NCBI GenBank assembly: GCA_002840645.1
Contig: PHBO01000001.1
Coordinates: 62,001 to 126,000, forward strand
DNA length: 64,000 nucleotides
Direction of reading: 5' to 3'
From: Candidatus Cloacimonetes bacterium HGW-Cloacimonetes-3
GTDB taxonomy: Bacteria > Cloacimonadota > Cloacimonadia > Cloacimonadales > Cloacimonadaceae
Of this stretch, positions 1-64,000 are shown piece after piece (the first letter of the stretch is position 1; the number at the start of each line of letters is the position of its first letter). A program made the position numbers and the translations under genes. The notes beneath the pieces were generated by a model. That model had not been told where the DNA came from. It saw only the letters and a program-made list of their open reading frames with translations, and made no database searches.

Positions 1-2
1 CT

Positions 3-3000
3 GACAGTAGCATAGTTGTCAGTGCTAAGAGAGTTAGAGCGCAATACAATATCCTGCGGTTTATTGGTTCCGGTTTCAAACCAACCAGGCTTCTAAAGGA
101 AATAGAAATCACCCAACCGATGGTTCAATACAAATTTATCCCCAAACCTAAGACCAATAAGGCAAAGAAGCCCTTTGTTATCCCAGATATTGCCCCTTAC
201 TTCTCCAGCTTGAAGATAATAGAAGGTTCTGCAACCGTGGAAGTTAAACTTCCCCTGAAGATAGTATCAGAAGGGAATCTGCAAATCAGGGAAGAATTTA
301 ACAACATCAGCCTGAACGTGGAAAACAATGATGTAAGTAAGATCAGCTTCTCAGCTATTAGCTCCCGAAATGGAAAGCTATCCTTGAATGGTATTCTGAA
401 CAAGGGACGTATTCAGGACGCAACAGCAGAGCTGGAAGCCTACCATCCCCTGCTTGTAGCTCATCCGGATATCATTAGCTTAAAAACAGAGATTTCAGTC
501 GTTACCTCACTTAGCCAGTTAGCCCCCGGAGCTCCATTCTCCTATAATGTGAAAACACAAATCTGGGGAACACAGCTTCTATTTGCAGACAAATACCCAA
601 TAAGAATACCATTTATTGGTGCAGAAACTGATGGGAAAAAACTGAGTGCTCAAATCAGCAGAAGCACTGCGGGGAATAGTAATCTGGAAGCAGATGTGCG
701 CATCAGCGAGCTTGGTAAGGCAATGAAGTTTGATTTTGCAGAAGCCGATGGAGCGATTGACTTAGCTATGATTAATCCGGATTTGAGAGGTCTGGTGAGC
801 TTTACTGCCACCGGGAACGGAACTATTGATGAGCCCTCCCTCACACTTAAAGCAAATTCTTCAATGCTTGCATTTAAACAGCATAGCATCAACAATATAG
901 CTTTTAGTGCAGAGTATACAGACAGCCAAGTGTCTTTCACGCTACCTAACGCCAGCTATCAAAATCAGGAAATTAGTGTAGAGGGCAGCTTTATCCCGCA
1001 ATCTATGGCTTTAAACGCACACATAGAAACCAATCCCATCAATCCTCATCACGCCAGCTACACTGCCTCTGCCGAGCTTGATGTTTATGCCGAGTTCCAG
1101 GATAAATTTCCCCTAATCGATGCTATGATTCATAGGTTAGATTTCACGGCAGGCGGGGCAGAGGTGAAAGGCTTAAACGGTTATGTTAAGCTTGTTCCTG
1201 TTTCTGCTGATAATAATTACTACATAGACGCCTCTCTTGAGGGTGAAAATGGCTATGCTCTTGCAGTGGTAGGTGATATTCTTGATCGTAACCTCTTGCT
1301 GGATGCCTCGTTCAACGATTTGTATGTTGCTGAGGTATATAGCCAGGCTGCCCTTCAGAAGCTTAATCCCCTTATCAGTGGTTCTATAAATGCCATTATG
1401 AATGGTGATGATATCTTCTTTCGCACCAATCTGGATGTTGCTATCGCAGAGCCGGTAGTTTACCATACTAAGCTGGATGGCGTTGGGAGCATAGACATCA
1501 GAACCATGGAAGCAGCCCTTAATCTTAATGGATCCGAAGGCAGTTTAAATGACCAAAATCTGGATTTCGGACTCTCTGCCACGCTAAAAGATATGGAGCT
1601 CTTCGTGCATGGCTTGAAGGTGAATGACATCCTAAGCTTCAGTGGAAGAGTGAACTTTAAGGATATCCAGGATATGGCTTTTGCTGTTGTCCTTAATGAT
1701 ATTACCTCAAGAGATATTATTAGGTTTTACCCGGAGTTCGATGTAAGCATTCCTGAATTCAGCGGACTTACTCTCTCCGCAGACTATAATCAGGATGGTT
1801 TAGAGAGCGTTAATGCCGATTTAAGCCTTGCCGCAATTGATCTTATTGCAATTACACCCCTGGCAATAGAGCTTGGTTTACATGGTTCTGTGAGCAAGGT
1901 AAACATCGAGGGTGAAATCAGTAGCAAGCATAGCAAGCTAATCAACTTAAGTGGCTTGGCAAGCCTCAAACCAAAGATAGACGTTGCTTTGGAAGCCATG
2001 TTTGATAACCTGATTATAGAAGAGGCACTTATCTCCTCGCCGATACTGGGGAATATTGCCGGCAAAGCCGGAATTAATATAAGGGATATTAAAAGCAAGA
2101 ACATGGAGATGGACTTGATGGCAGATATCCGGGCAACAAACATTGTTGTAAATGACATCACGATCTCCAGTGCCATCGTTAAAGCCACACAAACCCAAAA
2201 CCTGCTGCAGGTGGATAGTCTGTATGTATTTTCCAACGGGTTGTTTACGCTTCAAGGATCTGGAGCGTTAGACTATAATGCAATTAAAAATGAAATGTTT
2301 GAGGGCACAAACAAGCTTAGTATAAAAGTGGATGGTGAGCTTTTCCCCTGGCTAAAAAACCTCACTTCCTACATAGAGGAATCCCGGGGCTATTCTTCAC
2401 TTAATTTTGTATTGGGCACTCAGGATGATCAATTCTTGTTATCTGAAGGTAGTTTAGATATCAGGGACGGTTACATGAAGCTTAAAGACCAAAGTGAGCC
2501 CCTGGAAAACATTAGCATCAAGGGTATATTCGACAAAAACAGAGTGATTATCGAGCGTGGACATGTAAAGATGGGGCAGGGTTCTCTGATCTTCAACAAC
2601 GTGTTTGAAGCGGATAACAGCGATCATTTCATGCTTGGCTACATCGATCTGGGTATCTTACGTTTAATGGTTGAAGAGCCCGGTATTCTGGTTAATATCC
2701 CCCTGTTTTCACCTCCCAGAACCCTTTCCAACATAATCATATCGGGGCAGGACAGCCGTTATGCAACGATAAAAGGACCTTTTGATCAGATGAAGATTGC
2801 TATGAAAGTGCAGGTTGCGAATACCAGTATTCTCTATCCACCCAATACTGCCAATCTTCTCAAGCTGGCTACCTCTCTCCGGGAAACCACCACACGCCGT
2901 AATGATACTGTTGCTGCACCGCTTCCCTTCACTCTGGACGTAATGCTTACCCTTGGAGAAAACATCAGCTATGTAACCTATCCAACCCATTTGTTAATCC

Positions 3001-3857
3001 AACAGGGGGGATTCCTACACCTGATTTATGACGGGCAAACCTTCTCTGTAAAAGATGCCAACTTCACTTCTGAGCGGGGGACAATAGACATCTTCGGGAC
3101 AGTGTTCCAGGTGGAAAATGTGGATATTACCATGGTGGAATCCCAGGAACTGCTGAATGTAGCAGGAGTATTTAACAAGCGAGCTCCCGACGGCACACTT
3201 ATTACCCTCACGGTGATTACCTCTCCGGATTTAACAAAGAGCTTTTCCGACCGTCTGGAATTTGCTTTAACCAGTGATAATCCCGAAGACAGGTCAATCA
3301 GCCAGATTTTAGCTCGCCTGCGCTATAACCAAAATGCAGATGTAGCACAGGAAACAAAAGGTATTCCCTTACAGGATGAAGCTTTGTCGCTGATCTCCGG
3401 TAATCTGGATTCATCGCTGCTAACTCCCATTCTTTCCCCCGTAGAAAACTTCATCCGTCGTAAACTGAAACTGGATGGCTTTACCATCAGCGCAGGTTTC
3501 ATTCAAAACCTCTATACCCAATATTCCACAGACCCCAATTTACTGGCAGATTACACAAATATGGATCACTTTTCCAGCGATATCGCTCAGTTCAGTTCTT
3601 CCATTCTGCTGAATAACCTGTCTGTAAGCATGAGCAAGTACCTGGGGCGGAAACTATTTCTGGACTACAAGCTTGATTTGCAGGAAGCGACAGACCTCCA
3701 AAAGAAGACTAAGCTGATGATTTCTCACGAAACCTCAGTTCGCTATATGATGCCGAAACGCTATCGTTTGGGATACACTTTCAAGTATATGCCGCAGGAG
3801 ACTGGTATAAGCCACGAAATCATGCTGCAACGTTCCTTCCGTTTTTGGGGTTTATAA
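3..3857 (+). CDS. TamB-like (DUF490) translocation/assembly protein, 5' end cut off by window
   Basis: The reading frame is open from the first bases of the window, so the true start lies upstream; about 1284 residues are visible. The visible protein is a long series of short beta-strand-rich AsmA/TamB-type repeats with few aromatic residues. It ends in a DUF490-like region (around LNVAGVFNKRAPDGTLI and LTSDNPEDRSISQILARL). The last 70 residues resemble beta-barrel strands and finish with aromatics (FRFWGL). TamB proteins are anchored in the inner membrane, span the periplasm and act in outer-membrane protein insertion or lipid transport; here that is by family analogy. The usual partner, a BamA/TamA-like barrel, would be expected just upstream, outside the window. 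Confidence 0.8.
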   Translation, partial: DSSIVVSAKRVRAQYNILRFIGSGFKPTRLLKEIEITQPMVQYKFIPKPKTNKAKKPFVIPDIAPYFSSLKIIEGSATVEVKLPLKIVSEGNLQIREEFNNISLNVENNDVSKISFSAISSRNGKLSLNGILNKGRIQDATAELEAYHPLLVAHPDIISLKTEISVVTSLSQLAPGAPFSYNVKTQIWGTQLLFADKYPIRIPFIGAETDGKKLSAQISRSTAGNSNLEADVRISELGKAMKFDFAEADGAIDLAMINPDLRGLVSFTATGNGTIDEPSLTLKANSSMLAFKQHSINNIAFSAEYTDSQVSFTLPNASYQNQEISVEGSFIPQSMALNAHIETNPINPHHASYTASAELDVYAEFQDKFPLIDAMIHRLDFTAGGAEVKGLNGYVKLVPVSADNNYYIDASLEGENGYALAVVGDILDRNLLLDASFNDLYVAEVYSQAALQKLNPLISGSINAIMNGDDIFFRTNLDVAIAEPVVYHTKLDGVGSIDIRTMEAALNLNGSEGSLNDQNLDFGLSATLKDMELFVHGLKVNDILSFSGRVNFKDIQDMAFAVVLNDITSRDIIRFYPEFDVSIPEFSGLTLSADYNQDGLESVNADLSLAAIDLIAITPLAIELGLHGSVSKVNIEGEISSKHSKLINLSGLASLKPKIDVALEAMFDNLIIEEALISSPILGNIAGKAGINIRDIKSKNMEMDLMADIRATNIVVNDITISSAIVKATQTQNLLQVDSLYVFSNGLFTLQGSGALDYNAIKNEMFEGTNKLSIKVDGELFPWLKNLTSYIEESRGYSSLNFVLGTQDDQFLLSEGSLDIRDGYMKLKDQSEPLENISIKGIFDKNRVIIERGHVKMGQGSLIFNNVFEADNSDHFMLGYIDLGILRLMVEEPGILVNIPLFSPPRTLSNIIISGQDSRYATIKGPFDQMKIAMKVQVANTSILYPPNTANLLKLATSLRETTTRRNDTVAAPLPFTLDVMLTLGENISYVTYPTHLLIQQGGFLHLIYDGQTFSVKDANFTSERGTIDIFGTVFQVENVDITMVESQELLNVAGVFNKRAPDGTLITLTVITSPDLTKSFSDRLEFALTSDNPEDRSISQILARLRYNQNADVAQETKGIPLQDEALSLISGNLDSSLLTPILSPVENFIRRKLKLDGFTISAGFIQNLYTQYSTDPNLLADYTNMDHFSSDIAQFSSSILLNNLSVSMSKYLGRKLFLDYKLDLQEATDLQKKTKLMISHETSVRYMMPKRYRLGYTFKYMPQETGISHEIMLQRSFRFWGL

Positions 3858-3924
3858 GTTTCGTTCTTGACAAAAAGTGCTAATCTAAAAACATGAAATT
3901 AAGATAATAATCCAGGAGGCTAAA

Positions 3925-4425
3925 ATGCCGGAAACAGTAAAACCAAAAGCTGTCCCTGAACCTAAAAAGTCCAGTGCAAAAGCTGTGCAGGATACAAATA
4001 CAAAGATATCTCTCGTAGAACTTATTCTCATTCTGATGCTTGTTGGCTTGGTCTTTGTGTTCTTTTTCGGTATGAAACAGCTAAAAATTGATAAAGCTAA
4101 TGAAGCTATAGCTAAAACTAAATTTGAAGCTGTTGCTCCTACCTTCCAAAAAATCATCGCAGCTATGGAAAGCTATCGCAAAAACGACGAGTTTGGCGAT
4201 TATCCTGCCTTCTTGGAGGAGATGAATCTCGGCACTGTGAATACCGAGGATTTCAAGTTTGAGTATGTTTTCGATACCCTTACTCTTACCGCCACTTCAC
4301 AGCCAAGCTTTGGCAAAGCAGGCGTTAAAGTGAACTACAACATCGGCGATAAAAGCTATACTGTGGAAGACCCTGCTCCCGAAAAGAAACCTACTGTTAA
4401 AGACGAGTGGCTGCCACAGGAGTAA
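3925..4425 (+). CDS. Pilin-like single-pass membrane protein
   Basis: 166 residues. A charged, Pro/Lys/Ala-rich N-terminus of about 27 residues is followed by a hydrophobic segment (about 29-50) starting ISLVELILILMLVG. This mirrors the type IV pilin/pseudopilin motif including the glutamate at mature position +5 (E32), but the residue before the would-be cleavage site is Lys27, not Gly/Ala. A helical stretch (KANEAIAKTKFEAVAPTF) and a small C-terminal domain follow, as in pseudopilins. A good ribosome site (AGGAGG, 5 nt before ATG) supports the start. A perfect hairpin terminator follows. It stands alone, so it may be an unprocessed pilin-like anchor rather than a working pilin. Confidence 0.65.
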   Translation: MPETVKPKAVPEPKKSSAKAVQDTNTKISLVELILILMLVGLVFVFFFGMKQLKIDKANEAIAKTKFEAVAPTFQKIIAAMESYRKNDEFGDYPAFLEEMNLGTVNTEDFKFEYVFDTLTLTATSQPSFGKAGVKVNYNIGDKSYTVEDPAPEKKPTVKDEWLPQE

Positions 4426-4467
4426 GCTGCAACCTTTGAACTAAGTAAGTATAATCAAGATACTATA

Positions 4468-4502
4468 GAACCGGCTTATTGAAAGCCGGTTCTTTTCTTT
4501 TC
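4468..4502 (+). terminator. Intrinsic terminator of the pilin-like gene
   Basis: A perfect 10-bp stem (GAACCGGCTT / AAGCCGGTTC) with a 5-nt loop is followed directly by TTTTCTTTT, 42 nt after the stop codon of the upstream gene. Confidence 0.85.
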
Positions 4503-4686
4503 CCATAAGCTTAGAGCCAGCCCTACCGCTAATAGCTGAATAGCTTCCTACACATCTGCCTAAACACCTATGATTAGCTCTCTTTCGCAGCATCAGATAT
4601 CCCGTCTTATTCACCTGACTACTGCTACACTTAAACAATTATCTTGTAAAGATAGCTCTAAGTGCTGAAAATAGAGCTATACGAAT
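4503..4686. other. Intergenic gap without recognisable gene
   Basis: The gap between the pilin-like gene (stop at 4425) and the convergent secreted protein (stop at 4735) is 309 bases. It holds the two terminators listed separately. The bases between them contain no convincing coding region, repeat or promoter that I can see. Confidence 0.5.
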
Positions 4687-4714
4687 AAAGGCGGAGAAAC
4701 TAATCTCCGCCTTT
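4687..4714 (-). terminator. Terminator of the lectin-like secreted protein gene
   Basis: A perfect 11-bp stem (AAAGGCGGAGA / TCTCCGCCTTT) with a 6-nt loop lies 20 nt past the stop codon of the minus-strand gene. Flanking A/T runs on both sides would let it work in both directions. Confidence 0.75.
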
Positions 4715-4734
4715 AATTTAACTAAGTTTGATAC

Positions 4735-6243
4735 TTATTTCATCAACACGAGTTTACGGCTGGAAACGGTCTTGCCGGAAACCATCTGCATGGAGTACAC
4801 TCCACTGCTACAGGCTTTACCCAAGTTATCCTTGCCATCCCAGGTTACGGTATATTCTCCGGGGAGATAATGTTGGTTGGTAAGGGTGCGGATAATCTGC
4901 CCGCGTGTGTTATATATCTCGATAGTAGTGTGATTAGGGCTTAGAATCCCAAACTTAACCGTGGTATTTGGATTAAAGGGATTGGGATACACATTGCTAA
5001 TCCCCTGTGTAACAGGGATATCAGGCGTTGTTGTGGGAGGGTCGCTAATCACTACGTTTACAGGACCAAAGAGGTTAGTTGCTCCGCCCAAATCTTCACT
5101 TTGCAGCCAGTAATAATAGCTTCCGATCTCATCTATCTCGGAATCCACAAATCTGTATGTAGTGGTCTGGGAAGAGTTTGCAGCATCAATAAACACATTC
5201 AGGTCGATAGATGCTTCGAAAGTATCGTTTGTGCCACGGTAAATCCTAAAACCGGACATATTTGTCTCAGCGTAGGTAACCCATTGCAGGGCTGCGTAAT
5301 TATCGTTGGTGGCAATTGCGGAGAAGGATGACATTTCCAATGGAAGTACTTCTTCATCCGTTTCCATCTTCAGCAGCCTAACTTCATGGTATGCAGTTTG
5401 CCCACCGGTGGCACCACATATACCAAAATAGGCATCGAAACTATACAGGTCGTCACAGTTTGTGTTGGGAGGGTTAAGAGTGTCCATCTGGAAGCTGTTT
5501 GCGTAGCTGCTGCCACCCCAGTTGTAACTGAAGGTGATTATGCCTGCATCGGCTTCAAGCTGCACTCTTTCCCAGCCATCATTGTAGTAGAAACCTGTGT
5601 CGGTGTCCAAATTAAGTCCCAAACCGGAGTGCTGCCAGTCGTTCAAATCCACCCAGTGAATGTATTCCCTGAATAATTCACCTGAGTTGTTATAGTGGTC
5701 AAATTCGCAGCTGAAACCCCTCAGTCCGTCGTGGTAGCCCTTAGCTCCGTTCACCGGTGTGTTTGGCAGTCCACCACGTGGGGCACCTTCAAACTCTCCG
5801 TATCCGCCTTCCACTTTGCTCATGTCCAGTTCGCCCAATGTTTCTACGGTGCTTGCATCAAGAAAAACAAAACAGAGACCATCGGCACCATTGGTGATTT
5901 CGTCACCATTATGTGTTTTGCCAATACGAACTTCGGCGGTAAGCTTCCACTTTCCCATAACATCAAACTTTCCGGCATTGTAATATGCCCAGGCGCGGTT
6001 ATAGCCAGCATCTTCAGTTAGACGAAGATAGTTATCCCCGCCATCGTTTTTAAACAGGTTGGCATTGGTTTTGGCTGTGCCTGTGCTGGTATGGCTGCTG
6101 CCGTTGTATCCTTGGATGCTCCATCCTGTTGGGGGTGCACTTACATTGAAGTCTTGCTCGAAAATTGTGCTATACACGCCAAGCAGCGCTGTAACGCTCC
6201 CAAGCAGCATAACGCACGTAACAACAAAAATTCTTGCTCTCAT
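4735..6243 (-). CDS. Secreted L-type-lectin-like protein with T9SS-like sorting domain
   Basis: 502 residues. A clear signal peptide (MRARIFVVTCVMLLGSVTA) precedes a region of about 260 residues that resembles an L-type (legume-lectin/concanavalin) jelly roll: GKWKLTAEVRIG and ADGLCFVFLDAS are typical strands. Residues ~305-400 look like an Fn3-type domain of the form common in FCB secreted proteins (ALQWVTYAETNMSGFRIYR). The last ~85 residues form the sorting/FlgD-Ig-like domain (YPNPFNPNTTVKFGI ... SSGVYSMQMVSG ... LVLMK). It is probably exported and surface-bound; a glycan target is a guess. GAGGAA precedes the ATG, and a near-consensus promoter lies upstream. Confidence 0.75.
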   Translation of the reverse strand: MRARIFVVTCVMLLGSVTALLGVYSTIFEQDFNVSAPPTGWSIQGYNGSSHTSTGTAKTNANLFKNDGGDNYLRLTEDAGYNRAWAYYNAGKFDVMGKWKLTAEVRIGKTHNGDEITNGADGLCFVFLDASTVETLGELDMSKVEGGYGEFEGAPRGGLPNTPVNGAKGYHDGLRGFSCEFDHYNNSGELFREYIHWVDLNDWQHSGLGLNLDTDTGFYYNDGWERVQLEADAGIITFSYNWGGSSYANSFQMDTLNPPNTNCDDLYSFDAYFGICGATGGQTAYHEVRLLKMETDEEVLPLEMSSFSAIATNDNYAALQWVTYAETNMSGFRIYRGTNDTFEASIDLNVFIDAANSSQTTTYRFVDSEIDEIGSYYYWLQSEDLGGATNLFGPVNVVISDPPTTTPDIPVTQGISNVYPNPFNPNTTVKFGILSPNHTTIEIYNTRGQIIRTLTNQHYLPGEYTVTWDGKDNLGKACSSGVYSMQMVSGKTVSSRKLVLMK

Positions 6244-6355
6244 AATTCCTCACTTTTTTGTGCTTATTTCTCATTTCTGAAGACCACAAAAGTAGATCTT
6301 CACTTCACAGAATCCACGCTTAGATAAACTGGACTCACGATTACCTTACGAATAC

Positions 6356-6384
6356 ATGATAATCACAAAGGATATCCTTGTCAA
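6356..6384 (-). promoter_or_regulatory. Sigma-70-type promoter for the lectin-like gene
   Basis: On the minus strand TTGACA (6384-6379) is followed after exactly 17 bp by TATCAT (6361-6356). It is oriented toward the gene starting at 6243, which leaves a leader of about 105 nt. It is the cleanest consensus promoter I found in the window. Confidence 0.6.
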
Positions 6385-6679
6385 GAGCAATCTTCCTGCC
6401 TAAGTGTTTGGAAAATTATAAGATCGGTCTGTTTCTGCTACAATAAATGTAGTATCATCGGAGCAATTCGCAATTGTGAAAGATGACAAGATGAGACCTT
6501 TGTTGTTTCACCGAAAAGCCATCAGCTGTTATTGAACTTTAGCCTGGAGTGAAAGCCCCATAAGCAGGTACTGCAAAGTAAGCAGCGGTCTCGAAATGTA
6601 GCTGTTAAAGCCGGAATCAGTAGCGGACATGGTTACATCGCTGGTGGAACATCGTGAAATCCGAGTTTTTTTCCATTTT
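6385..6679. other. Intergenic stretch, no gene recognised
   Basis: Together with the promoter on one side and the palindromic repeat on the other, this fills the 646-bp gap between the lectin-like gene and the GNAT gene. I see no convincing reading frame or RNA gene here. Confidence 0.4.
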
Positions 6680-6792
6680 CTTCCTTTCTCCACATCCTTA
6701 ATCAAGTGATCATCCCCCCTTAATCAAGCGTTAATAATTAACGCTTGATTAAGAGGGGATTAAGAAGTGATTAACGCTCTCAAGCAAGGAAG
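6680..6792 (+). repeat. 113-bp MITE-like palindromic repeat, copy 1
   Basis: The element has imperfect terminal inverted repeats (CTTCCTTTCTC at 6680-6690; AAGCAAGGAAG at 6782-6792). Its core is a perfect palindrome with two 17-nt arms around one base (6719-6753; left arm CTTAATCAAGCGTTAAT). Further GATTAAG/CTTAATC words lie between core and ends. A second copy of the same length lies in inverted orientation at 31213-31325 and aligns along the whole element with few differences. No coding capacity. Confidence 0.8.
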
Positions 6793-6889
6793 ATGAGGCG
6801 GAGACAAGCTAAAGAGCTGGGATGATAGCAGTTATGAAACTGTCGAATTATTTGTTTGCAGCAGGCAAAGACACTGGAGCTCTACAGGT

Positions 6890-7540
6890 TTATGGGTGGG
6901 ACTGGGACAGCAACTCCATGAACCGTTTCTGCGAGGGAGTTTCGAACATATCCTTAGGGGCAAAGCTTTGTTCAAATGCTTCCGCCGCATCGGGAGCCAC
7001 ATGGTACGCCTCACTTTCGAAGAAGTTACCGCTGATTCCCTCTAAAGCACCGGGAATCAGCTCCTTCACCTGCAAAGCGGGGGAGAACAAGCCATCCGAA
7101 CTGCGAATACCATATTTCTCGCCAGCCTCAAACCCGCAGCGGCAATAATAGGCAGGATCGCCATATATAACCACGAGTTTATGCCCCATTGCGCTTGCCA
7201 GAGCCATAGTGTGCAAGATGAGTGCCTTGCCGATTCCCTTGCTTTGGTAGGGTGGCAAAACGCTAACGGGACCGAAGGTTATCACCTGATGCGCCTTACT
7301 GGTGCTTGCGATAATCTGTGCCCGGGCATACATTATGTTACCCACTATCTTATCCTCAACAATCGCCACAAAGCCAAGCTCTGCAAGGTAATCCGGCGAA
7401 TCCCTAAGCACATGGGCAAGATAATGCTCATTGCAACCGGGAACATGCACATTCCAGAACGCTTCCCGCGTAAGCCACTCCACCTGGCTGTAATCCTTAG
7501 GGCTTTCAAGCCTTAAAAATGGCGTTATAATCTCTTTCAT
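6890..7540 (-). CDS. GNAT-family N-acetyltransferase (YhbS-like)
   Basis: 216 residues. The GNAT acetyl-CoA-binding motif A is visible at ITFGPVSVLPPYQSKGIGKA (about residues 88-107: beta4, then Q/R-x-x-G-x-G/A). It is followed by the VVIYGDPAYYCRCGFEAG stretch typical of COG3153/YhbS-like predicted acetyltransferases. The N-terminal half matches the family (EWLTREAFW; VAIVEDKIVGNIMYARA). The substrate is unknown. A purine-rich ribosome site (GGGAGAAGGAA) precedes the ATG. It is a single-gene unit between two repeat-bearing gaps. Confidence 0.85.
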   Translation of the reverse strand: MKEIITPFLRLESPKDYSQVEWLTREAFWNVHVPGCNEHYLAHVLRDSPDYLAELGFVAIVEDKIVGNIMYARAQIIASTSKAHQVITFGPVSVLPPYQSKGIGKALILHTMALASAMGHKLVVIYGDPAYYCRCGFEAGEKYGIRSSDGLFSPALQVKELIPGALEGISGNFFESEAYHVAPDAAEAFEQSFAPKDMFETPSQKRFMELLSQSHP

Positions 7541-7765
7541 TTCCTTCTCCCATTCTTGGCAATAAGCGAGGTCTGTTACGTCTGCTATTTTAGTTTAAGG
7601 GCAAGCATATTCGCTGCTAACGCATAGTCAAGTTAAAATTACCTTTGCAGATAAATCTCTAACCTTTGTACAGCTAAGTCCGATTTACAAAAACCGTTGC
7701 ACATGGTTGGAACACTGGCTTCAGAGGCAGCGAAAAAACACACCGGGAGATGAAATAAGCTCCTT

Positions 7766-7906
7766 GTCATTCCCGTGGAGACGGGAATCCAGCCCTGTAG
7801 AATCCCGTAGGGATGACATACAAACAACATAGGCACATAGGTAATTAGATAGCGGTTATCAGGAACTATTTTAACTGGGCTGGATTCCCACCTCCGTGGG
7901 AAAGAC
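7766..7906. repeat. Paired-hairpin dispersed repeat, copy A
   Basis: The left arm begins GTCATTCCCGTGGAGACGGG (7766 on). The right arm (about 7880-7906) is its approximate reverse complement. Each arm is also a short hairpin by itself (CCCGT-GGAG-ACGGG; CCCAC-CTCC-GTGGG). The interior carries a GTAGGGATGACA word shared with copy B at 43690-43825. One frame through it reads FPRRWESSP, a signature of non-coding bacterial repeats, so I do not annotate a gene. The rest of the 7541-8120 gap shows no gene. Confidence 0.75.
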
Positions 7907-8037
7907 AAGCTCAATTGTATAAAAGGGATAGGTTTTTTACACAGCCTCTGAATTAGGTGTTCCAGATTAATCCATAGCCTTTATCAGCATATTTAGCTTA
8001 TCATCCACCTAATAACTGCAACGTCCATCTACCGGAT

Positions 8038-8080
8038 AGCTACCGTGTATCCTGCGTATTACGCAAGAAACACGGTAGCT
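8038..8080. repeat. Nested inverted repeat upstream of the type II R-M genes
   Basis: The outer arms AGCTACCGTGT (8038-8048) and ACACGGTAGCT (8070-8080) are perfect reverse complements. The loop contains a second perfect palindrome, TGCGTATTACGCA (8053-8065). The structure sits about 40 bp before the leader ORF of the methyltransferase gene and could be an operator, a cruciform or an edge of the acquired segment. Confidence 0.6.
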
Positions 8081-8120
8081 GCACAGAGGGAATAAAGAAC
8101 AGTTGTTAGGAGGGAGAGAG

Positions 8121-8207
8121 GTGAGAAATATGCATATTGATAGAATGATTGAGCTTGACAGAAAAACAATTGTTCATAGATTGAAAATCGGAGATATGAA
8201 TTTATGA
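8121..8207 (+). CDS. Possible 28-residue leader peptide overlapping the methyltransferase start
   Basis: A strong ribosome site (TTAGGAGGGAG) lies 7 nt before GTG 8121. The frame runs 28 codons and stops at TGA 8205-8207, inside the ATGA that also contains the methyltransferase start (8204). The methyltransferase has no good ribosome site of its own, so translational coupling would explain its expression. No homology is recognised. Against it, a TTGACA-(16 bp)-TAGATT promoter-like pair lies inside this frame and would skip the leader. Confidence 0.35.
   Translation: MRNMHIDRMIELDRKTIVHRLKIGDMNL
8155..8182 (+). promoter_or_regulatory. Possible promoter directly before the methyltransferase
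   Basis: TTGACA (8155-8160), a 16-bp spacer and TAGATT (8177-8182) would start transcription about 15 nt before the ATG at 8204. The -10 matches only 4 of 6 consensus bases, and it competes with the leader-peptide reading of the same bases. Confidence 0.3.
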
Positions 8208-9688
8208 ATCAAGATAATGCTACCCTGATTGAAGCTTTGGAAACTCAAAGAACACATCATTCTCATAATACGAGCGTAAGCCATAAGAGCGATTATGGGC
8301 AATACTTTACACCAAGTGCGGTGGCGTTGTTCATGGCTTCGATGTTTCCCGCTGTTTATGAAACTGATGTAAAATTGTTGGATCCTGGGGCAGGTATCGG
8401 TAGCTTATCATGTGCTTTTGTGTTAAATATGAACCAAAGGGTTCAGGGTGTTAACTACGAGATTGATTGTTACGAAACAGATCACCATGTTTTAGCTAAA
8501 CTGACTAAGAATTTGTACGAATTGTCCTCCATCAATAGGGTTAAGTACACTGTTCTCTTTGAAGATTTTATTGAAGCTGCTGTTGATAGCTTATTGCAAT
8601 TTAACAAACCGCTATATACGCATGTGATAATGAATCCACCTTACAAGAAGATACATAGTAGTTCTAACTGCCGCAAGCAATTGCGATCAGTTGATTTGGA
8701 AATAGTAAACCTATATTCTGCTTTTGTTTCAATGAGTCTTGAATTGTTAAAAAAAGATGGATATCTGGTGGCGATCATTCCCAGAAGTTTTTGTAATGGG
8801 ACATACTATTTACCATTTCGTAAGCACGTATTATCTAATGCTGTAATCAGAAGAATACATCTTTTCGAGTCTAGAAATAGCATATTCAAGAATGATAGTG
8901 TCCTGCAAGAAAACATAATTATCTTGTTGCAGAAAAACGATCTTGTAAAACAGGTAGAGGTTAGTTACTCAAAAGATCAGGTATTAGAGAGTATTAAAAC
9001 CATCCAAGTTGAATATTCCCGGATCGTTGATTTAACCTCTTGGGAATTGATTATAAATATTCCTCAAGAGAATGGATCGACCAACTCGGTTGTAACTTCA
9101 GATTATAGACAAATAGGATGCATGGTATCAACGGGACCAGTGGTAGATTTTAGGAATACTGAATTTATTAGCAGTGAGGTGCCCGGCAAGGAAATACCAC
9201 TAATATACCCACAGAATATTTGCTCATTTATGGTACACTGGCCTAGCCCTACAGGTTTACAAAAATCAATAGAAATCAACACAAACACTCAAAAAATGAT
9301 GTATAAAAATGGGTATTATGTGATTGTGCGTCGGTTTTCATCAAAGGAAGAGAAAAGAAGGATAGTAGCTGCCCTTTACAAACCCGAAGATAATAGTACT
9401 GAGTACATTGCTTTTGAGAATCATTTGAATGTTTTTCATAACAATGGTCAGGGCTTAGAACCGGATGTTGCTTATGGTTTGGTAGCATACTTGAACTCGG
9501 AAGGTTTTGACGAAGAGTTTAGAGTATTTAGTGGGCATACTCAAGTAAATGTTAGTGACCTTAAGAGAATGAAATATCCTACGTTAGAACAACTGAAAAA
9601 GCTTGGACGCACTCTACAAAGTGAGAATTTCAGTTATAAAGTATTCGAGGACATAATAACGGAGGTTTTAAATCATGAATCCAGATAA
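8204..9688 (+). CDS. Type II R-M DNA adenine-N6 methyltransferase (BsuBI/PstI type)
   Basis: 494 residues. The SAM-binding motif I is DPGAGIG (D60) and the catalytic motif IV is NPPY (N144-Y147), with the cofactor domain first and a large C-terminal target-recognition region. This is the layout of gamma-type N6-adenine methylases of BsuBI/PstI/Eco57I-like systems. It would protect host DNA against the endonuclease encoded immediately downstream, whose start overlaps this stop by 14 nt. If both are true PstI relatives the site would be CTGCAG, a prediction by homology. Both genes are visibly AT-richer than their neighbours, suggesting acquisition. The start at 8204 lies in an ATGA overlap with a possible leader ORF. 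Confidence 0.85.
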   Translation: MNQDNATLIEALETQRTHHSHNTSVSHKSDYGQYFTPSAVALFMASMFPAVYETDVKLLDPGAGIGSLSCAFVLNMNQRVQGVNYEIDCYETDHHVLAKLTKNLYELSSINRVKYTVLFEDFIEAAVDSLLQFNKPLYTHVIMNPPYKKIHSSSNCRKQLRSVDLEIVNLYSAFVSMSLELLKKDGYLVAIIPRSFCNGTYYLPFRKHVLSNAVIRRIHLFESRNSIFKNDSVLQENIIILLQKNDLVKQVEVSYSKDQVLESIKTIQVEYSRIVDLTSWELIINIPQENGSTNSVVTSDYRQIGCMVSTGPVVDFRNTEFISSEVPGKEIPLIYPQNICSFMVHWPSPTGLQKSIEINTNTQKMMYKNGYYVIVRRFSSKEEKRRIVAALYKPEDNSTEYIAFENHLNVFHNNGQGLEPDVAYGLVAYLNSEGFDEEFRVFSGHTQVNVSDLKRMKYPTLEQLKKLGRTLQSENFSYKVFEDIITEVLNHESR

Positions 9689-10625
9689 AAAAGCAAAAAA
9701 ACGGATTGATCAGGCTGTTAAGATACTTACTGATTTGGGGATGCCAAAAGGTCAACAAAACAAGAGGACAGGACTTTGCCTATTAGCATTATTAGGACTT
9801 AGACCGGATGTGTCATTTATTGAAGCGCATAATCCTCTGATGGGTATTACGCCTATAATGGATTTTAGTGCGAAACATTATAAAACTCAATACGCACCTA
9901 ATAGTCGTGAAACATTTAGACGGCAAAGCATTCATCAATTAGTTCAAGCGGGTTTAGTTTTATACAATCCTGATGATGACAATCGATCTACAAATAGCCC
10001 TCAAGCAGTTTATCAAATTTCCCCTGAACTACTTGCTCTTGTAAGACAGTTTGATTCAGATAAATGGGAAAGTGCTCTCCTTGAGTTTAGTAAAACAAGA
10101 CAATCATTAGAGGAGAAATACGCTAAATCAAGAAGCATGAATCGTGTTCCTATAATGGTTAACGAAAATGAAATCCACCTAAGTCCAGGGAAACATAACG
10201 AATTAGTTAAAGCAATAATCGAAAAGTTTGCACCAGTATTCTTACATGGGGCGGAGTTGGTATACGTTGGCGATACGCAGAATAAATCCGCTTATGTGAA
10301 TAAGGATTTGGTAAAAACTATAAAGATTCCATTCGATGAGCATAATAAGTTCCCTGATGTAGTGTTTTACATTGTTGAGAAAAAGTGGATTGTCCTGATT
10401 GAGTCTGTTACAAGTCATGGGCCAATGGATAGTAAACGGTATGTTGAATTGTCAGAGATGTTTAATTCTGACAATTATGCCACAGTATACGTCTCTGCAT
10501 TCAAGGAAAGGGCTACCTTTGCAAAATACTCATCATCAATAGCGTGGGAAACAGAAGTGTGGATAGAAGAAAACCCGGAGCATTTGATTCATTACAACGG
10601 TACCAAGTTCTTAGGTCCGTATTAA
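9675..10625 (+). CDS. BsuBI/PstI-family type II restriction endonuclease
   Basis: 316 residues, the usual size for this family. The N-terminal half is a winged-helix-like region (QSIHQLVQAGLVLYNP). The C-terminal half has the family's nuclease signature: FPDVVFYIVEKKWIVLIE followed by SVTSHGP, with D228 and E243 as probable metal ligands and the hallmark (E)xVTSHGP. It cleaves unmodified DNA and is partnered by the overlapping upstream methyltransferase (14-nt overlap, translational coupling likely). The predicted site is CTGCAG by family analogy. CTGCAG occurs several times in this window (for example near 2209), which would need methylation. Confidence 0.88.
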   Translation: MNPDKKAKKRIDQAVKILTDLGMPKGQQNKRTGLCLLALLGLRPDVSFIEAHNPLMGITPIMDFSAKHYKTQYAPNSRETFRRQSIHQLVQAGLVLYNPDDDNRSTNSPQAVYQISPELLALVRQFDSDKWESALLEFSKTRQSLEEKYAKSRSMNRVPIMVNENEIHLSPGKHNELVKAIIEKFAPVFLHGAELVYVGDTQNKSAYVNKDLVKTIKIPFDEHNKFPDVVFYIVEKKWIVLIESVTSHGPMDSKRYVELSEMFNSDNYATVYVSAFKERATFAKYSSSIAWETEVWIEENPEHLIHYNGTKFLGPY

Positions 10626-10699
10626 ATTGATTACATATCAATGATAGAAATTGCACAAGAATGCTATTTAGCGCTTTGGAAAGCACTAATGGAGAATGA

Positions 10700-12257
10700 A
10701 TGGAGCCCAACAGAAGCATATATGTATTTGTAATCCTATGCACGCTTGCGCTAACTTTACTTGTTACATCCGGCTGTGCCCGGATCAACAACAAGGCTAA
10801 CCTACAAGCCAAGGAAGGTACTATGCCAAATAGCAACATCTATCAGCAGGATTTTGATTTCTTTGTTTCCACCTTAAAGGATTCTCACCCCAATATTAAA
10901 GCCAATATGCCGGATTATGACAAGGTGGCGGCTGAGCTGCGGGCAGAGCTTGCCACTGAGACGGATGCAGCGGCATTTGAGGCAAAGCTGCGGCAGTTTT
11001 CGCATAAACTGGGTGATGGACATACCGGTGTTTGGAGCCATCAGGGGAAGAAACAGAAACTTTATCCGATATCAGTTGGCTGGTTTGAGCAGGGTTGGTA
11101 TGTATGCGGTATAGACAGTTTGCATGCAGATGCCTTGGGCAGCAGGATAATCAGCATTAATGGTATGGATGCTGATAAGCTAATGACAACTCTGATGAGC
11201 CTGGTTTACGGAGAGAACATCTATTGGTTTCGCGTTCGTGTGGACAGGATGCTGCAGCTTGCCGGCAACCTACAGCTTCTTGGCCTAGCGGCGGAGGACA
11301 ATGCCTTGCATTTGAAGCTGGAAAAAGACGGCAAGCAAAGCAATACATCCTTACAGGAAACTGATAAGGGTGGGTATGTATATCCCCCAAGAACCGGTAT
11401 CACTAATTATGATCCTAAGCCATATTGGGGAAAGATTTTACCCGAGGACAGCACCTTTTATCTGCAGTTCAACGAGTTTGGTGATGCGGTGGGGGACAAG
11501 GATAAGCCTTTTGGAGATTGGATAGCCTTTCTGGATAAGAGCTTTGCCACGATAGACAGCCTTAAACTTAAGAAACTTAGTGATTGATCTGCGTGGTAAC
11601 ACAGGAGGTAATTCTACTCTGGGCGATATCCTGCTTAGCTATTGTGCCTTGCCCGATTCTATCTATTATTACTCTGCCGATGTGTGTATCTGCGAGCTGT
11701 ATCTTAAAAACTATCAGGTTAATATGGAAGATGTGAAGAAGAGCTTGGCAATAGAAAGGGGAATAATCCTGGAAGACGTAACTCTGCCCTATGTAATTAA
11801 AAGCGTGGGAGATAAGCCTGTGAAAGCCACCTCTGAATATATGAATTACTGGAAAGCAAACAACGGGAAGGAAACTGAGCCAAGAGAACCCAGAAAGCCG
11901 TTTGACGGCAAGATAATCCTGCTTATCGGGAGCAATACATTTAGCTCAGCTTCGGATTTTGCCACTATCTGCAAGGATAACGGCTTAGCGATTATCTATG
12001 GAACCCCAACGGGTGGGCAGCCTTCCTGTTATGGAGATATCTTAAGCTTTACTTTGCCTAATACAGGCTTGAAGTGTGGGGTGTCCTACAAGTATTTCCG
12101 CAGGCCGGATTTTCGCAAAGATCCGGAAGATGCCCTGTATCCTGATGTGTTCCTGGCGCTGGATCCCGATAGTCACTTTAAGGGTAAGGATATCCTGTGG
12201 GAAAGGGTGTTGCAGGATATCCGCACTGATAAAGTGCCGGATATTGCTGCGAGATAA
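10700..12257 (+). pseudogene. S41-family peptidase lipoprotein interrupted by a frameshift
   Basis: Two adjacent frames (10700-11587 and 11580-12257) together form one S41/tail-specific-protease-like protein of about 520 residues. The first part has a lipoprotein signal (LLVTSGC) and a TSP-like N-terminal region (HKLGDGHTGVW). The second has the core IDLRGNTGGN and the nucleophile region NTFSSASDF. The frame breaks at CTT-AGT-GAT-TGA (~11576-11587); skipping one A restores KKL-VIDLRGN. The canonical catalytic Lys motif GKTFGKG is replaced by GTPTGGQP, so the active site may differ. Either a real single-base insertion, a sequencing error or +1 frameshifting (CTTAG resembles known +1 sites). 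A GGAG 5 nt before the ATG supports the start. Confidence 0.75.
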
Positions 12258-12412
12258 GCTCTCTCAGGAATGCAGCTCGTTAAATAATTTTCACGTTATA
12301 TAAGAAATTAATATCTTGACGAGAAATCACATTATATTAGTGGTGGTATAGGTAGATGTAATTGCATTTAGCAATTGCCATAAAACCTGATATCCCTTAC
12401 AAAGGAGTTACT

Positions 12413-12940
12413 ATGACAAACAAGAATTCAAGCCCTAAAGCAAAGAAGCTGAAACAGATATTAATCATAATTCTCATCGTGATAGTATTGGTATTAATTG
12501 GCATTTTTGTTCCGCGTTACAATCGCTATATGAAGAGCAAACGTTCTGCTGAGGCAATTGCCGCTCTGGACGCAATCCGCAAGGTGGCGGACGTGTATAT
12601 TCAAACTAACGGCAGTATGGAAGGTTTTACCTTAGCCAATGCCATTGGCGAAGCTAACCTTAGCAAGAAAACCATCAAGAACTGGAAACTACTGTTTGTG
12701 TGGAAGACACCGGAAGAGTATAACCGTGAGCTTTCCGAAAAGCTGAAAATATCTCCTACTGCGGATTATGTTCCCATGGTGCTGTATAAAGTAGTGATTG
12801 CCATTGCAACCAAAGATAATTCTGCCGGAGAAGGCAAGAAAGTTTGGTATGACGGCATCGGCTTTGTATATCATGGCTATGGTGTGGATGACCTGGTGGA
12901 ACCGGATTGGACAAACCTTTTCCCGGACAGGTATAAATAA
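12413..12940 (+). CDS. Pilin-like single-pass membrane protein
   Basis: 175 residues from ATG 12413, chosen because AAAGGAG lies 5 nt upstream; a TTG further up lacks a ribosome site. A short basic N-terminus (KAKKLKQ) leads into a very hydrophobic helix (about 15-33), then PRYNRYMKSKRSAEAIAALD and VADVYIQTNG. That closely follows the post-membrane helix of type IV pilins (PxYxxYxxxxxxxEAxxAL...YxxxxG). The prepilin cleavage site and Glu5 are missing. Like the gene at 3925, it seems a pilin-fold protein with a non-canonical membrane anchor. It is followed after 37 nt by the PspC gene. Confidence 0.65.
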   Translation: MTNKNSSPKAKKLKQILIIILIVIVLVLIGIFVPRYNRYMKSKRSAEAIAALDAIRKVADVYIQTNGSMEGFTLANAIGEANLSKKTIKNWKLLFVWKTPEEYNRELSEKLKISPTADYVPMVLYKVVIAIATKDNSAGEGKKVWYDGIGFVYHGYGVDDLVEPDWTNLFPDRYK

Positions 12941-12977
12941 AGTCTATTAACCCTAAAGCAACTGACAAGGAGGAATA

Positions 12978-13373
12978 ATGCAATTACATCGCTCTGAAAG
13001 AGACAAGGTTATTGGCGGCGTATGTGGAGGTTTGGCAGAATCGCTTTCCATCGAAACTGTTTACATTCGTCTCGCTTTCTTGCTTTTTGCTATTTATGCC
13101 GGAAATGGCTTGTTAGTATATCTGATACTATGGATAGTGCTTCCACGTATGGAAGCGGGAGACAACGACGTAAGATATCACAGGCTGTATCGCCCCCGTA
13201 CGGACAGGATGATTGGAGGTGTTTGCAGTGGTATTGCTAACGCTGTACATACAGATGCTTCTATCGTCAGGCTGATATTTATTGCCATGACTGTTCTGGG
13301 GGGCGGAGGAATAGTGGTGTATCTGCTGTTATGGCTGGTGATACCACTTGAACCGGAAGGTTTTGAACTGTAA
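12978..13373 (+). CDS. Double PspC-domain membrane protein
   Basis: 131 residues made of two tandem PspC domains: the motifs DKVIGGVCGGLAE and DRMIGGVCSGIAN each start a unit of about 60 residues ending in a transmembrane segment (LVYLILWIVLP; VVYLLLWLVIP). PspC proteins sit in the inner membrane and take part in envelope-stress (phage-shock) signalling. AGGAGG 6 nt before the ATG gives a strong start. No pspA or pspB relative is visible nearby, so the role is inferred from the domain only. The next gene, a histidine kinase, follows after 45 nt. Confidence 0.85.
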   Translation: MQLHRSERDKVIGGVCGGLAESLSIETVYIRLAFLLFAIYAGNGLLVYLILWIVLPRMEAGDNDVRYHRLYRPRTDRMIGGVCSGIANAVHTDASIVRLIFIAMTVLGGGGIVVYLLLWLVIPLEPEGFEL

Positions 13374-13418
13374 TTTGTAGCTGGTGCTGGTTCATAAAAC
13401 ACCAACACCCGGAGTAAT

Positions 13419-15356
13419 ATGAAGAAAAAGCTAATAATCTCAAGGGTTACCAAGACCTTGGAAGTATGTGAAAAACTGAACGAACTGGACAGAACCCAGA
13501 TTGCCGGTTTAGTTAAAGATATCACTGATATCCTGGATTGTGATGCATCAGATATGGAGCGGGAAGAAAGAATCAAGCTTCATTTAGGCTTGGCAGATGC
13601 TAATGCGAAAATAGGCGAATATGAGAAAGCTGAATCTGAATATCAAAAAGTGTATGAGATTAGTAGCAAATTAGAAGATCAGCCCTACAAGATAAAATCA
13701 GTAAACGGGAAATGTGTAATCAGGGCAATTCATTCGGACTTCATTAGCGCTATTGAGGGATGGAAAGCCCTGCTGAATGAAGTGACCGATATCAAGGTTC
13801 AGGCAGATATTTATAACAATCTGGGGATATCATATTCTATGACAGATAGTTACCAGGAGGCATTAAAATGTCAATACCAGTGCTTGAAGATAGATGAGGA
13901 ATCAGGCAATGAGCTTCAAATTGCCACTGGCTACTTTAATCTGGCAAGCACATATATGAAACTGAAGCAAATGGATAAATCTCTGGAATTGTATAACAAA
14001 GCAGTTCAAATATTTGAGCAGGAGAATCAGCAACGGTATCTGTCATTTGCCTTTAGTAACCTAAGCATGGTATTCACAGAATTGCAAGATTTTGACCAAG
14101 CTATCAGTTATGCAAACCGCTCTTTAGAACTAAAACAGTATTTTGCCAATGATCTGGAGATAGGCAACACCTATGCTAACATAGGGAGCATACTAATAAG
14201 CCAAAAGAACTATGCCCAAGCACTTGAGTACTACAATAAAGCTCAAGCAATATTTGAAAACGGAGAGGATAAAATTGCTTTCGCTGAGCTTTGGGTAAAA
14301 TTCGCCAACCTATACTTCGAAACAGAAGATTGGGCTTTAGCAGAGGAATATGCTCTGAGAGGATTTGAACTGGCAACCGGGATTGATTCCCCGCATATAA
14401 TTCTGGAAGTAAGCTTGTTCTTGGGTAAATTGTATGCGCAGCAAATGAAGTTCGAGCTTGCTTTTAAATATCTACAAATACATCTGGAAACACATGCAAA
14501 GATATTTGAAGATAATCCCAAGATAATGATAGCCCAGTCTGAAGCGGATTATTATCGTAAAAAGACCGAAGAACAAGCTGAGATTTATTATCAAAAAAAC
14601 ATCGAACTTACCGAAATGAACAGGATTATCTCGAAGCAAACTAAGCTGTTGCAAATTGCCAATAACGAAATGGAAGAATCCAATATCCTGATGCGAAAGC
14701 TCTTTTCTGTGATCGGGCACGACATACGTGGTCCCGTGCAAACTGCAGTTTCTGTTCTGAATCTGTTGATGACTAATGAACTGCCTAAAGAAGATTATGA
14801 TAGCTTGCTGTTCGAAGTAACTGTCTCACTAAAGAAAACAGGGAACTTGTTGAATGACTTACTGGCTTCGAGCAGAGATAACCAACAGACCAGTGAAGCC
14901 AAGAACTCGCTTGTAAACATCGTCCCAGTTATCACTGATTGTCTTAATATGTACAGAAGCTCTGCTTCGCTTAAATCCCTTAAACTATCCTATCAGGGCA
15001 AAGACGAAGTAATCGCTATGACGAATGCCAATTACCTGCACACGGTAATAAGAAATTTGGTTCATAATGCCGTAAAATTCACACCGGAAAGAGGTTCGGT
15101 TACAGTCCGAACCCGTACAACAAAATCCAAAATACTGATAGATGTGATTGATACAGGTATCGGGATATCCAAAAGCGAAATAAAGAACTTAGTGTCTGGG
15201 AATGCAGCAGCAGTTAGCTCTGTAAACTCGATGGCGGGTAGGGGCTTCGGTCTGGGGTTATGCATTAGCTACCTCAAACAGCTACATGGTGATTTGAAGA
15301 TAGTATCCCAACCAAACCAAGGCTCAAGATTTACTATCGCTTTAGAGAGGATGTAA
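13419..15356 (+). CDS. Cytoplasmic TPR-containing sensor histidine kinase
   Basis: 645 residues without signal peptide or membrane segment. About 370 residues of TPR repeats (for example AEYEKAESEYQKVYE-like units) are followed by a coiled-coil linker rich in Glu/Asn and a HisKA domain with the H-box VIGHDIRGPVQ (His434). The HATPase_c domain shows the N box (VIRNLVHNAVKFTPERG), G1 (DTGIGIS) and G2 (GRGFGLGLCI) motifs, so it should be a working kinase. No response regulator is encoded within the window, making it an orphan. It is preceded by GGAG 5 nt before the ATG. Confidence 0.85.
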   Translation: MKKKLIISRVTKTLEVCEKLNELDRTQIAGLVKDITDILDCDASDMEREERIKLHLGLADANAKIGEYEKAESEYQKVYEISSKLEDQPYKIKSVNGKCVIRAIHSDFISAIEGWKALLNEVTDIKVQADIYNNLGISYSMTDSYQEALKCQYQCLKIDEESGNELQIATGYFNLASTYMKLKQMDKSLELYNKAVQIFEQENQQRYLSFAFSNLSMVFTELQDFDQAISYANRSLELKQYFANDLEIGNTYANIGSILISQKNYAQALEYYNKAQAIFENGEDKIAFAELWVKFANLYFETEDWALAEEYALRGFELATGIDSPHIILEVSLFLGKLYAQQMKFELAFKYLQIHLETHAKIFEDNPKIMIAQSEADYYRKKTEEQAEIYYQKNIELTEMNRIISKQTKLLQIANNEMEESNILMRKLFSVIGHDIRGPVQTAVSVLNLLMTNELPKEDYDSLLFEVTVSLKKTGNLLNDLLASSRDNQQTSEAKNSLVNIVPVITDCLNMYRSSASLKSLKLSYQGKDEVIAMTNANYLHTVIRNLVHNAVKFTPERGSVTVRTRTTKSKILIDVIDTGIGISKSEIKNLVSGNAAAVSSVNSMAGRGFGLGLCISYLKQLHGDLKIVSQPNQGSRFTIALERM

Positions 15357-15413
15357 CCAAATTTTGATACCGTCAGATTACTTTTACGCTGCATATGCCC
15401 GCTTGGAGGCTTA

Positions 15414-16196
15414 ATGCTTGTCAGAGATATTACTGAAACCGATTTGCCAATGTATTATTGTTGTCTGGAAAGCTATGCAGACGTCCTTAAGCAAGGCACG
15501 GCTTTGAAGCAGAAGTGGTACAACCAGATGAAAGTCAAAGGGCTGAGGGTTAAGCTCGCCGTTGATGACGATGGGACAGTGGCAGGCATGATACAATACA
15601 TCCCAGTAGAGCATACGAACATCACAGGTAAGGACATGTATTATATCTATTGTATCTGGGTGCACGGGCATAAACAGGGAATAGGTAACCGTCAGAAGCG
15701 GGGAATGGGCAAAGCACTGCTCAAGGCTGCTGAAAACGACGCAATGGAAAACGGAGCTAAAGGCATTATCGCTTGGGGCTTAAGAATCCCGGTGTGGATG
15801 AAGGCTGCCTGGTTCCGCAAGCAAGGCTTCATCTCTGCTGATAAACAAGGCATGTTGGCTTTAATGTATAAGCCCTTTACTACCGGTACGCAGAAGCCCT
15901 CTTTCCCGAAGCAAGCTAAAAAACCTGATATCGGAAAGGACAAGGTAATCCTTTCTGATTTCGTATGCGGATGGTGTTCCTCTACCAATGTAACCCATGC
16001 TAATGCAGTAAAGCTTGCTGCAGAGTTACCGGATAAAGTGGAACTGGTAACTTACGATACCAACGATAGAGATGTTCAGGCTGAATGGGGGATAGGTGAG
16101 GGTCTATTCATCAATGGCAAAGAGGTGCGAAGTGCTCCTCCGCTTGCATATGACGAGCTGAAACGAAAAGTGGAGCGAAGTTTCAGCCGCTTGTAA
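15414..16196 (+). CDS. GNAT acetyltransferase fused to a YoaP-like thioredoxin-fold domain
   Basis: 260 residues. The first ~150 carry a GNAT fold (IYCIWVHGHKQ, then RGMGKALLKAAENDA as the acetyl-CoA loop, then AAWFRKQGF). The last ~80 have a thioredoxin-like strand-turn with a Cys pair (SDFVCGWCSSTN) and ending LFINGKEVRSAPPLAYDEL, as in YoaP-type C-terminal domains. The family's substrate is not known; the CxxC-like turn suggests thiol chemistry or metal binding. GGAGG lies just before the ATG. It is the last gene before a ~215-bp gap holding a promoter for the next operon. Confidence 0.75.
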   Translation: MLVRDITETDLPMYYCCLESYADVLKQGTALKQKWYNQMKVKGLRVKLAVDDDGTVAGMIQYIPVEHTNITGKDMYYIYCIWVHGHKQGIGNRQKRGMGKALLKAAENDAMENGAKGIIAWGLRIPVWMKAAWFRKQGFISADKQGMLALMYKPFTTGTQKPSFPKQAKKPDIGKDKVILSDFVCGWCSSTNVTHANAVKLAAELPDKVELVTYDTNDRDVQAEWGIGEGLFINGKEVRSAPPLAYDELKRKVERSFSRL

Positions 16197-16358
16197 CGTA
16201 GCTGATGTAAGGGATTACAGAGCACGTGATGCAATTACATTTGCTAAATTCACTTCTCAATCAATCAAGGGCTTATTGCACTCTATAAATCAATTCGTCA
16301 GCCCCCAGAGTCCCATTACATACTGAACCATAGAAAGCAATCTCACAAAAACCATTCC

Positions 16359-16387
16359 TTGACAAATATCGGCATTCCAATTATGAA
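16359..16387 (+). promoter_or_regulatory. Promoter for the acylphosphatase-to-kinase gene string
   Basis: TTGACA (16359-16364), a 17-bp spacer and TATGAA (16382-16387) lie about 26 nt before the acylphosphatase ATG. This is the only promoter-like pair I see upstream of a ten-gene run that continues to 27063. Confidence 0.5.
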
Positions 16388-16413
16388 GAACAAATACTCT
16401 AAAGGTGTGTCAG

Positions 16414-16683
16414 ATGCCAACTTGGGAATTTTACGCCCGTGGAAGAGTGCAGGGAGTTGGATTTCGTTGGCTGGTTCAACGGATTGCGATTCAGCATGGA
16501 ATTCACGGATATGTCCGCAATCTTTCCGATGGCTCGGTGTATATTCTTGCCGAGGCGGAAGAGCACGTTTTGGAGAGCTTTCAGCTTGCAGTAGCTGCGG
16601 GTAATGGAGTTATCCGGGTGGATGATTTGGAAGTTTATAAATTAAGTTCAGCAAAGAAGTATCATGAGTTTGAAATTAAATAG
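16414..16683 (+). CDS. acyP: Acylphosphatase
   Basis: 89 residues from ATG 16414, the usual acylphosphatase length. The phosphate-binding loop GRVQGVGFRW with the catalytic Arg and the catalytic Asn in GYVRNLSDGSV are both present. It hydrolyses acyl-phosphates such as acetyl- or butyryl-phosphate in the cytoplasm, which fits a phosphate butyryltransferase three genes downstream. A GTG 9 nt upstream is a less likely alternative start. The stop lies 20 nt inside the next gene. Confidence 0.9.
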   Translation: MPTWEFYARGRVQGVGFRWLVQRIAIQHGIHGYVRNLSDGSVYILAEAEEHVLESFQLAVAAGNGVIRVDDLEVYKLSSAKKYHEFEIK

Positions 16684-17896
16684 AATTATATGGCTGCTGG
16701 TGTTGCAGATAATGCTAATTTTACCTGCACTACTGATGGCAAACCCGCAAATGCATACAGTTCGAAAGGGCGACACCCTGTATAGCCTTAGTAAGCAGTA
16801 TGGCACTACTGTGGATAAGCTGATGAAGCTGAATAACCTGCAGGGTAACAACTTATCTATAGGGCAAAAGCTGGTGATTAATGCTGAAGCAGCACCGGAA
16901 AAGCCAAAGCCTGTGAACACTGCTCCGGAGAAGCCAAAGCCCATAGTAACGGCTCCGGTTAAAACACCGGTTGTAGAGCCTATAAAAGAAACCCCACCCA
17001 CCATATCTGTTGTTCAACCCCCTACTCCTGTCACCATACCCATTGGTCAGCTTAGTGATGAGTATTTTTACACCGTGAAAGCCAAGGATAACCTTTATCG
17101 CATCAGCCTGGAGCACGATATTGCGCTAAAGGATATGCTTGCTTGGAATGGCTTTGCAGACAGTGGAGTTCCTATTCATCCCGGAGATAAAATAGTGATT
17201 AAAGACCCCTCCGGAGCCGAACCAGATACAGATGAAAGAGATCCCGAAGCATCAGGGATCAGTGCAGCAAAACCACAAGTAGCAGTATCCGATACAGTGG
17301 TTGTGGAAAGGGTCTATGTGGTGCAGAAGAAGGATACCTTGTACCGTATTGCTACCTCAAACGGGATGACCGTGGATGAATTAAAAAAGCTTAATGGTCT
17401 TACCAGTAATGAATTACGGGTAGGGCAGAGAATCTATCTGGCGGGGAAAAAGCGTCCAGACGGCAGTATCAAACCAACACCATTGCTCACCGAGGATGAT
17501 GTAAATAAACACGATAAGATACGCACGGATTTAATTATGCCCGTAGAAGGTAAGGTTATATCTGAATACGGCTTACGTAACGGGAAACCACATAAGGGAG
17601 TAGATATCGGTGCCAAACAAGGAACCCCAATCTACGCAGTGTTAGATGGCACTGTAGTGTATTCCGGCGTACAAGGTGCTTATGGTAATGTGGTGGTAAT
17701 AGAGCATCCGGATTTTGTGATGACGGTTTATGCCCATAACGAGAAGAACATGGTAGGGGTGGACGACATAGTACAACGCGGACAACAGATTGCTACGGTT
17801 GGAAGCACAGGGAATGCACAGGGTGCACATCTACACTTTGAATACCGCTTGAAGGGGAAGGCATTGAATCCCCGTAAAGTGCTGCCTTTTAAGTAA
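16664..17896 (+). CDS. LysM-repeat M23 metallopeptidase (murein hydrolase)
   Basis: 410 residues. A signal peptide/anchor (IIWLLVLQIMLILPALLMA) is followed by three LysM domains (HTVRKGDTLYSLSKQYG; FYTVKAKDNLYRISLEH; YVVQKKDTLYRIATSNG), with a Pro/Lys-rich linker after the first. The C-terminal LytM/M23 domain has the zinc ligands HKGVDIG (H, D) and HLHFEYR (HxH), so it should be catalytically competent, unlike EnvC/NlpD-type activators. It would bind and cut peptidoglycan in the periplasm. It overlaps the acylphosphatase stop by 20 nt. Confidence 0.88.
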   Translation: MSLKLNRIIWLLVLQIMLILPALLMANPQMHTVRKGDTLYSLSKQYGTTVDKLMKLNNLQGNNLSIGQKLVINAEAAPEKPKPVNTAPEKPKPIVTAPVKTPVVEPIKETPPTISVVQPPTPVTIPIGQLSDEYFYTVKAKDNLYRISLEHDIALKDMLAWNGFADSGVPIHPGDKIVIKDPSGAEPDTDERDPEASGISAAKPQVAVSDTVVVERVYVVQKKDTLYRIATSNGMTVDELKKLNGLTSNELRVGQRIYLAGKKRPDGSIKPTPLLTEDDVNKHDKIRTDLIMPVEGKVISEYGLRNGKPHKGVDIGAKQGTPIYAVLDGTVVYSGVQGAYGNVVVIEHPDFVMTVYAHNEKNMVGVDDIVQRGQQIATVGSTGNAQGAHLHFEYRLKGKALNPRKVLPFK

Positions 17897-17910
17897 GGAA
17901 GGATGTGCGC

Positions 17911-18789
17911 ATGAACAGACGTGAAAGCGTGTTCGCCGACAAAGCACTGCAAAATTACTTAAATGAGATATCAAAGTATAAAACTCTAACTCGTGAAGAA
18001 GAGCATGAACTGGGGATAAAAGCCAGAGCAGGTGATCCCGAAGCAATGAACCTATTAATCCAATCCAATCTTAAGTTCGTGGTTAAAATAGCCTCAAGAT
18101 ACCAGAATAGAGGGCTTTCCCTATCTGAGCTAATAAGTGAAGGCAATATCGGATTGATAAAAGCCATAGAGAAATTTGATCCTGATAAGGACATCAAGCT
18201 GATATCATATGCTATTTGGTGGATTAAACAAAGGATAATGCTGGCAGTAAGCGAAAAAAGCTCACTGATAAGAGTTCCTTTGGGAAAATCCAGTGCAGCC
18301 CACAGAGTGAAGGCTACATCTGATAGGATATTTACCGAAACCGGAGAAACCGCTTCTACCGAAGAACTTAGCGAGCGCATGAATATCACCGGGAAGTCTA
18401 TTGATCAATTGAAGGGGCAAATACCCGAAACCAGCTCTTTTGATGAGATACTATCCACAGATGATTATCAGGATTATACGACCAAAGACCTGTTGATAGA
18501 TAAACACGCTTCTGACCCTCAAACCCTTTATTATCACGATCGGATGCATGAGCGCATAAATCAGGCGATAGACAAACTTGATACCAGGGAAGCAGACATT
18601 ATCCGCACTTATTTTGGCTTGAATGAAGCACACGAAACACGCAACTTTGCCCAAATAGCGGAAGTAATGGGGCTATCCAGAGAAAGAGTACGCCAGATAC
18701 AAAAGGAAGCCCTGAAGAAAATCCTGTATGAAATCAAACCGGAAGAAGATGCTTTTGTGAATGATTTTATCGAGAAGTACAATTATTAG
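17911..18789 (+). CDS. RpoD-like sigma-70 factor (short, region 1.1 absent)
   Basis: 292 residues from ATG 17911, chosen because AAGGAAGGA sits about 7 nt upstream. Regions 1.2 (ALQNYLNEISKYKTLT), 2 (NLKFVVKIASRYQNRGLSL; ISYAIWWIKQRIM), 3 and 4 (FAQIAEVMGLSRERVRQIQ) are intact. Region 1.1 is missing, as in the short primary sigma factors of Bacteroidota and relatives, so it could be the housekeeping sigma or a group 2 factor. It lies 14 nt after the M23 gene and 14 nt before the phosphate butyryltransferase gene. Confidence 0.88.
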   Translation: MNRRESVFADKALQNYLNEISKYKTLTREEEHELGIKARAGDPEAMNLLIQSNLKFVVKIASRYQNRGLSLSELISEGNIGLIKAIEKFDPDKDIKLISYAIWWIKQRIMLAVSEKSSLIRVPLGKSSAAHRVKATSDRIFTETGETASTEELSERMNITGKSIDQLKGQIPETSSFDEILSTDDYQDYTTKDLLIDKHASDPQTLYYHDRMHERINQAIDKLDTREADIIRTYFGLNEAHETRNFAQIAEVMGLSRERVRQIQKEALKKILYEIKPEEDAFVNDFIEKYNY

Positions 18790-18803
18790 GACAAGGAAGA
18801 GAG

Positions 18804-19706
18804 ATGTTCAAGAACTTTGATGAAATGATAAGCCATGTGAAACAGAACCGAAAAGGAACTGTGGTAATTGCAGCTGCCCAAACTGAATCCGTGCTGGATG
18901 CCGCCATTTTAGCTAAACGGGAAAACCTTGCAGAAAGCATTCTTGTGGGTGATAAAACGGCAATACTAAACTTACTGCAAAGCCTTGCCCCCGACCTGAT
19001 TAACAGTTTCGAGATTGTGGATACGGGAAGTGATTTGAAAAAAGCTGCCTCAGTTTCTGTAGCCTTGGTTAAAGAAGGCAGAGGTGATTTGATCTTAAAG
19101 GGTAAAACAGATACTTCTGTACTGCTAAAAGCAGTGTTGGATAAGGAAAATGGCTTACGCATAAGTGAAGTGATATCCGATGTTCTGGCTTATGAACACC
19201 CAAGCGGACTTAAGCTGATGAGCGATGGCGGGATAAATATACTACCGGAACTGGGAGAAAAGATAGCCATTATCAGAAACGCAGTTGCCGTTGCTCATGC
19301 ATTAGGTAATCCTAATCCTAAGGTTGCGGTTCTATCCGCTATTGAAGCGGTAAACCCCAAGATGCCCTCCACCGTGGATGCTGCGCTAATAGCAAAAATG
19401 AATGAGCGTAAGCAAATCCCCGGCTGTGTGATAGAAGGTCCGCTGGCATTTGATAATGCTGTGAACCTCGAAGCAGCACTTACCAAAGGGATTACTTCCG
19501 AAGTTGGCGGGGCAGCAGACATACTTATCGTCCCAAATATTGAGGCTGGTAATATATTTGGCAAGACCTTAACCTACTATTGCGGGTATCGTGTAGCCCA
19601 TGTGGTGATGGGTACCAAAGTGCCCATACTGATTCCTTCCCGTGCCGATGAAGCAGAAACCAAGATGCTTTGCATGGCAATGGGACTTGCCACAATGACT
19701 CTATAA
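18804..19706 (+). CDS. Phosphate butyryltransferase / phosphotransacetylase family
   Basis: 300 residues, the usual length for Ptb. The protein follows the PTA_PTB fold: VIAAAQTESVLDAAILAKRE near the start, LILKGKTDTSVLLKAVL and the C-terminal DILIVPNIEAGNIFGK plus YRVAHVVMGTKVPILIPSR. It moves an acyl group between CoA and phosphate (butyryl-CoA to butyryl-phosphate or a similar branched acyl). No butyrate kinase is adjacent in this window. An acylphosphatase is encoded in the same operon. Substrate range cannot be read from sequence. Confidence 0.85.
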   Translation: MFKNFDEMISHVKQNRKGTVVIAAAQTESVLDAAILAKRENLAESILVGDKTAILNLLQSLAPDLINSFEIVDTGSDLKKAASVSVALVKEGRGDLILKGKTDTSVLLKAVLDKENGLRISEVISDVLAYEHPSGLKLMSDGGINILPELGEKIAIIRNAVAVAHALGNPNPKVAVLSAIEAVNPKMPSTVDAALIAKMNERKQIPGCVIEGPLAFDNAVNLEAALTKGITSEVGGAADILIVPNIEAGNIFGKTLTYYCGYRVAHVVMGTKVPILIPSRADEAETKMLCMAMGLATMTL

Positions 19707-20171
19707 GTGAAAATAACCATAATCCAAATAGGCAAGACCAAGGATGCCTGGATGAATGAAGGCATCGCAGAATATCTGAAAAGGTTGTCTGCTTTTATCA
19801 GTGTGGAAGTGCTGGAATTGCCTGATACGAGCATAAAAACAGCGGGTAATGCTGAGGCTGTGAAAGACAAGGAAGCGCAGACAGTGCTGAAGCGGCTAAC
19901 CCCGGATGACTACGTTATCCTCCTGGATGAGCATGGGGAACAAAAAACATCACTTGAGTTTGCTGATTTTCTGGTTAGTTTATCTGAGAGACAGAGAATA
20001 GTTTTTGTGATTGGTGGAGTATTTGGCGCAGCCCAAGTAATAAAAACCCGTGCTGACAATACTATAGCTCTTTCCAAACTGACCTTCACTCATCGCATGG
20101 CGAGGTTAATTCTGTGTGAGCAGATATACCGTGCCATGATGATTAAGGCAAACCGCTCCTATCATATATGA
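19707..20171 (+). CDS. rlmH: 23S rRNA pseudouridine-1915 N3-methyltransferase RlmH
   Basis: 154 residues, matching the RlmH (YbeA) SPOUT methyltransferase length. The SAM-binding knot is visible: DYVILLDEHG, then FVIGGVFGAAQ, then LSKLTFTHRMARLILCEQIYRA. It methylates the pseudouridine in helix 69 of 23S rRNA. It starts with GTG directly after the upstream stop (TAA-GTG). RlmH normally ends Tyr-His-Arg/Lys; this one ends YHI, so a usually basic last residue is replaced. Confidence 0.9.
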   Translation: MKITIIQIGKTKDAWMNEGIAEYLKRLSAFISVEVLELPDTSIKTAGNAEAVKDKEAQTVLKRLTPDDYVILLDEHGEQKTSLEFADFLVSLSERQRIVFVIGGVFGAAQVIKTRADNTIALSKLTFTHRMARLILCEQIYRAMMIKANRSYHI

Positions 20172-20184
20172 AAAAGAGGTTATA

Positions 20185-20334
20185 ATGTATCCGATAATAC
20201 TATCTACCTTATACAATGTGAAGTTCTCGCTGTGGATGATGGCTCAGGGAATGCTGGGCATATTCATCTTCATGGCTATATTCTATGGTTTGATATATGC
20301 CTTGGAACAGGTCTATAAGGCAGATGTAAAATGA
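20185..20334 (+). CDS. 49-residue single-pass membrane peptide
   Basis: ATG 20185 follows AAAAAGAGG by 5 nt, and the frame ends in an ATGA shared with the start of the C25 peptidase. About residues 19-40 form one hydrophobic helix (MAQGMLGIFIFMAIFYGLIY), followed by a short charged tail (EQVYKADVK). The tight operon position argues that it is real. The size and layout recall small membrane subunits such as OadG, but this is too short to assign. It could serve only to couple translation of the large peptidase. Confidence 0.55.
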   Translation: MYPIILSTLYNVKFSLWMMAQGMLGIFIFMAIFYGLIYALEQVYKADVK

Positions 20335-23300
20335 AACGCACCATTCTCTTAGCACTGATCATGGTTGTACTGGTATCTTTGCATGCGAAGTCAACTTTGC
20401 TCAGCACGAGGGGCAGTGAGTTACTGGTGGAATATACACTGGATGAATGGGAAGTAGTAGCTTCCGGAGCTTTCAGCCGCATAGTAGCTAAAGAAATGGA
20501 CTTTAACACAGTCTCAGGTGCTCCTTTGATCCCATACGATGTATTCAAAATTGGGCTACCACCATCAGGCGACTATTCATTTAGCATTCTTGAAAGCGAA
20601 ACCACTACATTGAACCTAAGCTCTAAACTATTACCGGTACCTACTATTACCATGAAAAATGGCTTATCTGATTACGCACACGTGATGGATGCTTCAAAGT
20701 ATATCCAAACTGCGGAAGAACTTGTGAAAGTAACTACCGGAGGTTTTAGGGATTATAAGCTGGCAAGCTTTGTTATTAACCCATTCTCGTATAACGGGCA
20801 AACAGAGCTTGTTGCCCATACTCGGCTTCTCATTAGGATTCAATTGCAGGGAGATTTGAACTATCGGTCTTCCACACTAACTGACCCAGCCACAGACATC
20901 ATGTTGGGGCAAATCTTAAATACCCAACAAGCCAGATATTGGCGCAGCAGCACAAGAGCACAAATAAACTACGCTGATTTCAGCTTAAGTAATTATTGGT
21001 TACGTGTTGAGACCAATCGTGAAGGTATCCACAGGCTTAATTATTCTCAGCTTAGCAGCTTCCATCCTGATGAGTTAGACCCCCGTATGTTGAGGATGTT
21101 TTGCACCTCAGGAAAGGTAATTCCCATCAATGTAGTGCAACCCGGTCCAGAGTTTAGAGAAGTACCCATTTATATCTCGAATGAAGCCAGTGGTGTATTT
21201 GGTGCATCCGATTATATCTTGTTTTATGGCAGTTCGCGGGATAGCTATGTGTACAATACAAGTATTCAGAGTGACCTGTATATGAATCCATATTCCCAGA
21301 ATCAGGTGTTCTGGCTTAGTTTTGGAAACGGTTTTGGCGGAATTCCTCAACGTATAACGCTTACTAATCCTGAGACTGCATTTTCAGAGGTTTTGAATAA
21401 TACCCCTGCTTTCAAACATGTTGAGAGTGAAACACATAAAGGGGAAGATTCAGGATTCACCTGGTATGGAAGCCGGTTCTTCGGTAATACCAGCCTATCC
21501 TACCCAATCCAGACAGAATTAACCGATGTAGACACCACGGGAATATCCGATATAGATAACCCTGTGAAACAAAGCCTGTCTTTTCGCATCAAGCAAGAAG
21601 ACGTGGGGGGTAGCCAAGCCCACAACATAAGCGTGGAAGTGAACGGCGTTTTAGTAAAAAACAATGAAAACACAGGCAGCACGATTTTCAGTTGGTCTGG
21701 TACTTCATTCTATACCTTTAACAAGAACCTGGACAGCTTGATAAACGGCAATAACTCCATAAAGATAAACGTGATCCGCAATACTACAGACAACTTGTAT
21801 TTCGATTGGTATCGGGTATCCTATAGGCAGAATCTGATCAAGGGGGCAGTTCAGAAGCTCGCCTGGCATCAACAGACTTCAGTGCCAAGAGCTTACCGTT
21901 ACAATCTATCCGGGAACCTTGCAAATCTGATGATAATACGTGCAGATAGTTTATATGCTGTGGAGCAGATACCCTTACAGGGTTCCTATTTTATCTCGAC
22001 AGGTACTTCATCTACGAAATACTTCTTGCTAACCCCCTCAGAAGCCTATGCTCCTGCTAAGGTGGAATATGTTGAGCCGGTGGATCTTACAAGTGATACA
22101 TCTCAGATAGATAACATAATTATCACTCCTTTGGAGTTTCTAAGCAGAGCGCAAACGCTGGCTCAGAAGTACTTTACTACATACGGGGTGCGAAGCAGGG
22201 TTGTATTGCAGGATGATATATTTAACCAGTTTAGCGGGGGACACCCTGATCCAGCAGCTATTCGGCAGGCAGTACGTTATTATTATCATAATTTGCCTGC
22301 TCCCAAGCTAAGCTCCATAACACTATTGGGCTTAGGTACAATGGACTGGCGCAATTTTAGCGGTGCTTCTGCGGCAAAAAACAAGATCATTGTGTGGCAA
22401 TCCAATTATATTGGTTCGATTGTTTTTCCAGTTTCTACTGTTTCGGATGATTTCTTTGCGATGATTAGCTCCAACACATACCCGGAGCTATCAATTGGAC
22501 GCTATCCGGTTCGCACTGCCGCCGAGCTGGACATTATGTTACAGAACTTCAGCAGATATACAGAAACACCAACTCCCGGCTGGTGGCGAAATTCAATGCT
22601 GTTCATCGGAGACGATTTAAACAATGGTTCTTATACCGGAGAAGATATCCATACCATACAGGCAGAAGATGCAGGCAACATAGTTGATAAAAGCATTTTG
22701 GTAGATAAGATATTTGCTTGGGAATACGAGTACGATGAGTTCCAGAATAAACCCCGTGCACGTAACGACATGTTTAAAGCTATAAACGAAGGCAGATTGG
22801 TTTGGTGCTACATTGGGCATGGTGCTTTCGATAAGCTTGGTGCGGAAGACTATCTAAATGCAGCCGTAGATATGGGCAGATTCGCCAATCATGATAAACT
22901 ACCTTTGTTTATTGCCTCCTCCTGCAGTGTATCTCATTTCGACTATTGGGGTTATGAGAGCTTGGGGCAGAAAGTAGTACAGATGGACAACCTGGGTGCT
23001 ATTGCTTCCTATGCTGCCACTCGGATTAGCTATCCTGATAGCAATCAGCAAATGTTAGTGTGGGTGCTGAAATATCTTGCTAATCAGCGCTATACCGTTG
23101 GTGCTTCGATCATGGGAGCTAAGCTCCGTTCCTCAAACACATCAAATAACACTGTATATAATCTATTAGGTGATCCCTTGCTTAGGATTGTTCCCCCCGA
23201 GCGTGATAATACCATGGAAGTAGTAGCTAATGATACAAAAGGACTTCTGCATTCCGGGGATACTGCACAGATCACGGGAAGTTTCAGTGGCTCTAATTTG

Positions 23301-24212
23301 TCCGGAGAAGCAGAGATAAGAGTATATGACACTCAGAAGTCCTATAATATCGAATACATACCTGTTAGTCATCAGGGCACACAGCTTTATCGGGGAAGTG
23401 CAGATGTTTCTTCTTCTGCCTTTAACGCCGGATTTGTAGTTCCTGTGGATGTAATAACCGGCAACAACGGGCTTGTAGTTTCCTATATCTGGGATGAAGC
23501 AAACAAAAAAGACTATACCAGCTTTCACTATCCTCTTGCCCTAAGCGATCAAGCTCAGCCTAACCAGCCGGTTGATAACACCGGACCCAGCATTCAGTTA
23601 TATCTTGGTTCATACGACTTTCGTTCCGGCGACACGGTTAACTCTGCGACAACTCTGTATGTAAAGCTTGCAGATTCTTTGGGAATTAACATTACAGATT
23701 CAAGGGGACACAGCATCTTGCTGGTGGTAGATAACTCCTTACAACCTATACCCATCACCCAGTATTTCAGATACGACAAAGGTTCTTATAAAAGCGGTGT
23801 ATTAGCCTATCCCTTAAGCGGATTAAGCGAAGGGTTACACACTTTGCAGGTAATTGCGTTCGATAACTTTAACAATCCTTCTCAAGCTACCACTACTTTT
23901 ATTGCTAAGCAAAGTTCCGAGCTAAGTATCGAACGATTACTTGTTTACCCCAACCCCATTAGTAAAGAGGGTTTTATCACCTTCATCCTTTCTTCCGATG
24001 CAGAGGTAAATATCGGGTTTTACACATTGCGTGGGAAGCGCATCAGAACCATAAAAGCATATGGCAGGAAAGGCTTTAACAGCATTCCAATTGTATCAAA
24101 GGATGATAGGGGAGATACTTTGGCGAATAATACCTATTTCGTGAAAGTAAAAGCTGCATCCGCAACTGGTAAAAGCGTAGAGCAAACCGAGAGAATGGTA
24201 ATCTTTAAATAG
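20331..24212 (+). CDS. C25 gingipain-like peptidase, PorU-type T9SS sortase candidate
   Basis: 1293 residues with a signal peptide (LLALIMVVLVSLHA). The caspase-like C25 domain lies at about residues 600-950 and shows the catalytic His in YIGHGAFD (H830) and the catalytic Cys in FIASSCSVSHFD (C865). A beta-rich Ig-like region follows. The last ~80 residues are a sorting-type domain (VYPNPISKEG ... NTYFVKV). The size and N-terminal region resemble PorU, the sortase that removes C-terminal domains from type IX substrates. The several proteins in this window with such domains would be its clients. A C25 surface protease other than the sortase is the alternative. The start overlaps the upstream stop (ATGA). 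Confidence 0.78.
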   Translation: MKRTILLALIMVVLVSLHAKSTLLSTRGSELLVEYTLDEWEVVASGAFSRIVAKEMDFNTVSGAPLIPYDVFKIGLPPSGDYSFSILESETTTLNLSSKLLPVPTITMKNGLSDYAHVMDASKYIQTAEELVKVTTGGFRDYKLASFVINPFSYNGQTELVAHTRLLIRIQLQGDLNYRSSTLTDPATDIMLGQILNTQQARYWRSSTRAQINYADFSLSNYWLRVETNREGIHRLNYSQLSSFHPDELDPRMLRMFCTSGKVIPINVVQPGPEFREVPIYISNEASGVFGASDYILFYGSSRDSYVYNTSIQSDLYMNPYSQNQVFWLSFGNGFGGIPQRITLTNPETAFSEVLNNTPAFKHVESETHKGEDSGFTWYGSRFFGNTSLSYPIQTELTDVDTTGISDIDNPVKQSLSFRIKQEDVGGSQAHNISVEVNGVLVKNNENTGSTIFSWSGTSFYTFNKNLDSLINGNNSIKINVIRNTTDNLYFDWYRVSYRQNLIKGAVQKLAWHQQTSVPRAYRYNLSGNLANLMIIRADSLYAVEQIPLQGSYFISTGTSSTKYFLLTPSEAYAPAKVEYVEPVDLTSDTSQIDNIIITPLEFLSRAQTLAQKYFTTYGVRSRVVLQDDIFNQFSGGHPDPAAIRQAVRYYYHNLPAPKLSSITLLGLGTMDWRNFSGASAAKNKIIVWQSNYIGSIVFPVSTVSDDFFAMISSNTYPELSIGRYPVRTAAELDIMLQNFSRYTETPTPGWWRNSMLFIGDDLNNGSYTGEDIHTIQAEDAGNIVDKSILVDKIFAWEYEYDEFQNKPRARNDMFKAINEGRLVWCYIGHGAFDKLGAEDYLNAAVDMGRFANHDKLPLFIASSCSVSHFDYWGYESLGQKVVQMDNLGAIASYAATRISYPDSNQQMLVWVLKYLANQRYTVGASIMGAKLRSSNTSNNTVYNLLGDPLLRIVPPERDNTMEVVANDTKGLLHSGDTAQITGSFSGSNLSGEAEIRVYDTQKSYNIEYIPVSHQGTQLYRGSADVSSSAFNAGFVVPVDVITGNNGLVVSYIWDEANKKDYTSFHYPLALSDQAQPNQPVDNTGPSIQLYLGSYDFRSGDTVNSATTLYVKLADSLGINITDSRGHSILLVVDNSLQPIPITQYFRYDKGSYKSGVLAYPLSGLSEGLHTLQVIAFDNFNNPSQATTTFIAKQSSELSIERLLVYPNPISKEGFITFILSSDAEVNIGFYTLRGKRIRTIKAYGRKGFNSIPIVSKDDRGDTLANNTYFVKVKAASATGKSVEQTERMVIFK

Positions 24213-24221
24213 GAGCATTAC

Positions 24222-25625
24222 TTGTTATTATACAACACAAAAACACGTAAGAAAGAAGAGTTTATCCCCATCCAGCCTGGCAAAATCAGCATTTATGCAT
24301 GTGGACCTACCGTTTACAACTATTTCCACATCGGCAATGCCAGGGCTTTTGTATTCTTCGATGTAGTGCATAGGTATTTCCAGTTCAAAGGCATGGATGT
24401 TACTTATGTGCAAAACATCACTGATATAGATGATAAGATCATTGCTCAGGCTATGGAGGAGGAGATTAGCTTCTCTGAAGTGGCAGCCAAATATACCCGT
24501 GCTTTTTATCAGGATTGTGCGGCTTTGGGAATAAAACCGCCCTCTGTTCAGCCCCTTGCCACGGACGTTATGCCGGATATTATTGCCTACATTGCCGAGT
24601 TAGTTAGCAGGGATTATGCTTATGAGGCAAATGGGGATGTATATTTTAACACTTCCAGCTTAACAAGCTATGGCTCTTTATCCGGTAAGAAAACAGAAGA
24701 GCAAATGACCGGGGCAAGAGTGGCAGAAAACCTTTATAAAAAGAACCCGACGGACTTCACCCTTTGGAAGAAGAGCAAACCGGGCGAGCCGGTGTGGCAA
24801 AGCCCATGGGGAGAGGGACGTCCCGGTTGGCATACAGAATGCGTGGTGATGAGCCAAAAGTATCTGGGCGAAACTTTCGACATACATGGTGGTGGTATCG
24901 ATCTTGTTTTCCCCCATCATGAAAACGAGCTTGCTCAGGCTATGGCTATATCAGGTAAGCCTCTGGCAAATTACTGGATGCACAACGGTTTTTTAAATAT
25001 AGAGGGCGAGAAGATGAGCAAGAGCTTGAAGAACTTCTTCACTGCCCGTGATATTCTGGAACAGTACGATGCAGAGGCGATACGTTTCTTTTTCCTGTCC
25101 AAACACTATCGCAGCCCGATAGATTTCAACAGAGAGCTGATAGAGGAATCCCACCGGGCTGTAACTAATTTCTATAATGCCCTAAAATCTGTAGACTTCC
25201 TGAACAACAGAGATGCAACGGTACCCTTTGATGGCAGCCCTAAGGTTGAACTGCAAAGCATGGAAGCGGAGTTCATTGCTTCCATGGAAGATGATTTTAA
25301 TACTGCGAAAGCTATTGCTGTTCTTTTCGAACTAAGTAAACGAGCCAGGAATACATCCCTGGATTCTTCGGACCGTCTTGCAGCAGCAGCGCTGCTTGTG
25401 CGTTTAGGAAGTGTACTGGGCTTCTTTCAGAATATCGAAACACGGCTTAAAGAGCGAGTGCAGGATTTATCCAGTCAGTTAGTGGAGCTAATCCTCAGTT
25501 ATCGCCGCGAAGCCAGGGAGCGGAAGGATTGGGCTATGTCCGACAGTCTCAGAGACGATCTTGCCAAGCTTGGAATAGAGCTTAAAGATACCCCCCAGGG
25601 TTGCACCTGGAACCTTAAGGAGTAA
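24222..25625 (+). CDS. cysS: Cysteinyl-tRNA synthetase
   Basis: 467 residues, the usual CysRS length. It has the HIGN signature (FHIGNARAF), KMSKS (GEKMSKSLKNF), zinc-ligand regions (YACGPTVYN; HTECVVMS; HHENELAQA) and a C-terminal DALR-type helical domain. It charges tRNA-Cys in the cytoplasm. The start is TTG at 24222, supported by AGGAG 6 nt upstream and by alignment with the usual MLxLYNTxTRKKExF beginning of the family. Confidence 0.95.
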   Translation: MLLYNTKTRKKEEFIPIQPGKISIYACGPTVYNYFHIGNARAFVFFDVVHRYFQFKGMDVTYVQNITDIDDKIIAQAMEEEISFSEVAAKYTRAFYQDCAALGIKPPSVQPLATDVMPDIIAYIAELVSRDYAYEANGDVYFNTSSLTSYGSLSGKKTEEQMTGARVAENLYKKNPTDFTLWKKSKPGEPVWQSPWGEGRPGWHTECVVMSQKYLGETFDIHGGGIDLVFPHHENELAQAMAISGKPLANYWMHNGFLNIEGEKMSKSLKNFFTARDILEQYDAEAIRFFFLSKHYRSPIDFNRELIEESHRAVTNFYNALKSVDFLNNRDATVPFDGSPKVELQSMEAEFIASMEDDFNTAKAIAVLFELSKRARNTSLDSSDRLAAAALLVRLGSVLGFFQNIETRLKERVQDLSSQLVELILSYRREARERKDWAMSDSLRDDLAKLGIELKDTPQGCTWNLKE

Positions 25626-25631
25626 GAAACA

Positions 25632-26447
25632 ATGCATCAATCTCGCAAGTTCACCTTGATTATGTCCGCCGTTCTGGGGATTATTATTCTCATTGTTTTA
25701 TTAGTTAAATTGGGTGGTTCTCTCAAGGGACCTGAAAGCATAGCTTTCGACGAAGCAGGGAAACGCTTTCTGATATCCAATACACGAGGGAAAAGTATTG
25801 TAAGTATGAGCCTTAATGGCAAATATGATTCTTTTGTAAGCAGAGGTTTCAAAGCTCCCAGAGGTATCATAGCAAAGGGGAACATGCTCTATGTGGCTGA
25901 TGAAAGCCAAGTGCATATTATCGAAATAGATAAAGCCAAGATAATCCAGAGCATTCCGGTAGAAGGTGCGAAGTTATTGAACGACATTGCATTGGATAAG
26001 CTGGGCTTGGTATATGTAACCGATACTATCGCAAACTGTGTTTTTATCATAAACCCCGTAAACAAAACAGTGGATAAAATTGTTAGCCCTCTTTTTAATG
26101 CTCCTAACGGTATTGTGTATGATATGCCTCGGGATCAGATGTTCATCGTAGGCTTTTCAAAGCAAGCTTCTGTTCTTAGCCTTAGCACTAAGGATAGAAG
26201 TGTTACTACCTTCATGGATAGTATCTATTCTCAGCTTGATGGCATAGCTATAGACGATTTGGGGCGGATATATTTCAGCTCATGGGATCAGGATATGATT
26301 GTAGTGATTCCGCAAGAACAGAATCGCTTTGAAGCTAAATTTAAGGATATTACCGATGCTGCTGATATGTTTTACTACCTGCCCAATAACGAGCTGATTG
26401 TTCCTCTGCACACCAAAAATAAAGTAATCCGCATTCCCATAAACTGA
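25632..26447 (+). CDS. Membrane-anchored NHL/SMP-30-like beta-propeller protein
   Basis: 271 residues. An N-terminal membrane anchor or uncleaved signal (about 9-27, LIMSAVLGIIILIVLLV) is followed by repeated propeller strands: GPESIAFDEAGKRFLISNT, APRGIIAKGNMLYVAD, LNDIALDKLGLVYVTD, APNGIVYDMPRDQMFIV, LDGIAIDDLGRIYFSS. It is probably periplasmic. A ligand or enzyme activity cannot be named. AAGGAG precedes the ATG, and the gene follows cysS by 6 nt. Confidence 0.7.
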   Translation: MHQSRKFTLIMSAVLGIIILIVLLVKLGGSLKGPESIAFDEAGKRFLISNTRGKSIVSMSLNGKYDSFVSRGFKAPRGIIAKGNMLYVADESQVHIIEIDKAKIIQSIPVEGAKLLNDIALDKLGLVYVTDTIANCVFIINPVNKTVDKIVSPLFNAPNGIVYDMPRDQMFIVGFSKQASVLSLSTKDRSVTTFMDSIYSQLDGIAIDDLGRIYFSSWDQDMIVVIPQEQNRFEAKFKDITDAADMFYYLPNNELIVPLHTKNKVIRIPIN

Positions 26448-26487
26448 GGTAGAGATAAAGCATCTGATAGAATACATAGATGGAGCA

Positions 26488-27063
26488 GTGATTAAGCATT
26501 TCACTAATCCGTCTGATTACTATGCAGAGGCTTGTGCTTACAGCTTTAATCTTCCCATGCTCCCCAGGCTTCTTGATATACAAGAACCTAAGATGATAAA
26601 GCTGGACTATGTTCAGGGCACTCCATACTTGGATACAGCAGTTGATATACCTTCTCTGGCGGGAGCTATAGCCTCTTTCCACCTTGCCACTTTTACCAAG
26701 GGCTTATGTTTATGTCATATAGACAACCAGCCTCGAAACATTTTAAACACCAAACATGGCTATGTTTTATTAGATTTCTCTGATAGCCATATTAATTACC
26801 CTGAACGCGATTTAACGCACTTGATGCTATTTTGGGCTGCTGATATGCCAACCATGCTTTTTAAAAGGCATTGTACGGATTTCTTGAGGTACTACCAACA
26901 GCAAGTTCCCTTATCAGCTTCTACTTGGAGAAAGTGCCTTAAGAAGAGCATTACTGTGTTTGATCGCCGGCGCAAGCTTTACAATAAACCGGGTGGTAAG
27001 AACCCCCCGGAAATTCAGGCTGCAAACAGGTTGTGGTTAGCAGAAGTACCGCTTAGCAATTAA
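26488..27063 (+). CDS. Small kinase-like protein (APH/RIO/LPS-kinase type)
   Basis: 191 residues from GTG 26488. The catalytic loop CHIDNQPRNIL and the following metal site LLDFSDS match the HxDxxxxN...DF(G/S) pattern of small protein-kinase-fold phosphotransferases. The frame is open further up to 26443 and would add HLIEYIDGA before VIKHF, which looks like a genuine first kinase strand. No ATG/GTG/TTG lies there, so a CTG (26464) or ATA (26455, after GAGG) start is possible. It is the last gene of the long operon. The substrate (lipid A sugar, small molecule or protein) is unknown. Confidence 0.65.
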   Translation: MIKHFTNPSDYYAEACAYSFNLPMLPRLLDIQEPKMIKLDYVQGTPYLDTAVDIPSLAGAIASFHLATFTKGLCLCHIDNQPRNILNTKHGYVLLDFSDSHINYPERDLTHLMLFWAADMPTMLFKRHCTDFLRYYQQQVPLSASTWRKCLKKSITVFDRRRKLYNKPGGKNPPEIQAANRLWLAEVPLSN

Positions 27064-27145
27064 ACTCGGTATTTTTAGGAGTATCCGTCGTAATTGCACA
27101 CGCCTCGTGTGCAGTCTGCCTTCTGCATCCGGTGTTGGTAAAGGA

Positions 27146-29476
27146 TTATGCGGGGAAACTAACTGTAAATTGGGTACCTTTACCGGGTGCACTGCTAACT
27201 TCAATGCTGCCTTTGTGCATATCTATCATTTCTTTGCATAATATCAATCCTATCCCGGTTCCGGCTTCGTTATTTGTACCGCGACGGCTGCTAATGCGTT
27301 CAATTCGGAAAAGATTGCTTACCAAATCCGGTGTCATTCCGATGCCCGTATCGCTTATCGCTATAGTAGTTACTCCATTTTGATTTGCTGAGATAGTGAT
27401 ACTGCCATTTGCAGGAGTAAATTTCACCGCATTAGAGAGGAGATTATTCAGGATAGAAAGCAGCATGTGTTTGTCAGCATTTATCCTTACTTCTTTTGCA
27501 CAGTTAATGCTTAGGCTTATCCCTTTGGATGCCAGGGTAGCTTTAACAATCGAAGCAGCATCGTTGATGATTGGCAGTAGCTGTTGTTGATAGGGTAAAA
27601 GAGATACCGCACCGGTCTGAATTACTGCCCATTCCAGCAGGTTTTGCAGCAATGCGAAGGCAGAGTTTGAAGTATCATGAATCTGAATAATCATCTCATG
27701 TATCTGATTTAAAGTAAATTTATCTATATTATGCCTAAGCACTTCAGCAAACCCGATTATGGCACTAAAGGGGTTTTTAAGATCATGGGCGATAATGGAA
27801 AACAGCTTGTCTTTGGTAGCATTCAGTTCTCGAAGCTGTTTTTGATTATCCAATAGGGTAGTAAGAAATTTCTTTCTTTCTGTGATATCCCTTATTGCCG
27901 CCACGCGCACTCTGGAATTGCCATAAGTATAAGGGTGGGACATCACTTCCAAGGTTAGCTTGCCCTTTTTATTAGAGTTTGCTATCAGCTCGTAGTTTTG
28001 AACACCTTCTGCATTCAGCTTTTCATTCAGGAGATCATCAAAAGCAAGATTAGCTACCTTCGTGATATTGTGTCCTATGCAATCTTCTCTCGTAACCCCC
28101 AGAATCTCGACAAATTGGTTGTTAACTTCCAGAATCAGACCCTTATCATGGATGATAATGCCTTCAAAAGAAGCATTGGCAAGCTGTCGTAAACGCTTAA
28201 TATACTTCTTATTCGCCCAGCTTGCCCGTACTAATAGGAAGATTATTATTCCCAATAATACAAGGGTGATTATGCCATATTTAGTGCTTATCCGCTGTTT
28301 GCTCTTTAGCTCTTTGTTTTCGATCTCCTTTAGATTGTTTTGCACACTGGAGTGCAGGCGTACCAGCGTTTCCGGAGAACGCATGGCATAAAGGGAATCG
28401 TAATAAACGGTGTAATTTTGCCAGTATTGATATGCCAAGGCATTCTTATCTTGCTGTAAGTATATCGTGCCCAATTGATAAGCGGCATTCTTAGCTTGCT
28501 CTAAGAAGCTGTTATTCCTGGCGACAGAGAATATTTGTAGGTATAGCTCTGATGCCTGATTGAGGTTACCTTGCTTGTGCAAGCGTTCAGCTTTCTGCTT
28601 CAATGCATCGTTCAAACGGAATAAATCATGCTCTGAAGTGAGGATATTAATTGCTTCTTCCATATATTTATCCGCCAACAGAGGCTTGTTTTGCTGCAAG
28701 TATAGCTTGTGTAAGGACAGCGAGGCAGTGGCTCGCAAAGCATTTGAAGCATCCTTAGGTTCAGCAGGGTTTTTTAGATCTTCGAACACTTTTACATAGT
28801 ATTGCACAGCCAGTGCATTGTTACCAAGGCTTTGATAGGCTTCTCCAAGATAGTTTAAACTGTGGTAGATAGCAAATCTATCCTTGGTGCTTTCTCTCAA
28901 GCGAAGTGCTTTTTTGTAGTATGATAGTGCACTATCCGGCATTGATTGCTTCATTTTGCATAAGCCGATGTTGTTAAGCATCACAGATTGACCAAAGATA
29001 TCCTTCACGGCTTTCATTATCTTCAAGCCCTGTAAATAGTAGGGTTCTGCTAAATCCACTTGCTGCATGGCAAAATAGACATTGCCGATATCAGAATATA
29101 ACCAGGCTACCTGAGATGATTCGGGTTGGTCTTTCAATGTATGGTGAACTTCCAAAAGGTATTCCAATGCCAGGTTATGCATTCCCAAGAGAGTATATAT
29201 CTGCCCAATTTTTCCCAAGGAAGCGGCTGCATTCATTATCTGATCTGCTTTGGTGAAGTACATTGCGGATTGTTTCAGATCCGATATAGCTGCCTGTGGA
29301 TTGCTGCTCATGTTTTGGAAATGCTTCTGGTAATACTCTTCTCCCAGTTCGGCATCACGTTTCTGTGCTGCGCTCATGTTCTCTGTGCGTGCTTCCAGTA
29401 CAGTGGCAGAAACCATGCAGCATAAACACGCAACAAGCCACAGCAAACGAATGGCAGAACTAAGCGGAATCTTCAT
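27146..29476 (-). CDS. TPR and PAS sensor histidine kinase
   Basis: About 776 residues from ATG 29476; a TTG 9 nt upstream is also possible. A signal peptide (LLWLVACLCCMVSATVLEA) leads into a periplasmic TPR region of ~350 residues. One membrane helix (YGIITLVLLGIIIFLLV), a PAS domain (IIIHDKGLILEVNNQFVEIL), a HisKA domain with SIIAHDLKNPFSAIIGFAE and a HATPase_c domain with NNLLSNAVKFTPANG, DTGIGMT and GTGIGLILC follow. It would sense something in the periplasm and autophosphorylate. No response regulator is near. It shares architecture with the soluble kinase at 13419, though that one lacks PAS and membrane segments. Confidence 0.88.
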   Translation of the reverse strand: MKIPLSSAIRLLWLVACLCCMVSATVLEARTENMSAAQKRDAELGEEYYQKHFQNMSSNPQAAISDLKQSAMYFTKADQIMNAAASLGKIGQIYTLLGMHNLALEYLLEVHHTLKDQPESSQVAWLYSDIGNVYFAMQQVDLAEPYYLQGLKIMKAVKDIFGQSVMLNNIGLCKMKQSMPDSALSYYKKALRLRESTKDRFAIYHSLNYLGEAYQSLGNNALAVQYYVKVFEDLKNPAEPKDASNALRATASLSLHKLYLQQNKPLLADKYMEEAINILTSEHDLFRLNDALKQKAERLHKQGNLNQASELYLQIFSVARNNSFLEQAKNAAYQLGTIYLQQDKNALAYQYWQNYTVYYDSLYAMRSPETLVRLHSSVQNNLKEIENKELKSKQRISTKYGIITLVLLGIIIFLLVRASWANKKYIKRLRQLANASFEGIIIHDKGLILEVNNQFVEILGVTREDCIGHNITKVANLAFDDLLNEKLNAEGVQNYELIANSNKKGKLTLEVMSHPYTYGNSRVRVAAIRDITERKKFLTTLLDNQKQLRELNATKDKLFSIIAHDLKNPFSAIIGFAEVLRHNIDKFTLNQIHEMIIQIHDTSNSAFALLQNLLEWAVIQTGAVSLLPYQQQLLPIINDAASIVKATLASKGISLSINCAKEVRINADKHMLLSILNNLLSNAVKFTPANGSITISANQNGVTTIAISDTGIGMTPDLVSNLFRIERISSRRGTNNEAGTGIGLILCKEMIDMHKGSIEVSSAPGKGTQFTVSFPA

Positions 29477-29746
29477 ATTCACCAAGTATTACAAACCTCA
29501 CAAAAAGCAGTAAACTATTCTCACCCTATCTAAACGCTTCAAGCAACAAAAGCTGCATTGCGTTCATACATAAAACAGGTATAAAAGCACCTTGGTTACA
29601 GAAGAACTTACGTCGTATCTTTGTCAAGCAAAACATGTATGGATACATGTTTGTACTTGAATTATTCTGTCCTTGAGTTGTGTGAAGAGATTGTGAAAAC
29701 TACCTGTGTCCAACCTCGTGGTTTTCTGAGATATCAACAGATTACA

Positions 29747-30991
29747 CTATTTTACTACAACTAATTTTGCACAGCCCAAACGTTTACCAGAGATGTCTCT
29801 CATAACTATGAAGTACACTCCTGAGGTAGCTCTTACCCCATTCTCCATGTGCAAATCCCAGCTCATCCTTGTAACCTTAACTTTCTCCTGAATTGCATTA
29901 CTAAGTGTTCTTACTAACTGCCCCTTAAGATTGTAGATTTGCATGATAGGCAATACATGGCTCACAGAATTAAACTTGAAGTAGCATATTTCATTAGCGG
30001 GGTTCGGATACAGCCTGATTTCCGGGACAGGGGTGATAACTTCATCCGCTGTTTCCGAAGGTAAAAAGCCTGTCAGGAAAAAGCATCCAGCACTATTGAT
30101 CACATAAAAAGACATAGTGTTTACCAGAGGAAAAATGTCCATTTGCTTCACGGGACTATATAGTGATGCATCATTAAGGGGAATTAACTGATACTCAGTA
30201 TTCATCAGTGCCACAAACCCGCCCATCTCATTCACGGTATTCCAGCCCAGGGGAATATAATTAAGATAATCCGGACCTATGCAAGACAAGCCGGTAGTAT
30301 AAAGCACAACGTTCCATGTAGCACCATCATCATTGGAACGCCACAGTCCATCAGAATCGCTCCCTGCGTCCATAATACCATACAGTACTCCGTCCGATGT
30401 ATAGCGGAAGCCTTTCAGATAGCCTGTATCCGATTGCAGCCAAGTTTGTCCCCTATCATGGGAGTAAAACACAAAGGTATCCCGATTCACCACAATGCAG
30501 CTATCACGGCTAACAAAACTGTTACATTCTCCGCTTCCAATAGCCGTTACCCTTGTCCAGTCCGAGGCATTGGTAGATTTGAACAATCCATCGCGCTCCC
30601 CCACATAGTATGAACCGTTATCAGAACATTGCTGCACAAAATTGGGGTAGAAAAACCAATCGTTTATTGTCCAGGTGTGAGTAACGAGGTTGAAGTTCCA
30701 TACTCCGTCACTCCAGGAGCCACTTCCCATAGCTACCATTAGCGTGTCGTTGTTCAGTTTCCATGTTCCTGTTATCTTTAATCCTGTTCCGGAAGAAGCA
30801 TAACTGTTCCAGATATCATTCTCGGATAAATAAAGCAGGTTCACTCCGCCGGAGACTCCGCCAAAACTAAAGGGGAATTGATTGTAATTGGCATAATTCA
30901 GGACATCTGCCACCGGACCGGTTTGGGTGGACTCCAAGCCCTGACACAACGCTATAAACATAATAAACACAACTACTAATGCGTATTTCAT
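29747..30991 (-). CDS. Secreted BNR/sortilin-like propeller protein with T9SS-like sorting domain
   Basis: 414 residues. A signal peptide (YALVVVFIMFIALCQG) precedes Asp-box-type repeats (FYSHDRGQTWLQS; LWRSNDDGATWNVV; LFKSTNASDWTRV) as in BNR/photosystem-II-stability-like propellers. The last ~85 residues are a sorting domain (IRLYPNPANEICYFKF ... SGVYFIVMRDISG ... LVVVK). It is probably a surface or secreted protein of unknown target. GGGGAGG precedes the ATG by 6 nt, and an inverted repeat lies about 40 bp upstream. The 261-bp gap on its downstream side (29486-29746) shows an 8-bp palindrome around 29634 but no gene. Confidence 0.72.
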   Translation of the reverse strand: MKYALVVVFIMFIALCQGLESTQTGPVADVLNYANYNQFPFSFGGVSGGVNLLYLSENDIWNSYASSGTGLKITGTWKLNNDTLMVAMGSGSWSDGVWNFNLVTHTWTINDWFFYPNFVQQCSDNGSYYVGERDGLFKSTNASDWTRVTAIGSGECNSFVSRDSCIVVNRDTFVFYSHDRGQTWLQSDTGYLKGFRYTSDGVLYGIMDAGSDSDGLWRSNDDGATWNVVLYTTGLSCIGPDYLNYIPLGWNTVNEMGGFVALMNTEYQLIPLNDASLYSPVKQMDIFPLVNTMSFYVINSAGCFFLTGFLPSETADEVITPVPEIRLYPNPANEICYFKFNSVSHVLPIMQIYNLKGQLVRTLSNAIQEKVKVTRMSWDLHMENGVRATSGVYFIVMRDISGKRLGCAKLVVVK

Positions 30992-31029
30992 CTATACCTC
31001 CCCTCTCCGGTATATAAGCCGAAGAGTAA

Positions 31030-31054
31030 TACAAATATTCATGCAATATTTGTA
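31030..31054. promoter_or_regulatory. Operator-like inverted repeat upstream of the propeller gene
   Basis: Two perfect 10-nt arms, TACAAATATT and AATATTTGTA, are separated by CATGC, 40 bp before the start codon at 30991. It could be a binding site or a leader hairpin. Confidence 0.35.
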
Positions 31055-31212
31055 CCTAAATTTCAAGTAAATGGCACTCCAGCAGTGCTTAACAAATTCA
31101 ATAGTCGATGGATAAAGTTGTTTAGCTTGTGTATCAGCATAATTCAGCATAATTCAACTAATAATTCAACTAAAAGTAACAAAATTCAATAAAAATCAGG
31201 TGGACAATAGTC

Positions 31213-31325
31213 CTTCCTTGCTTGAAGACGTTTATCACTTCTTAATCCCCCCTTAATCAAGCGTTAATTATTAACGCTTGATTAAGGGTAGATGATCACT
31301 TGATTAAGACTTTGAAGCAAGGAAG
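31213..31325 (-). repeat. 113-bp MITE-like palindromic repeat, copy 2
   Basis: Terminal inverted repeats are CTTCCTTGCTT (31213-31223) and AAGCAAGGAAG (31315-31325), perfect over 11 bp. The core palindrome (31252-31286) has two 17-nt arms around one base. It is the reverse complement of the element at 6680-6792, with identical length. No target-site duplication could be fixed by eye. Confidence 0.8.
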
Positions 31326-31704
31326 AAGTAAGCAGAATGAGAGACAAATAAATATTACTTGACACGGAAACAAGAATGTATAGTAGTGGAATTGTGGAAT
31401 TGGGATAGAAGCAATTTGTTCTCGGAATAGGTAAGAGATGCAGATTACATCACGCGCTTTGTTTGCTATGGATAAATGACAGTACTGTATGGTTTACACT
31501 TGGTGATTATTCTGAAAACACGCTTGATGGTGAAAGCTAAGTTAAGAATCAATGCAACTTGTTGTTTGGTTGTGTTTAAAATATGGGAATCAAGGACAAT
31601 ATGATGTCCTAAAACAATCTGAGTTATAATGAGTTGGAGTTTACTCCGACATTTGGGGCCTAACTAATTTAGTTGGGTTCTTAACGCATAATAGGAGAAT
31701 CAAG
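31326..31704. other. Long leader region upstream of the lipoprotein gene
   Basis: I see no gene here. There is TTGACA followed 14 bp later by TATAGT near 31352-31380, a short spacing for a promoter. Two small hairpins lie near the end: GTTGGAGT/ACTCCGAC around 31633-31650 and CCTAACTA/TAGTTGGG around 31660-31678. The ribosome site AGGAG belongs to the gene at 31705. Confidence 0.35.
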
Positions 31705-33873
31705 ATGAGCATAATGCGATTATTCGTATGGTTTCTTTTGTTACTGGCACTGTTTTCTTGTGGGCAACCAAATCCCCTTGTCCCTAATGTTCAAACCCAA
31801 CAGACGATAAGCTTTTCAGACATGAAAATACCCGGCACAGATGGCGGGTTTATCTATCGTCAAAGCGTGCATGTTAACGGTGGAGGGAATGCCATGTATT
31901 CCTATAAAATAAGCACGCTTTCTGCACAGCTACCCGCTGGATATGTAACTGATGAAGATGGCTGGCTCTACTTTTATAAACCCGGGTATGAAACTGTAGC
32001 ACAAATAACTGAACCGGGCGAGCACCGCACTATTTGGACGGCTAATCCCCAGCTAAACCTGGAATTTGCTTCCGATGGTGCAAAGCTAAACAATCTTGTT
32101 ACCAAGGTGGAAGTGCGTGTAAAAGATGATGATGGAACAATTACTACATGTGAATCCCCTTTCAAAAGTGACAGGCTTATAGGCAGCCGAATTGAAGTAC
32201 CTTTCGCACACGGTGCTACAACAGGCACGGGGATTGAGTTTAACTTGCGTGAAAACATCGGCGACATCTATGTAGAAGGGTTATATGCTCATCACTTTAT
32301 GTATCGACTGAATGTGTTAAACAGCAATATGGATGTAATTAGCACGGGAACTTGGTATAACTCCATAAACACTCCTGATATACGTAAAGTATTACTTAAT
32401 GGAAATTCACAACCAACTTTATCCGTGACTGCTCAGAATTGTTACACGCAATTCGAATCTTACGTAGTTAGCCGGCAAGGTATCGAAGAAGCATCCAGAC
32501 AGAATGTATATTTTCGGGCTATAGGTGGGAATAAGCCTAAGGCAATAATTTACCCCGAGGCTTTTGTAGGGTTGGGACAATACCATTATTCGATCGCACA
32601 GGGTGGGTATGCGTCGGGCTTTTATGAGCAGATTATGTCCACTGGAACAGGTTATAATCGCGTCTTGTGGGAAGGTGGATTCAGCAAGAATGCAGTTAAC
32701 TCACCGGATTTCAAGCTGCATATTCGTTGGGGACATAAAGGGCTTTATGAAAGTGATAATCCGTTTAGTCTTCCAACAAGTGTTTGCCTTAATGAACAAG
32801 GGCAAGCTTATTATAGTAAGATTGTGGCGTATCACCTCAGGCTGGATGGTGCACCATTTCCCGTGCAAACAGGATTCTTCGAACCTTCCGTAGTAACCCA
32901 CACGGACGGCACATCGTGGTTACGGGTATATAATATGTTTGATCGTTGCAGGCATGCGGTGTTAGGCAATCTGGCAAATGGTGACCATACATTCCAAGTA
33001 ATTGCAGAGGATTTACAGGGGGTATATAGCGATCCAGAGTCTTTTACATTCAGGCTTGAAGCATACAAACCCTTTGCACAAAGAAGCGGTATCTTGATAG
33101 TGGATGATTCTCCTAATCATACCAGCTATTCACCGGAACAGATAGTAGATAGCTTTTACTCTGCGGTAGTACCATCCATCTTGGGGAACGTAAGCACGCT
33201 GGATTTAGAAGCAGCCGGTTCCGCATCCATCGCAGCAGGTTATCCCTTTTTGCAGGATTACAAAGCTGTTATCTGGCATTCCGATAATCCCGCTCAAACT
33301 CCTCATTTAAGAAACAATATTGATGCTTTAGACTGCTATTTGGCAAATGGGGGAAATTTACTACTAAGCAGCACAAGCAAACTGTGCGCAGCCTTAGATG
33401 AAATATCCCTAGAATCCTATGGTTTTTTTCATAACAGATTGGGGTTGATACATACTCTGAGTTATGGAAACTTAGGAAACACCTTAACTTTGAACCCATT
33501 TTTTGTCCAGGCTTTGGGGGTAAATGGCATAAGCAACATCTCGCTGGAGCTTGATGCTCCCTTTAACAGCATAGTAAACTCCAGAAAAGGCTTATCTGCG
33601 GTTACGTATTTCAATGCGGATGCAGAGTTAAACAATGTCTATAGGTTTGGGTGTAAGCCAGCAAACAGCCCTAACTATCCGCCTACTATGGAGCAGTTTG
33701 ACCTGTACTCATCAAAGTATGTGGGCTATAGATTCAGCAGCCCTCAGGGGTCAAATGTAATAGTACTCGGCTTTCCCTTATCTTATATGAAACAATCCGA
33801 AGTAACAATAGCCGTACAGGAATTACTTAATGCCATCACAGGCACTTCAAACAAAGGTAGGGGGTTAAAGTGA
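31705..33873 (+). CDS. Large lipoprotein of unknown function
   Basis: 722 residues starting with a lipoprotein signal (FLLLLALFSCGQPN; Cys19 or so as the lipid site). The body is beta-rich with no family that I can name. Around residues 465-560 there is a stretch resembling a Rossmann-like GATase/DUF4350-type fold (SGILIVDDSPNHTSY ... YKAVIWHSDNPAQTPH ... LANGGNLLLSST). It lacks the C-terminal sorting domain found in its neighbour. It overlaps the next gene by 4 nt, so the two are coexpressed and may form one surface complex. AGGAG is 7 nt before the ATG. Confidence 0.7.
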   Translation: MSIMRLFVWFLLLLALFSCGQPNPLVPNVQTQQTISFSDMKIPGTDGGFIYRQSVHVNGGGNAMYSYKISTLSAQLPAGYVTDEDGWLYFYKPGYETVAQITEPGEHRTIWTANPQLNLEFASDGAKLNNLVTKVEVRVKDDDGTITTCESPFKSDRLIGSRIEVPFAHGATTGTGIEFNLRENIGDIYVEGLYAHHFMYRLNVLNSNMDVISTGTWYNSINTPDIRKVLLNGNSQPTLSVTAQNCYTQFESYVVSRQGIEEASRQNVYFRAIGGNKPKAIIYPEAFVGLGQYHYSIAQGGYASGFYEQIMSTGTGYNRVLWEGGFSKNAVNSPDFKLHIRWGHKGLYESDNPFSLPTSVCLNEQGQAYYSKIVAYHLRLDGAPFPVQTGFFEPSVVTHTDGTSWLRVYNMFDRCRHAVLGNLANGDHTFQVIAEDLQGVYSDPESFTFRLEAYKPFAQRSGILIVDDSPNHTSYSPEQIVDSFYSAVVPSILGNVSTLDLEAAGSASIAAGYPFLQDYKAVIWHSDNPAQTPHLRNNIDALDCYLANGGNLLLSSTSKLCAALDEISLESYGFFHNRLGLIHTLSYGNLGNTLTLNPFFVQALGVNGISNISLELDAPFNSIVNSRKGLSAVTYFNADAELNNVYRFGCKPANSPNYPPTMEQFDLYSSKYVGYRFSSPQGSNVIVLGFPLSYMKQSEVTIAVQELLNAITGTSNKGRGLK

Positions 33874-35852
33874 GATACTATATTCTGATAATTGCTGTTC
33901 TGCTGTTTAATGTCGTCCTTGCAATCCCGGTTGATTATCCTGTTTCGGCGGATAGAAGCCTTAACTATCTTGCACACAGTATTGGTGATATAAATGTCAT
34001 GAATAGCAACATGGGTTTGTTCGATACTATATACTATCCCCGGGATTCCGGTAATCTCGTTACATATCAGGGTGCAATCTGGATTTCTGGTAAACGGTAT
34101 AGAAGAGATGTACTGGGAAGGAAACTATATTGGTTAAACTATCCTCCGACCCCGGGAAACGATGGTGTGGTACCCTCGAGTAGCATCCAATGGAACCCGG
34201 GATTAGTAGCAGTATTGGATACACTTACGTCCGTAGGTAATGACGGTGATCAAGATTTGCAAGAACTGCTTCCTGCATATAATATGCTTTTGATGTCTAA
34301 TCCGGAGATGGCAGCATTTTACGACACCTATAATCCGCAGGACATTGTTCTAAGTAGCTTGCACGGTATTCCATCGCCGCGTCCTTTTGCCATTCCTGAT
34401 CCTTTGGGGACATACTGTTTCACCATTCCTCAAACCTCAGTTATGGAAACTCCTGGCTATGAAACTCACTCAGCATATTACTATGATTATTGTCCCTTTG
34501 GAACTGATGGAGAACGGGATTATGGTGCATATAGTTCTGTTAACCACCATTATCCCCTGGGTTTAGCTATACATCAGGAAAGCTATGCTTGGGATTTGCA
34601 GTATTTCCACAATTTTGTAATCTATAAAACCACGGTTTATAATACCAGCACGGTTGATACTTTGTTCGATATAGCTGTTAGTCAATACATGGACAATGAT
34701 CTTTATCCGGTCTCTTGGGGATCAGTAGGTGCCAGTGATGATAAAAGCGGGTATGTAAAAGGTGAAGGTTATGAGTTCGCTTACTCACGGGATGCTGATT
34801 ATGATGGGGGATTAAGCCCGTATTTTGTTGCTAACAAGTTATATATACCGGGTTTTACCGGTAACCGGGCTTCATGGTACTGGAGCGTAGGTAATGGACC
34901 CAATGATTCCAATCCACGTGATTTAACCTCAACTAACAGAACTTCAAACGAAAAGTACTGGCTGAGCACTTGTCGAAACCCCGATCCCTATAGTTTTTCT
35001 GCCCTTCGTCCTGAACCGGATAATGTAATGGAATATGAACAGCCTCAAGCAAATGACACAAGATTCCTTAACACGCTTTGCGGCAGCCAACCGGGTATGA
35101 TTGATTATCAGGAAAATAAGTTGTGGTTAGTGCCGGGAGCTAATATAACTTTCTATTCCATTGTGTTTTGTGGCGGAAACTTGGAAGAGCTTAAAGCTCA
35201 GTCTGTTTTCGCTACGGAGTTCATAAATGGTGGATTGAACCTTGGCGAGATAGAAGGTTTAACCTGTATTCCTTACTTACGACCGGTTACTATCCAATAT
35301 CCTAATACCTTTAATCTGAACTGGTTTTCTGGTAACGATCCTCACCATTTCGAAGTACTGTACAAGCCCTACAGCTCTCCTGCTTCTCAATGGCAGAGTA
35401 TAGAAAAGCCAGGTACTGCCCGCAACCATAGCATCACTAATCTTAGCCCTACAGTATGGTATGAGATGAAGGTCGCCTCTATATACAACCCCGGTCCAAA
35501 TGAAGTGTATTTGGAAAGCGAAACTCAATTGGTCAATTTCCAGTACATTTCGCCAAACGATGATCAGGTGTTAGCTCCGGGTGCGTCGCTTACTAATTAC
35601 CCTAATCCATTTACATCTAACACTACAGTTACCTTTGAGCTTAAAGAACCCAAAGATATGTCTCTTGCTGTCTATAACATAAAAGGGCAGTTGGTAAACA
35701 CGCTAATAAACAGTCCTCAAGCTTCAGGATCTCACTCTGTTAATTGGGATGGCAGGGATAAAAATGGTGTTCCTTGCAGCAGCGGAGTTTATTATCTGCG
35801 GATGCAAAGCGGTACCCAAACCCAGGTTAGAAAGGTTCTGATTCTCAAATAG
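33870..35852 (+). CDS. Secreted protein with Fn3-like and T9SS-like sorting domains
   Basis: 660 residues from GTG 33870, whose GTGA overlaps the stop of the lipoprotein. A signal peptide (YYILIIAVLLFNVVLA) precedes a long Tyr/Asn/Pro-rich region typical of FCB surface proteins (for example YQGAIWISGKRYRRD). An Fn3-like stretch lies near residue 480-560 (WFSGNDPHHFEVLYKPYSS). The C-terminal domain is YPNPFTSNTTVTFEL ... SSGVYYLRMQSG ... VLILK. The function is unknown; the overlap suggests partnership with the upstream lipoprotein. Confidence 0.68.
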   Translation: MRYYILIIAVLLFNVVLAIPVDYPVSADRSLNYLAHSIGDINVMNSNMGLFDTIYYPRDSGNLVTYQGAIWISGKRYRRDVLGRKLYWLNYPPTPGNDGVVPSSSIQWNPGLVAVLDTLTSVGNDGDQDLQELLPAYNMLLMSNPEMAAFYDTYNPQDIVLSSLHGIPSPRPFAIPDPLGTYCFTIPQTSVMETPGYETHSAYYYDYCPFGTDGERDYGAYSSVNHHYPLGLAIHQESYAWDLQYFHNFVIYKTTVYNTSTVDTLFDIAVSQYMDNDLYPVSWGSVGASDDKSGYVKGEGYEFAYSRDADYDGGLSPYFVANKLYIPGFTGNRASWYWSVGNGPNDSNPRDLTSTNRTSNEKYWLSTCRNPDPYSFSALRPEPDNVMEYEQPQANDTRFLNTLCGSQPGMIDYQENKLWLVPGANITFYSIVFCGGNLEELKAQSVFATEFINGGLNLGEIEGLTCIPYLRPVTIQYPNTFNLNWFSGNDPHHFEVLYKPYSSPASQWQSIEKPGTARNHSITNLSPTVWYEMKVASIYNPGPNEVYLESETQLVNFQYISPNDDQVLAPGASLTNYPNPFTSNTTVTFELKEPKDMSLAVYNIKGQLVNTLINSPQASGSHSVNWDGRDKNGVPCSSGVYYLRMQSGTQTQVRKVLILK

Positions 35853-35861
35853 TATCTAGTT

Positions 35862-36167
35862 ATGAGCGAGTTTACAGTTGCTGTTATTCAGATTATCTTA
35901 GCAATACCATGCGGTAAGGTAGCTGGTTACGGGCAAATTGCTACAATGGCAGGGAATCCCGGTGGAGCAAGAGCTGTTGCTCGTGTGCTTCACTCATGCA
36001 CCGAAAAGCATTCTCTTCCATGGTGGAGGGTTATCCGCAACAGCGGTGAGATTGCCCTACCGGAAGATGGGGGAGGGGCTCTGCAGAAAGAACTTTTACT
36101 GGTAGAAGGGGTTGTGTTCAAATCTAAAAGCAAAGTTGATTTGAAGCAATGTGCTTGGGACGCATAA
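35862..36167 (+). CDS. Alkyltransferase-like (ATL) DNA-repair protein
   Basis: 101 residues, the size of ATL proteins. It matches the DNA-binding C-terminal domain of MGMT (IPCGKVAGYGQIATMAG ... RAVARVLHS). The alkyl-acceptor motif PCHRV is replaced by PWWRV (W54, W55), so it cannot accept alkyl groups and should instead recognise O6-alkylguanine and hand it to nucleotide-excision repair. It lies 9 nt after the secreted protein, probably by chance of readthrough rather than function. Confidence 0.88.
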   Translation: MSEFTVAVIQIILAIPCGKVAGYGQIATMAGNPGGARAVARVLHSCTEKHSLPWWRVIRNSGEIALPEDGGGALQKELLLVEGVVFKSKSKVDLKQCAWDA

Positions 36168-36246
36168 TCAGCTTTGCCGCTTGACAATTATGGTATAGCA
36201 CAGGAATTTGAGCACAGCAGTTAAGCAATAGGCTGATACTCTTTGT

Positions 36247-36288
36247 ACAGCCACCCTGACTGAGTTAGGCGGGGTGGCTGTATTTTTT
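36247..36288 (+). terminator. Terminator or attenuator in front of the ABC substrate-binding gene
   Basis: A 10-bp stem (ACAGCCACCC / GGGTGGCTGT) with a 15-nt loop is followed by TATTTTTTATTT. It ends only about 14 nt before the next start codon (36302) and immediately before its ribosome site, leaving no room for a promoter in between. It either ends transcription of the upstream genes and is read through, or is a regulated attenuator. Confidence 0.65.
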
Positions 36289-36301
36289 ATTTGGAGAGAT
36301 T

Positions 36302-37207
36302 ATGCGAAAGTTAAGTTCAGTATTATTATTGGTTTTGCTGCTATTGTCGGCTTGCAGCAAGCCCGGTCCGTCCCTTAGAATAGGGATAATCAAACCATCT
36401 ATAGACCATCTGCCTTTGTCCTATGCATTAGAGACGAAGAGGATGAGTGCTGAGAAGTACTCATTGGTGCCTTTCACCAGCGGTTGGGAGGTTCAGGAAG
36501 CCCTGATTGCAGGTAGGGTAGATGCTGCCATTTTACCTTTTACCTATGTGTGGAATGCTGCTGCAAAGGGTTATCCGGTTAAAACTATATCTTTCTTTGA
36601 GCGGGAAACTGATGCAGTTGTCGCTCTTCAGAATATCAAATCAGCTTCAGATCTGAACGGGAAGAAGGTGGGGCTGCTGAAGGCTTCATCTCTGGATGTG
36701 CTGTGGCGGGATTATGCTGCTGCGGAAAACATAAGCGCAGAACCCGTGTATTTCCGTTCCCCCAACGAAGCTGTGGCAGCCTTGCAGAAGGCGGAGGTGA
36801 GTGCAGTGGTATTGTATGTCCCGATAGTAAACAAGCTTGCGGACGACTTCAATATTATCCATTGGTTCGGTGATAGTTACGCGGCGCACCCTTGTTGCGA
36901 CCTGGCGGTGAACACCAGGCAGGTAAACGGGGATAAGGCAAAGCAGTTGGCATTGTTTGTACAGGAGTTGGATGCCAACGTAACTAATATGTTTACCGAT
37001 GCAAACGGTGCGAAAGCCTATGCGAAAAGCAGCTATGGGCTCAGCGACGCTCAGGTGCAGGGAGCACTAAAGCATAGCGTGTTTCGTATGGGGCTGGAGC
37101 AAAGTGGAAGGAAATTTCAGCGGCGCATGGCAGAGATATCACTGGAAGCCGGTTATTTAGATAAAATACCCACGGACAGCGAAGTATATTGGGATATAAA
37201 TGATTGA
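36302..37207 (+). CDS. ABC transporter substrate-binding lipoprotein (NrtA/SsuA/ThiY-like)
   Basis: 301 residues with a lipoprotein signal (LLLVLLLLSACSK). The fold follows NMT1/SsuA-like binding proteins: LRIGIIKPSIDHLPLSYA, then GWEVQEALIAGRVDAAILPF, then LNGKKVGLLKASSLD. These import nitrate, sulfonates, thiamine precursors and similar small molecules; the ligand here is unknown. It overlaps the permease gene by 8 nt. A terminator-like hairpin stands just before its ribosome site, suggesting regulated readthrough. Confidence 0.82.
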   Translation: MRKLSSVLLLVLLLLSACSKPGPSLRIGIIKPSIDHLPLSYALETKRMSAEKYSLVPFTSGWEVQEALIAGRVDAAILPFTYVWNAAAKGYPVKTISFFERETDAVVALQNIKSASDLNGKKVGLLKASSLDVLWRDYAAAENISAEPVYFRSPNEAVAALQKAEVSAVVLYVPIVNKLADDFNIIHWFGDSYAAHPCCDLAVNTRQVNGDKAKQLALFVQELDANVTNMFTDANGAKAYAKSSYGLSDAQVQGALKHSVFRMGLEQSGRKFQRRMAEISLEAGYLDKIPTDSEVYWDIND

Positions 37208-37814
37208 TGCTTCCATGCTGTTAAATGATATCGTTATAACCTCTTTGCGGGTGTTAGTATGGACGCTTCTGTCCTGGGTGTTGGGAGTAGGCATTGGCTT
37301 CGCTTGTTATCGCAACAAGATATTTGGTATCCTGGCGATGCCGGTAGTGAACTTCATTCGTCATATCTCGCCCTTTTGCTGGCTACCGCTAATCATACTT
37401 GCAGCAGGAATTGGTGAAGTATCCGTAGGGATTACCCTGCTTATCTCACTTACCTTCCATGCTGTGATAGTTAGCCTGGAAATGCTGCGCAGTTTGCCCA
37501 GAATAGTATTGGAACAAGCCAGATTGGACGGTGCCTCTGGATGGGCTTTGTTTTCCCAAATAGAATTGCCTGTTTGCATCAGCGGGATAGTAGATATCTT
37601 TAGGGTGCTGTGGGGAGTGGGGTGGAGCGTGGTGATAGCTGCTGAAATGCTGGGAGTAAGCTCCGGTATGGGCTATCGCCTTCTGGATTTCAGGTATTTA
37701 CTGCGTTACAAAGAGATGCTGGTTTACATCGTGATAATAGGCTGCATCGGGATAGGAACGGATTATCTGCTGAAGCGCTTGAAGAGTGTAACGGAACTAC
37801 GCACTTATGCTTAG
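37200..37814 (+). CDS. ABC transporter permease
   Basis: 204 residues with about five hydrophobic segments and the BPD_transp_1 signature loop (EQARLDGASGWALFSQIELPVCISGI, which carries the EAA motif that contacts the ATPase). It is the membrane partner of the overlapping substrate-binding protein. It is slightly short for the family. No ATP-binding subunit is encoded next to it or elsewhere in this window, so a shared or distant ATPase must serve it. Its stop overlaps the stop of the convergent radical SAM gene. Confidence 0.83.
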   Translation: MIDASMLLNDIVITSLRVLVWTLLSWVLGVGIGFACYRNKIFGILAMPVVNFIRHISPFCWLPLIILAAGIGEVSVGITLLISLTFHAVIVSLEMLRSLPRIVLEQARLDGASGWALFSQIELPVCISGIVDIFRVLWGVGWSVVIAAEMLGVSSGMGYRLLDFRYLLRYKEMLVYIVIIGCIGIGTDYLLKRLKSVTELRTYA

Positions 37815-39214
37815 TGTTTCTTCAGAGCATTGTGAAAGTCCTTGCCTAACACAACATGCAGGAACATGGTTTTTATCGCCACACCAATTGTTGCGGGACT
37901 CATGGCTTTGCGCCTGAAGCTGTTGTAAAACAGCGGGATTAGCCGCCAGCCCTTGCTAAGATACACTTTTACGTATGCCTTGGGCAGATATTTGTCTATG
38001 TCCTTATAGCTCATGAACAGCGGTTTATACACACAGTGCATGGCATCATAATCTTCCCAGTTATAATGCCTGATGCGGTCTTCGGCAACCAGACGGTTAA
38101 ATATCTCCGTGCCGGGAAAAGGTGTTAAAATAGAGATAAGCACATATCCCAGGGGCAGGGAACTGAAGAAACGTATGTTCTGCTCTATGTAGCGGGGTTT
38201 GTCAAACTCATCTGCCGAGCCGATAATCATATACCAGTTGTGCGAGATGGAGAGCTTGTTCAGTATCTTGATAGCTTGCTTTATCTGCTCCACGTTTATC
38301 TTCTTATGCATACGTTCCAGCACTTCCGGAATACCGCTTTCTATGCCAATGGACATCAAAGAGCAACCGTCCTTGGCCATTCTTGCCATTAGTTCCGGGT
38401 TATTGCAGATGGTGTCCACACGGCTCATGCAGTTGAAATGGAACTTGATGCCCTCATCTTCAATTGCCTGGCAGAAGCTTTCCATCCACTTGGTGTCTAT
38501 GGTTAGATTATCATCGTGAAACCAGAAGCTGTCGTGCCCCCAGCTAAGGTATTCCTTGATCTCGGCTATCACCGCTTCCACGCTGCGTTTACGGTATTTT
38601 CCCCCATAGAAGGCAGAGATACTGCAAAATGAACAGTTGAAGGGGCAGCCGCGGGAGGAGACTATCTTCGGGGAAAACGTGAAATCCGGGGCAGTAAGAT
38701 CTCTTGTAATCTTGGGGAGGTTTTCGATATCCTTCATCAGAACAATCTCTGCATCGTTGTAATACGTACCGTCTTTACGGTAAACAATGCCCATGATTAC
38801 CGGCTCGGCATTTCCTTGCTCAAGTGCAGCCAACAGTGCGGGGAACACTTCCTCACCTTCTCCACGGCATATGTAATCTACATCCGTATCCGCAAACACT
38901 TCTTTGTACATAAATGTAGCGTGATGCCCGCCAATAATAGTCTTTAGCTGGGGATGCTTCTTTCGCACATGGATCAGCAGGTCGCGCGCTATGGGGTAGG
39001 TGGCACTTACGCAAGAAACAGCCAATACCTCAGGTTTGTAACGCAGAATATACTCATCAACATCAGCTTTATCGGCAACCACCACTGTGGTATTATGCCC
39101 TGCATCACGTGCCGCCGCCGCTATATAAAGCAGCCCCTGCAGTATCTGATTTCCTTTGCGCAGGCTTTCCAAGCCACCGGTACATGCTTTTGGAGATACT
39201 AAGAGGATATTCAT
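37811..39214 (-). CDS. B12-binding-domain radical SAM enzyme
   Basis: 467 residues from ATG 39214; the frame extends 19 codons upstream, but MNILLVSPK is the natural domain start. The N-terminal B12-binding-like domain (IIGGHHATFM; YICRGEGEE) is followed by the radical SAM cluster motif SSRGCPFNCSFCSISAFYG (CxxxCxxC) and the TIM-barrel helices (IGIESGIPEVLERMHKK). It would use SAM and perhaps cobalamin for a methylation or rearrangement; similar enzymes (BchE/HpnR/HpnJ type) act on lipids or cofactors. No neighbour indicates the substrate. Confidence 0.87.
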   Translation of the reverse strand: MNILLVSPKACTGGLESLRKGNQILQGLLYIAAAARDAGHNTTVVVADKADVDEYILRYKPEVLAVSCVSATYPIARDLLIHVRKKHPQLKTIIGGHHATFMYKEVFADTDVDYICRGEGEEVFPALLAALEQGNAEPVIMGIVYRKDGTYYNDAEIVLMKDIENLPKITRDLTAPDFTFSPKIVSSRGCPFNCSFCSISAFYGGKYRKRSVEAVIAEIKEYLSWGHDSFWFHDDNLTIDTKWMESFCQAIEDEGIKFHFNCMSRVDTICNNPELMARMAKDGCSLMSIGIESGIPEVLERMHKKINVEQIKQAIKILNKLSISHNWYMIIGSADEFDKPRYIEQNIRFFSSLPLGYVLISILTPFPGTEIFNRLVAEDRIRHYNWEDYDAMHCVYKPLFMSYKDIDKYLPKAYVKVYLSKGWRLIPLFYNSFRRKAMSPATIGVAIKTMFLHVVLGKDFHNALKKH

Positions 39215-39367
39215 ATACATCCCAGATTTCTTTTTTACAAGTAAATCACTATGGGCTGGGGCGTCAAGCACTATATCTATCTTTCGGCTGTCTGTTTCTC
39301 AGCTGCTACAAATTTGTTTGACATATTCACAACGCTAATTGTTCTGACCAAAGAGGTGGTACTATAT

Positions 39368-40135
39368 ATGAAGATATGCGTATATTACTTTTCGGGCACA
39401 GGCAACACACGCTTTGTGGCAGAAGATATGCAGCAGAGGTTTATTGATAGTGGTTCGCAGTGCGAGCTGATTCCGATAGAATCGGTTACCAAGGGAGAAG
39501 TTGTTCTCAATCCTGAGGAATATGATCTGGTTGGGATCGGATTCCCTGTTCATGCATATGATGCCCCCGGGATTGTGTACGAGTTTCTGGAGCTGCTGCC
39601 TGCGGCACCTATCCGCTATTTCCTGTTCAAGACTGCGGGAGACAAGCTGTTTTATGGTGGCTCTACGAATCATCTGCGTATGTTGCTGGCTAATAAACGC
39701 TGGAAACTGGCATACGAATCTTTCTTTGTTATGCCGGCAAATATGGCAAGCCCTGCCAAACCGGGCAAAATAGCACGTCTGGCGGAAGCAGCAAGGATTC
39801 ACTCTGCAGAAACAGTTGCAGACATCCTTTCCGGAACCAGGAAACTGTTACCCGATAGCACCTCTCAACGTATATCCACGCTTTTCAAACGTCTGGAAAC
39901 CAGAGGATGCAGAAAAGGCTCACGCCATTGGAGAGTAAGCAGCAATTGCGATCTATGCGGGAAATGCGTGCAGGAATGCCCAACGAGTAACATCACCCTT
40001 GTAGATGGTAAACTAAAATTTGGAGACAAGTGCATCTTCTGCCTCAGATGTTGGTGGAATTGCCCCAGCAGAGCCATAGATCATCCTTATGCACATGCTG
40101 TGCTGCTAAAGAAACCATACATACTCCCCACCTGA
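39368..40135 (+). CDS. EFR1-type flavodoxin-ferredoxin fusion protein
   Basis: 255 residues from ATG 39368, chosen because the flavodoxin fold begins MKICVYYFSGTGNTRFVAED and AGAGGTGG precedes it. The FMN-binding loop is SGTGNT. The C-terminal part carries two 4Fe-4S motifs (CDLCGKCVQECP and CIFCLRCWWNCP). Such proteins are electron carriers, often serving radical SAM or anaerobic redox enzymes. It is divergent to the radical SAM gene with about 150 bp between starts, a plausible functional pair. Confidence 0.88.
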   Translation: MKICVYYFSGTGNTRFVAEDMQQRFIDSGSQCELIPIESVTKGEVVLNPEEYDLVGIGFPVHAYDAPGIVYEFLELLPAAPIRYFLFKTAGDKLFYGGSTNHLRMLLANKRWKLAYESFFVMPANMASPAKPGKIARLAEAARIHSAETVADILSGTRKLLPDSTSQRISTLFKRLETRGCRKGSRHWRVSSNCDLCGKCVQECPTSNITLVDGKLKFGDKCIFCLRCWWNCPSRAIDHPYAHAVLLKKPYILPT

Positions 40136-40255
40136 ATATCAGAATACTGCATACATGTGGAATAAAATTTGCTTTCTTAATAATTAGATGCGCAAAAAAA
40201 CAGCATCTGTCTATAGAGGATGGCTGTTGTTAAAACGTTTGCGTAGGAGGAAGTA

Positions 40256-42316
40256 ATGAGATATCTGGTATTGGTTACTTTGTTCGTATTGCTGAGCATT
40301 ACAATGCTCAATGCAGCAGGTGTGTTGGTTAACCGTAATAGTACCTCCTTAAATTGTATGTATCTAAGAGATTGTAACTATCAGGCAGATATTCAGAATC
40401 AGGTAGCTATAGTTACAGTAACGGATGTGTTTTACAACAGTGGCATTTCTACCTTCGCCCCCAGATATTATTATCCGGTTCCGGATGGTGCTAGTCCCAC
40501 TCAGCTCAGGTGGCATCAGGATGGCGTATGGCATGTGGCTGAAATTGCCGGCGTCCCTCAGAACCCGGGGGGTGGTCCTAGTAATCTTCCTGCATATTTT
40601 CTTGATTATGTGGGCGGTTATCCTCTTGTCTTTGATGTGGTCCCCCTGATGGCTCCTACAGATACATTAATCGTCCAATTGTCCTATGTGCAGCTCTTGC
40701 CCTACAGCTTTGGCAACGTGGATATGAATCTGCGTAACAAATATAATACCTTGCAGATGCAGTCTTTGCAGACACAAGGGTTCGAGATTACCCTTACCTC
40801 AGATAGAGTTATCCAAAACTTCTCTATGCCGGGGTTAACACCCGAATTCTCGGTTACAGACCACGTTGCAACTGCAGCATATGTTGTGCATAATGCCCCG
40901 GCAACTACAGACTATAATCTAAACTACTCTGTTACGCAGGATGCGTTATCGCTTACCTCCATGAGCGGAGTGTTCGATAACCTCCCCGATGAGCTTGGAG
41001 ATGGTGTGTTTACCTTTATCGCCGAGCCGGATAATTCTGAGCAGCAATTCATTAACAAGGTATTCACTTTTATCATAGACCGCTCTGGCAGCATGAGTGG
41101 CACAAAGATAACTCAGGCAAAAGCAGCCGCGTCTTATATCGTGAACAACCTTAATGAAGGCGATATGTTCAATCTGATCTCATTTAGTACTAACATCACG
41201 CCTTTGTGGGACAGCCACCAGCCCTACACACCCGGTAATTTACAGAGTGCGGTTACATTTATCAATGGTATTAGTGCCACCGGATCAACAAATATCTCAG
41301 GAGCTTTTGGTGTTGCAGTCCCCCAGTTTTCTGTGGCTGACCCCAATACCGCCAATATCATTATCTTCTTAACGGATGGACAAGCCACCACAGGTATAAT
41401 GGATACCAATAATCTGATTACTTACGTTAACAACCTGATAGATACAACAGAAACTACCATTTACCTCTTCAACTTCGGCATTGGAAACGACGTTAATACT
41501 CCCCTTTTAACTACCCTCGCAAATGATAATAGTGGCATTGCTACTTTCTTGAGAAATGAAGAGCTTGAGACTACCATCACGGAGTTTTACAATCTCATAC
41601 GCTACCCGGTGATGCTCTCTCCCATCTTCACCGTTATCCCCCAGGATGCTATCACGGAGGTTAATCCCTCTCCTCTGCCCAATCTCTACCGCGGAAATCA
41701 ACTAATAGTTAGCGGACGCTATAATACCCCACAACCGATTAACATCGTGTTTTCCGGCAATGTTTACGGTCAACAGGTGGAGCATAGCTATAACACCACG
41801 CTTGCCGATAGTTTAGCAGGCGGGCTGGAGTTCATACCCAAGATATGGGCGAAGCAGAAGATCGAATCTCTATTACAGCAATATTATAGCTATAATGCAA
41901 GTTCTACTCAAGCATTGGTAATCAAGCAGCAGATCATCGACCTCAGCATTGCCTACGGTGTCGTTTGCATCTTTACCAGTTTTACCGGAGGTGAAGTTGA
42001 GCTTGATGATGAGGTTAACACTCCTCCTGTGGGAGAGATAGCCTTGATGGGAAACTACCCCAACCCCTTCAATCCCACTACCACGATTCGTTTTAACGTG
42101 CTCTCCGATTTAACAGGTACCGCAAGAATAAAGATTTATAACCTGAAAGGACAGCTTGTGACGGAACTGGGTCTGCACGTAAACCACAAAGGCATGTATG
42201 AAGTGATCTGGGATGGTAAAGACCAAAATGGCTTGCCCGTAGCCAGCGGTGTTTACTACTATACCCTCAGCCTGGGTAAATATGTGCTAACCGCCAAGAT
42301 GACAATGATGAAATAG
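40256..42316 (+). CDS. Secreted VIT/vWA-domain protein with T9SS-like sorting domain
   Basis: 686 residues. A signal peptide (LVLVTLFVLLSITMLNAA) leads to a VIT-like region (about 20-250) as in inter-alpha-trypsin inhibitor heavy chains. A von Willebrand A domain begins TFIIDRSGSMSGTKI, giving a complete MIDAS DxSxS, and continues with FLTDGQATTG. The last ~85 residues are the sorting domain (NYPNPFNPTTTIRFNVLS ... VASGVYYYTLSLG ... MTMMK). It is probably surface-exposed and metal-dependent in ligand binding. AGGAGG precedes the ATG. Confidence 0.83.
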   Translation: MRYLVLVTLFVLLSITMLNAAGVLVNRNSTSLNCMYLRDCNYQADIQNQVAIVTVTDVFYNSGISTFAPRYYYPVPDGASPTQLRWHQDGVWHVAEIAGVPQNPGGGPSNLPAYFLDYVGGYPLVFDVVPLMAPTDTLIVQLSYVQLLPYSFGNVDMNLRNKYNTLQMQSLQTQGFEITLTSDRVIQNFSMPGLTPEFSVTDHVATAAYVVHNAPATTDYNLNYSVTQDALSLTSMSGVFDNLPDELGDGVFTFIAEPDNSEQQFINKVFTFIIDRSGSMSGTKITQAKAAASYIVNNLNEGDMFNLISFSTNITPLWDSHQPYTPGNLQSAVTFINGISATGSTNISGAFGVAVPQFSVADPNTANIIIFLTDGQATTGIMDTNNLITYVNNLIDTTETTIYLFNFGIGNDVNTPLLTTLANDNSGIATFLRNEELETTITEFYNLIRYPVMLSPIFTVIPQDAITEVNPSPLPNLYRGNQLIVSGRYNTPQPINIVFSGNVYGQQVEHSYNTTLADSLAGGLEFIPKIWAKQKIESLLQQYYSYNASSTQALVIKQQIIDLSIAYGVVCIFTSFTGGEVELDDEVNTPPVGEIALMGNYPNPFNPTTTIRFNVLSDLTGTARIKIYNLKGQLVTELGLHVNHKGMYEVIWDGKDQNGLPVASGVYYYTLSLGKYVLTAKMTMMK

Positions 42317-42339
42317 ACACTGTCCACAGCGAGTTAGAT

Positions 42340-42381
42340 AGGCAACAAGGGTAAACAAATCTTCCCTTGTTGCCTTTTTTT
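42340..42381 (+). terminator. Intrinsic terminator after the vWA protein gene
   Basis: A perfect 12-bp stem (AGGCAACAAGGG / CCCTTGTTGCCT) with a 12-nt loop is followed by a run of seven T, 24 nt past the stop. Confidence 0.88.
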
Positions 42382-42426
42382 GTTGACAGAATCATCGCAT
42401 CGCATCCCACTACCAAAGAGGAATGA

Positions 42427-43566
42427 ATGGAATATATAAAGACAGATAAGTACTTCGCTCAGGTGGCAGGAAGCGTGGAAGCCTATGCCAAAGCAGAATT
42501 GGAAAGCATGGGCGCAAAGGTGCTGCAGGAAGTGCCCCGCGGTATCCGTTTCGGGTGTGATAAAGCCACTCTATACCGTATTGTATATTGTTCGCGCATA
42601 CTGCAGAGGGTGCTGGCTCCGCTGGCAAGTTTCCAATGTCACAGTGAGAAATACCTTTTCAGCCAGGCAAGCAAGATTCTGGATTGGACGGCCTTGTTCA
42701 GCCCGGATGAAAGCTTTAGCATAGATTGCAATGTTAGCAACAGCCATATCAGCCATTCCCTGTATGCAGGGCAATTGCTGAAGGATGCTATCTGCGATAG
42801 TTTCCGGAACAAGTATGGACGCCGTCCCGATTTCAAAACGCAGGGTGCAGATATAAACTTTAATCTGCACATCAGGGATAACTGGGCAACGATAGCGCTG
42901 GATTTAACCGGGATCAGCATGCATAAACGAGGCTACAGGGTTGGAGCTAACCTCGCCCCGCTACAGGAGACGCTTGCAGCGGCAATGGTGGTGATGTCCG
43001 GATGGAAAGGGGATAGACCCCTGCTTGATCCCATGTGCGGCTCAGGAACCATTCTTGCGGAAGCTTTGATGCGCTATTGCAATATTCCCTCGGGCTACCT
43101 GCGAAAAGACACTGGTATGCCATATTTGCCCGATTATGATTCAGAGTTATATGCCGCTATCCGCAAACAGGAGAACAGCCGCATAATTCCCCTGCCTAAA
43201 GGCTTGATTTCCGGCTCCGATATCAGTGTGGGCAGCATCACCTATGCCGAAGAGAATCTTGCCAACCTCCCCGGTGGAGAAAACGTAGAGCTTATGGTAA
43301 CTCCGTTCCAACTTCTATCCAAGCAGAGCGGACGCTGCATCATCACCAACCCGCCTTATGGGGTACGCATTGGTAATGATGAAACCACTAAAACTCTTTA
43401 CCACGACCTGGGAGACTTCCTTAAACAGAAATGCCCGGATAGCGAATCCTACATCCTTTGCGGTAGTAAAGAACTGGTACCGGAACTGCATTTACGCGCC
43501 TACTGGAAGAAGAGCCTGAAAAATGGTGATCTGGATACGAAACTGGCTAAGGTGACGGTAAGATAG
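42427..43566 (+). CDS. THUMP-domain RNA guanine-N2-methyltransferase (RlmL/YpsC-like)
   Basis: 379 residues. The N-terminal THUMP region (SIDCNVSNSHISHSLYAGQ) precedes a Rossmann methyltransferase with motif I LLDPMCGSGTILAEAL and catalytic motif IV TNPPYGVRIG. This fits the methyltransferase that makes m2G2445 in 23S rRNA (N-terminal half of E. coli RlmL; YpsC in Firmicutes), without the second RlmK half. GAGGAA lies 5 nt before the ATG. It is transcribed alone after the terminator at 42340. Confidence 0.88.
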   Translation: MEYIKTDKYFAQVAGSVEAYAKAELESMGAKVLQEVPRGIRFGCDKATLYRIVYCSRILQRVLAPLASFQCHSEKYLFSQASKILDWTALFSPDESFSIDCNVSNSHISHSLYAGQLLKDAICDSFRNKYGRRPDFKTQGADINFNLHIRDNWATIALDLTGISMHKRGYRVGANLAPLQETLAAAMVVMSGWKGDRPLLDPMCGSGTILAEALMRYCNIPSGYLRKDTGMPYLPDYDSELYAAIRKQENSRIIPLPKGLISGSDISVGSITYAEENLANLPGGENVELMVTPFQLLSKQSGRCIITNPPYGVRIGNDETTKTLYHDLGDFLKQKCPDSESYILCGSKELVPELHLRAYWKKSLKNGDLDTKLAKVTVR

Positions 43567-43689
43567 TTAGTAGGTTAACGGGTTAGAGGATAATCACTTT
43601 TGGCCTAATAAAACCAATAGGAAAGAGTCAAGACTCTCCAGCATAACCCAACAATCCTTCTGCAAATGAAAAAAAAGCAAATCATTACT

Positions 43690-43825
43690 GTCATTCCCGC
43701 GGAGGCGGGAATCCACAGTATAATTTTATCGGGATGACACAAGTAGATTATTGTTATGTAATCAGTTATCATACGTTCATATGTAGCACGTTCAAGCTCT
43801 GGATTCCCGCCTCCGCGGGAATGAC
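43690..43825. repeat. Paired-hairpin dispersed repeat, copy B
   Basis: Two perfect 25-nt inverted arms (43690-43714, beginning GTCATTCCCGCGGAGGCGGG; and 43801-43825) enclose 86 bp. Each arm is also a hairpin by itself (ATTCCCGC-GGAG-GCGGGAAT). Same family as 7766-7906, and related words recur within hsdM, after hsdM and within hsdR. Confidence 0.85.
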
Positions 43826-43982
43826 AAACGGTTTATCTATGTGCGATAGCATCAATTAATTTTGCTCACTATCAAAACAAGTGGTAAAGGTCTTGTTGCT
43901 ACTCGTAGTTATGCACATAGTACCTTGTGGTTAAGGTGATGGGTGCTAACAGCTTGCATAGATTTCACACTTATTCTGCCGG

Positions 43983-44036
43983 TAACCTTCCCATAACCCT
44001 CCCGTATCGCGATACGGGAGGGTTATGGGAAGGTTA
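43983..44036. repeat. Perfect 54-bp palindrome
   Basis: Two 27-nt arms (43983-44009 and 44010-44036) are exact reverse complements with no spacer; the centre is TATCGCGATA. There is no T-run after it, so it does not look like a terminator. It lies about 110 bp before hsdM. Confidence 0.92.
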
Positions 44037-44086
44037 TGCTAAATATATACGTTACAAGCAAGAACAAAGAAGGGCTTAAAAAGGAA

Positions 44087-44114
44087 TTGACGAAAATAAG
44101 CACTCTTTGATTAT
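44087..44114 (+). promoter_or_regulatory. Probable hsdM promoter
   Basis: TTGACG (44087-44092), a 16-bp spacer and GATTAT (44109-44114) lie about 30 nt before the hsdM ATG. The fit to consensus is moderate, but position and spacing are suitable. Confidence 0.4.
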
Positions 44115-44144
44115 TGCATTGTAAAGGAAAACAAGGGGTTATTT

Positions 44145-45794
44145 ATGGCAAAAGGCACAGCAAAAACCACCACTGGAGCCAATCTGGGCTTTGAAGCCAA
44201 GCTATGGACTGCTGCCGATAAACTGCGCAGCAATATGGACGCCGCCGAATATAAGCACGTGGTGCTGGGGCTAATCTTTTTGAAATACATTTCCGATTCC
44301 TTCGGAGAGCATCATCAGGAATTGCTTAAAGACCCCATGGCGAATCCCGAAGATAAGGACGAATACACCGCTGCCAACATCTTCTGGGTACCCGCTGAGG
44401 CACGCTGGAGCTTTTTGCAGGGCAAAGCCCACACCACAGAAATCGGCAAGCTGATAGATGAAGCCATGGATGCCATAGAGAAGGACAACAAACGCCTTAA
44501 AAACATCCTACCCAAGAACTATGCCCGTCCGGACCTGGACAAAGCCAAACTTGGCGAACTTATCGACCTGATCGGCACCATCGGGCTGGGTGACAAGGAA
44601 AACCGCAGTAAGGACATTCTGGGCAGAGTATATGAATACTTCTTAAGCGAATTTGCCAGCGCCGAAGGCAAACAGGGCGGGCAATTTTACACCCCGCGCT
44701 GCATTGTGCAGCTGCTGGTTTCCATGCTGGCACCCTTACCCGGAAAAAGGATATACGACCCCTGTTGCGGCTCCGGCGGCATGTTTGTGCAAAGCGAGAA
44801 GTTTGTGGAGGAGCATGGCGGAAAGATTGGAGACATAAGCATCTTTGGCCAGGAATCCAATCCCACCACCTGGAGGCTGGCAAAGATGAACCTTGCCATC
44901 CGGGGCATCGAAGCAGACCTTGGGCAGGAAAATGCCGATAGCTTCCTAAAAGACCTGCACAAAGACCGCCAATTCGATTTTGTAATAGCCAATCCGCCCT
45001 TTAACATGAAGGAATGGGGCGGTGAACAGCTTAAAAAAGACGCCCGCTGGCAATATGGCATCCCGCCCGAAGGCAATGCCAACTACGCCTGGATACAGCA
45101 CTTTATCCGGCACCTTAGCCCCAACGGGCTGGCAGGCTTTGTGCTGGCAAACGGCAGCATGAGCAGTCAGCAATCCGGCGAAGGCGAAATCCGCAAGGCA
45201 ATAATAGAAGCCGATATGGTGGATTGTATGGTAGCTTTGCCGGGGCAGCTTTTCTATTCCACCCAGATCCCTGCCTGTCTATGGTTCCTAACCCGCAGCA
45301 AAACAGGCGGCAAATACCGTGACCGCAGAGGGGAAACCCTGTTTATCGATGCCCGCAACCTGGGGGTGCTGAAAGACCGCGTCCACAAGGAACTTACTGC
45401 AGAAGATGTAGCCAAGATAGCCACCACCTACCACGCCTGGCGGGGTGACAACACCACTCCCCGTCATTCCTCACCTCCCCGTCATTCCAGCGAAGGCTGG
45501 AATCCAGAACAAGAAAAAGAACTGGATACCGTTCTGCAACGGTATGACGAATACAAGGACATCCCCGGCTTCTGCAAAGCAGTTACCACAGCCGAAATAG
45601 CAGCCCAAAACTACATCCTTACCCCCGGACGCTATGTGGGTATGGCACCCAAAGAAAACGAGGATACCGAACCCTTCCAGGACAAAATGAAACGCCTTAC
45701 CGCAGAACTATACGCCCAGTTTGAGGAATCTGCCAGACTGGAAAAAGAGATAAAAGCTAACCTGATTAAGCTTGGATTTGGTGAGGATAAATGA
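44145..45794 (+). CDS. hsdM: Type I restriction-modification methyltransferase subunit HsdM
   Basis: 549 residues. The N-terminal HsdM helical domain ([20 protein letters not shown]) precedes the N6-adenine methylase core with motif [10 protein letters not shown] (D205) and motif IV NPPF (N283). The C-terminal LTPGRYVG motif is also present. It methylates adenine in both half-sites read by HsdS and is required with HsdR for cleavage. Around residues 437-456 an insert reads [20 protein letters not shown], which is translation of a palindromic repeat, placed in the usually short loop before [11 protein letters not shown]. The core motifs are intact, so it is probably active. Its stop overlaps a repeat-derived frame (ATGA). 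Confidence 0.93.
45462..45507. repeat. In-frame palindromic repeat inside hsdM
   Basis: CGTCATTCC occurs at 45462 and again at 45480, where it continues into a perfect hairpin ATTCCAGC-GAAG-GCTGGAAT (45484-45503). The repeat is read through without a stop as [10 protein letters not shown]. Confidence 0.8.
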
Positions 45795-45859
45795 AAAGAC
45801 TTATTAACAAAGAGTTAAAGAGTAAAAGAGGCTCTTATATAAACAGCTTATACCTTACT

Positions 45860-45955
45860 GTCATCCCGGACTTGATCCGGGATCCAGAACTTGAGGTTGC
45901 AAATTGCAACCTCAAGAGCATAAAACAACTTGATATCGCAAATTGCGATATCAAG
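45860..45955. repeat. Three-hairpin repeat cluster between hsdM and the HEPN gene
   Basis: A hairpin ATCCCGGA-CTTGA-TCCGGGAT (45863-45883) is followed by two perfect 27-nt palindromes (45890-45916 and 45929-45955). Both palindromes have 13-nt arms around one A. They share CTTGA...GCAA-A-TTGC...TCAAG but differ at three arm positions, each compensated in the other arm. A 63-codon frame runs through here (VIPDLIRDPE signature) and is not annotated as a gene. Confidence 0.88.
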
Positions 45956-45972
45956 TCCACAGGAGATAATTT

Positions 45973-46377
45973 ATGCCTATAATACTATCATCATTGGACA
46001 AAGCCATAAACAGTCTGGACAGAGCCATAATCCGCAGCGTGGCTGCCCCGGAAGATGAAGAACTGCGGGATGCGGTTATCCAACGATTTGAATACACTTA
46101 CGAGCTTTGTTGGAAACTGCTGAAACGCAGACTGGAAAGTGACTCCCCCAATCCTGCCCTGCTGGACACGATGAACTTTAAGGATATGATCCGCTTAGGT
46201 GCGGAAACCGGCTACATTGCCGAACCGCAAAAGTGGTTTGAGTACCGGGAACAGCGTAACAAAACTGTCCACATCTATGATGAAAGGGAAGCAAAGAAAG
46301 TGTATCAGGCGGTATTGGGCTTTATCACCGATGCTAAGCTGCTGTACGAAAACCTGCTGATTGGAAACGATGATTGA
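45973..46377 (+). CDS. HEPN-type HI0074/NTase-substrate-binding protein (HepT-like toxin)
   Basis: 134 residues, all helical, matching the HI0074 / NTase_sub_bind family (LRDAVIQRFEYTYELCWKLL near the middle). The HEPN ribonuclease motif Rx4HxY is present as RNKTVHIY (R95, H100, Y102). In characterised MntA-HepT pairs the Tyr of this motif is AMPylated by the partner nucleotidyltransferase to silence the RNase. Here the partner domain is encoded by the next gene, overlapping by 8 nt (ATG 46370 versus stop 46377), but fused to HsdS. AGGAG lies 7 nt before the ATG. Whether it works as a toxin or only as a substrate-binding partner cannot be decided from sequence. Confidence 0.85.
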   Translation: MPIILSSLDKAINSLDRAIIRSVAAPEDEELRDAVIQRFEYTYELCWKLLKRRLESDSPNPALLDTMNFKDMIRLGAETGYIAEPQKWFEYREQRNKTVHIYDEREAKKVYQAVLGFITDAKLLYENLLIGNDD

Positions 46378-47896
46378 TCTTGCCCCTGCATATCTGGAAA
46401 TAGTTCGAAAAATACTTAGGGAAATTGTCCCCAATGCCAAAGTATGGGCGTTTGGCTCACGTGTAACTGGCACTGCCAAGGAGTTTTCCGATCTGGATTT
46501 GGCTATTGATATGGGTAGTCCCATTCCGGTAGCTACCCTGTGCTTGCTGAAAGATGCCTTTTCCGAATCTGACCTGCCGATTAAAGTGGATATTGTTGAT
46601 TGGCAAGCGATATCGGAGGAATTTATAGAAGCGGTTAAAGAAAACCGGTTTGATTTATACCGATTTAAGCTTTGTGATTTATGCAATTCGATAGATTATG
46701 GCTATACTGCTTCATCCACATCAGAAGATACAGGTATTAGATTTCTTAGAATTACTGACATTGTCCAAGAACATGTAGACTGGAGTACTGTACCTTATTG
46801 TTGCATAACCCCCAAAGACACGGAGAAGTATAGATTACTTAACGATGATATAGTAATTGCTCGTACCGGTGCATCGACAGGCGCATGCTTACATATATCA
46901 AATCCACCTTTAGCTGTCTTTGCTTCATATTTAGTAAGGTTGAGAATCAATAGCACGATTGCGGATTCAAGGTATATATACTATTGTTTAAAATCAGAAG
47001 GTTTCAATTCTTTCTTGCAAGGAGTTTTAGGAGACAAGTCAGCACAACCAAACGCAAGTGCTTACACAATGACCCAATTTGAGTTTTACCTCCCTCCCCT
47101 CGAAACCCAAAAAGAAATAGCACATATCCTTGGTACATTGGACGACAAAATAGAACTTAACCGCAGAATGAACAAAACCCTTGAAGAAATAGCCCACGCC
47201 ATCTTTAAGCACTGGTTCATTGATTTTGAATTCCCCAATGCTGAAGGTAACCCCTACAAATCATCCGGTGGAGAAATGATAGATTCGGAATTGGGACTGC
47301 TTCCCAAAGGGTGGAGAGTAGTGAAATTAGGAACTAAAGTAGATATTATTAAAGGCGTCTCATACTCAAGTTATGAATTATCAGAATCAACAACTGCTAT
47401 GGTTACACTAAAGTCATTCAATAGAGGTGGAGGGTACAAATCGGATGGTCTCAAAGCATACACTGGTAAATTCAAACCTGAACAAGTTTTAAAAACAGGC
47501 GACTTGGTTATTGCATGTACAGATGTTACACAAAATGCCGATGTTATAGGGCGTCCGGCTATTATTCGAAAGAGCAGAGATTACGAAACTTTGGTTGCTT
47601 CTTTAGACATAATAAAATTACTGCCTAAATCAGAAGATGTTCCTCTCTCATATCTTTACTTTATGACAAATTCGGAAGTATTTAATCATCACATGTTTTC
47701 ACATTCCACAGGTACAACAGTTCTACATCTTGCTAAAGAAGCCATTCCTTCGTTTCAGTATGCACAACCTAGCTTTGAGATTATGAATGTTTTTGGTCGT
47801 ATTGCACATGCAGTACTGGATTTAATAAATACTAACGAAAATGAAAACAATATACTTTCCGACTATAGAGATAATCTACTACATATGATATTCTAG
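46370..47896 (+). CDS. Fusion of MNT nucleotidyltransferase (MntA-like) and type I specificity subunit HsdS
   Basis: 508 residues from ATG 46370 (TTG 46361 is an alternative). Residues 1-98 are a complete minimal nucleotidyltransferase: FGSRVTGTAKEFSDLDLAI gives G29-S30 and the metal ligands D41 and D43; KVDIVD supplies the third acid (D74). Without a gap, residues ~99-508 form a full HsdS. TRD1 starts KLCDLCNSIDYGYTAS...FLRITDI. The central conserved region is LPPLETQKEIAHILGTLDDK plus FKHWFIDFEFP. TRD2 starts LPKGWRVVKLG, and a C-terminal helix follows. HsdS reads the bipartite DNA site for HsdM/HsdR. The fused domain is the expected AMPylating antitoxin of the overlapping upstream HEPN gene. 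The TRDs are AT-richer than hsdM/hsdR, as usual for exchanged modules. Confidence 0.87.
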   Translation: MIDLAPAYLEIVRKILREIVPNAKVWAFGSRVTGTAKEFSDLDLAIDMGSPIPVATLCLLKDAFSESDLPIKVDIVDWQAISEEFIEAVKENRFDLYRFKLCDLCNSIDYGYTASSTSEDTGIRFLRITDIVQEHVDWSTVPYCCITPKDTEKYRLLNDDIVIARTGASTGACLHISNPPLAVFASYLVRLRINSTIADSRYIYYCLKSEGFNSFLQGVLGDKSAQPNASAYTMTQFEFYLPPLETQKEIAHILGTLDDKIELNRRMNKTLEEIAHAIFKHWFIDFEFPNAEGNPYKSSGGEMIDSELGLLPKGWRVVKLGTKVDIIKGVSYSSYELSESTTAMVTLKSFNRGGGYKSDGLKAYTGKFKPEQVLKTGDLVIACTDVTQNADVIGRPAIIRKSRDYETLVASLDIIKLLPKSEDVPLSYLYFMTNSEVFNHHMFSHSTGTTVLHLAKEAIPSFQYAQPSFEIMNVFGRIAHAVLDLINTNENENNILSDYRDNLLHMIF

Positions 47897-47911
47897 ACAC
47901 AAGGATGATGT

Positions 47912-49720
47912 ATGAAGAACATAAGGTATCCTGAAGATTTAGTAGTAACATCAGATGATTTTAAAAATGTTGAAATTGAGAAACTAATAGAAGAAGGAAA
48001 TGAAAAGGATGTTGACTATTATCACAGTATCTTTTCGGAAAAAGCTAAAGATCTTATTGGACAAGGTAAAGTAAATGAGGGGAAGGTATTGTGGTTATTA
48101 TCAGATGCTTGTTCTCCAATTTTGAAACCAGAAAGTGCTAATGGTCCTTTTGTTCCCATCTGTTCTGGCGGTGGAAGAAGAACATTTTTACCTGAGGATT
48201 TCTCTGATAAAGATATTGCTTTCCTTGAAAGCATCATACCAGAAATTGTAGATTATCATTTGCGGGCTAGGATCGCAGATATTTGCTGGTTCATGGGGAG
48301 GCCAAGAAAACCTGAAGTTGCGTTAACGGCTATTGATGCATACTTAAAATACCGTTTTGAAGATGAAGACCATGCCCATAATTGTAAAGCACAATACGAG
48401 CGCGCAATATTTTTATGCTCCATTCATAGGGAACTAACAAAGGAGCGTAGTGAACTAATTCATGATTATCTGTTAGAAACATTACAAAAGAATATTGGGC
48501 AACCTGGGACATTAATAATCGTATCAGACTTATTACTAAAACACGGTATAGGTGACAGCACAGAAGTTGTTTATAACACTCTAGTTAAATCAGCAGAGAA
48601 TATTAGATTTGACTCGCAACGTAAACTATTAGAAAATGCCTATGAAGGGATTAAACGTAAGAAAAAACCAGATAACAGACTTTATGATATCCATTCTAGA
48701 ATTGCAGAAGGATATATTGAGGATGCTTCTTGTATATCAAGTATTTTCTCTGCTGATTTGTATCATAAAGCAATCCTTGAGTATTACAAAATACCTAAAC
48801 GTATCAGGAATCAGTACGTTTCAGAAGATAGAATTAAAGAGCTTAATTGTTTAATAGAAGAAGCTAACCAACAAGCATTAACAGAAATGACCCCTATTAG
48901 CTCACCTCCTATAAACATTGCTGACGTTGTTAAAGCCTCTAGAGAGCATGTTAGAGGTAGAGATTTCCCAGAAGCAATAATCGCTTTTGCCCATATATCT
49001 AATTCACAAGATATGGGCGAGTATAAAGAAGAAGCAATCAAGATATTAAGGGATAGCATATTATTAGCTCTTGTTTCTAGAACTCATTATGCTCATGATG
49101 GTAGAGTTGTTGCAAAATCACCAGGCGCTAATCTCGGAGGCGAATCAGACCCTTCAACTGAATTGGCAATATGGGAACAAATGATGAGTAGTTATCATTT
49201 TCATGTTTCATTATGTGTAGAAGGTATGATATTACAGTCATTGGAAGTAATTAATGCTGAACATCGCATTACATTACCAAATATATTCGACATGTGCAGA
49301 GCATCAACTGCAGTTCCTAATGATAGATTATTGTTATGGGCAAAAGGTATTTACTTCGGCTTCGAAAATGATTTTATGTCTGCAGTACACTTGCTTACAC
49401 CACAAATAGAACATTTAGTTAGAGTTAATCTAAAAAGATATGGAATAAAGACAACAAATACTGATGAATCTGGTATAGAAACCGAAAATGGGTTAAAGAC
49501 ATTATTGGATAATAATGATATTAATCGAGTGTTTGACGAAAATACAGTTTTTGAATTAAAAGCCATATTTACGGATTGCTATGGGTTTAACTTAAGAAAT
49601 GAGATTGCACACGGATTAGTAGATTCGAACATAGGACATACTTATTCAGCTGTTTATGCATGGTGGTTCTGTTTGAAGTTAATTATGCAAGGTATTATTA
49701 GTTTTAACAAGAACGACTAG
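47912..49720 (+). CDS. DUF4209-like protein with C-terminal HEPN-type motif
   Basis: 602 residues, mostly helical, without signal peptide or membrane segments. The overall pattern resembles DUF4209-type proteins (a long helical N-terminal part, then MILQSLEVINAEHRIT and LTPQIEHLVRVNLK). The C-terminus contains LRNEIAHGLVD (R562, H567), the Rx4H arrangement of HEPN ribonucleases. It sits 15 nt after hsdS with AAGGATG before the ATG, and is clearly AT-richer than hsdM and hsdR. By analogy to PrrC/RloC-type HEPN RNases in type I operons it could be an abortive-infection effector, but no function is established from sequence. Confidence 0.65.
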   Translation: MKNIRYPEDLVVTSDDFKNVEIEKLIEEGNEKDVDYYHSIFSEKAKDLIGQGKVNEGKVLWLLSDACSPILKPESANGPFVPICSGGGRRTFLPEDFSDKDIAFLESIIPEIVDYHLRARIADICWFMGRPRKPEVALTAIDAYLKYRFEDEDHAHNCKAQYERAIFLCSIHRELTKERSELIHDYLLETLQKNIGQPGTLIIVSDLLLKHGIGDSTEVVYNTLVKSAENIRFDSQRKLLENAYEGIKRKKKPDNRLYDIHSRIAEGYIEDASCISSIFSADLYHKAILEYYKIPKRIRNQYVSEDRIKELNCLIEEANQQALTEMTPISSPPINIADVVKASREHVRGRDFPEAIIAFAHISNSQDMGEYKEEAIKILRDSILLALVSRTHYAHDGRVVAKSPGANLGGESDPSTELAIWEQMMSSYHFHVSLCVEGMILQSLEVINAEHRITLPNIFDMCRASTAVPNDRLLLWAKGIYFGFENDFMSAVHLLTPQIEHLVRVNLKRYGIKTTNTDESGIETENGLKTLLDNNDINRVFDENTVFELKAIFTDCYGFNLRNEIAHGLVDSNIGHTYSAVYAWWFCLKLIMQGIISFNKND

Positions 49721-49747
49721 AACATAGTATCGAGATTAGGAGTATGA

Positions 49748-50269
49748 ATGGATCAATATGATGTTGCTCAGATATGTAAGAATGGTCATGTGATAAACAG
49801 CATGATCATTACTCATCCTGACAATGGCTGTGATTTCTGCCCAGATTGTGGAGCAAAGTCCCAAACTATTTGCGGTTGGTGCAAAAATGATATTAAAGGG
49901 GAAAGTCTACCCACCTTTGGTCCCCACTATATTGGTCTGTCACCCTATAAAGCACCCAATAGATGTAGTAAATGTGGTATGCCATATCCATGGTCCAGTT
50001 TATATAAAATTGCTGTGCTATTGGAATCATTTATTCTGCTGTTACTGTCATTCTACTTGTATATGGTTAGTACTAATGTGCTTATCAGAACTCCCGCAAT
50101 AGTAATTACTATACTAATTACTATTGTGATGCTAGTAAGTAAACATAACTACAAAATTCCAAGGAGTTCATTGAGTATTTTAGGTATCCTAGGTTCTATA
50201 TGCGGAATTCTTCGCTTCTGCGGAATTGACCTTACTATCGTTGTTGGTTTGTTATCTAAGTTTAAATAG
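49748..50269 (+). CDS. DUF2321-like zinc-ribbon protein with membrane helices
   Basis: 173 residues. The first ~80 match the DUF2321 pattern: YDVAQICKNGHVIN, then CPDCGA, CGWCKNDIKG, and CSKCGMPYPW, giving several CxxC zinc knuckles. The second half holds three to four hydrophobic helices (LLESFILLLLSFYLYMVS; IVITILITIVMLV; ILGILGSICGI). It would be a membrane protein with a cytoplasmic zinc domain. It sits between the HEPN-type gene and hsdR, 27 nt and 12 nt from them. AGGAG precedes the ATG. A role as membrane effector or sensor of the locus is only a guess. Confidence 0.65.
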   Translation: MDQYDVAQICKNGHVINSMIITHPDNGCDFCPDCGAKSQTICGWCKNDIKGESLPTFGPHYIGLSPYKAPNRCSKCGMPYPWSSLYKIAVLLESFILLLLSFYLYMVSTNVLIRTPAIVITILITIVMLVSKHNYKIPRSSLSILGILGSICGILRFCGIDLTIVVGLLSKFK

Positions 50270-50281
50270 TATGAATCAGAT

Positions 50282-53200
50282 ATGTTAGAAAAACCGGTTG
50301 AATCAGTCGCATTGCATATCCTGCAAGAGTTGGATTATGCCACCCACAGCTATCCCCGGCTGTTGGCAGAGGATTGCGCCATAGTGCTTATCCGGGAAGA
50401 TATCTTGCGGGATAAGCTGCGTTTGCTTAATCCCATGCTGCCGGAGGAATGCATTACTGAAGTGGTAAGGATAATAAAGCTGATGCAGCACCCCTCGTTA
50501 ATCCGCAATAACATGGCGTTTCATAAGCTGTTGGTGGAAGGTGTTCCGGTTGCTTACCGTCAGGATGGCAGAATAGTAAATACCGCTGCAAAGCTGATAG
50601 ATTTTGCCCTGGTGGATGATAACCACTTTATGGCGGTAAGCCAGATGACGGTGGTGGAAGGGCAGTATGTCCGGCGACCGGATATTGTTATTTTTGTTAA
50701 TGGCATCCCCCTTGCGGTTATCGAGGTGAAGAATCCTTCGGACGAAAAGGCAAGCATCTGGAGCGCATATAACCAGTTGCAGACCTATATGGCACAGATA
50801 CCTTCGCTGTTTGTGTATAATGCGCTGTTGATTGTTACGGATGGCATAGAAGCCAGGCTGGGGACGGTAAGTTCGGGCAGAGAATGGATGATGCCTTGGC
50901 GGAGGATAGATGATGCGGGTGAAAAGACTGGATTCCAGACTAAATCTGGAATGACGGGAGAGGGTGGCGCAGGATACCAATCCTGCGAAGGTAATAGTTC
51001 CGCAAGATTGGCATCTTGCGCTACGGGGGAAGGGGCTGGATTCCCGACTGAATCGGGAAAGACAAATGCGGAAGCGGGAATGCAAAGAGATAACTCTGGA
51101 TGCCCGACTGGATCGGGAAAGACAAAAGCGGAAGAGGGAATGACGGGCAATGGTACTTCTTATGTATCTCAGATGGAAGTGCTGCTGAAGGGTGTATTTG
51201 ATAAGCACAATATCCTAAGCCTGCTTCGCTACTTTATTGTATTTGAAGCTACTAAAGAACGCATCATCAAAAAGGTGGCGGGTTATCACCAGTTCCATGC
51301 GGTGAATGTGGCTGTGGAAAAGACGGTGCAAGCCATTTCTGCAAAGGGTGATAAACGTTGCGGGGTGGTGTGGCATACGCAGGGCAGCGGTAAGAGCCTT
51401 ACCATGGCTTTCTATGCGGGCAGGATTATTCAGCATCCGGCGATGGAGAATCCCACCATTGTAGTTTTGACAGACAGGAACGATCTGGACGACCAGCTAT
51501 TCCGCACCTTCAGCGCGTGTAAGGATCTGATCCGCCAAAACCCCAGACAGGCAGAGGACAGGCAGGATTTACAGCAGCTCTTAAGAGTTGCATCAGGTGG
51601 GGTTATCTTTACTACCATTCAGAAGTTTATGCCTGAAGATAGGGGCGGTGAATATCCCTGTTTAAGCGAACGGCGCAATATTGTGGTGATAGCGGATGAA
51701 GCGCACCGCAGTCAGTATGATTTTATCGATGGCTTTGCCAAAAACATGCGGGACGCCTTGCCCAACGCCAGCTTTATCGCCTTTACGGGCACGCCAGTGG
51801 AGCTAACCGACCGGAATACCAGAGCTGTGTTTGGTAATTATATAAGTATTTACGATATCCACCAGGCAGTGTTGGATAATGCCACCGTGCCTATCTATTA
51901 CGAAAGCAGATTGGCGCGTCTGGAGCTAAACGAACGGGAAAAGCCCAATCTGGATAGCGAATTTGAAGAGCTTACCGAAGATAAAGAGCCCGATGACAGG
52001 GAAAAGCTGAAAAGCAAATGGGCAGCCCTGGAAGCTGTGGTTGGTGCGGATAAACGCATAAACATGGTTACAGAAGACCTGCTGAAGCATTGGGAAGCCC
52101 GCAGCGAGATTATAGAAGGCAAAGCTATGATAGTGTGCATGAGCAGGCGTATCTGTGTGGATATGTATAATGCCATACTAAAGCTTAAGCCGGATTGGGG
52201 CTCTGAAGATGATAAAGAGGGCGTGCTAAAGGTGGTAATGACCGGGGCACCTGCAGATCCTTTGGATTATCAGCAGCATATCCGCAGCAAAGAAAGGCGG
52301 GATAAAATAGCAGAGAGATTTAAGGACCCGCTGGATAAGCTTAAAATTGCCATAGTGCGCGATATGTGGCTAACGGGTTTTGATGTGCCCTGTCTTAATA
52401 CGATGTATGTGGATAAACCTATGCACGGGCATGGCTTGATGCAGGCTATTGCCAGGGTAAACAGAGTGTATAAGGACAAACCCGGTGGCTTGATTGTGGA
52501 TTACCTGGGGCTGGCAGAGGAACTGAAAAAAGCATTAAAGACCTATACCCAATCCGGAGGAAAAGATACCGTAACCATAGATCAGAATGAAGCGCTGGCA
52601 GCCTTAATGGAGCAATACGAGCAATGCCTAAGGCTGTTTGATGGTTTTGATTGGTGCATCTGGCTAAGCGGCACACCCCAGGAAAAGCTGAATATCATAG
52701 CTCCGGCGCAGGAATTTATCTTGGCGCAGGAAAATGGGAAGAGCAAACTGATAGAGACTGTATCGCGCTTAACCAAGGCATTTGCTTTGGCAGTACCGCA
52801 CGATAAAGCACTGGAGTTACGGGAGTGTGTAGCCTTCTTCCAAACGATAAAGGCAGCCATTATCAAAGCCGGACGCGATTACCACGATGGTGGCCTGGGA
52901 ATGGAAACTGCAATTAAACAATTGGTTTCCAAGGCTATCAGCAGTGACAAGGTGGTGGATATCTTCGAGGCAGCGGGCCTAAAGAAACCGGATATCTCTA
53001 TTTTATCGGATGAGTTTTTGGAAGACGTGAAAAACATGCCCTATAAAAACCTGGCGGTGGAATTGCTGAAGAAACTGCTTAATGATGAGATAAAAGCCAG
53101 ATTCCGGCGAAATGCCGTGCAAACCAGGGCTTTCTCTGAGATGCTGGCAGAAAGCATCCGTAAATACCAGAACAGAACTATCGAAGCTGCCAAAATTATC

Positions 53201-53548
53201 CAGGAGCTTATTGGAATCGCCAAAGAGATTAGAGAAGCTGAAAACAGGGGAGATAAACTGCATCTAAGCGATGATGAAGTAGCCTTCTATGATGCCCTGG
53301 AAACTAATGATGCGGCTGTGATGGTGCTGGGTGATGAGACATTAAAAACAATTGCTAGGGAACTAATAGAGACTGTGCGCAAAAACGTTACCATAGATTG
53401 GGCAATTCGTGAACAGGCAAGAGCTAAACTGCGGGTGATGGTAAAACGCATCCTGCGTAAATATGGCTATCCACCCGATAAGCAAGAAAAAGCTACCGAT
53501 ATGGTAATTGAACAAGCGGAACTGATCTGCGGGGATATGGTAGGCTAA
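50282..53548 (+). CDS. hsdR: Type I restriction endonuclease/translocase subunit HsdR
   Basis: 1088 residues. The N-terminal PD-(D/E)xK nuclease is visible as [19 protein letters not shown] (D134, E148, K150). The SF2 translocase follows with Walker A TQGSGKS (K371), DEAH box ADEAHRSQ (D472-H475), motif III FTGTP and motif [12 protein letters not shown]. The C-terminal helical HsdR region binds HsdM/HsdS. Between DGIEARLG...MPWRRIDD and [15 protein letters not shown], normally a short connection, there is an insert of about 75 residues (213-290) that is translation of palindromic repeats. All catalytic motifs are intact. Little ribosome site is visible, so translation may be coupled to the upstream gene 12 nt away. 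Confidence 0.93.
50930..51145. repeat. Array of palindromic repeats in frame inside hsdR
   Basis: At least five hairpins follow each other. ATTCCAGA-CTAAA-TCTGGAAT (50932-50952). CGCAGGAT-ACCA-ATCCTGCG (50968-50987). CGCAAGAT-TGGC-ATCTTGCG (51001-51020). TTCCCGA-CTGAA-TCGGGAA (51041-51059). CCCGA-CTGGA-TCGGG (51103-51117). Units end in TGACGGG/AGACAAA words. The second and third differ by a compensated base pair. The frame stays open throughout. Confidence 0.88.
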
Positions 53549-53865
53549 ACATATCTGGCAAGCAGAGAGAAGCATAGAAAGGTAGAGGGTCATGCTTGAT
53601 TTGGAATGAATAAAAGGTGTCCTTGCAGGCATTATGTTGTTCAATAGGGCGAACGCCCTTCACCCCCTGCATAAAAAAAATTTACACACCCCTAACTGCT
53701 TTACACACAATCTGATAATCTGCACTTTTGTCTGTGTTTTTGTGGCTTAGCTAAAAATAAATCCAAAATCTGTCCCCAAAACCCAATTCTGTCCCCCACA
53801 CCATTATGAAGGCAAGATTTTCCGGAAAGCAAAAAGCCTATCATAAAACAGACAGGAGAAAAACC
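53549..53865. other. Gap after hsdR
   Basis: No gene is visible. A short hairpin GGGCG-AA-CGCCC lies around 53647-53658. Close to the next gene is AGGAG at 53854-53858, its ribosome site. Confidence 0.4.
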
Positions 53866-54522
53866 ATGAAAGTACAATTCAAGTACGGAATCAAGACCTA
53901 TTCGGGCACAGCAGATGAGATGACCTATGGCAGCTACCGCGATGGCAGCGTGTGCATAGGACGCAAGTATGTGGTGCCGAGCTTAACAGCCCAGAATACC
54001 AGTTTGGGCGCAAAGTTGAAAAACCTGGCAGATGTATTCGGTGATTGTTCCAGCGGCTACAAGGACTTAACAAATCTTCAATCATTATACTTAACCAGCA
54101 CAGAAAGAAAGATCACACTACAAGGTGCAGTATGTATCAGCTCCGGAGTGCTCCCAAAGGATACGATTTTACTCTCATCCAGAGCACTAATAGGTTATGT
54201 GGCACTTGTTACACAACCATCAGTTATTAACCAGGGGTTTATTGCAATGAAGTGTATAAATCCATTTCATACATACTTTTTGCTGTTATGGACGATTAAC
54301 AACATTGATAACATAAAGCAGTATGCCAATGGGTCAACTTTCTTGGAGATAAACAAAGAGAACTTCAGAAAGATTGAGATTCCTATACCTTCTAATAAGG
54401 TTATGATGGAGAATAATGCAATATGCCGACCCTTGTTTGAGAATATGAAACAACTCTCTGAGAGCACTCATAAACTAATTGAGACTAAAAACATAATACA
54501 AGCTGAAATGTTGGGGCAATAG
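53866..54522 (+). pseudogene. Chimeric reading frame ending in an HsdS half-TRD remnant
   Basis: 218 residues from ATG 53866 (AGGAG upstream). The first ~70 residues (MKVQFKYGIKTYSGTADEMT ... FGDCSSGYKDL) resemble no HsdS part and come from an unrecognised small protein. From about LYLTSTERKITLQGAVCISS on, the sequence is the second half of an HsdS TRD: LLSSRALIGYVALVTQPSV, INQGFIAMK, ANGSTFLEINKENFRKIEIP. The joint lies near 54080. It reads as a recombination product that can serve as a TRD donor but lacks most of a specificity subunit, so it is unlikely to work alone. Confidence 0.65.
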
Positions 54523-54550
54523 AGGATTTGCATGTTTTATGCAAGAAAGT

Positions 54551-54586
54551 ATGGACAAGATGAACACAATGGACGTGATGGACTTA
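54551..54586 (+). repeat. ATGGACNNN 9-nt repeat, intergenic array
   Basis: Four exact 9-nt units (ATGGACAAG, ATGAACACA, ATGGACGTG, ATGGACTTA) lie just before the four-helix-bundle gene. The same unit recurs within that gene. Confidence 0.8.
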
Positions 54587-54622
54587 ATAAGGATTGTACA
54601 CAAAATTAAGTGAGTGTGAGAT

Positions 54623-55339
54623 ATGACACAAACTACTAAGAATATACCAGCACCTGAGCCACTATTGCCCAAGCATGGAGGTTACCGAAAGCTAAAGAGC
54701 TTCCAGCTATCACAACTTATCTATGACATCACGGTGCGGTTTTGTGACCGCTATATTAGCAAATTTAGCAGAACACATGACCAGATGGTACAAGCTGCCC
54801 GTTCCGGAGTGCAAAACATCGCCGAGGGCAGCCAGACAAGCGGGACATCCAAGAAAACCGAACTTAAGCTAACCAATGTTGCCAGAGCCAGCTTGGAAGA
54901 ACTGAAGCTGGATTATGAGGACTACCTCAGGCAAGGTGGATTTAGGCTGTGGGCAGAGGATGAGCCACTGCGTATGGCTTTGGTGCAGAGAAGGTGCAGC
55001 ACGGCAGATGAGGTTGCAGCTTGGGTGAAGCAAGTGAGGGACGGGTATCATGGACAGAATGGACAGGATGGACTACATGGACAGATTGGACAGGACAAGC
55101 TAGGAGATACGTTGGGTGAGTCCATAAAGTCCATAAAGTCCATTGCAGATACTCCCGCATCTGTCACCAATCCTCCCAGATATGCAGAAATAGCAGCAAA
55201 CGCAGCCTTGGTGCTTATAGGGGTTGCTACTACATTGTTGGATAGGCAGCTTAAAGCACAGGCAGATGCTTTTCTCAAAGATGGCGGATTTACAGAAAAG
55301 CTATACAAAACCAGGCAAAATGCCAGAAGCAAGGTTTGA
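54623..55339 (+). CDS. Four-helix-bundle protein with C-terminal suffix domain
   Basis: 238 residues. Residues ~25-115 match the S23/four-helix-bundle family (FQLSQLIYDITVRFCDRYI; QMVQAARSGVQNIAEGSQ; TNVARASLEELKLDYEDYL), and the tail (~180-238) fits the separately recognised four-helix-bundle suffix domain. The linker (~140-172) is built from a 9-nt repeat and reads HGQNGQDGLHGQIGQD. Relatives are found in rRNA intervening sequences, as Avd in diversity-generating retroelements and as orphans; no reverse transcriptase or variable repeat is seen here, so the function is open. The ribosome site is weak. Confidence 0.75.
   Translation: MTQTTKNIPAPEPLLPKHGGYRKLKSFQLSQLIYDITVRFCDRYISKFSRTHDQMVQAARSGVQNIAEGSQTSGTSKKTELKLTNVARASLEELKLDYEDYLRQGGFRLWAEDEPLRMALVQRRCSTADEVAAWVKQVRDGYHGQNGQDGLHGQIGQDKLGDTLGESIKSIKSIADTPASVTNPPRYAEIAANAALVLIGVATTLLDRQLKAQADAFLKDGGFTEKLYKTRQNARSKV
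55050..55143. repeat. ATGGACNNN repeat array with an inverted tail, inside the four-helix-bundle gene
   Basis: Five forward units at 55050-55094 (ATGGACAGA, ATGGACAGG, ATGGACTAC, ATGGACAGA, TTGGACAGG) are followed at 55120-55143 by three units in reverse orientation (GTCCATAAA type). The array could fold back on itself and stays in frame. Confidence 0.85.
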
Positions 55340-55389
55340 TTTCAAAAAGGGCTCTCATTTTTCCTAAATGAGCAGCTTAATCTTTTCAC

Positions 55390-55431
55390 CCAAAAAAAAC
55401 ACCGTCAGCGGGGGGGTGCCGACGGTGTTTT
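55390..55431 (-). terminator. Terminator of the mraY-ftsZ cluster (probably bidirectional)
   Basis: An 11-bp stem (AAAACACCGTC / GACGGTGTTTT) has A- and T-runs on both sides. On the minus strand it lies about 90 nt past the ftsZ stop and continues into a run of eight T. It can also end transcription of the convergent four-helix-bundle gene. Confidence 0.8.
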
Positions 55432-55519
55432 GTTCAGCTTTTTTACAGCTTAGGGACGTCTACCATGGTGCGACGCAGGGAAACATCGCACGTATTATAT
55501 AATGTTTTAGTAGCTAAAG

Positions 55520-56695
55520 TTAATCCAATGCCTTCAGGAATGATGGTACATCCGTTCGCAGACTTGGAATTCGGTTTGGTTCATCTGCGGAGGGTTTACG
55601 CTCTTCTTTGGGCGTGGGTTGGTTGATGTGTAATCTGGAGATAATATCTTCAATCTCGGCTTCAGGGCTTTTCTCTTGAACCGGAACGGAGGGAGTATGC
55701 ACAGGTAAACCGGGGAAATCGATCAGCTTAGTTGTGTCTTCTCTATCCAAGCCTGTTGCTATCAAGGTAACATTAATCTTACCTGTCATGTTTTCATCAA
55801 GTATAACACCCATGATTATATTGCCGGCTTTACCGGTTTCATTCACAATCACGTTGTTCACTTCTTCAAATTCGCTCATCAGGATGTCGTGCCCGGCGGT
55901 GATATTCAGCAACAAGGATTGGCAGCCCTGGAGATTCACATCGCGAAGAAGTGGATTGTCTATTGCGGATCTGGCAGCGTTTATAGCACGGTTTTCGCCT
56001 TCACCTATACCACTTCCCATCAAAGCATAGCCCATATTCTGCATCACTGCTTTCACGTCGGCAAAATCAACATTGATTAGACCGGTAACATTTATGATAT
56101 CACTTACAGCCTTTGCTGCCTCGAATAGCACATTATCTGCCTTATTAAAGGCTTCTTCCAGAGTAACTCCGGAGTAAATCTCACTAAGCTTTTCATTAGG
56201 AATCACGATAAGGGTATCCACATACTCGCGCAGGTTCCTGATACCATGATCGGCATTATCTGCTCTCTTTTTTCCTTCAAAAGGAAAAGGAGAGGTTACA
56301 ATCCCGAGGGTTAAAATGCCCATTTCGCGGGCGATTTTGGCGATTATAGGTGCTGCTCCTGTGCCGGTTCCGCCACCCATACCCGCGGCGATGAAAACCA
56401 TATCCGCACCATCCAGATTGGATTTGATTTCATCCTTGGATTCTTCTGCGCTGCGGGAACCAATATCCGGGTTTGCACCTGTTCCCAAACCGCGTGTAAG
56501 CCTTTTACCAAGCTGCATTTTCATATTGGCGCAGCTCTTGATAAGATCACTGCCATCGGTATTTGCAGCGATGAATTCCACTCCGTAAAGATTGTTGCGG
56601 ATCATAGTGTTGATAGCGTTGCCACCAGCTCCACCTACACCGATAATTTTGATGTTAGTTCCAAGTTGTGCAGCTTTGTCATCGAATTCGATCAT
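55520..56695 (-). CDS. ftsZ: Cell division protein FtsZ
   Basis: 391 residues. It has the tubulin signature GGGTGTGAAP for GTP binding, the N-terminal KIIGVGGAGGNAIN glycine-rich loop, and the T7 catalytic loop NVDFADVKAVM. A variable linker of ~50 residues leads to a conserved C-terminal peptide (DVPSFLKALD) that would bind FtsA. It forms the Z ring. It is the last gene of the cluster, 9 nt after ftsA, with a G-rich ribosome site before the ATG. Confidence 0.97.
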   Translation of the reverse strand: MIEFDDKAAQLGTNIKIIGVGGAGGNAINTMIRNNLYGVEFIAANTDGSDLIKSCANMKMQLGKRLTRGLGTGANPDIGSRSAEESKDEIKSNLDGADMVFIAAGMGGGTGTGAAPIIAKIAREMGILTLGIVTSPFPFEGKKRADNADHGIRNLREYVDTLIVIPNEKLSEIYSGVTLEEAFNKADNVLFEAAKAVSDIINVTGLINVDFADVKAVMQNMGYALMGSGIGEGENRAINAARSAIDNPLLRDVNLQGCQSLLLNITAGHDILMSEFEEVNNVIVNETGKAGNIIMGVILDENMTGKINVTLIATGLDREDTTKLIDFPGLPVHTPSVPVQEKSPEAEIEDIISRLHINQPTPKEERKPSADEPNRIPSLRTDVPSFLKALD

Positions 56696-56704
56696 TTTTC
56701 CCCC

Positions 56705-57976
56705 TTAGGTAAAGTCTTTTAGTATTTTCTTAAACATATCTGTGAATTTGCTTGATTTAAGATTGGATAAGTTAAAGCTCTTACCGCTTGTTTCAGGTTC
56801 CTGACCACATGCGTGGTAAAGAATGCCGACCACAGTGGCAAATGCAGGGTCTTCAAGCCGGCTGATCATCCCATTCAGACGGGACAGATCAGGAGTAGCT
56901 ACTTTAACATGCAGGTTAAAGGCTTCTGCCAGCACAGTGTCTATATTGGTGAGATTGGCAGTTCCGCCGCATAATACGATACCGGCAGTAACCAACTCCG
57001 GTGTGTAAAAATCCTTTGCTTTTCCATAACAGAGAGATAGCATTTCTTCCACTCTGTGCTGGATTACATGGCTAACCAGATAATGGGTTTTGCGGCTGCC
57101 TGCACGTCCGCTGATGCCGTCCACATCAAGCTCAAGGGATTGATCCACGCTGCTTGCCAGTGCGTTACCATACTCAAGCTTGATATATTCTGCATTATCA
57201 ATCGTGGTTTTAAGCCCGATGGCAAGGTCTTCGGTGATATTCTTGCCTGCCATGGGGATAACTAATATCTTTTCCAGAGAACCACGGCTGAAGATAGCAA
57301 GATCACAGGTTCCTCCGCCGATATCCAGAACAATAGCACCCAGGCGGCGTTCATCTTCATTAAGAATAGATTCTGCTAAGGCTATATGGTTCAATACAAA
57401 GTTCTCGGGATCGATGCTGTAACCTGCCAGCTCAATACACTTGCTAAGGTTACGCAAGGGAGTAAGCTCTGAGAGGATCGCATATACCTTGGCAATAAGA
57501 TGAAACCCGCTCATGTTCACAGGGTTGTGGATATCGTCCTGATTGTCGATCACAAAGTTATGCGGCAGACCGTGCAGGATACGGAATCTCTCGAAGCCTT
57601 TCTGGATTTTTACGCTGTTCTTAGCATCGTTGATAACTTGCTCTACATGATCCAGAGTTATTTCACCCGGTTCGTTCGGAGTTTCAGTGGGGATAGATAT
57701 TCTCCCATCACCAATATGAGTCTTGATGTGTTCACCGGTGATATTGGCATGGATGTTCTGGGCTTGAGTATTAGCTGCTTTCTCGGCATCATTTAGTGCT
57801 TTCGCAACTGTAACAGACAGAGCTTGGATATCTTTTACTATCCCCCGCTCTATCCCCTCGGATTGAGTTTCACCGATACCCAATATCTCTAAGCGTCCGC
57901 CCCCTACCTCTTTGGCAATGATGGCGCGAACAAAGGAAGAGCCGATGTCCAATGCAGTTATTATATTACTTTTCAT
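56705..57976 (-). CDS. ftsA: Cell division protein FtsA
   Basis: 423 residues. The actin-like fold is visible: ITALDIGSSFVRAIIAKE (phosphate 1), LGAIVLDIGGGTCDLAIF (phosphate 2) and GIVLCGGTANL (adenosine). The C-terminal residues (FTDMFKKILKDF) form the amphipathic membrane-targeting helix. It tethers FtsZ to the membrane. It overlaps ftsQ by 4 nt. Confidence 0.95.
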   Translation of the reverse strand: MKSNIITALDIGSSFVRAIIAKEVGGGRLEILGIGETQSEGIERGIVKDIQALSVTVAKALNDAEKAANTQAQNIHANITGEHIKTHIGDGRISIPTETPNEPGEITLDHVEQVINDAKNSVKIQKGFERFRILHGLPHNFVIDNQDDIHNPVNMSGFHLIAKVYAILSELTPLRNLSKCIELAGYSIDPENFVLNHIALAESILNEDERRLGAIVLDIGGGTCDLAIFSRGSLEKILVIPMAGKNITEDLAIGLKTTIDNAEYIKLEYGNALASSVDQSLELDVDGISGRAGSRKTHYLVSHVIQHRVEEMLSLCYGKAKDFYTPELVTAGIVLCGGTANLTNIDTVLAEAFNLHVKVATPDLSRLNGMISRLEDPAFATVVGILYHACGQEPETSGKSFNLSNLKSSKFTDMFKKILKDFT

Positions 57977-58740
57977 TTGTTTCCTGCCTTTACTACTACT
58001 TGATTCTTGAAACGCAGGTCAACGACACTGCGACGATCGATGTTACCGTTATCCTGAACAAAGACATAGCGCTTAAGCTGGCTGGCAAGATCTTCATCAG
58101 AAGGAATAATTCTGGTGCCATGCTTGGCATCAATGATATTAACGGTGTTATCAATCAGATAATACTCTGAGATAAGAGGAAGAAAATCAGGTGCTTCCTT
58201 AGCAATACGCTGATGCAGGTTAAGAATCCGGTTTAAGCCCGGTTTCTTAAGGCGAGTGCCAGCCTTTAACTGCTTACCGGTATAATAGGTGCTGAATATA
58301 GGAATATCTTCCGTGTAGACGGTTGAGTACTTTGCCAAAACCACGCCTTCGGCATCTATCGGGAATAAATCACCTTCAAAGCTTTTGATATAGATGATAC
58401 CTTTACGCTCTTTAACTGTTATATCCAGCGTGTGCAATAGCTTCTTGCGAAGCTTAATCTCCTTCACTCTTGAGAATCGTTTAAGATCATTCTTAACATC
58501 AGAAGAGGGAATGGAAAGCAGGTTCATTCCAATGTATCGGGAAGTGGCTTTAAGTATCAAGCTATCTGGGATAGCAGTATTGCCGGAAATGGTGATTTTC
58601 TTCAATTGGAACAAGTTAAGATTAGTAAGAGCAAGCCACGTACCGATGCCGAGAATCGTTACAATAAGTAACGAGACGAAAAAGAACAGGTAATACCTGC
58701 TATTGCCTCGGCGCTTACGCGTGCTGTTGCTATTTTCCAT
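57973..58740 (-). CDS. ftsQ: Cell division protein FtsQ/DivIB
   Basis: 255 residues. A basic N-terminus and one membrane helix (about 16-37, LFFFVSLLIVTILGIGTWLA) precede a POTRA domain (LKKITISGNTAIPDSLIL; LLHTLDITVKERKGII) and a beta domain. It belongs to the FtsQ-FtsL-FtsB part of the divisome and is placed by position between murC and ftsA. AAGGAA precedes the ATG. Confidence 0.88.
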   Translation of the reverse strand: MENSNSTRKRRGNSRYYLFFFVSLLIVTILGIGTWLALTNLNLFQLKKITISGNTAIPDSLILKATSRYIGMNLLSIPSSDVKNDLKRFSRVKEIKLRKKLLHTLDITVKERKGIIYIKSFEGDLFPIDAEGVVLAKYSTVYTEDIPIFSTYYTGKQLKAGTRLKKPGLNRILNLHQRIAKEAPDFLPLISEYYLIDNTVNIIDAKHGTRIIPSDEDLASQLKRYVFVQDNGNIDRRSVVDLRFKNQVVVKAGNK

Positions 58741-58796
58741 AGTTCCTTGTATCCAAATCCTTTAGCTTCAAAGTATCCATAATTTTAAAACAGACT

Positions 58797-60215
58797 TCAA
58801 GCTTTTAAGTTACTAAGATTTTTGACGTTAGGCTTTGTGTCAACGTTTATTTTCAACTGTGCCAATATTTCTTCTCCATACTGCCAGATGTTGCCGGCTC
58901 CCATCGTAATCAGGATGTCACCCTCTTGTAATAGAGCAAGTGTGCTGGGGATTATTTGAGCATTTTCTTCTATAAGATGCACATTGTGATGCCCTGATTG
59001 AGTGGCGGCATCAGTAATCATTTTAGCGTTCACACCAGGGATTGGCAGCTCTCGTGCAGGGTATATGGGTGCCATAATCAGGCAATCGCAGGAAAAGAAA
59101 GCTTTGCCGAACTGGAGATACATGTCGCGTGTTCGGGAGTACAGGTGGGGCTGAAAGAGAGTTACTATCCTGCGCTTAGCACTATCTTTAAACCCTTCCA
59201 GAGTAGCTTTTATCTCCGTGGGATGATGAGCGTAATCATCATATACAGTTATCCCGGCTTCTTCGCCTTTAAGTTCAAATCGGCGATAGACACCGCTGTA
59301 TTTTGCCAGACCTTCCTGTATTGCTTCAAAAGGGATATCGAGTTCCAGCCCGATTGTCGCTGCAAGCAATGAATTCTGAATGTTGTGCTTACCGGTTACG
59401 TTCATCGTTATCCGCCCGAGCTTATACGTTTTATAGCTTAGATCATAGGAAGCTTTGAAATCCTTCATTTTGATATCGCGGGCTTGGACATCTGCCTGTC
59501 TGGAAAATCCGTAGGTGACGACCTTCTTGTTTATAGAGGGCAGAATAGCCTGAACACCTGCATCATCAAGACATGCTATTACGCTTCCGAAGAATGGTAC
59601 TTTATTGGCATACTCGATAAAAGAGCTCTTGATATCATCAAGATTTCGATAGCAATCCAAATGATCTTCATCGACATTGGTTATACCTGCAATGCAAGGA
59701 GTTAGAGATAAGAAGGAATGATCGTATTCATCTGCTTCAACCACAATATACTTTCCACTGCCCATGACGTTGTTACTACCGAAGTTTTTAACCTTACCAC
59801 CAACAATTATAGTAGGATCAAGACCGGCACTTTCTAACACTAATCCAGCCATAGAAGTGGTTGTAGTCTTTCCATGTGTACCCGAGATGCCTATACTAAA
59901 GCTCATACGCGTGATCTCGGCAAGCATCTCGGCACGGCGTATCACAGGTATCCGTAAAGCCTTCGCTGCTACTATCTCCGGATTGTCGTCCTTCACAGCG
60001 CTGGATTTTACTACTACATCTGCTTCACCTATAAACAGCGGGTTATGCCCTTCGTCAATTTTTATACCCAGGCTTTCCAAATGGGCGGTAATATCGGTTT
60101 TCTTCATGTCAGAACCGGTGATCTCCAGTCCTTGATTATGTAGAAACTCAGCAATGCCACTCATTCCGATACCGCCAATACCGATAAAATGTATCTTCTT
60201 AGTTCTTCCCAGCAT
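58797..60215 (-). CDS. murC: UDP-N-acetylmuramate-L-alanine ligase
   Basis: 472 residues, the usual MurC length. It has the N-terminal Rossmann motif IHFIGIGGIGMSGIAEFL, the ATP loop GISGTHGKTTTTSMAGL and the Mur ligase motif VVEADEYDHSFL. It adds L-alanine to UDP-MurNAc in the cytoplasm. It lies 42 nt after murG and 56 nt before ftsQ. The murB and ddl genes that often follow murC are absent here. Confidence 0.96.
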   Translation of the reverse strand: MLGRTKKIHFIGIGGIGMSGIAEFLHNQGLEITGSDMKKTDITAHLESLGIKIDEGHNPLFIGEADVVVKSSAVKDDNPEIVAAKALRIPVIRRAEMLAEITRMSFSIGISGTHGKTTTTSMAGLVLESAGLDPTIIVGGKVKNFGSNNVMGSGKYIVVEADEYDHSFLSLTPCIAGITNVDEDHLDCYRNLDDIKSSFIEYANKVPFFGSVIACLDDAGVQAILPSINKKVVTYGFSRQADVQARDIKMKDFKASYDLSYKTYKLGRITMNVTGKHNIQNSLLAATIGLELDIPFEAIQEGLAKYSGVYRRFELKGEEAGITVYDDYAHHPTEIKATLEGFKDSAKRRIVTLFQPHLYSRTRDMYLQFGKAFFSCDCLIMAPIYPARELPIPGVNAKMITDAATQSGHHNVHLIEENAQIIPSTLALLQEGDILITMGAGNIWQYGEEILAQLKINVDTKPNVKNLSNLKA

Positions 60216-60257
60216 TTCTTACTCCTTGTCTGTAATTACTTTTACCTGTGTTGGGAC

Positions 60258-61331
60258 TCATTGTTTATCCCTATCCTGGATTTGCCCCAGTAAGTCATTA
60301 GTTATCTTGCTCGCAGCTTCATTGGAGGGTAGACTGCATAGTTTTGCTTTATAGTCGTCTAAGCTTCCGGCTAATGTGTCCAGAGATTCCAGAAGCGAGT
60401 TCGAGTTTAAGTATTTTTGTTCCAAGAGGAAGGCTACACCTTTATCTTGTTGCTCGATAGCATTATAATACTGGTGATTTTCTGCGGCACCGGGGAGAGG
60501 AATTAGAATTGAGGGAATCCGGTTCTCTTCCAGTTCGGCAATTGTCATGGCACCTGCTCGGGTTATGGCAATATCCACATGCTTGAGCATTTGCGCCAAA
60601 TCTGGTGAAAAGCCAAAGATGTAGAGCCCTTTAACAGCCGGATGTTTATCTGCAAACCTATGGTAAGTAGCTTTGCCGGTTTGCCAGAGTACCTGATAGC
60701 CTTTTTCAAGCAACTCCGGTAAAGCTGCATCTATCGCCTCATTAATTGCAAATGAACCTTGACTTCCGCCACTAATCATAACAATGGGCTTCAGCTCATC
60801 AAGACCTATCGAGGAAAGTTTAAAAGCAGAGGATTGGGGTGCTTGGATGGGGATACCAAAGTTTTGACACCGTGAATTACGCAGATATTTCCTGCTTGCC
60901 TCAAAAGAAATGTAAATGCACATGAAGTGTTTGGAAAGCACTCGGGTAACTAAACCCGGATAACTATTGCTTTCATGGCAGAAGAGAGGTATATGCAGCA
61001 GGAGAGCTGCAATAGCTACCGGTCCGGAGACGAATCCCCCGGTACAGAAAACTGCATCAGGTTTTTCCCGGTTTAAGATGCTTCTTGCGGTTAAAACAGC
61101 TCGAAGAAGGAGGTAGGGGAAGAGGATGTTTCTGATACTTAGGCTTCGATACAGCTTTTGAACCCTGATCACATGGAAAGAATTGCCGTCTGCAAGGGAT
61201 AAACGCTCTTCAATGCTGTTGGCATTACCGATAAAGATAGTCTCGTGGTTTTTAAGCTTCAGTTGATTTGCAATAGCAAGGGCGGGGACTACGTGTCCGC
61301 CGGTTCCACCACCGCCAAAGGCAATCTTCAC
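60258..61331 (-). CDS. murG: UDP-GlcNAc:lipid I N-acetylglucosaminyltransferase
   Basis: 357 residues, the usual MurG length. The N-terminal G-loop FGGGGTGGHVVPALA, the second G-loop MISGGSQGSFAINEA and the UDP-sugar region AITRAGAMTIAELEENRIPSI are all present. It converts lipid I to lipid II at the inner membrane. It starts with GTG, which overlaps the ftsW stop in GTGA; GGAGG lies upstream. Confidence 0.96.
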   Translation of the reverse strand: MKIAFGGGGTGGHVVPALAIANQLKLKNHETIFIGNANSIEERLSLADGNSFHVIRVQKLYRSLSIRNILFPYLLLRAVLTARSILNREKPDAVFCTGGFVSGPVAIAALLLHIPLFCHESNSYPGLVTRVLSKHFMCIYISFEASRKYLRNSRCQNFGIPIQAPQSSAFKLSSIGLDELKPIVMISGGSQGSFAINEAIDAALPELLEKGYQVLWQTGKATYHRFADKHPAVKGLYIFGFSPDLAQMLKHVDIAITRAGAMTIAELEENRIPSILIPLPGAAENHQYYNAIEQQDKGVAFLLEQKYLNSNSLLESLDTLAGSLDDYKAKLCSLPSNEAASKITNDLLGQIQDRDKQ

Positions 61332-62467
61332 ACAATCCTCCGTTTTGCACTGATGTTAAGTATCACTCCGAGGGATGCTGAGTCTATCAGAAGAGCGGAA
61401 CCGCCGTAACTAATAAACGGTAGAGTATTCCCAGTGGGAGGCAGGATCGACATCGAGACGCCGGTATTTACCAGCACATTGCAAAAAATATTCATCGCCA
61501 AACCAACACCCAAAAACTTAAGATATTGGCTTTCTTGGGAATTAGCCATGCGAAAAGCACGGAAGAAGAGAAAGGTGTGTAATCCGAAGACAATAATAGC
61601 ACCAAGAAATCCGAATTCTTCGGCAATAATAGTAAAAACATAATCTGTCCTGGCTTCAGGCAGATAATAATGTTTTGCCCTACCGCGGGCAATGCCTGTA
61701 CCGATCCAACCACCGCTTGTAAGTGCGGTTAAACTCTCTTTAACTTGGTAATCGCTATTATCTGCTTTTGATGTATTTCTATCCTTGAAAAATAAGCTGT
61801 ATTTCTTATAAGTAGTCAGCCTTGCTTTGCGATAATCTGCACCATGGGTAAGCACACCCACTCCACCTACAATTCCAATAAGTAGAATCAGGAGCAGCAA
61901 GCGTTTTTTTGCCCCGGCATAAATCAGCATTCCATACAAGGTTGCGCCTCCGATAATCAGAGTGCTTAGGTGACGTTCCAGTATTATCAAAATGAAAGTA
62001 GCTCCGGTAAGGATAATCAAGGGAGCAAAGTTTGTAGCAAACTTAGCAGGAGTAGCTTCAAGCAATTCCTCGTGTCTTTTATCCAGAATGTGAGCGAAAT
62101 AGAACACCAGTGCTACCCGAGCTAAAAAGCTGGGCTGGAAGCTAATAAAACCGAGGCTAATCTGCCTTGTTGCCCCCTTTATGGTGCTACCCTTCACAAG
62201 AACAAAAACGAGTAGTATGAGAGTTAGATATACTAAATATGGAGCAAGAAAGCGCAGTTTTTCTAAATCAAATGCATATAGAATAGCTACAGCAATGGAG
62301 AAGGAAATCAAGAAAAACAGCCCCTGCCGGTAGAAGTACATCATCGAGCTTTGCACGGAAGAAATATCCAGCATCACGATCAAGCCAACCAGGCATAGCA
62401 GCACATAGGCAAGCAGGATTAGCTTGTCAAAGCTTACTATGTATCGCTGAGCTCTATTTCTTTTCAT
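61328..62467 (-). CDS. ftsW: SEDS-family lipid II polymerase FtsW
   Basis: 379 residues with about ten membrane helices. The SEDS signatures are seen in DYVFTIIAEEFGFLGAI and in ILPPTGNTLPFISYGGSALL. Its position between murD and murG identifies it as FtsW rather than RodA. It polymerises septal peptidoglycan together with a class B PBP that is not in this window. It overlaps murD by 14 nt and murG by 4 nt. Confidence 0.93.
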   Translation of the reverse strand: MKRNRAQRYIVSFDKLILLAYVLLCLVGLIVMLDISSVQSSMMYFYRQGLFFLISFSIAVAILYAFDLEKLRFLAPYLVYLTLILLVFVLVKGSTIKGATRQISLGFISFQPSFLARVALVFYFAHILDKRHEELLEATPAKFATNFAPLIILTGATFILIILERHLSTLIIGGATLYGMLIYAGAKKRLLLLILLIGIVGGVGVLTHGADYRKARLTTYKKYSLFFKDRNTSKADNSDYQVKESLTALTSGGWIGTGIARGRAKHYYLPEARTDYVFTIIAEEFGFLGAIIVFGLHTFLFFRAFRMANSQESQYLKFLGVGLAMNIFCNVLVNTGVSMSILPPTGNTLPFISYGGSALLIDSASLGVILNISAKRRIV

Positions 62468-63809
62468 TTTCTGCCATTATTGAGGCCACGATCTGCTTAA
62501 AGAACTCACCCCGGTGTTCGAAATTCTGGAAGTGATCGAAGCTTGCACATGCAGGGGATAAAACTATAACATCACCTGCCAAGGCTTCTTCGAAAGCTGT
62601 TCTCAAACAAGTTTCAAAATCGTCTATGCAATCCAGAGGAACTTTTCCCAGCCATGCCTGACGCATTTGATCCTGAGTGTTACCTGTTATATAAACCTTT
62701 TGGGCTTTGGCTTGCAAGACATCTGTAAGAGTGCTGAAATCCTCGCCTTTATCCGACCCGCCCATCATGATGCGAATGGGACGCTCAAAACTCATTAATG
62801 CACTTCTCACCGAATCTGTATTAGTCGCTTTGGAATCGTTGTAGAAAGATACCCCGCGCACACTGCCAACGTATTCTAATCTATGGGTAAGGGGTTTAAA
62901 TCCCTTAACAGCATTTCCAATTGCCTCAGAATCAGGAACCAGAGCATGCACAGCTAACATAGCTGCCATCGCATTTGCGTAGTTATGAGGTCCGCGAATA
63001 CCCAGATCGTAAATGGAAACTATGGTAGATAAGCCAAAGTGTATAAACTTGCCACTTAAGCAGGCATATGCTTTGGGCTGTAGCTCTTGAAGTGAGAATA
63101 AGAGTTTGCGGGCTTGTATATTGGTAGTCCAGCGTGCCACAACGGGAGAATCTAAGAACAGCACTGCACTATCATTTTCATCCTGATACTTAAATATTCT
63201 TGCTTTGCTGGCTGCATAATCTTCAAATGAATCATAACGATTCAGATGATCAGGAGTGATGTTAAGCAGTACTGCTACATCGGGTTTAAAGCTGGAAACA
63301 AGATCAAGCTGAAAGCTACTGATTTCAAGCACTATAAACTCTATCCCCGGCTTGTGAATAGGATAGCTGCAAAATGCATCACCTATGTTACCTGCAAGGA
63401 TGGATTTATAACCCATTTGTTCCAGAATAAAGTGAATGAGACTGGCAGTAGTACTTTTCCCATTTGAACCGGTGACAGCAATAATCTTAGAATCCGGAGC
63501 CTTGATCTGATACCCGAATTCTATTTCACTAATCAGTTCAATACCCTTTGCTTGCGCTCTGGTAAGGATAGGAATAGTAAGTGGAATTCCGGGGCTAACT
63601 ATCAAGCAATCACATTCCAGCAGTTTGTTGGTATGTCCTCCAAACTCACAGGAGAAATCCTGCATTAATTGGAGAGAAGAAGGTATTTTATCCTTCCATT
63701 GCTGTTCGCTCAAAAAAGCAGTGCCACCAAGTTCTTTAATCTTGTAGGCAGCTGCAATCCCGCTGCGTGCCATGCCTAATATTCCGTATTTCTTGTTAGT
63801 ATCAAACAT
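62454..63809 (-). CDS. murD: UDP-MurNAc-L-alanine:D-glutamate ligase
   Basis: 451 residues, the usual MurD length. It has the ATP loop AVTGSNGKSTTASLIHFIL, the Mur ligase stretch EISSFQLD, and the DNHxxRM-like segment around FKPLTHRLEYVG. It adds D-glutamate to the muropeptide precursor. AAGGA precedes the ATG. It starts 15 nt after the mraY stop. Confidence 0.96.
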   Translation of the reverse strand: MFDTNKKYGILGMARSGIAAAYKIKELGGTAFLSEQQWKDKIPSSLQLMQDFSCEFGGHTNKLLECDCLIVSPGIPLTIPILTRAQAKGIELISEIEFGYQIKAPDSKIIAVTGSNGKSTTASLIHFILEQMGYKSILAGNIGDAFCSYPIHKPGIEFIVLEISSFQLDLVSSFKPDVAVLLNITPDHLNRYDSFEDYAASKARIFKYQDENDSAVLFLDSPVVARWTTNIQARKLLFSLQELQPKAYACLSGKFIHFGLSTIVSIYDLGIRGPHNYANAMAAMLAVHALVPDSEAIGNAVKGFKPLTHRLEYVGSVRGVSFYNDSKATNTDSVRSALMSFERPIRIMMGGSDKGEDFSTLTDVLQAKAQKVYITGNTQDQMRQAWLGKVPLDCIDDFETCLRTAFEEALAGDVIVLSPACASFDHFQNFEHRGEFFKQIVASIMAENEKK

Positions 63810-63824
63810 TCTCTATCCTTAAAG

Positions 63825-64000
63825 TTATCTTAGTTTTAAAGTTGATAGCCCTACAGCTACTAATAGAATGGCAATGATGTAGAAACGCGTGACAATCTTT
63901 GTCTCGTGAATTCCCTTTAACTCGTAATGATGATGTAGTGGTGCACATAAGAATACTCTTCTTCCTTGCCCGTACTTGCGTTTTGTCCATTTAAACCAGC
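63825..64000 (-). CDS. mraY: MraY C-terminal end (partial, cut by window edge)
   Basis: The last 57 residues of phospho-MurNAc-pentapeptide transferase are visible on the minus strand, ending in TAA (63827-63825). The typical MraY C-terminal motif [14 protein letters not shown] is followed by [14 protein letters not shown] and a final membrane helix. MraY makes lipid I, the substrate of MurG. The rest of the gene, and probably earlier dcw genes, lies beyond the right edge. Confidence 0.93.

Follow-up and report, generated by a model that had tools for sequence, protein, structure and literature searches.

Twin palindromes in a type I restriction locus belong to a pan-bacterial family of probable ORF6N recognition sites

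The window analysed here is a stretch of 64,000 nucleotides from a Candidatus Cloacimonetes genome. It carries a type I restriction locus in the order hsdM, two palindromes, a HEPN-like gene, an MNT-HsdS fusion, two DUF genes and hsdR, with the following features:

44145..45794, plus strand: hsdM, type I DNA methyltransferase subunit (PF02384, PF12161)
45861..45886, no strand: REP-like imperfect palindrome GTCATCCCGGACTTGATCCGGGATCC, directly upstream of palindrome 1 and unrelated to it in sequence
45890..45916, no strand: palindrome 1, CTTGAGGTTGCAA-A-TTGCAACCTCAAG; class TTGCAA with G at base 7, like an ORF6N gene of the same genus (genome G007)
45928..45956, no strand: palindrome 2, (A)CTTGATATCGCAA-A-TTGCGATATCAAG(T); class TATCGCAA, as in one half of the site in another ORF6N gene of the same genus (genome G003)
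45943..45983, plus strand: promoter-like matches TTGCGA-16-GATAAT and TCCACA-16-TATAAT, consensus matches only, the first overlapping palindrome 2
45973..46377, plus strand: HEPN-like gene (NTase_sub_bind, PF08780)
46361..47896, plus strand: MNT nucleotidyltransferase domain fused to an HsdS specificity domain (PF01909, PF01420)
50282..53548, plus strand: hsdR, type I restriction subunit

The HEPN-like gene directly precedes the MNT-HsdS fusion, which places a HEPN/MNT pair within the type I restriction locus. Between the end of palindrome 2 and the HEPN start codon lie 16-17 bp that contain a ribosome-binding site.

Both palindromes are perfect and odd-centred. Palindrome 1, CTTGAGGTTGCAAATTGCAACCTCAAG (45890-45916), has two 13-nt arms around a single base (13+1+13), as does palindrome 2, CTTGATATCGCAAATTGCGATATCAAG (45929-45955), which one extra pair extends to 45928-45956 (14+1+14). 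They are separated by a 12-nt gap, or 39 bp from start to start, and three half-site positions, 6, 7 and 9, distinguish their arms (GGTT versus TATC), each difference being mirrored in the opposite arm. The initial annotation had described two perfect palindromes 12 nt apart with three compensated arm differences, and the sequence confirms this description; an outcome with two matches arose in none of 100 dinucleotide shuffles of the window. It had further proposed a search for more copies with covarying arms. There are none in the 2.68 Mb genome, where only palindromes 1 and 2 match at 0 mismatches and the remaining three matches have 3 mismatches each and are non-palindromic; compensated relatives were, however, found in other genomes. 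An identity of the pair as REP or BIME elements was rejected, since many copies would be needed and there are just two, side by side.

The window pattern is present in 8 of the 125 genomes of the phylum, and a reversed control pattern in 0. In most of the other genomes with the pattern the palindrome lies within the coding sequence of an ORF6N domain, at ...L[RK]SQ[FI][AV]TSS..., and ORF6N sites can be described as 27-bp odd-centred palindromes around CAA-W-TTG with a half-site near YTTGARRTYRCAA, a description that fits the window pair. A scan of 84,980 species genomes, using a pattern that leaves out the commonest coding flank, returned at least 118 stretches from many phyla. Among the classified sites in cellular loci, 123 are in ORF6N coding sequence and the rest are mostly near ORF6N genes (some loci overlap and not all are independent); many noncoding copies lie a few tens of bases upstream of ORF6N start codons. 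In the Bacteroidota class around G130, the strict pattern occurs in 23 of 149 genomes, of which 22 are ORF6N-positive, compared with 73/149 overall. Sampling by protein gave the same location: 126 of 132 distinct ORF6N (PF10543) domains have a palindrome of at least 10/13 at one place, 39 of them perfect, and the palindrome score is never above 10 in the remainder of these genes. Genome comparison by computation places the 27-bp palindromes in a pan-bacterial family located in and around ORF6N genes. The number of copies per genome is very low, the profile is symmetric and no conserved tag was found outside the palindrome across the family sites. A general association of ORF6N with hsd genes was not seen, such loci being a minority, and the literature searched holds almost nothing on ORF6N function.

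Recoding places the constraint at the level of nucleotides. The mean palindrome score in 51 ORF6N genes is 11.8, compared with 5.4 under synonymous recoding, and a score of at least 12/13 is reached in 36 of them where 0.01 is expected. Five ORF6N genes keep the palindrome though it is read in another frame (ELVTNCDQF rather than LRSQIVTS). Pairing between the arms is seen in 91% of cells; shuffling arms between genes lowers it to 65% (maximum 70%). These figures are not based on sites picked by symmetry score, a choice that biases pairing.

Compensated changes in a palindrome could point to a stem, and RNA hairpins in the leader and in coding mRNAs could control translation, termination or processing. 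The stems are strong in prediction, the minus strand of the window leader has a terminator-like match, and the predicted fold of the leader RNA is far more stable than expected (z = -7.9), a consequence of the palindromes as such. However, an Rfam search of the leader gave no match, and mismatches on the coding strand are as often A.C (28) as G.U (28), with no preference for G.U within ORF6N genes either; the symmetry of the arms is therefore not that of an RNA stem. Base identity, beyond mere pairing, also tracks protein residues, as described below. An RNA hairpin is unlikely, and we regard control through such hairpins as very improbable. The initial annotation had offered a choice between selected hairpin or cruciform structure and spread by a copying process; what stands is that the symmetry is constrained, whereas the RNA hairpin is not supported by the mismatch counts, nor spread within the genome by the presence of only two copies. 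Its further idea, that the pair sets the ratio of toxin to R-M subunits, is a possibility. A palindrome with compensated changes need not signify RNA structure.

Covariation was computed as mutual information between the base pairs of the palindrome and those protein columns that lie outside the palindrome-coded stretch. Residues 41, 38 and 37 of ORF6N covary with bases 10/9 and 7/6: residue 41 with base 10 (z 38) and base 9 (z 26), residue 38 at z 20 and 16, and residue 37 with base 7 (z 19). The loop residues 76-80 covary with bases 3-5 (z 16-26); this loop adjoins the palindrome-coded residues, so that share of the covariation could be local. Columns beyond the helix and the loop have no notable covariation. 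The relation is simple enough to be read off. At residue 41, Q goes with CA at bases 9-10 in 53 of 55 cases, E with CG in 38 of 39, K with TC in 4/4, L with TG or TT in 4/4 and R mostly with GC, and K at residue 37 goes with G at base 7 in 80/80. Among 263 pairs of ORF6N genes that are at least 60% alike elsewhere but differ at residue 41, none has the same bases 9-10, whereas distant pairs (below 40%) with the same residue 41 agree in them in 90% of 211. In 84/84 genes the Ser-67 codon has a silent third base that tracks residue 41. Contact within the protein does not account for a silent base, and the code also holds in the other frame. In the independent loci of the genome scan the half-sites obey the same code (E 82/92, Q 57/72, R 10/14, K 4/4), and it is also true of named plasmids from Bacteroides ovatus, Sulfuricurvum kujiense and Butyrivibrio proteoclasticus. 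The last has a perfect site 42 bp upstream of the ORF6N start whose unusual arms equal those of the internal site, ATCGAGATGCCAA. The covariation suggests a readable DNA-recognition code for the ORF6N family, and the arms appear to covary because the protein reads them. The literature searched gave no description of a site whose bases covary with a protein that the site itself partly encodes.

An AlphaFold model of ORF6N (pLDDT 84) shows residues 36-45 as the second helix of a helix-turn-helix, 70-82 as a low-confidence loop and 100-137 as a long helix. The best solved folds are the Ski/SnoN/Dachshund DNA-binding domains, a weak resemblance with an E-value that is not significant, and a sequence search against solved structures returned no relative.

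Taken with the code, these features argue that the palindromes are quite probably DNA recognition sites of ORF6N-domain proteins. With its predicted helix-turn-helix, wing-like loop and long coiled coil, ORF6N probably binds as a homodimer to a pair of identical half-sites with CAA-W-TTG at the centre. Half-site bases 6-10 would be set by residues 37, 38 and 41 of the helix, and loop 76-80 would go with bases 2-5. A change of specificity would then alter both half-sites together and leave the arms compensated; covariation of a dimeric protein's specificity residues with the bases is the better-supported cause of such changes. As a cognate site lies inside each ORF6N coding sequence, the protein may control its own gene by a road-block. 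We infer physical binding, repression and activity in the source genome from the sequence comparisons.

Template switching during replication could copy one arm onto the other and keep palindromes perfect without selection. It is known to homogenise inverted-repeat arms in coding DNA and so to produce compensated changes (PMC8604942, PMC8794818), and the absence of a G.U bias agrees with it. It leaves unexplained, however, the concentration of sites with a fixed CAAWTTG core in the ORF6N genes of many phyla, and their covariation with a helix whose codons are about 80 nt distant. As the whole explanation we consider template switching very improbable, though it may help a change to spread from arm to arm.

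The half-sites of the window pair match ORF6N genes of the same genus. One half of the site in the G003 gene is the same, base for base, as the half-site of palindrome 2, CTTGATATCGCAA. That of palindrome 1, CTTGAGGTTGCAA, which belongs to the rare TTGCAA class, agrees in 12 of 13 bases with one half of the site in the G007 gene. In G003 a site 20 bp upstream of the ORF6N start combines both kinds of half, CTTGAGATCGCAA and CTTGAGGTTGCAA. No PF10543 match, and hence no ORF6N gene, was found in the source genome (G000, 97.5% complete), while ORF6N genes are present at the hsdM/hsdS junction of relatives (G076, G083 and G086); the pair is therefore either a working double operator or the scar of a lost gene. 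The window pair most likely represents twin ORF6N operators in the HEPN/MNT-hsdS leader, working or formerly so. Being of the classes of two same-genus ORF6N proteins, the sites would act as operators for regulators that arrive on mobile DNA. That an ORF6N gene with flanking sites was lost from the junction, leaving idle sites behind, is rather doubtful: it accords with the junction genes of the three relatives and with the lack of a detected gene in the source genome, but neither copy has lost its perfect symmetry, the two belong to different classes, and palindrome 2, only 17 bp from the HEPN start, overlaps a promoter-like match. A scar would touch only what the pair does in the window at present, and does not conflict with the palindromes being ORF6N sites. 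Across the phylum, hsdM/hsdS junctions (L449, L451, L452, L455, L457, L458) hold varied accessory genes, ORF6N included; others look like RhuM, KilA-N and Bro-N by reading of the sequences.

Sites outside ORF6N coding sequence follow the code less closely. Among half-sites at most 150 bp upstream of ORF6N, 43 of 90 follow the code of the nearest protein, a weak excess over the 29.9 +- 5.3 expected. Plain arm similarity between neighbouring copies and the local ORF6N gene is not clearly above shuffling, whereas information-weighted similarity is (1 of 2000 shuffles). Such sites may be targets of other ORF6N proteins, either from the same cell or from visiting elements. At four loci (L097, L147, L148, L069) three to six ORF6N-type palindromes form an array with a spacing of 30-60 bp that is often 39 or 42; each copy is symmetric and the arms differ between copies, as in the window pair. 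Tandem sites show marginal helical phasing (Rayleigh p about 0.015 at 10.5 bp), which in-frame spacing confounds.

Phage contigs contribute about 37 sites outside ORF6N, in leaders and within genes. Chance was rejected as their origin, with 44 stretches compared with 4 and 0 for permuted palindromic patterns. Of the phage records tested, 19/24 are without ORF6N, many of them being fragments. Arm coupling at positions 1, 6 and 7 is slight in phage sites, which tells against the ORF6N reading, as do the weak fit of noncoding sites and the lack of a detected ORF6N gene in the source genome. In a phage helicase-like gene (L209, L214, L217; relatives L243-L322) an ORF6N-type palindrome replaces a similar coding stretch, apparently more than once. 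The palindrome leaves the length of the helicase family unchanged, and ORF6N genes that lack it are likewise of the same length there; in the helicase the site was therefore not inserted. Where this could be checked, nothing pointed to an inserted coding palindrome of the RPE kind, there being no gain in length over relatives without the element.

These observations bear on the proposal of a mobile or selfish palindromic element (of RPE, WPE or REP type) whose insertions would fall within or close to ORF6N genes and, at random, elsewhere. Coding copies in different frames, tandem arrays at 30-60 bp spacing and orphan phage copies would suit such an element, yet the copy number per genome is very low and the place in the ORF6N gene constant, the phage helicase site came without a change of length, and the base classes are protein-specific. 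We consider it most improbable. The known coding palindromic elements RPE, WPE and PARCEL (PMC2996958) resemble ORF6N sites as palindromic coding DNA in more than one reading frame with horizontal transfer; unlike them, ORF6N sites are only 27 bp long and occupy one fixed place in one gene family, with bases that track protein residues. REP, BIME and dispersed intergenic palindromes are likewise short and sometimes paired or arrayed between genes, whereas ORF6N sites are low in copy number, odd-centred, perfect, tagless in their flanks and tied to ORF6N.

As recognition sites of ORF6N proteins, the palindromes are best compared with those of dimeric helix-turn-helix repressors, such as phage immunity repressors or LacI with its road-block operator O3 (PMC3711431). 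Common to both are a palindromic site, a helix-turn-helix (predicted in ORF6N), a probable dimer helix, sites before the own gene and a specificity that varies among relatives. Unlike these repressors, nearly all ORF6N members have the cognate site within the sequence that codes for the DNA-binding domain, and across phyla this site covaries with the protein. With the KilA-N, Bro-N and RhuM regulators of phages and mobile elements, ORF6N shares genomic places, the hsdM/hsdS junction included (by reading). We tentatively suggest, as a possibility somewhat short of even, that the ORF6N proteins make up a large and diversifying DNA-binding family, each member encoding its cognate site within its own DNA-binding domain and following a simple residue-to-base code. 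Site copies in other genes, in phages and in restriction loci would then link mobile elements in a network of self and non-self recognition, akin to the immunity groups of phages.

Genes of the ORF6N family are known from many bacterial phyla and are carried by plasmids and phages or lie next to restriction systems, yet the family has barely been studied. The covariation provides a testable code, a likely function for ORF6N and predicted targets in any genome. If an operator lies inside the gene of its own DNA-binding domain, control would travel along with the gene, and the evolution of protein and site would be coupled in one stretch of DNA.

Further repeats were seen in the window. A loopless 54-bp perfect inverted repeat with 27-bp arms (TAACCTTCCCATAACCCTCCCGTATCGCGATACGGG...) lies at 43983-44036, about 110 bp upstream of hsdM. 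Reading of translations revealed an in-frame stretch of 15 protein letters resembling a translated REP-type repeat in hsdM (45450-45500), and repeated in-frame GFPTESGKT-like units with a REP-type look in hsdR (50900-51210). A second perfect palindrome family, TTAATCAAGCGTTAAT-N-ATTAACGCTTGATTAA, is found at 6719-6753 and 31250-31288 and has 16 copies in the genome; its arms are nearly invariant, in contrast to those of the ORF6N sites.
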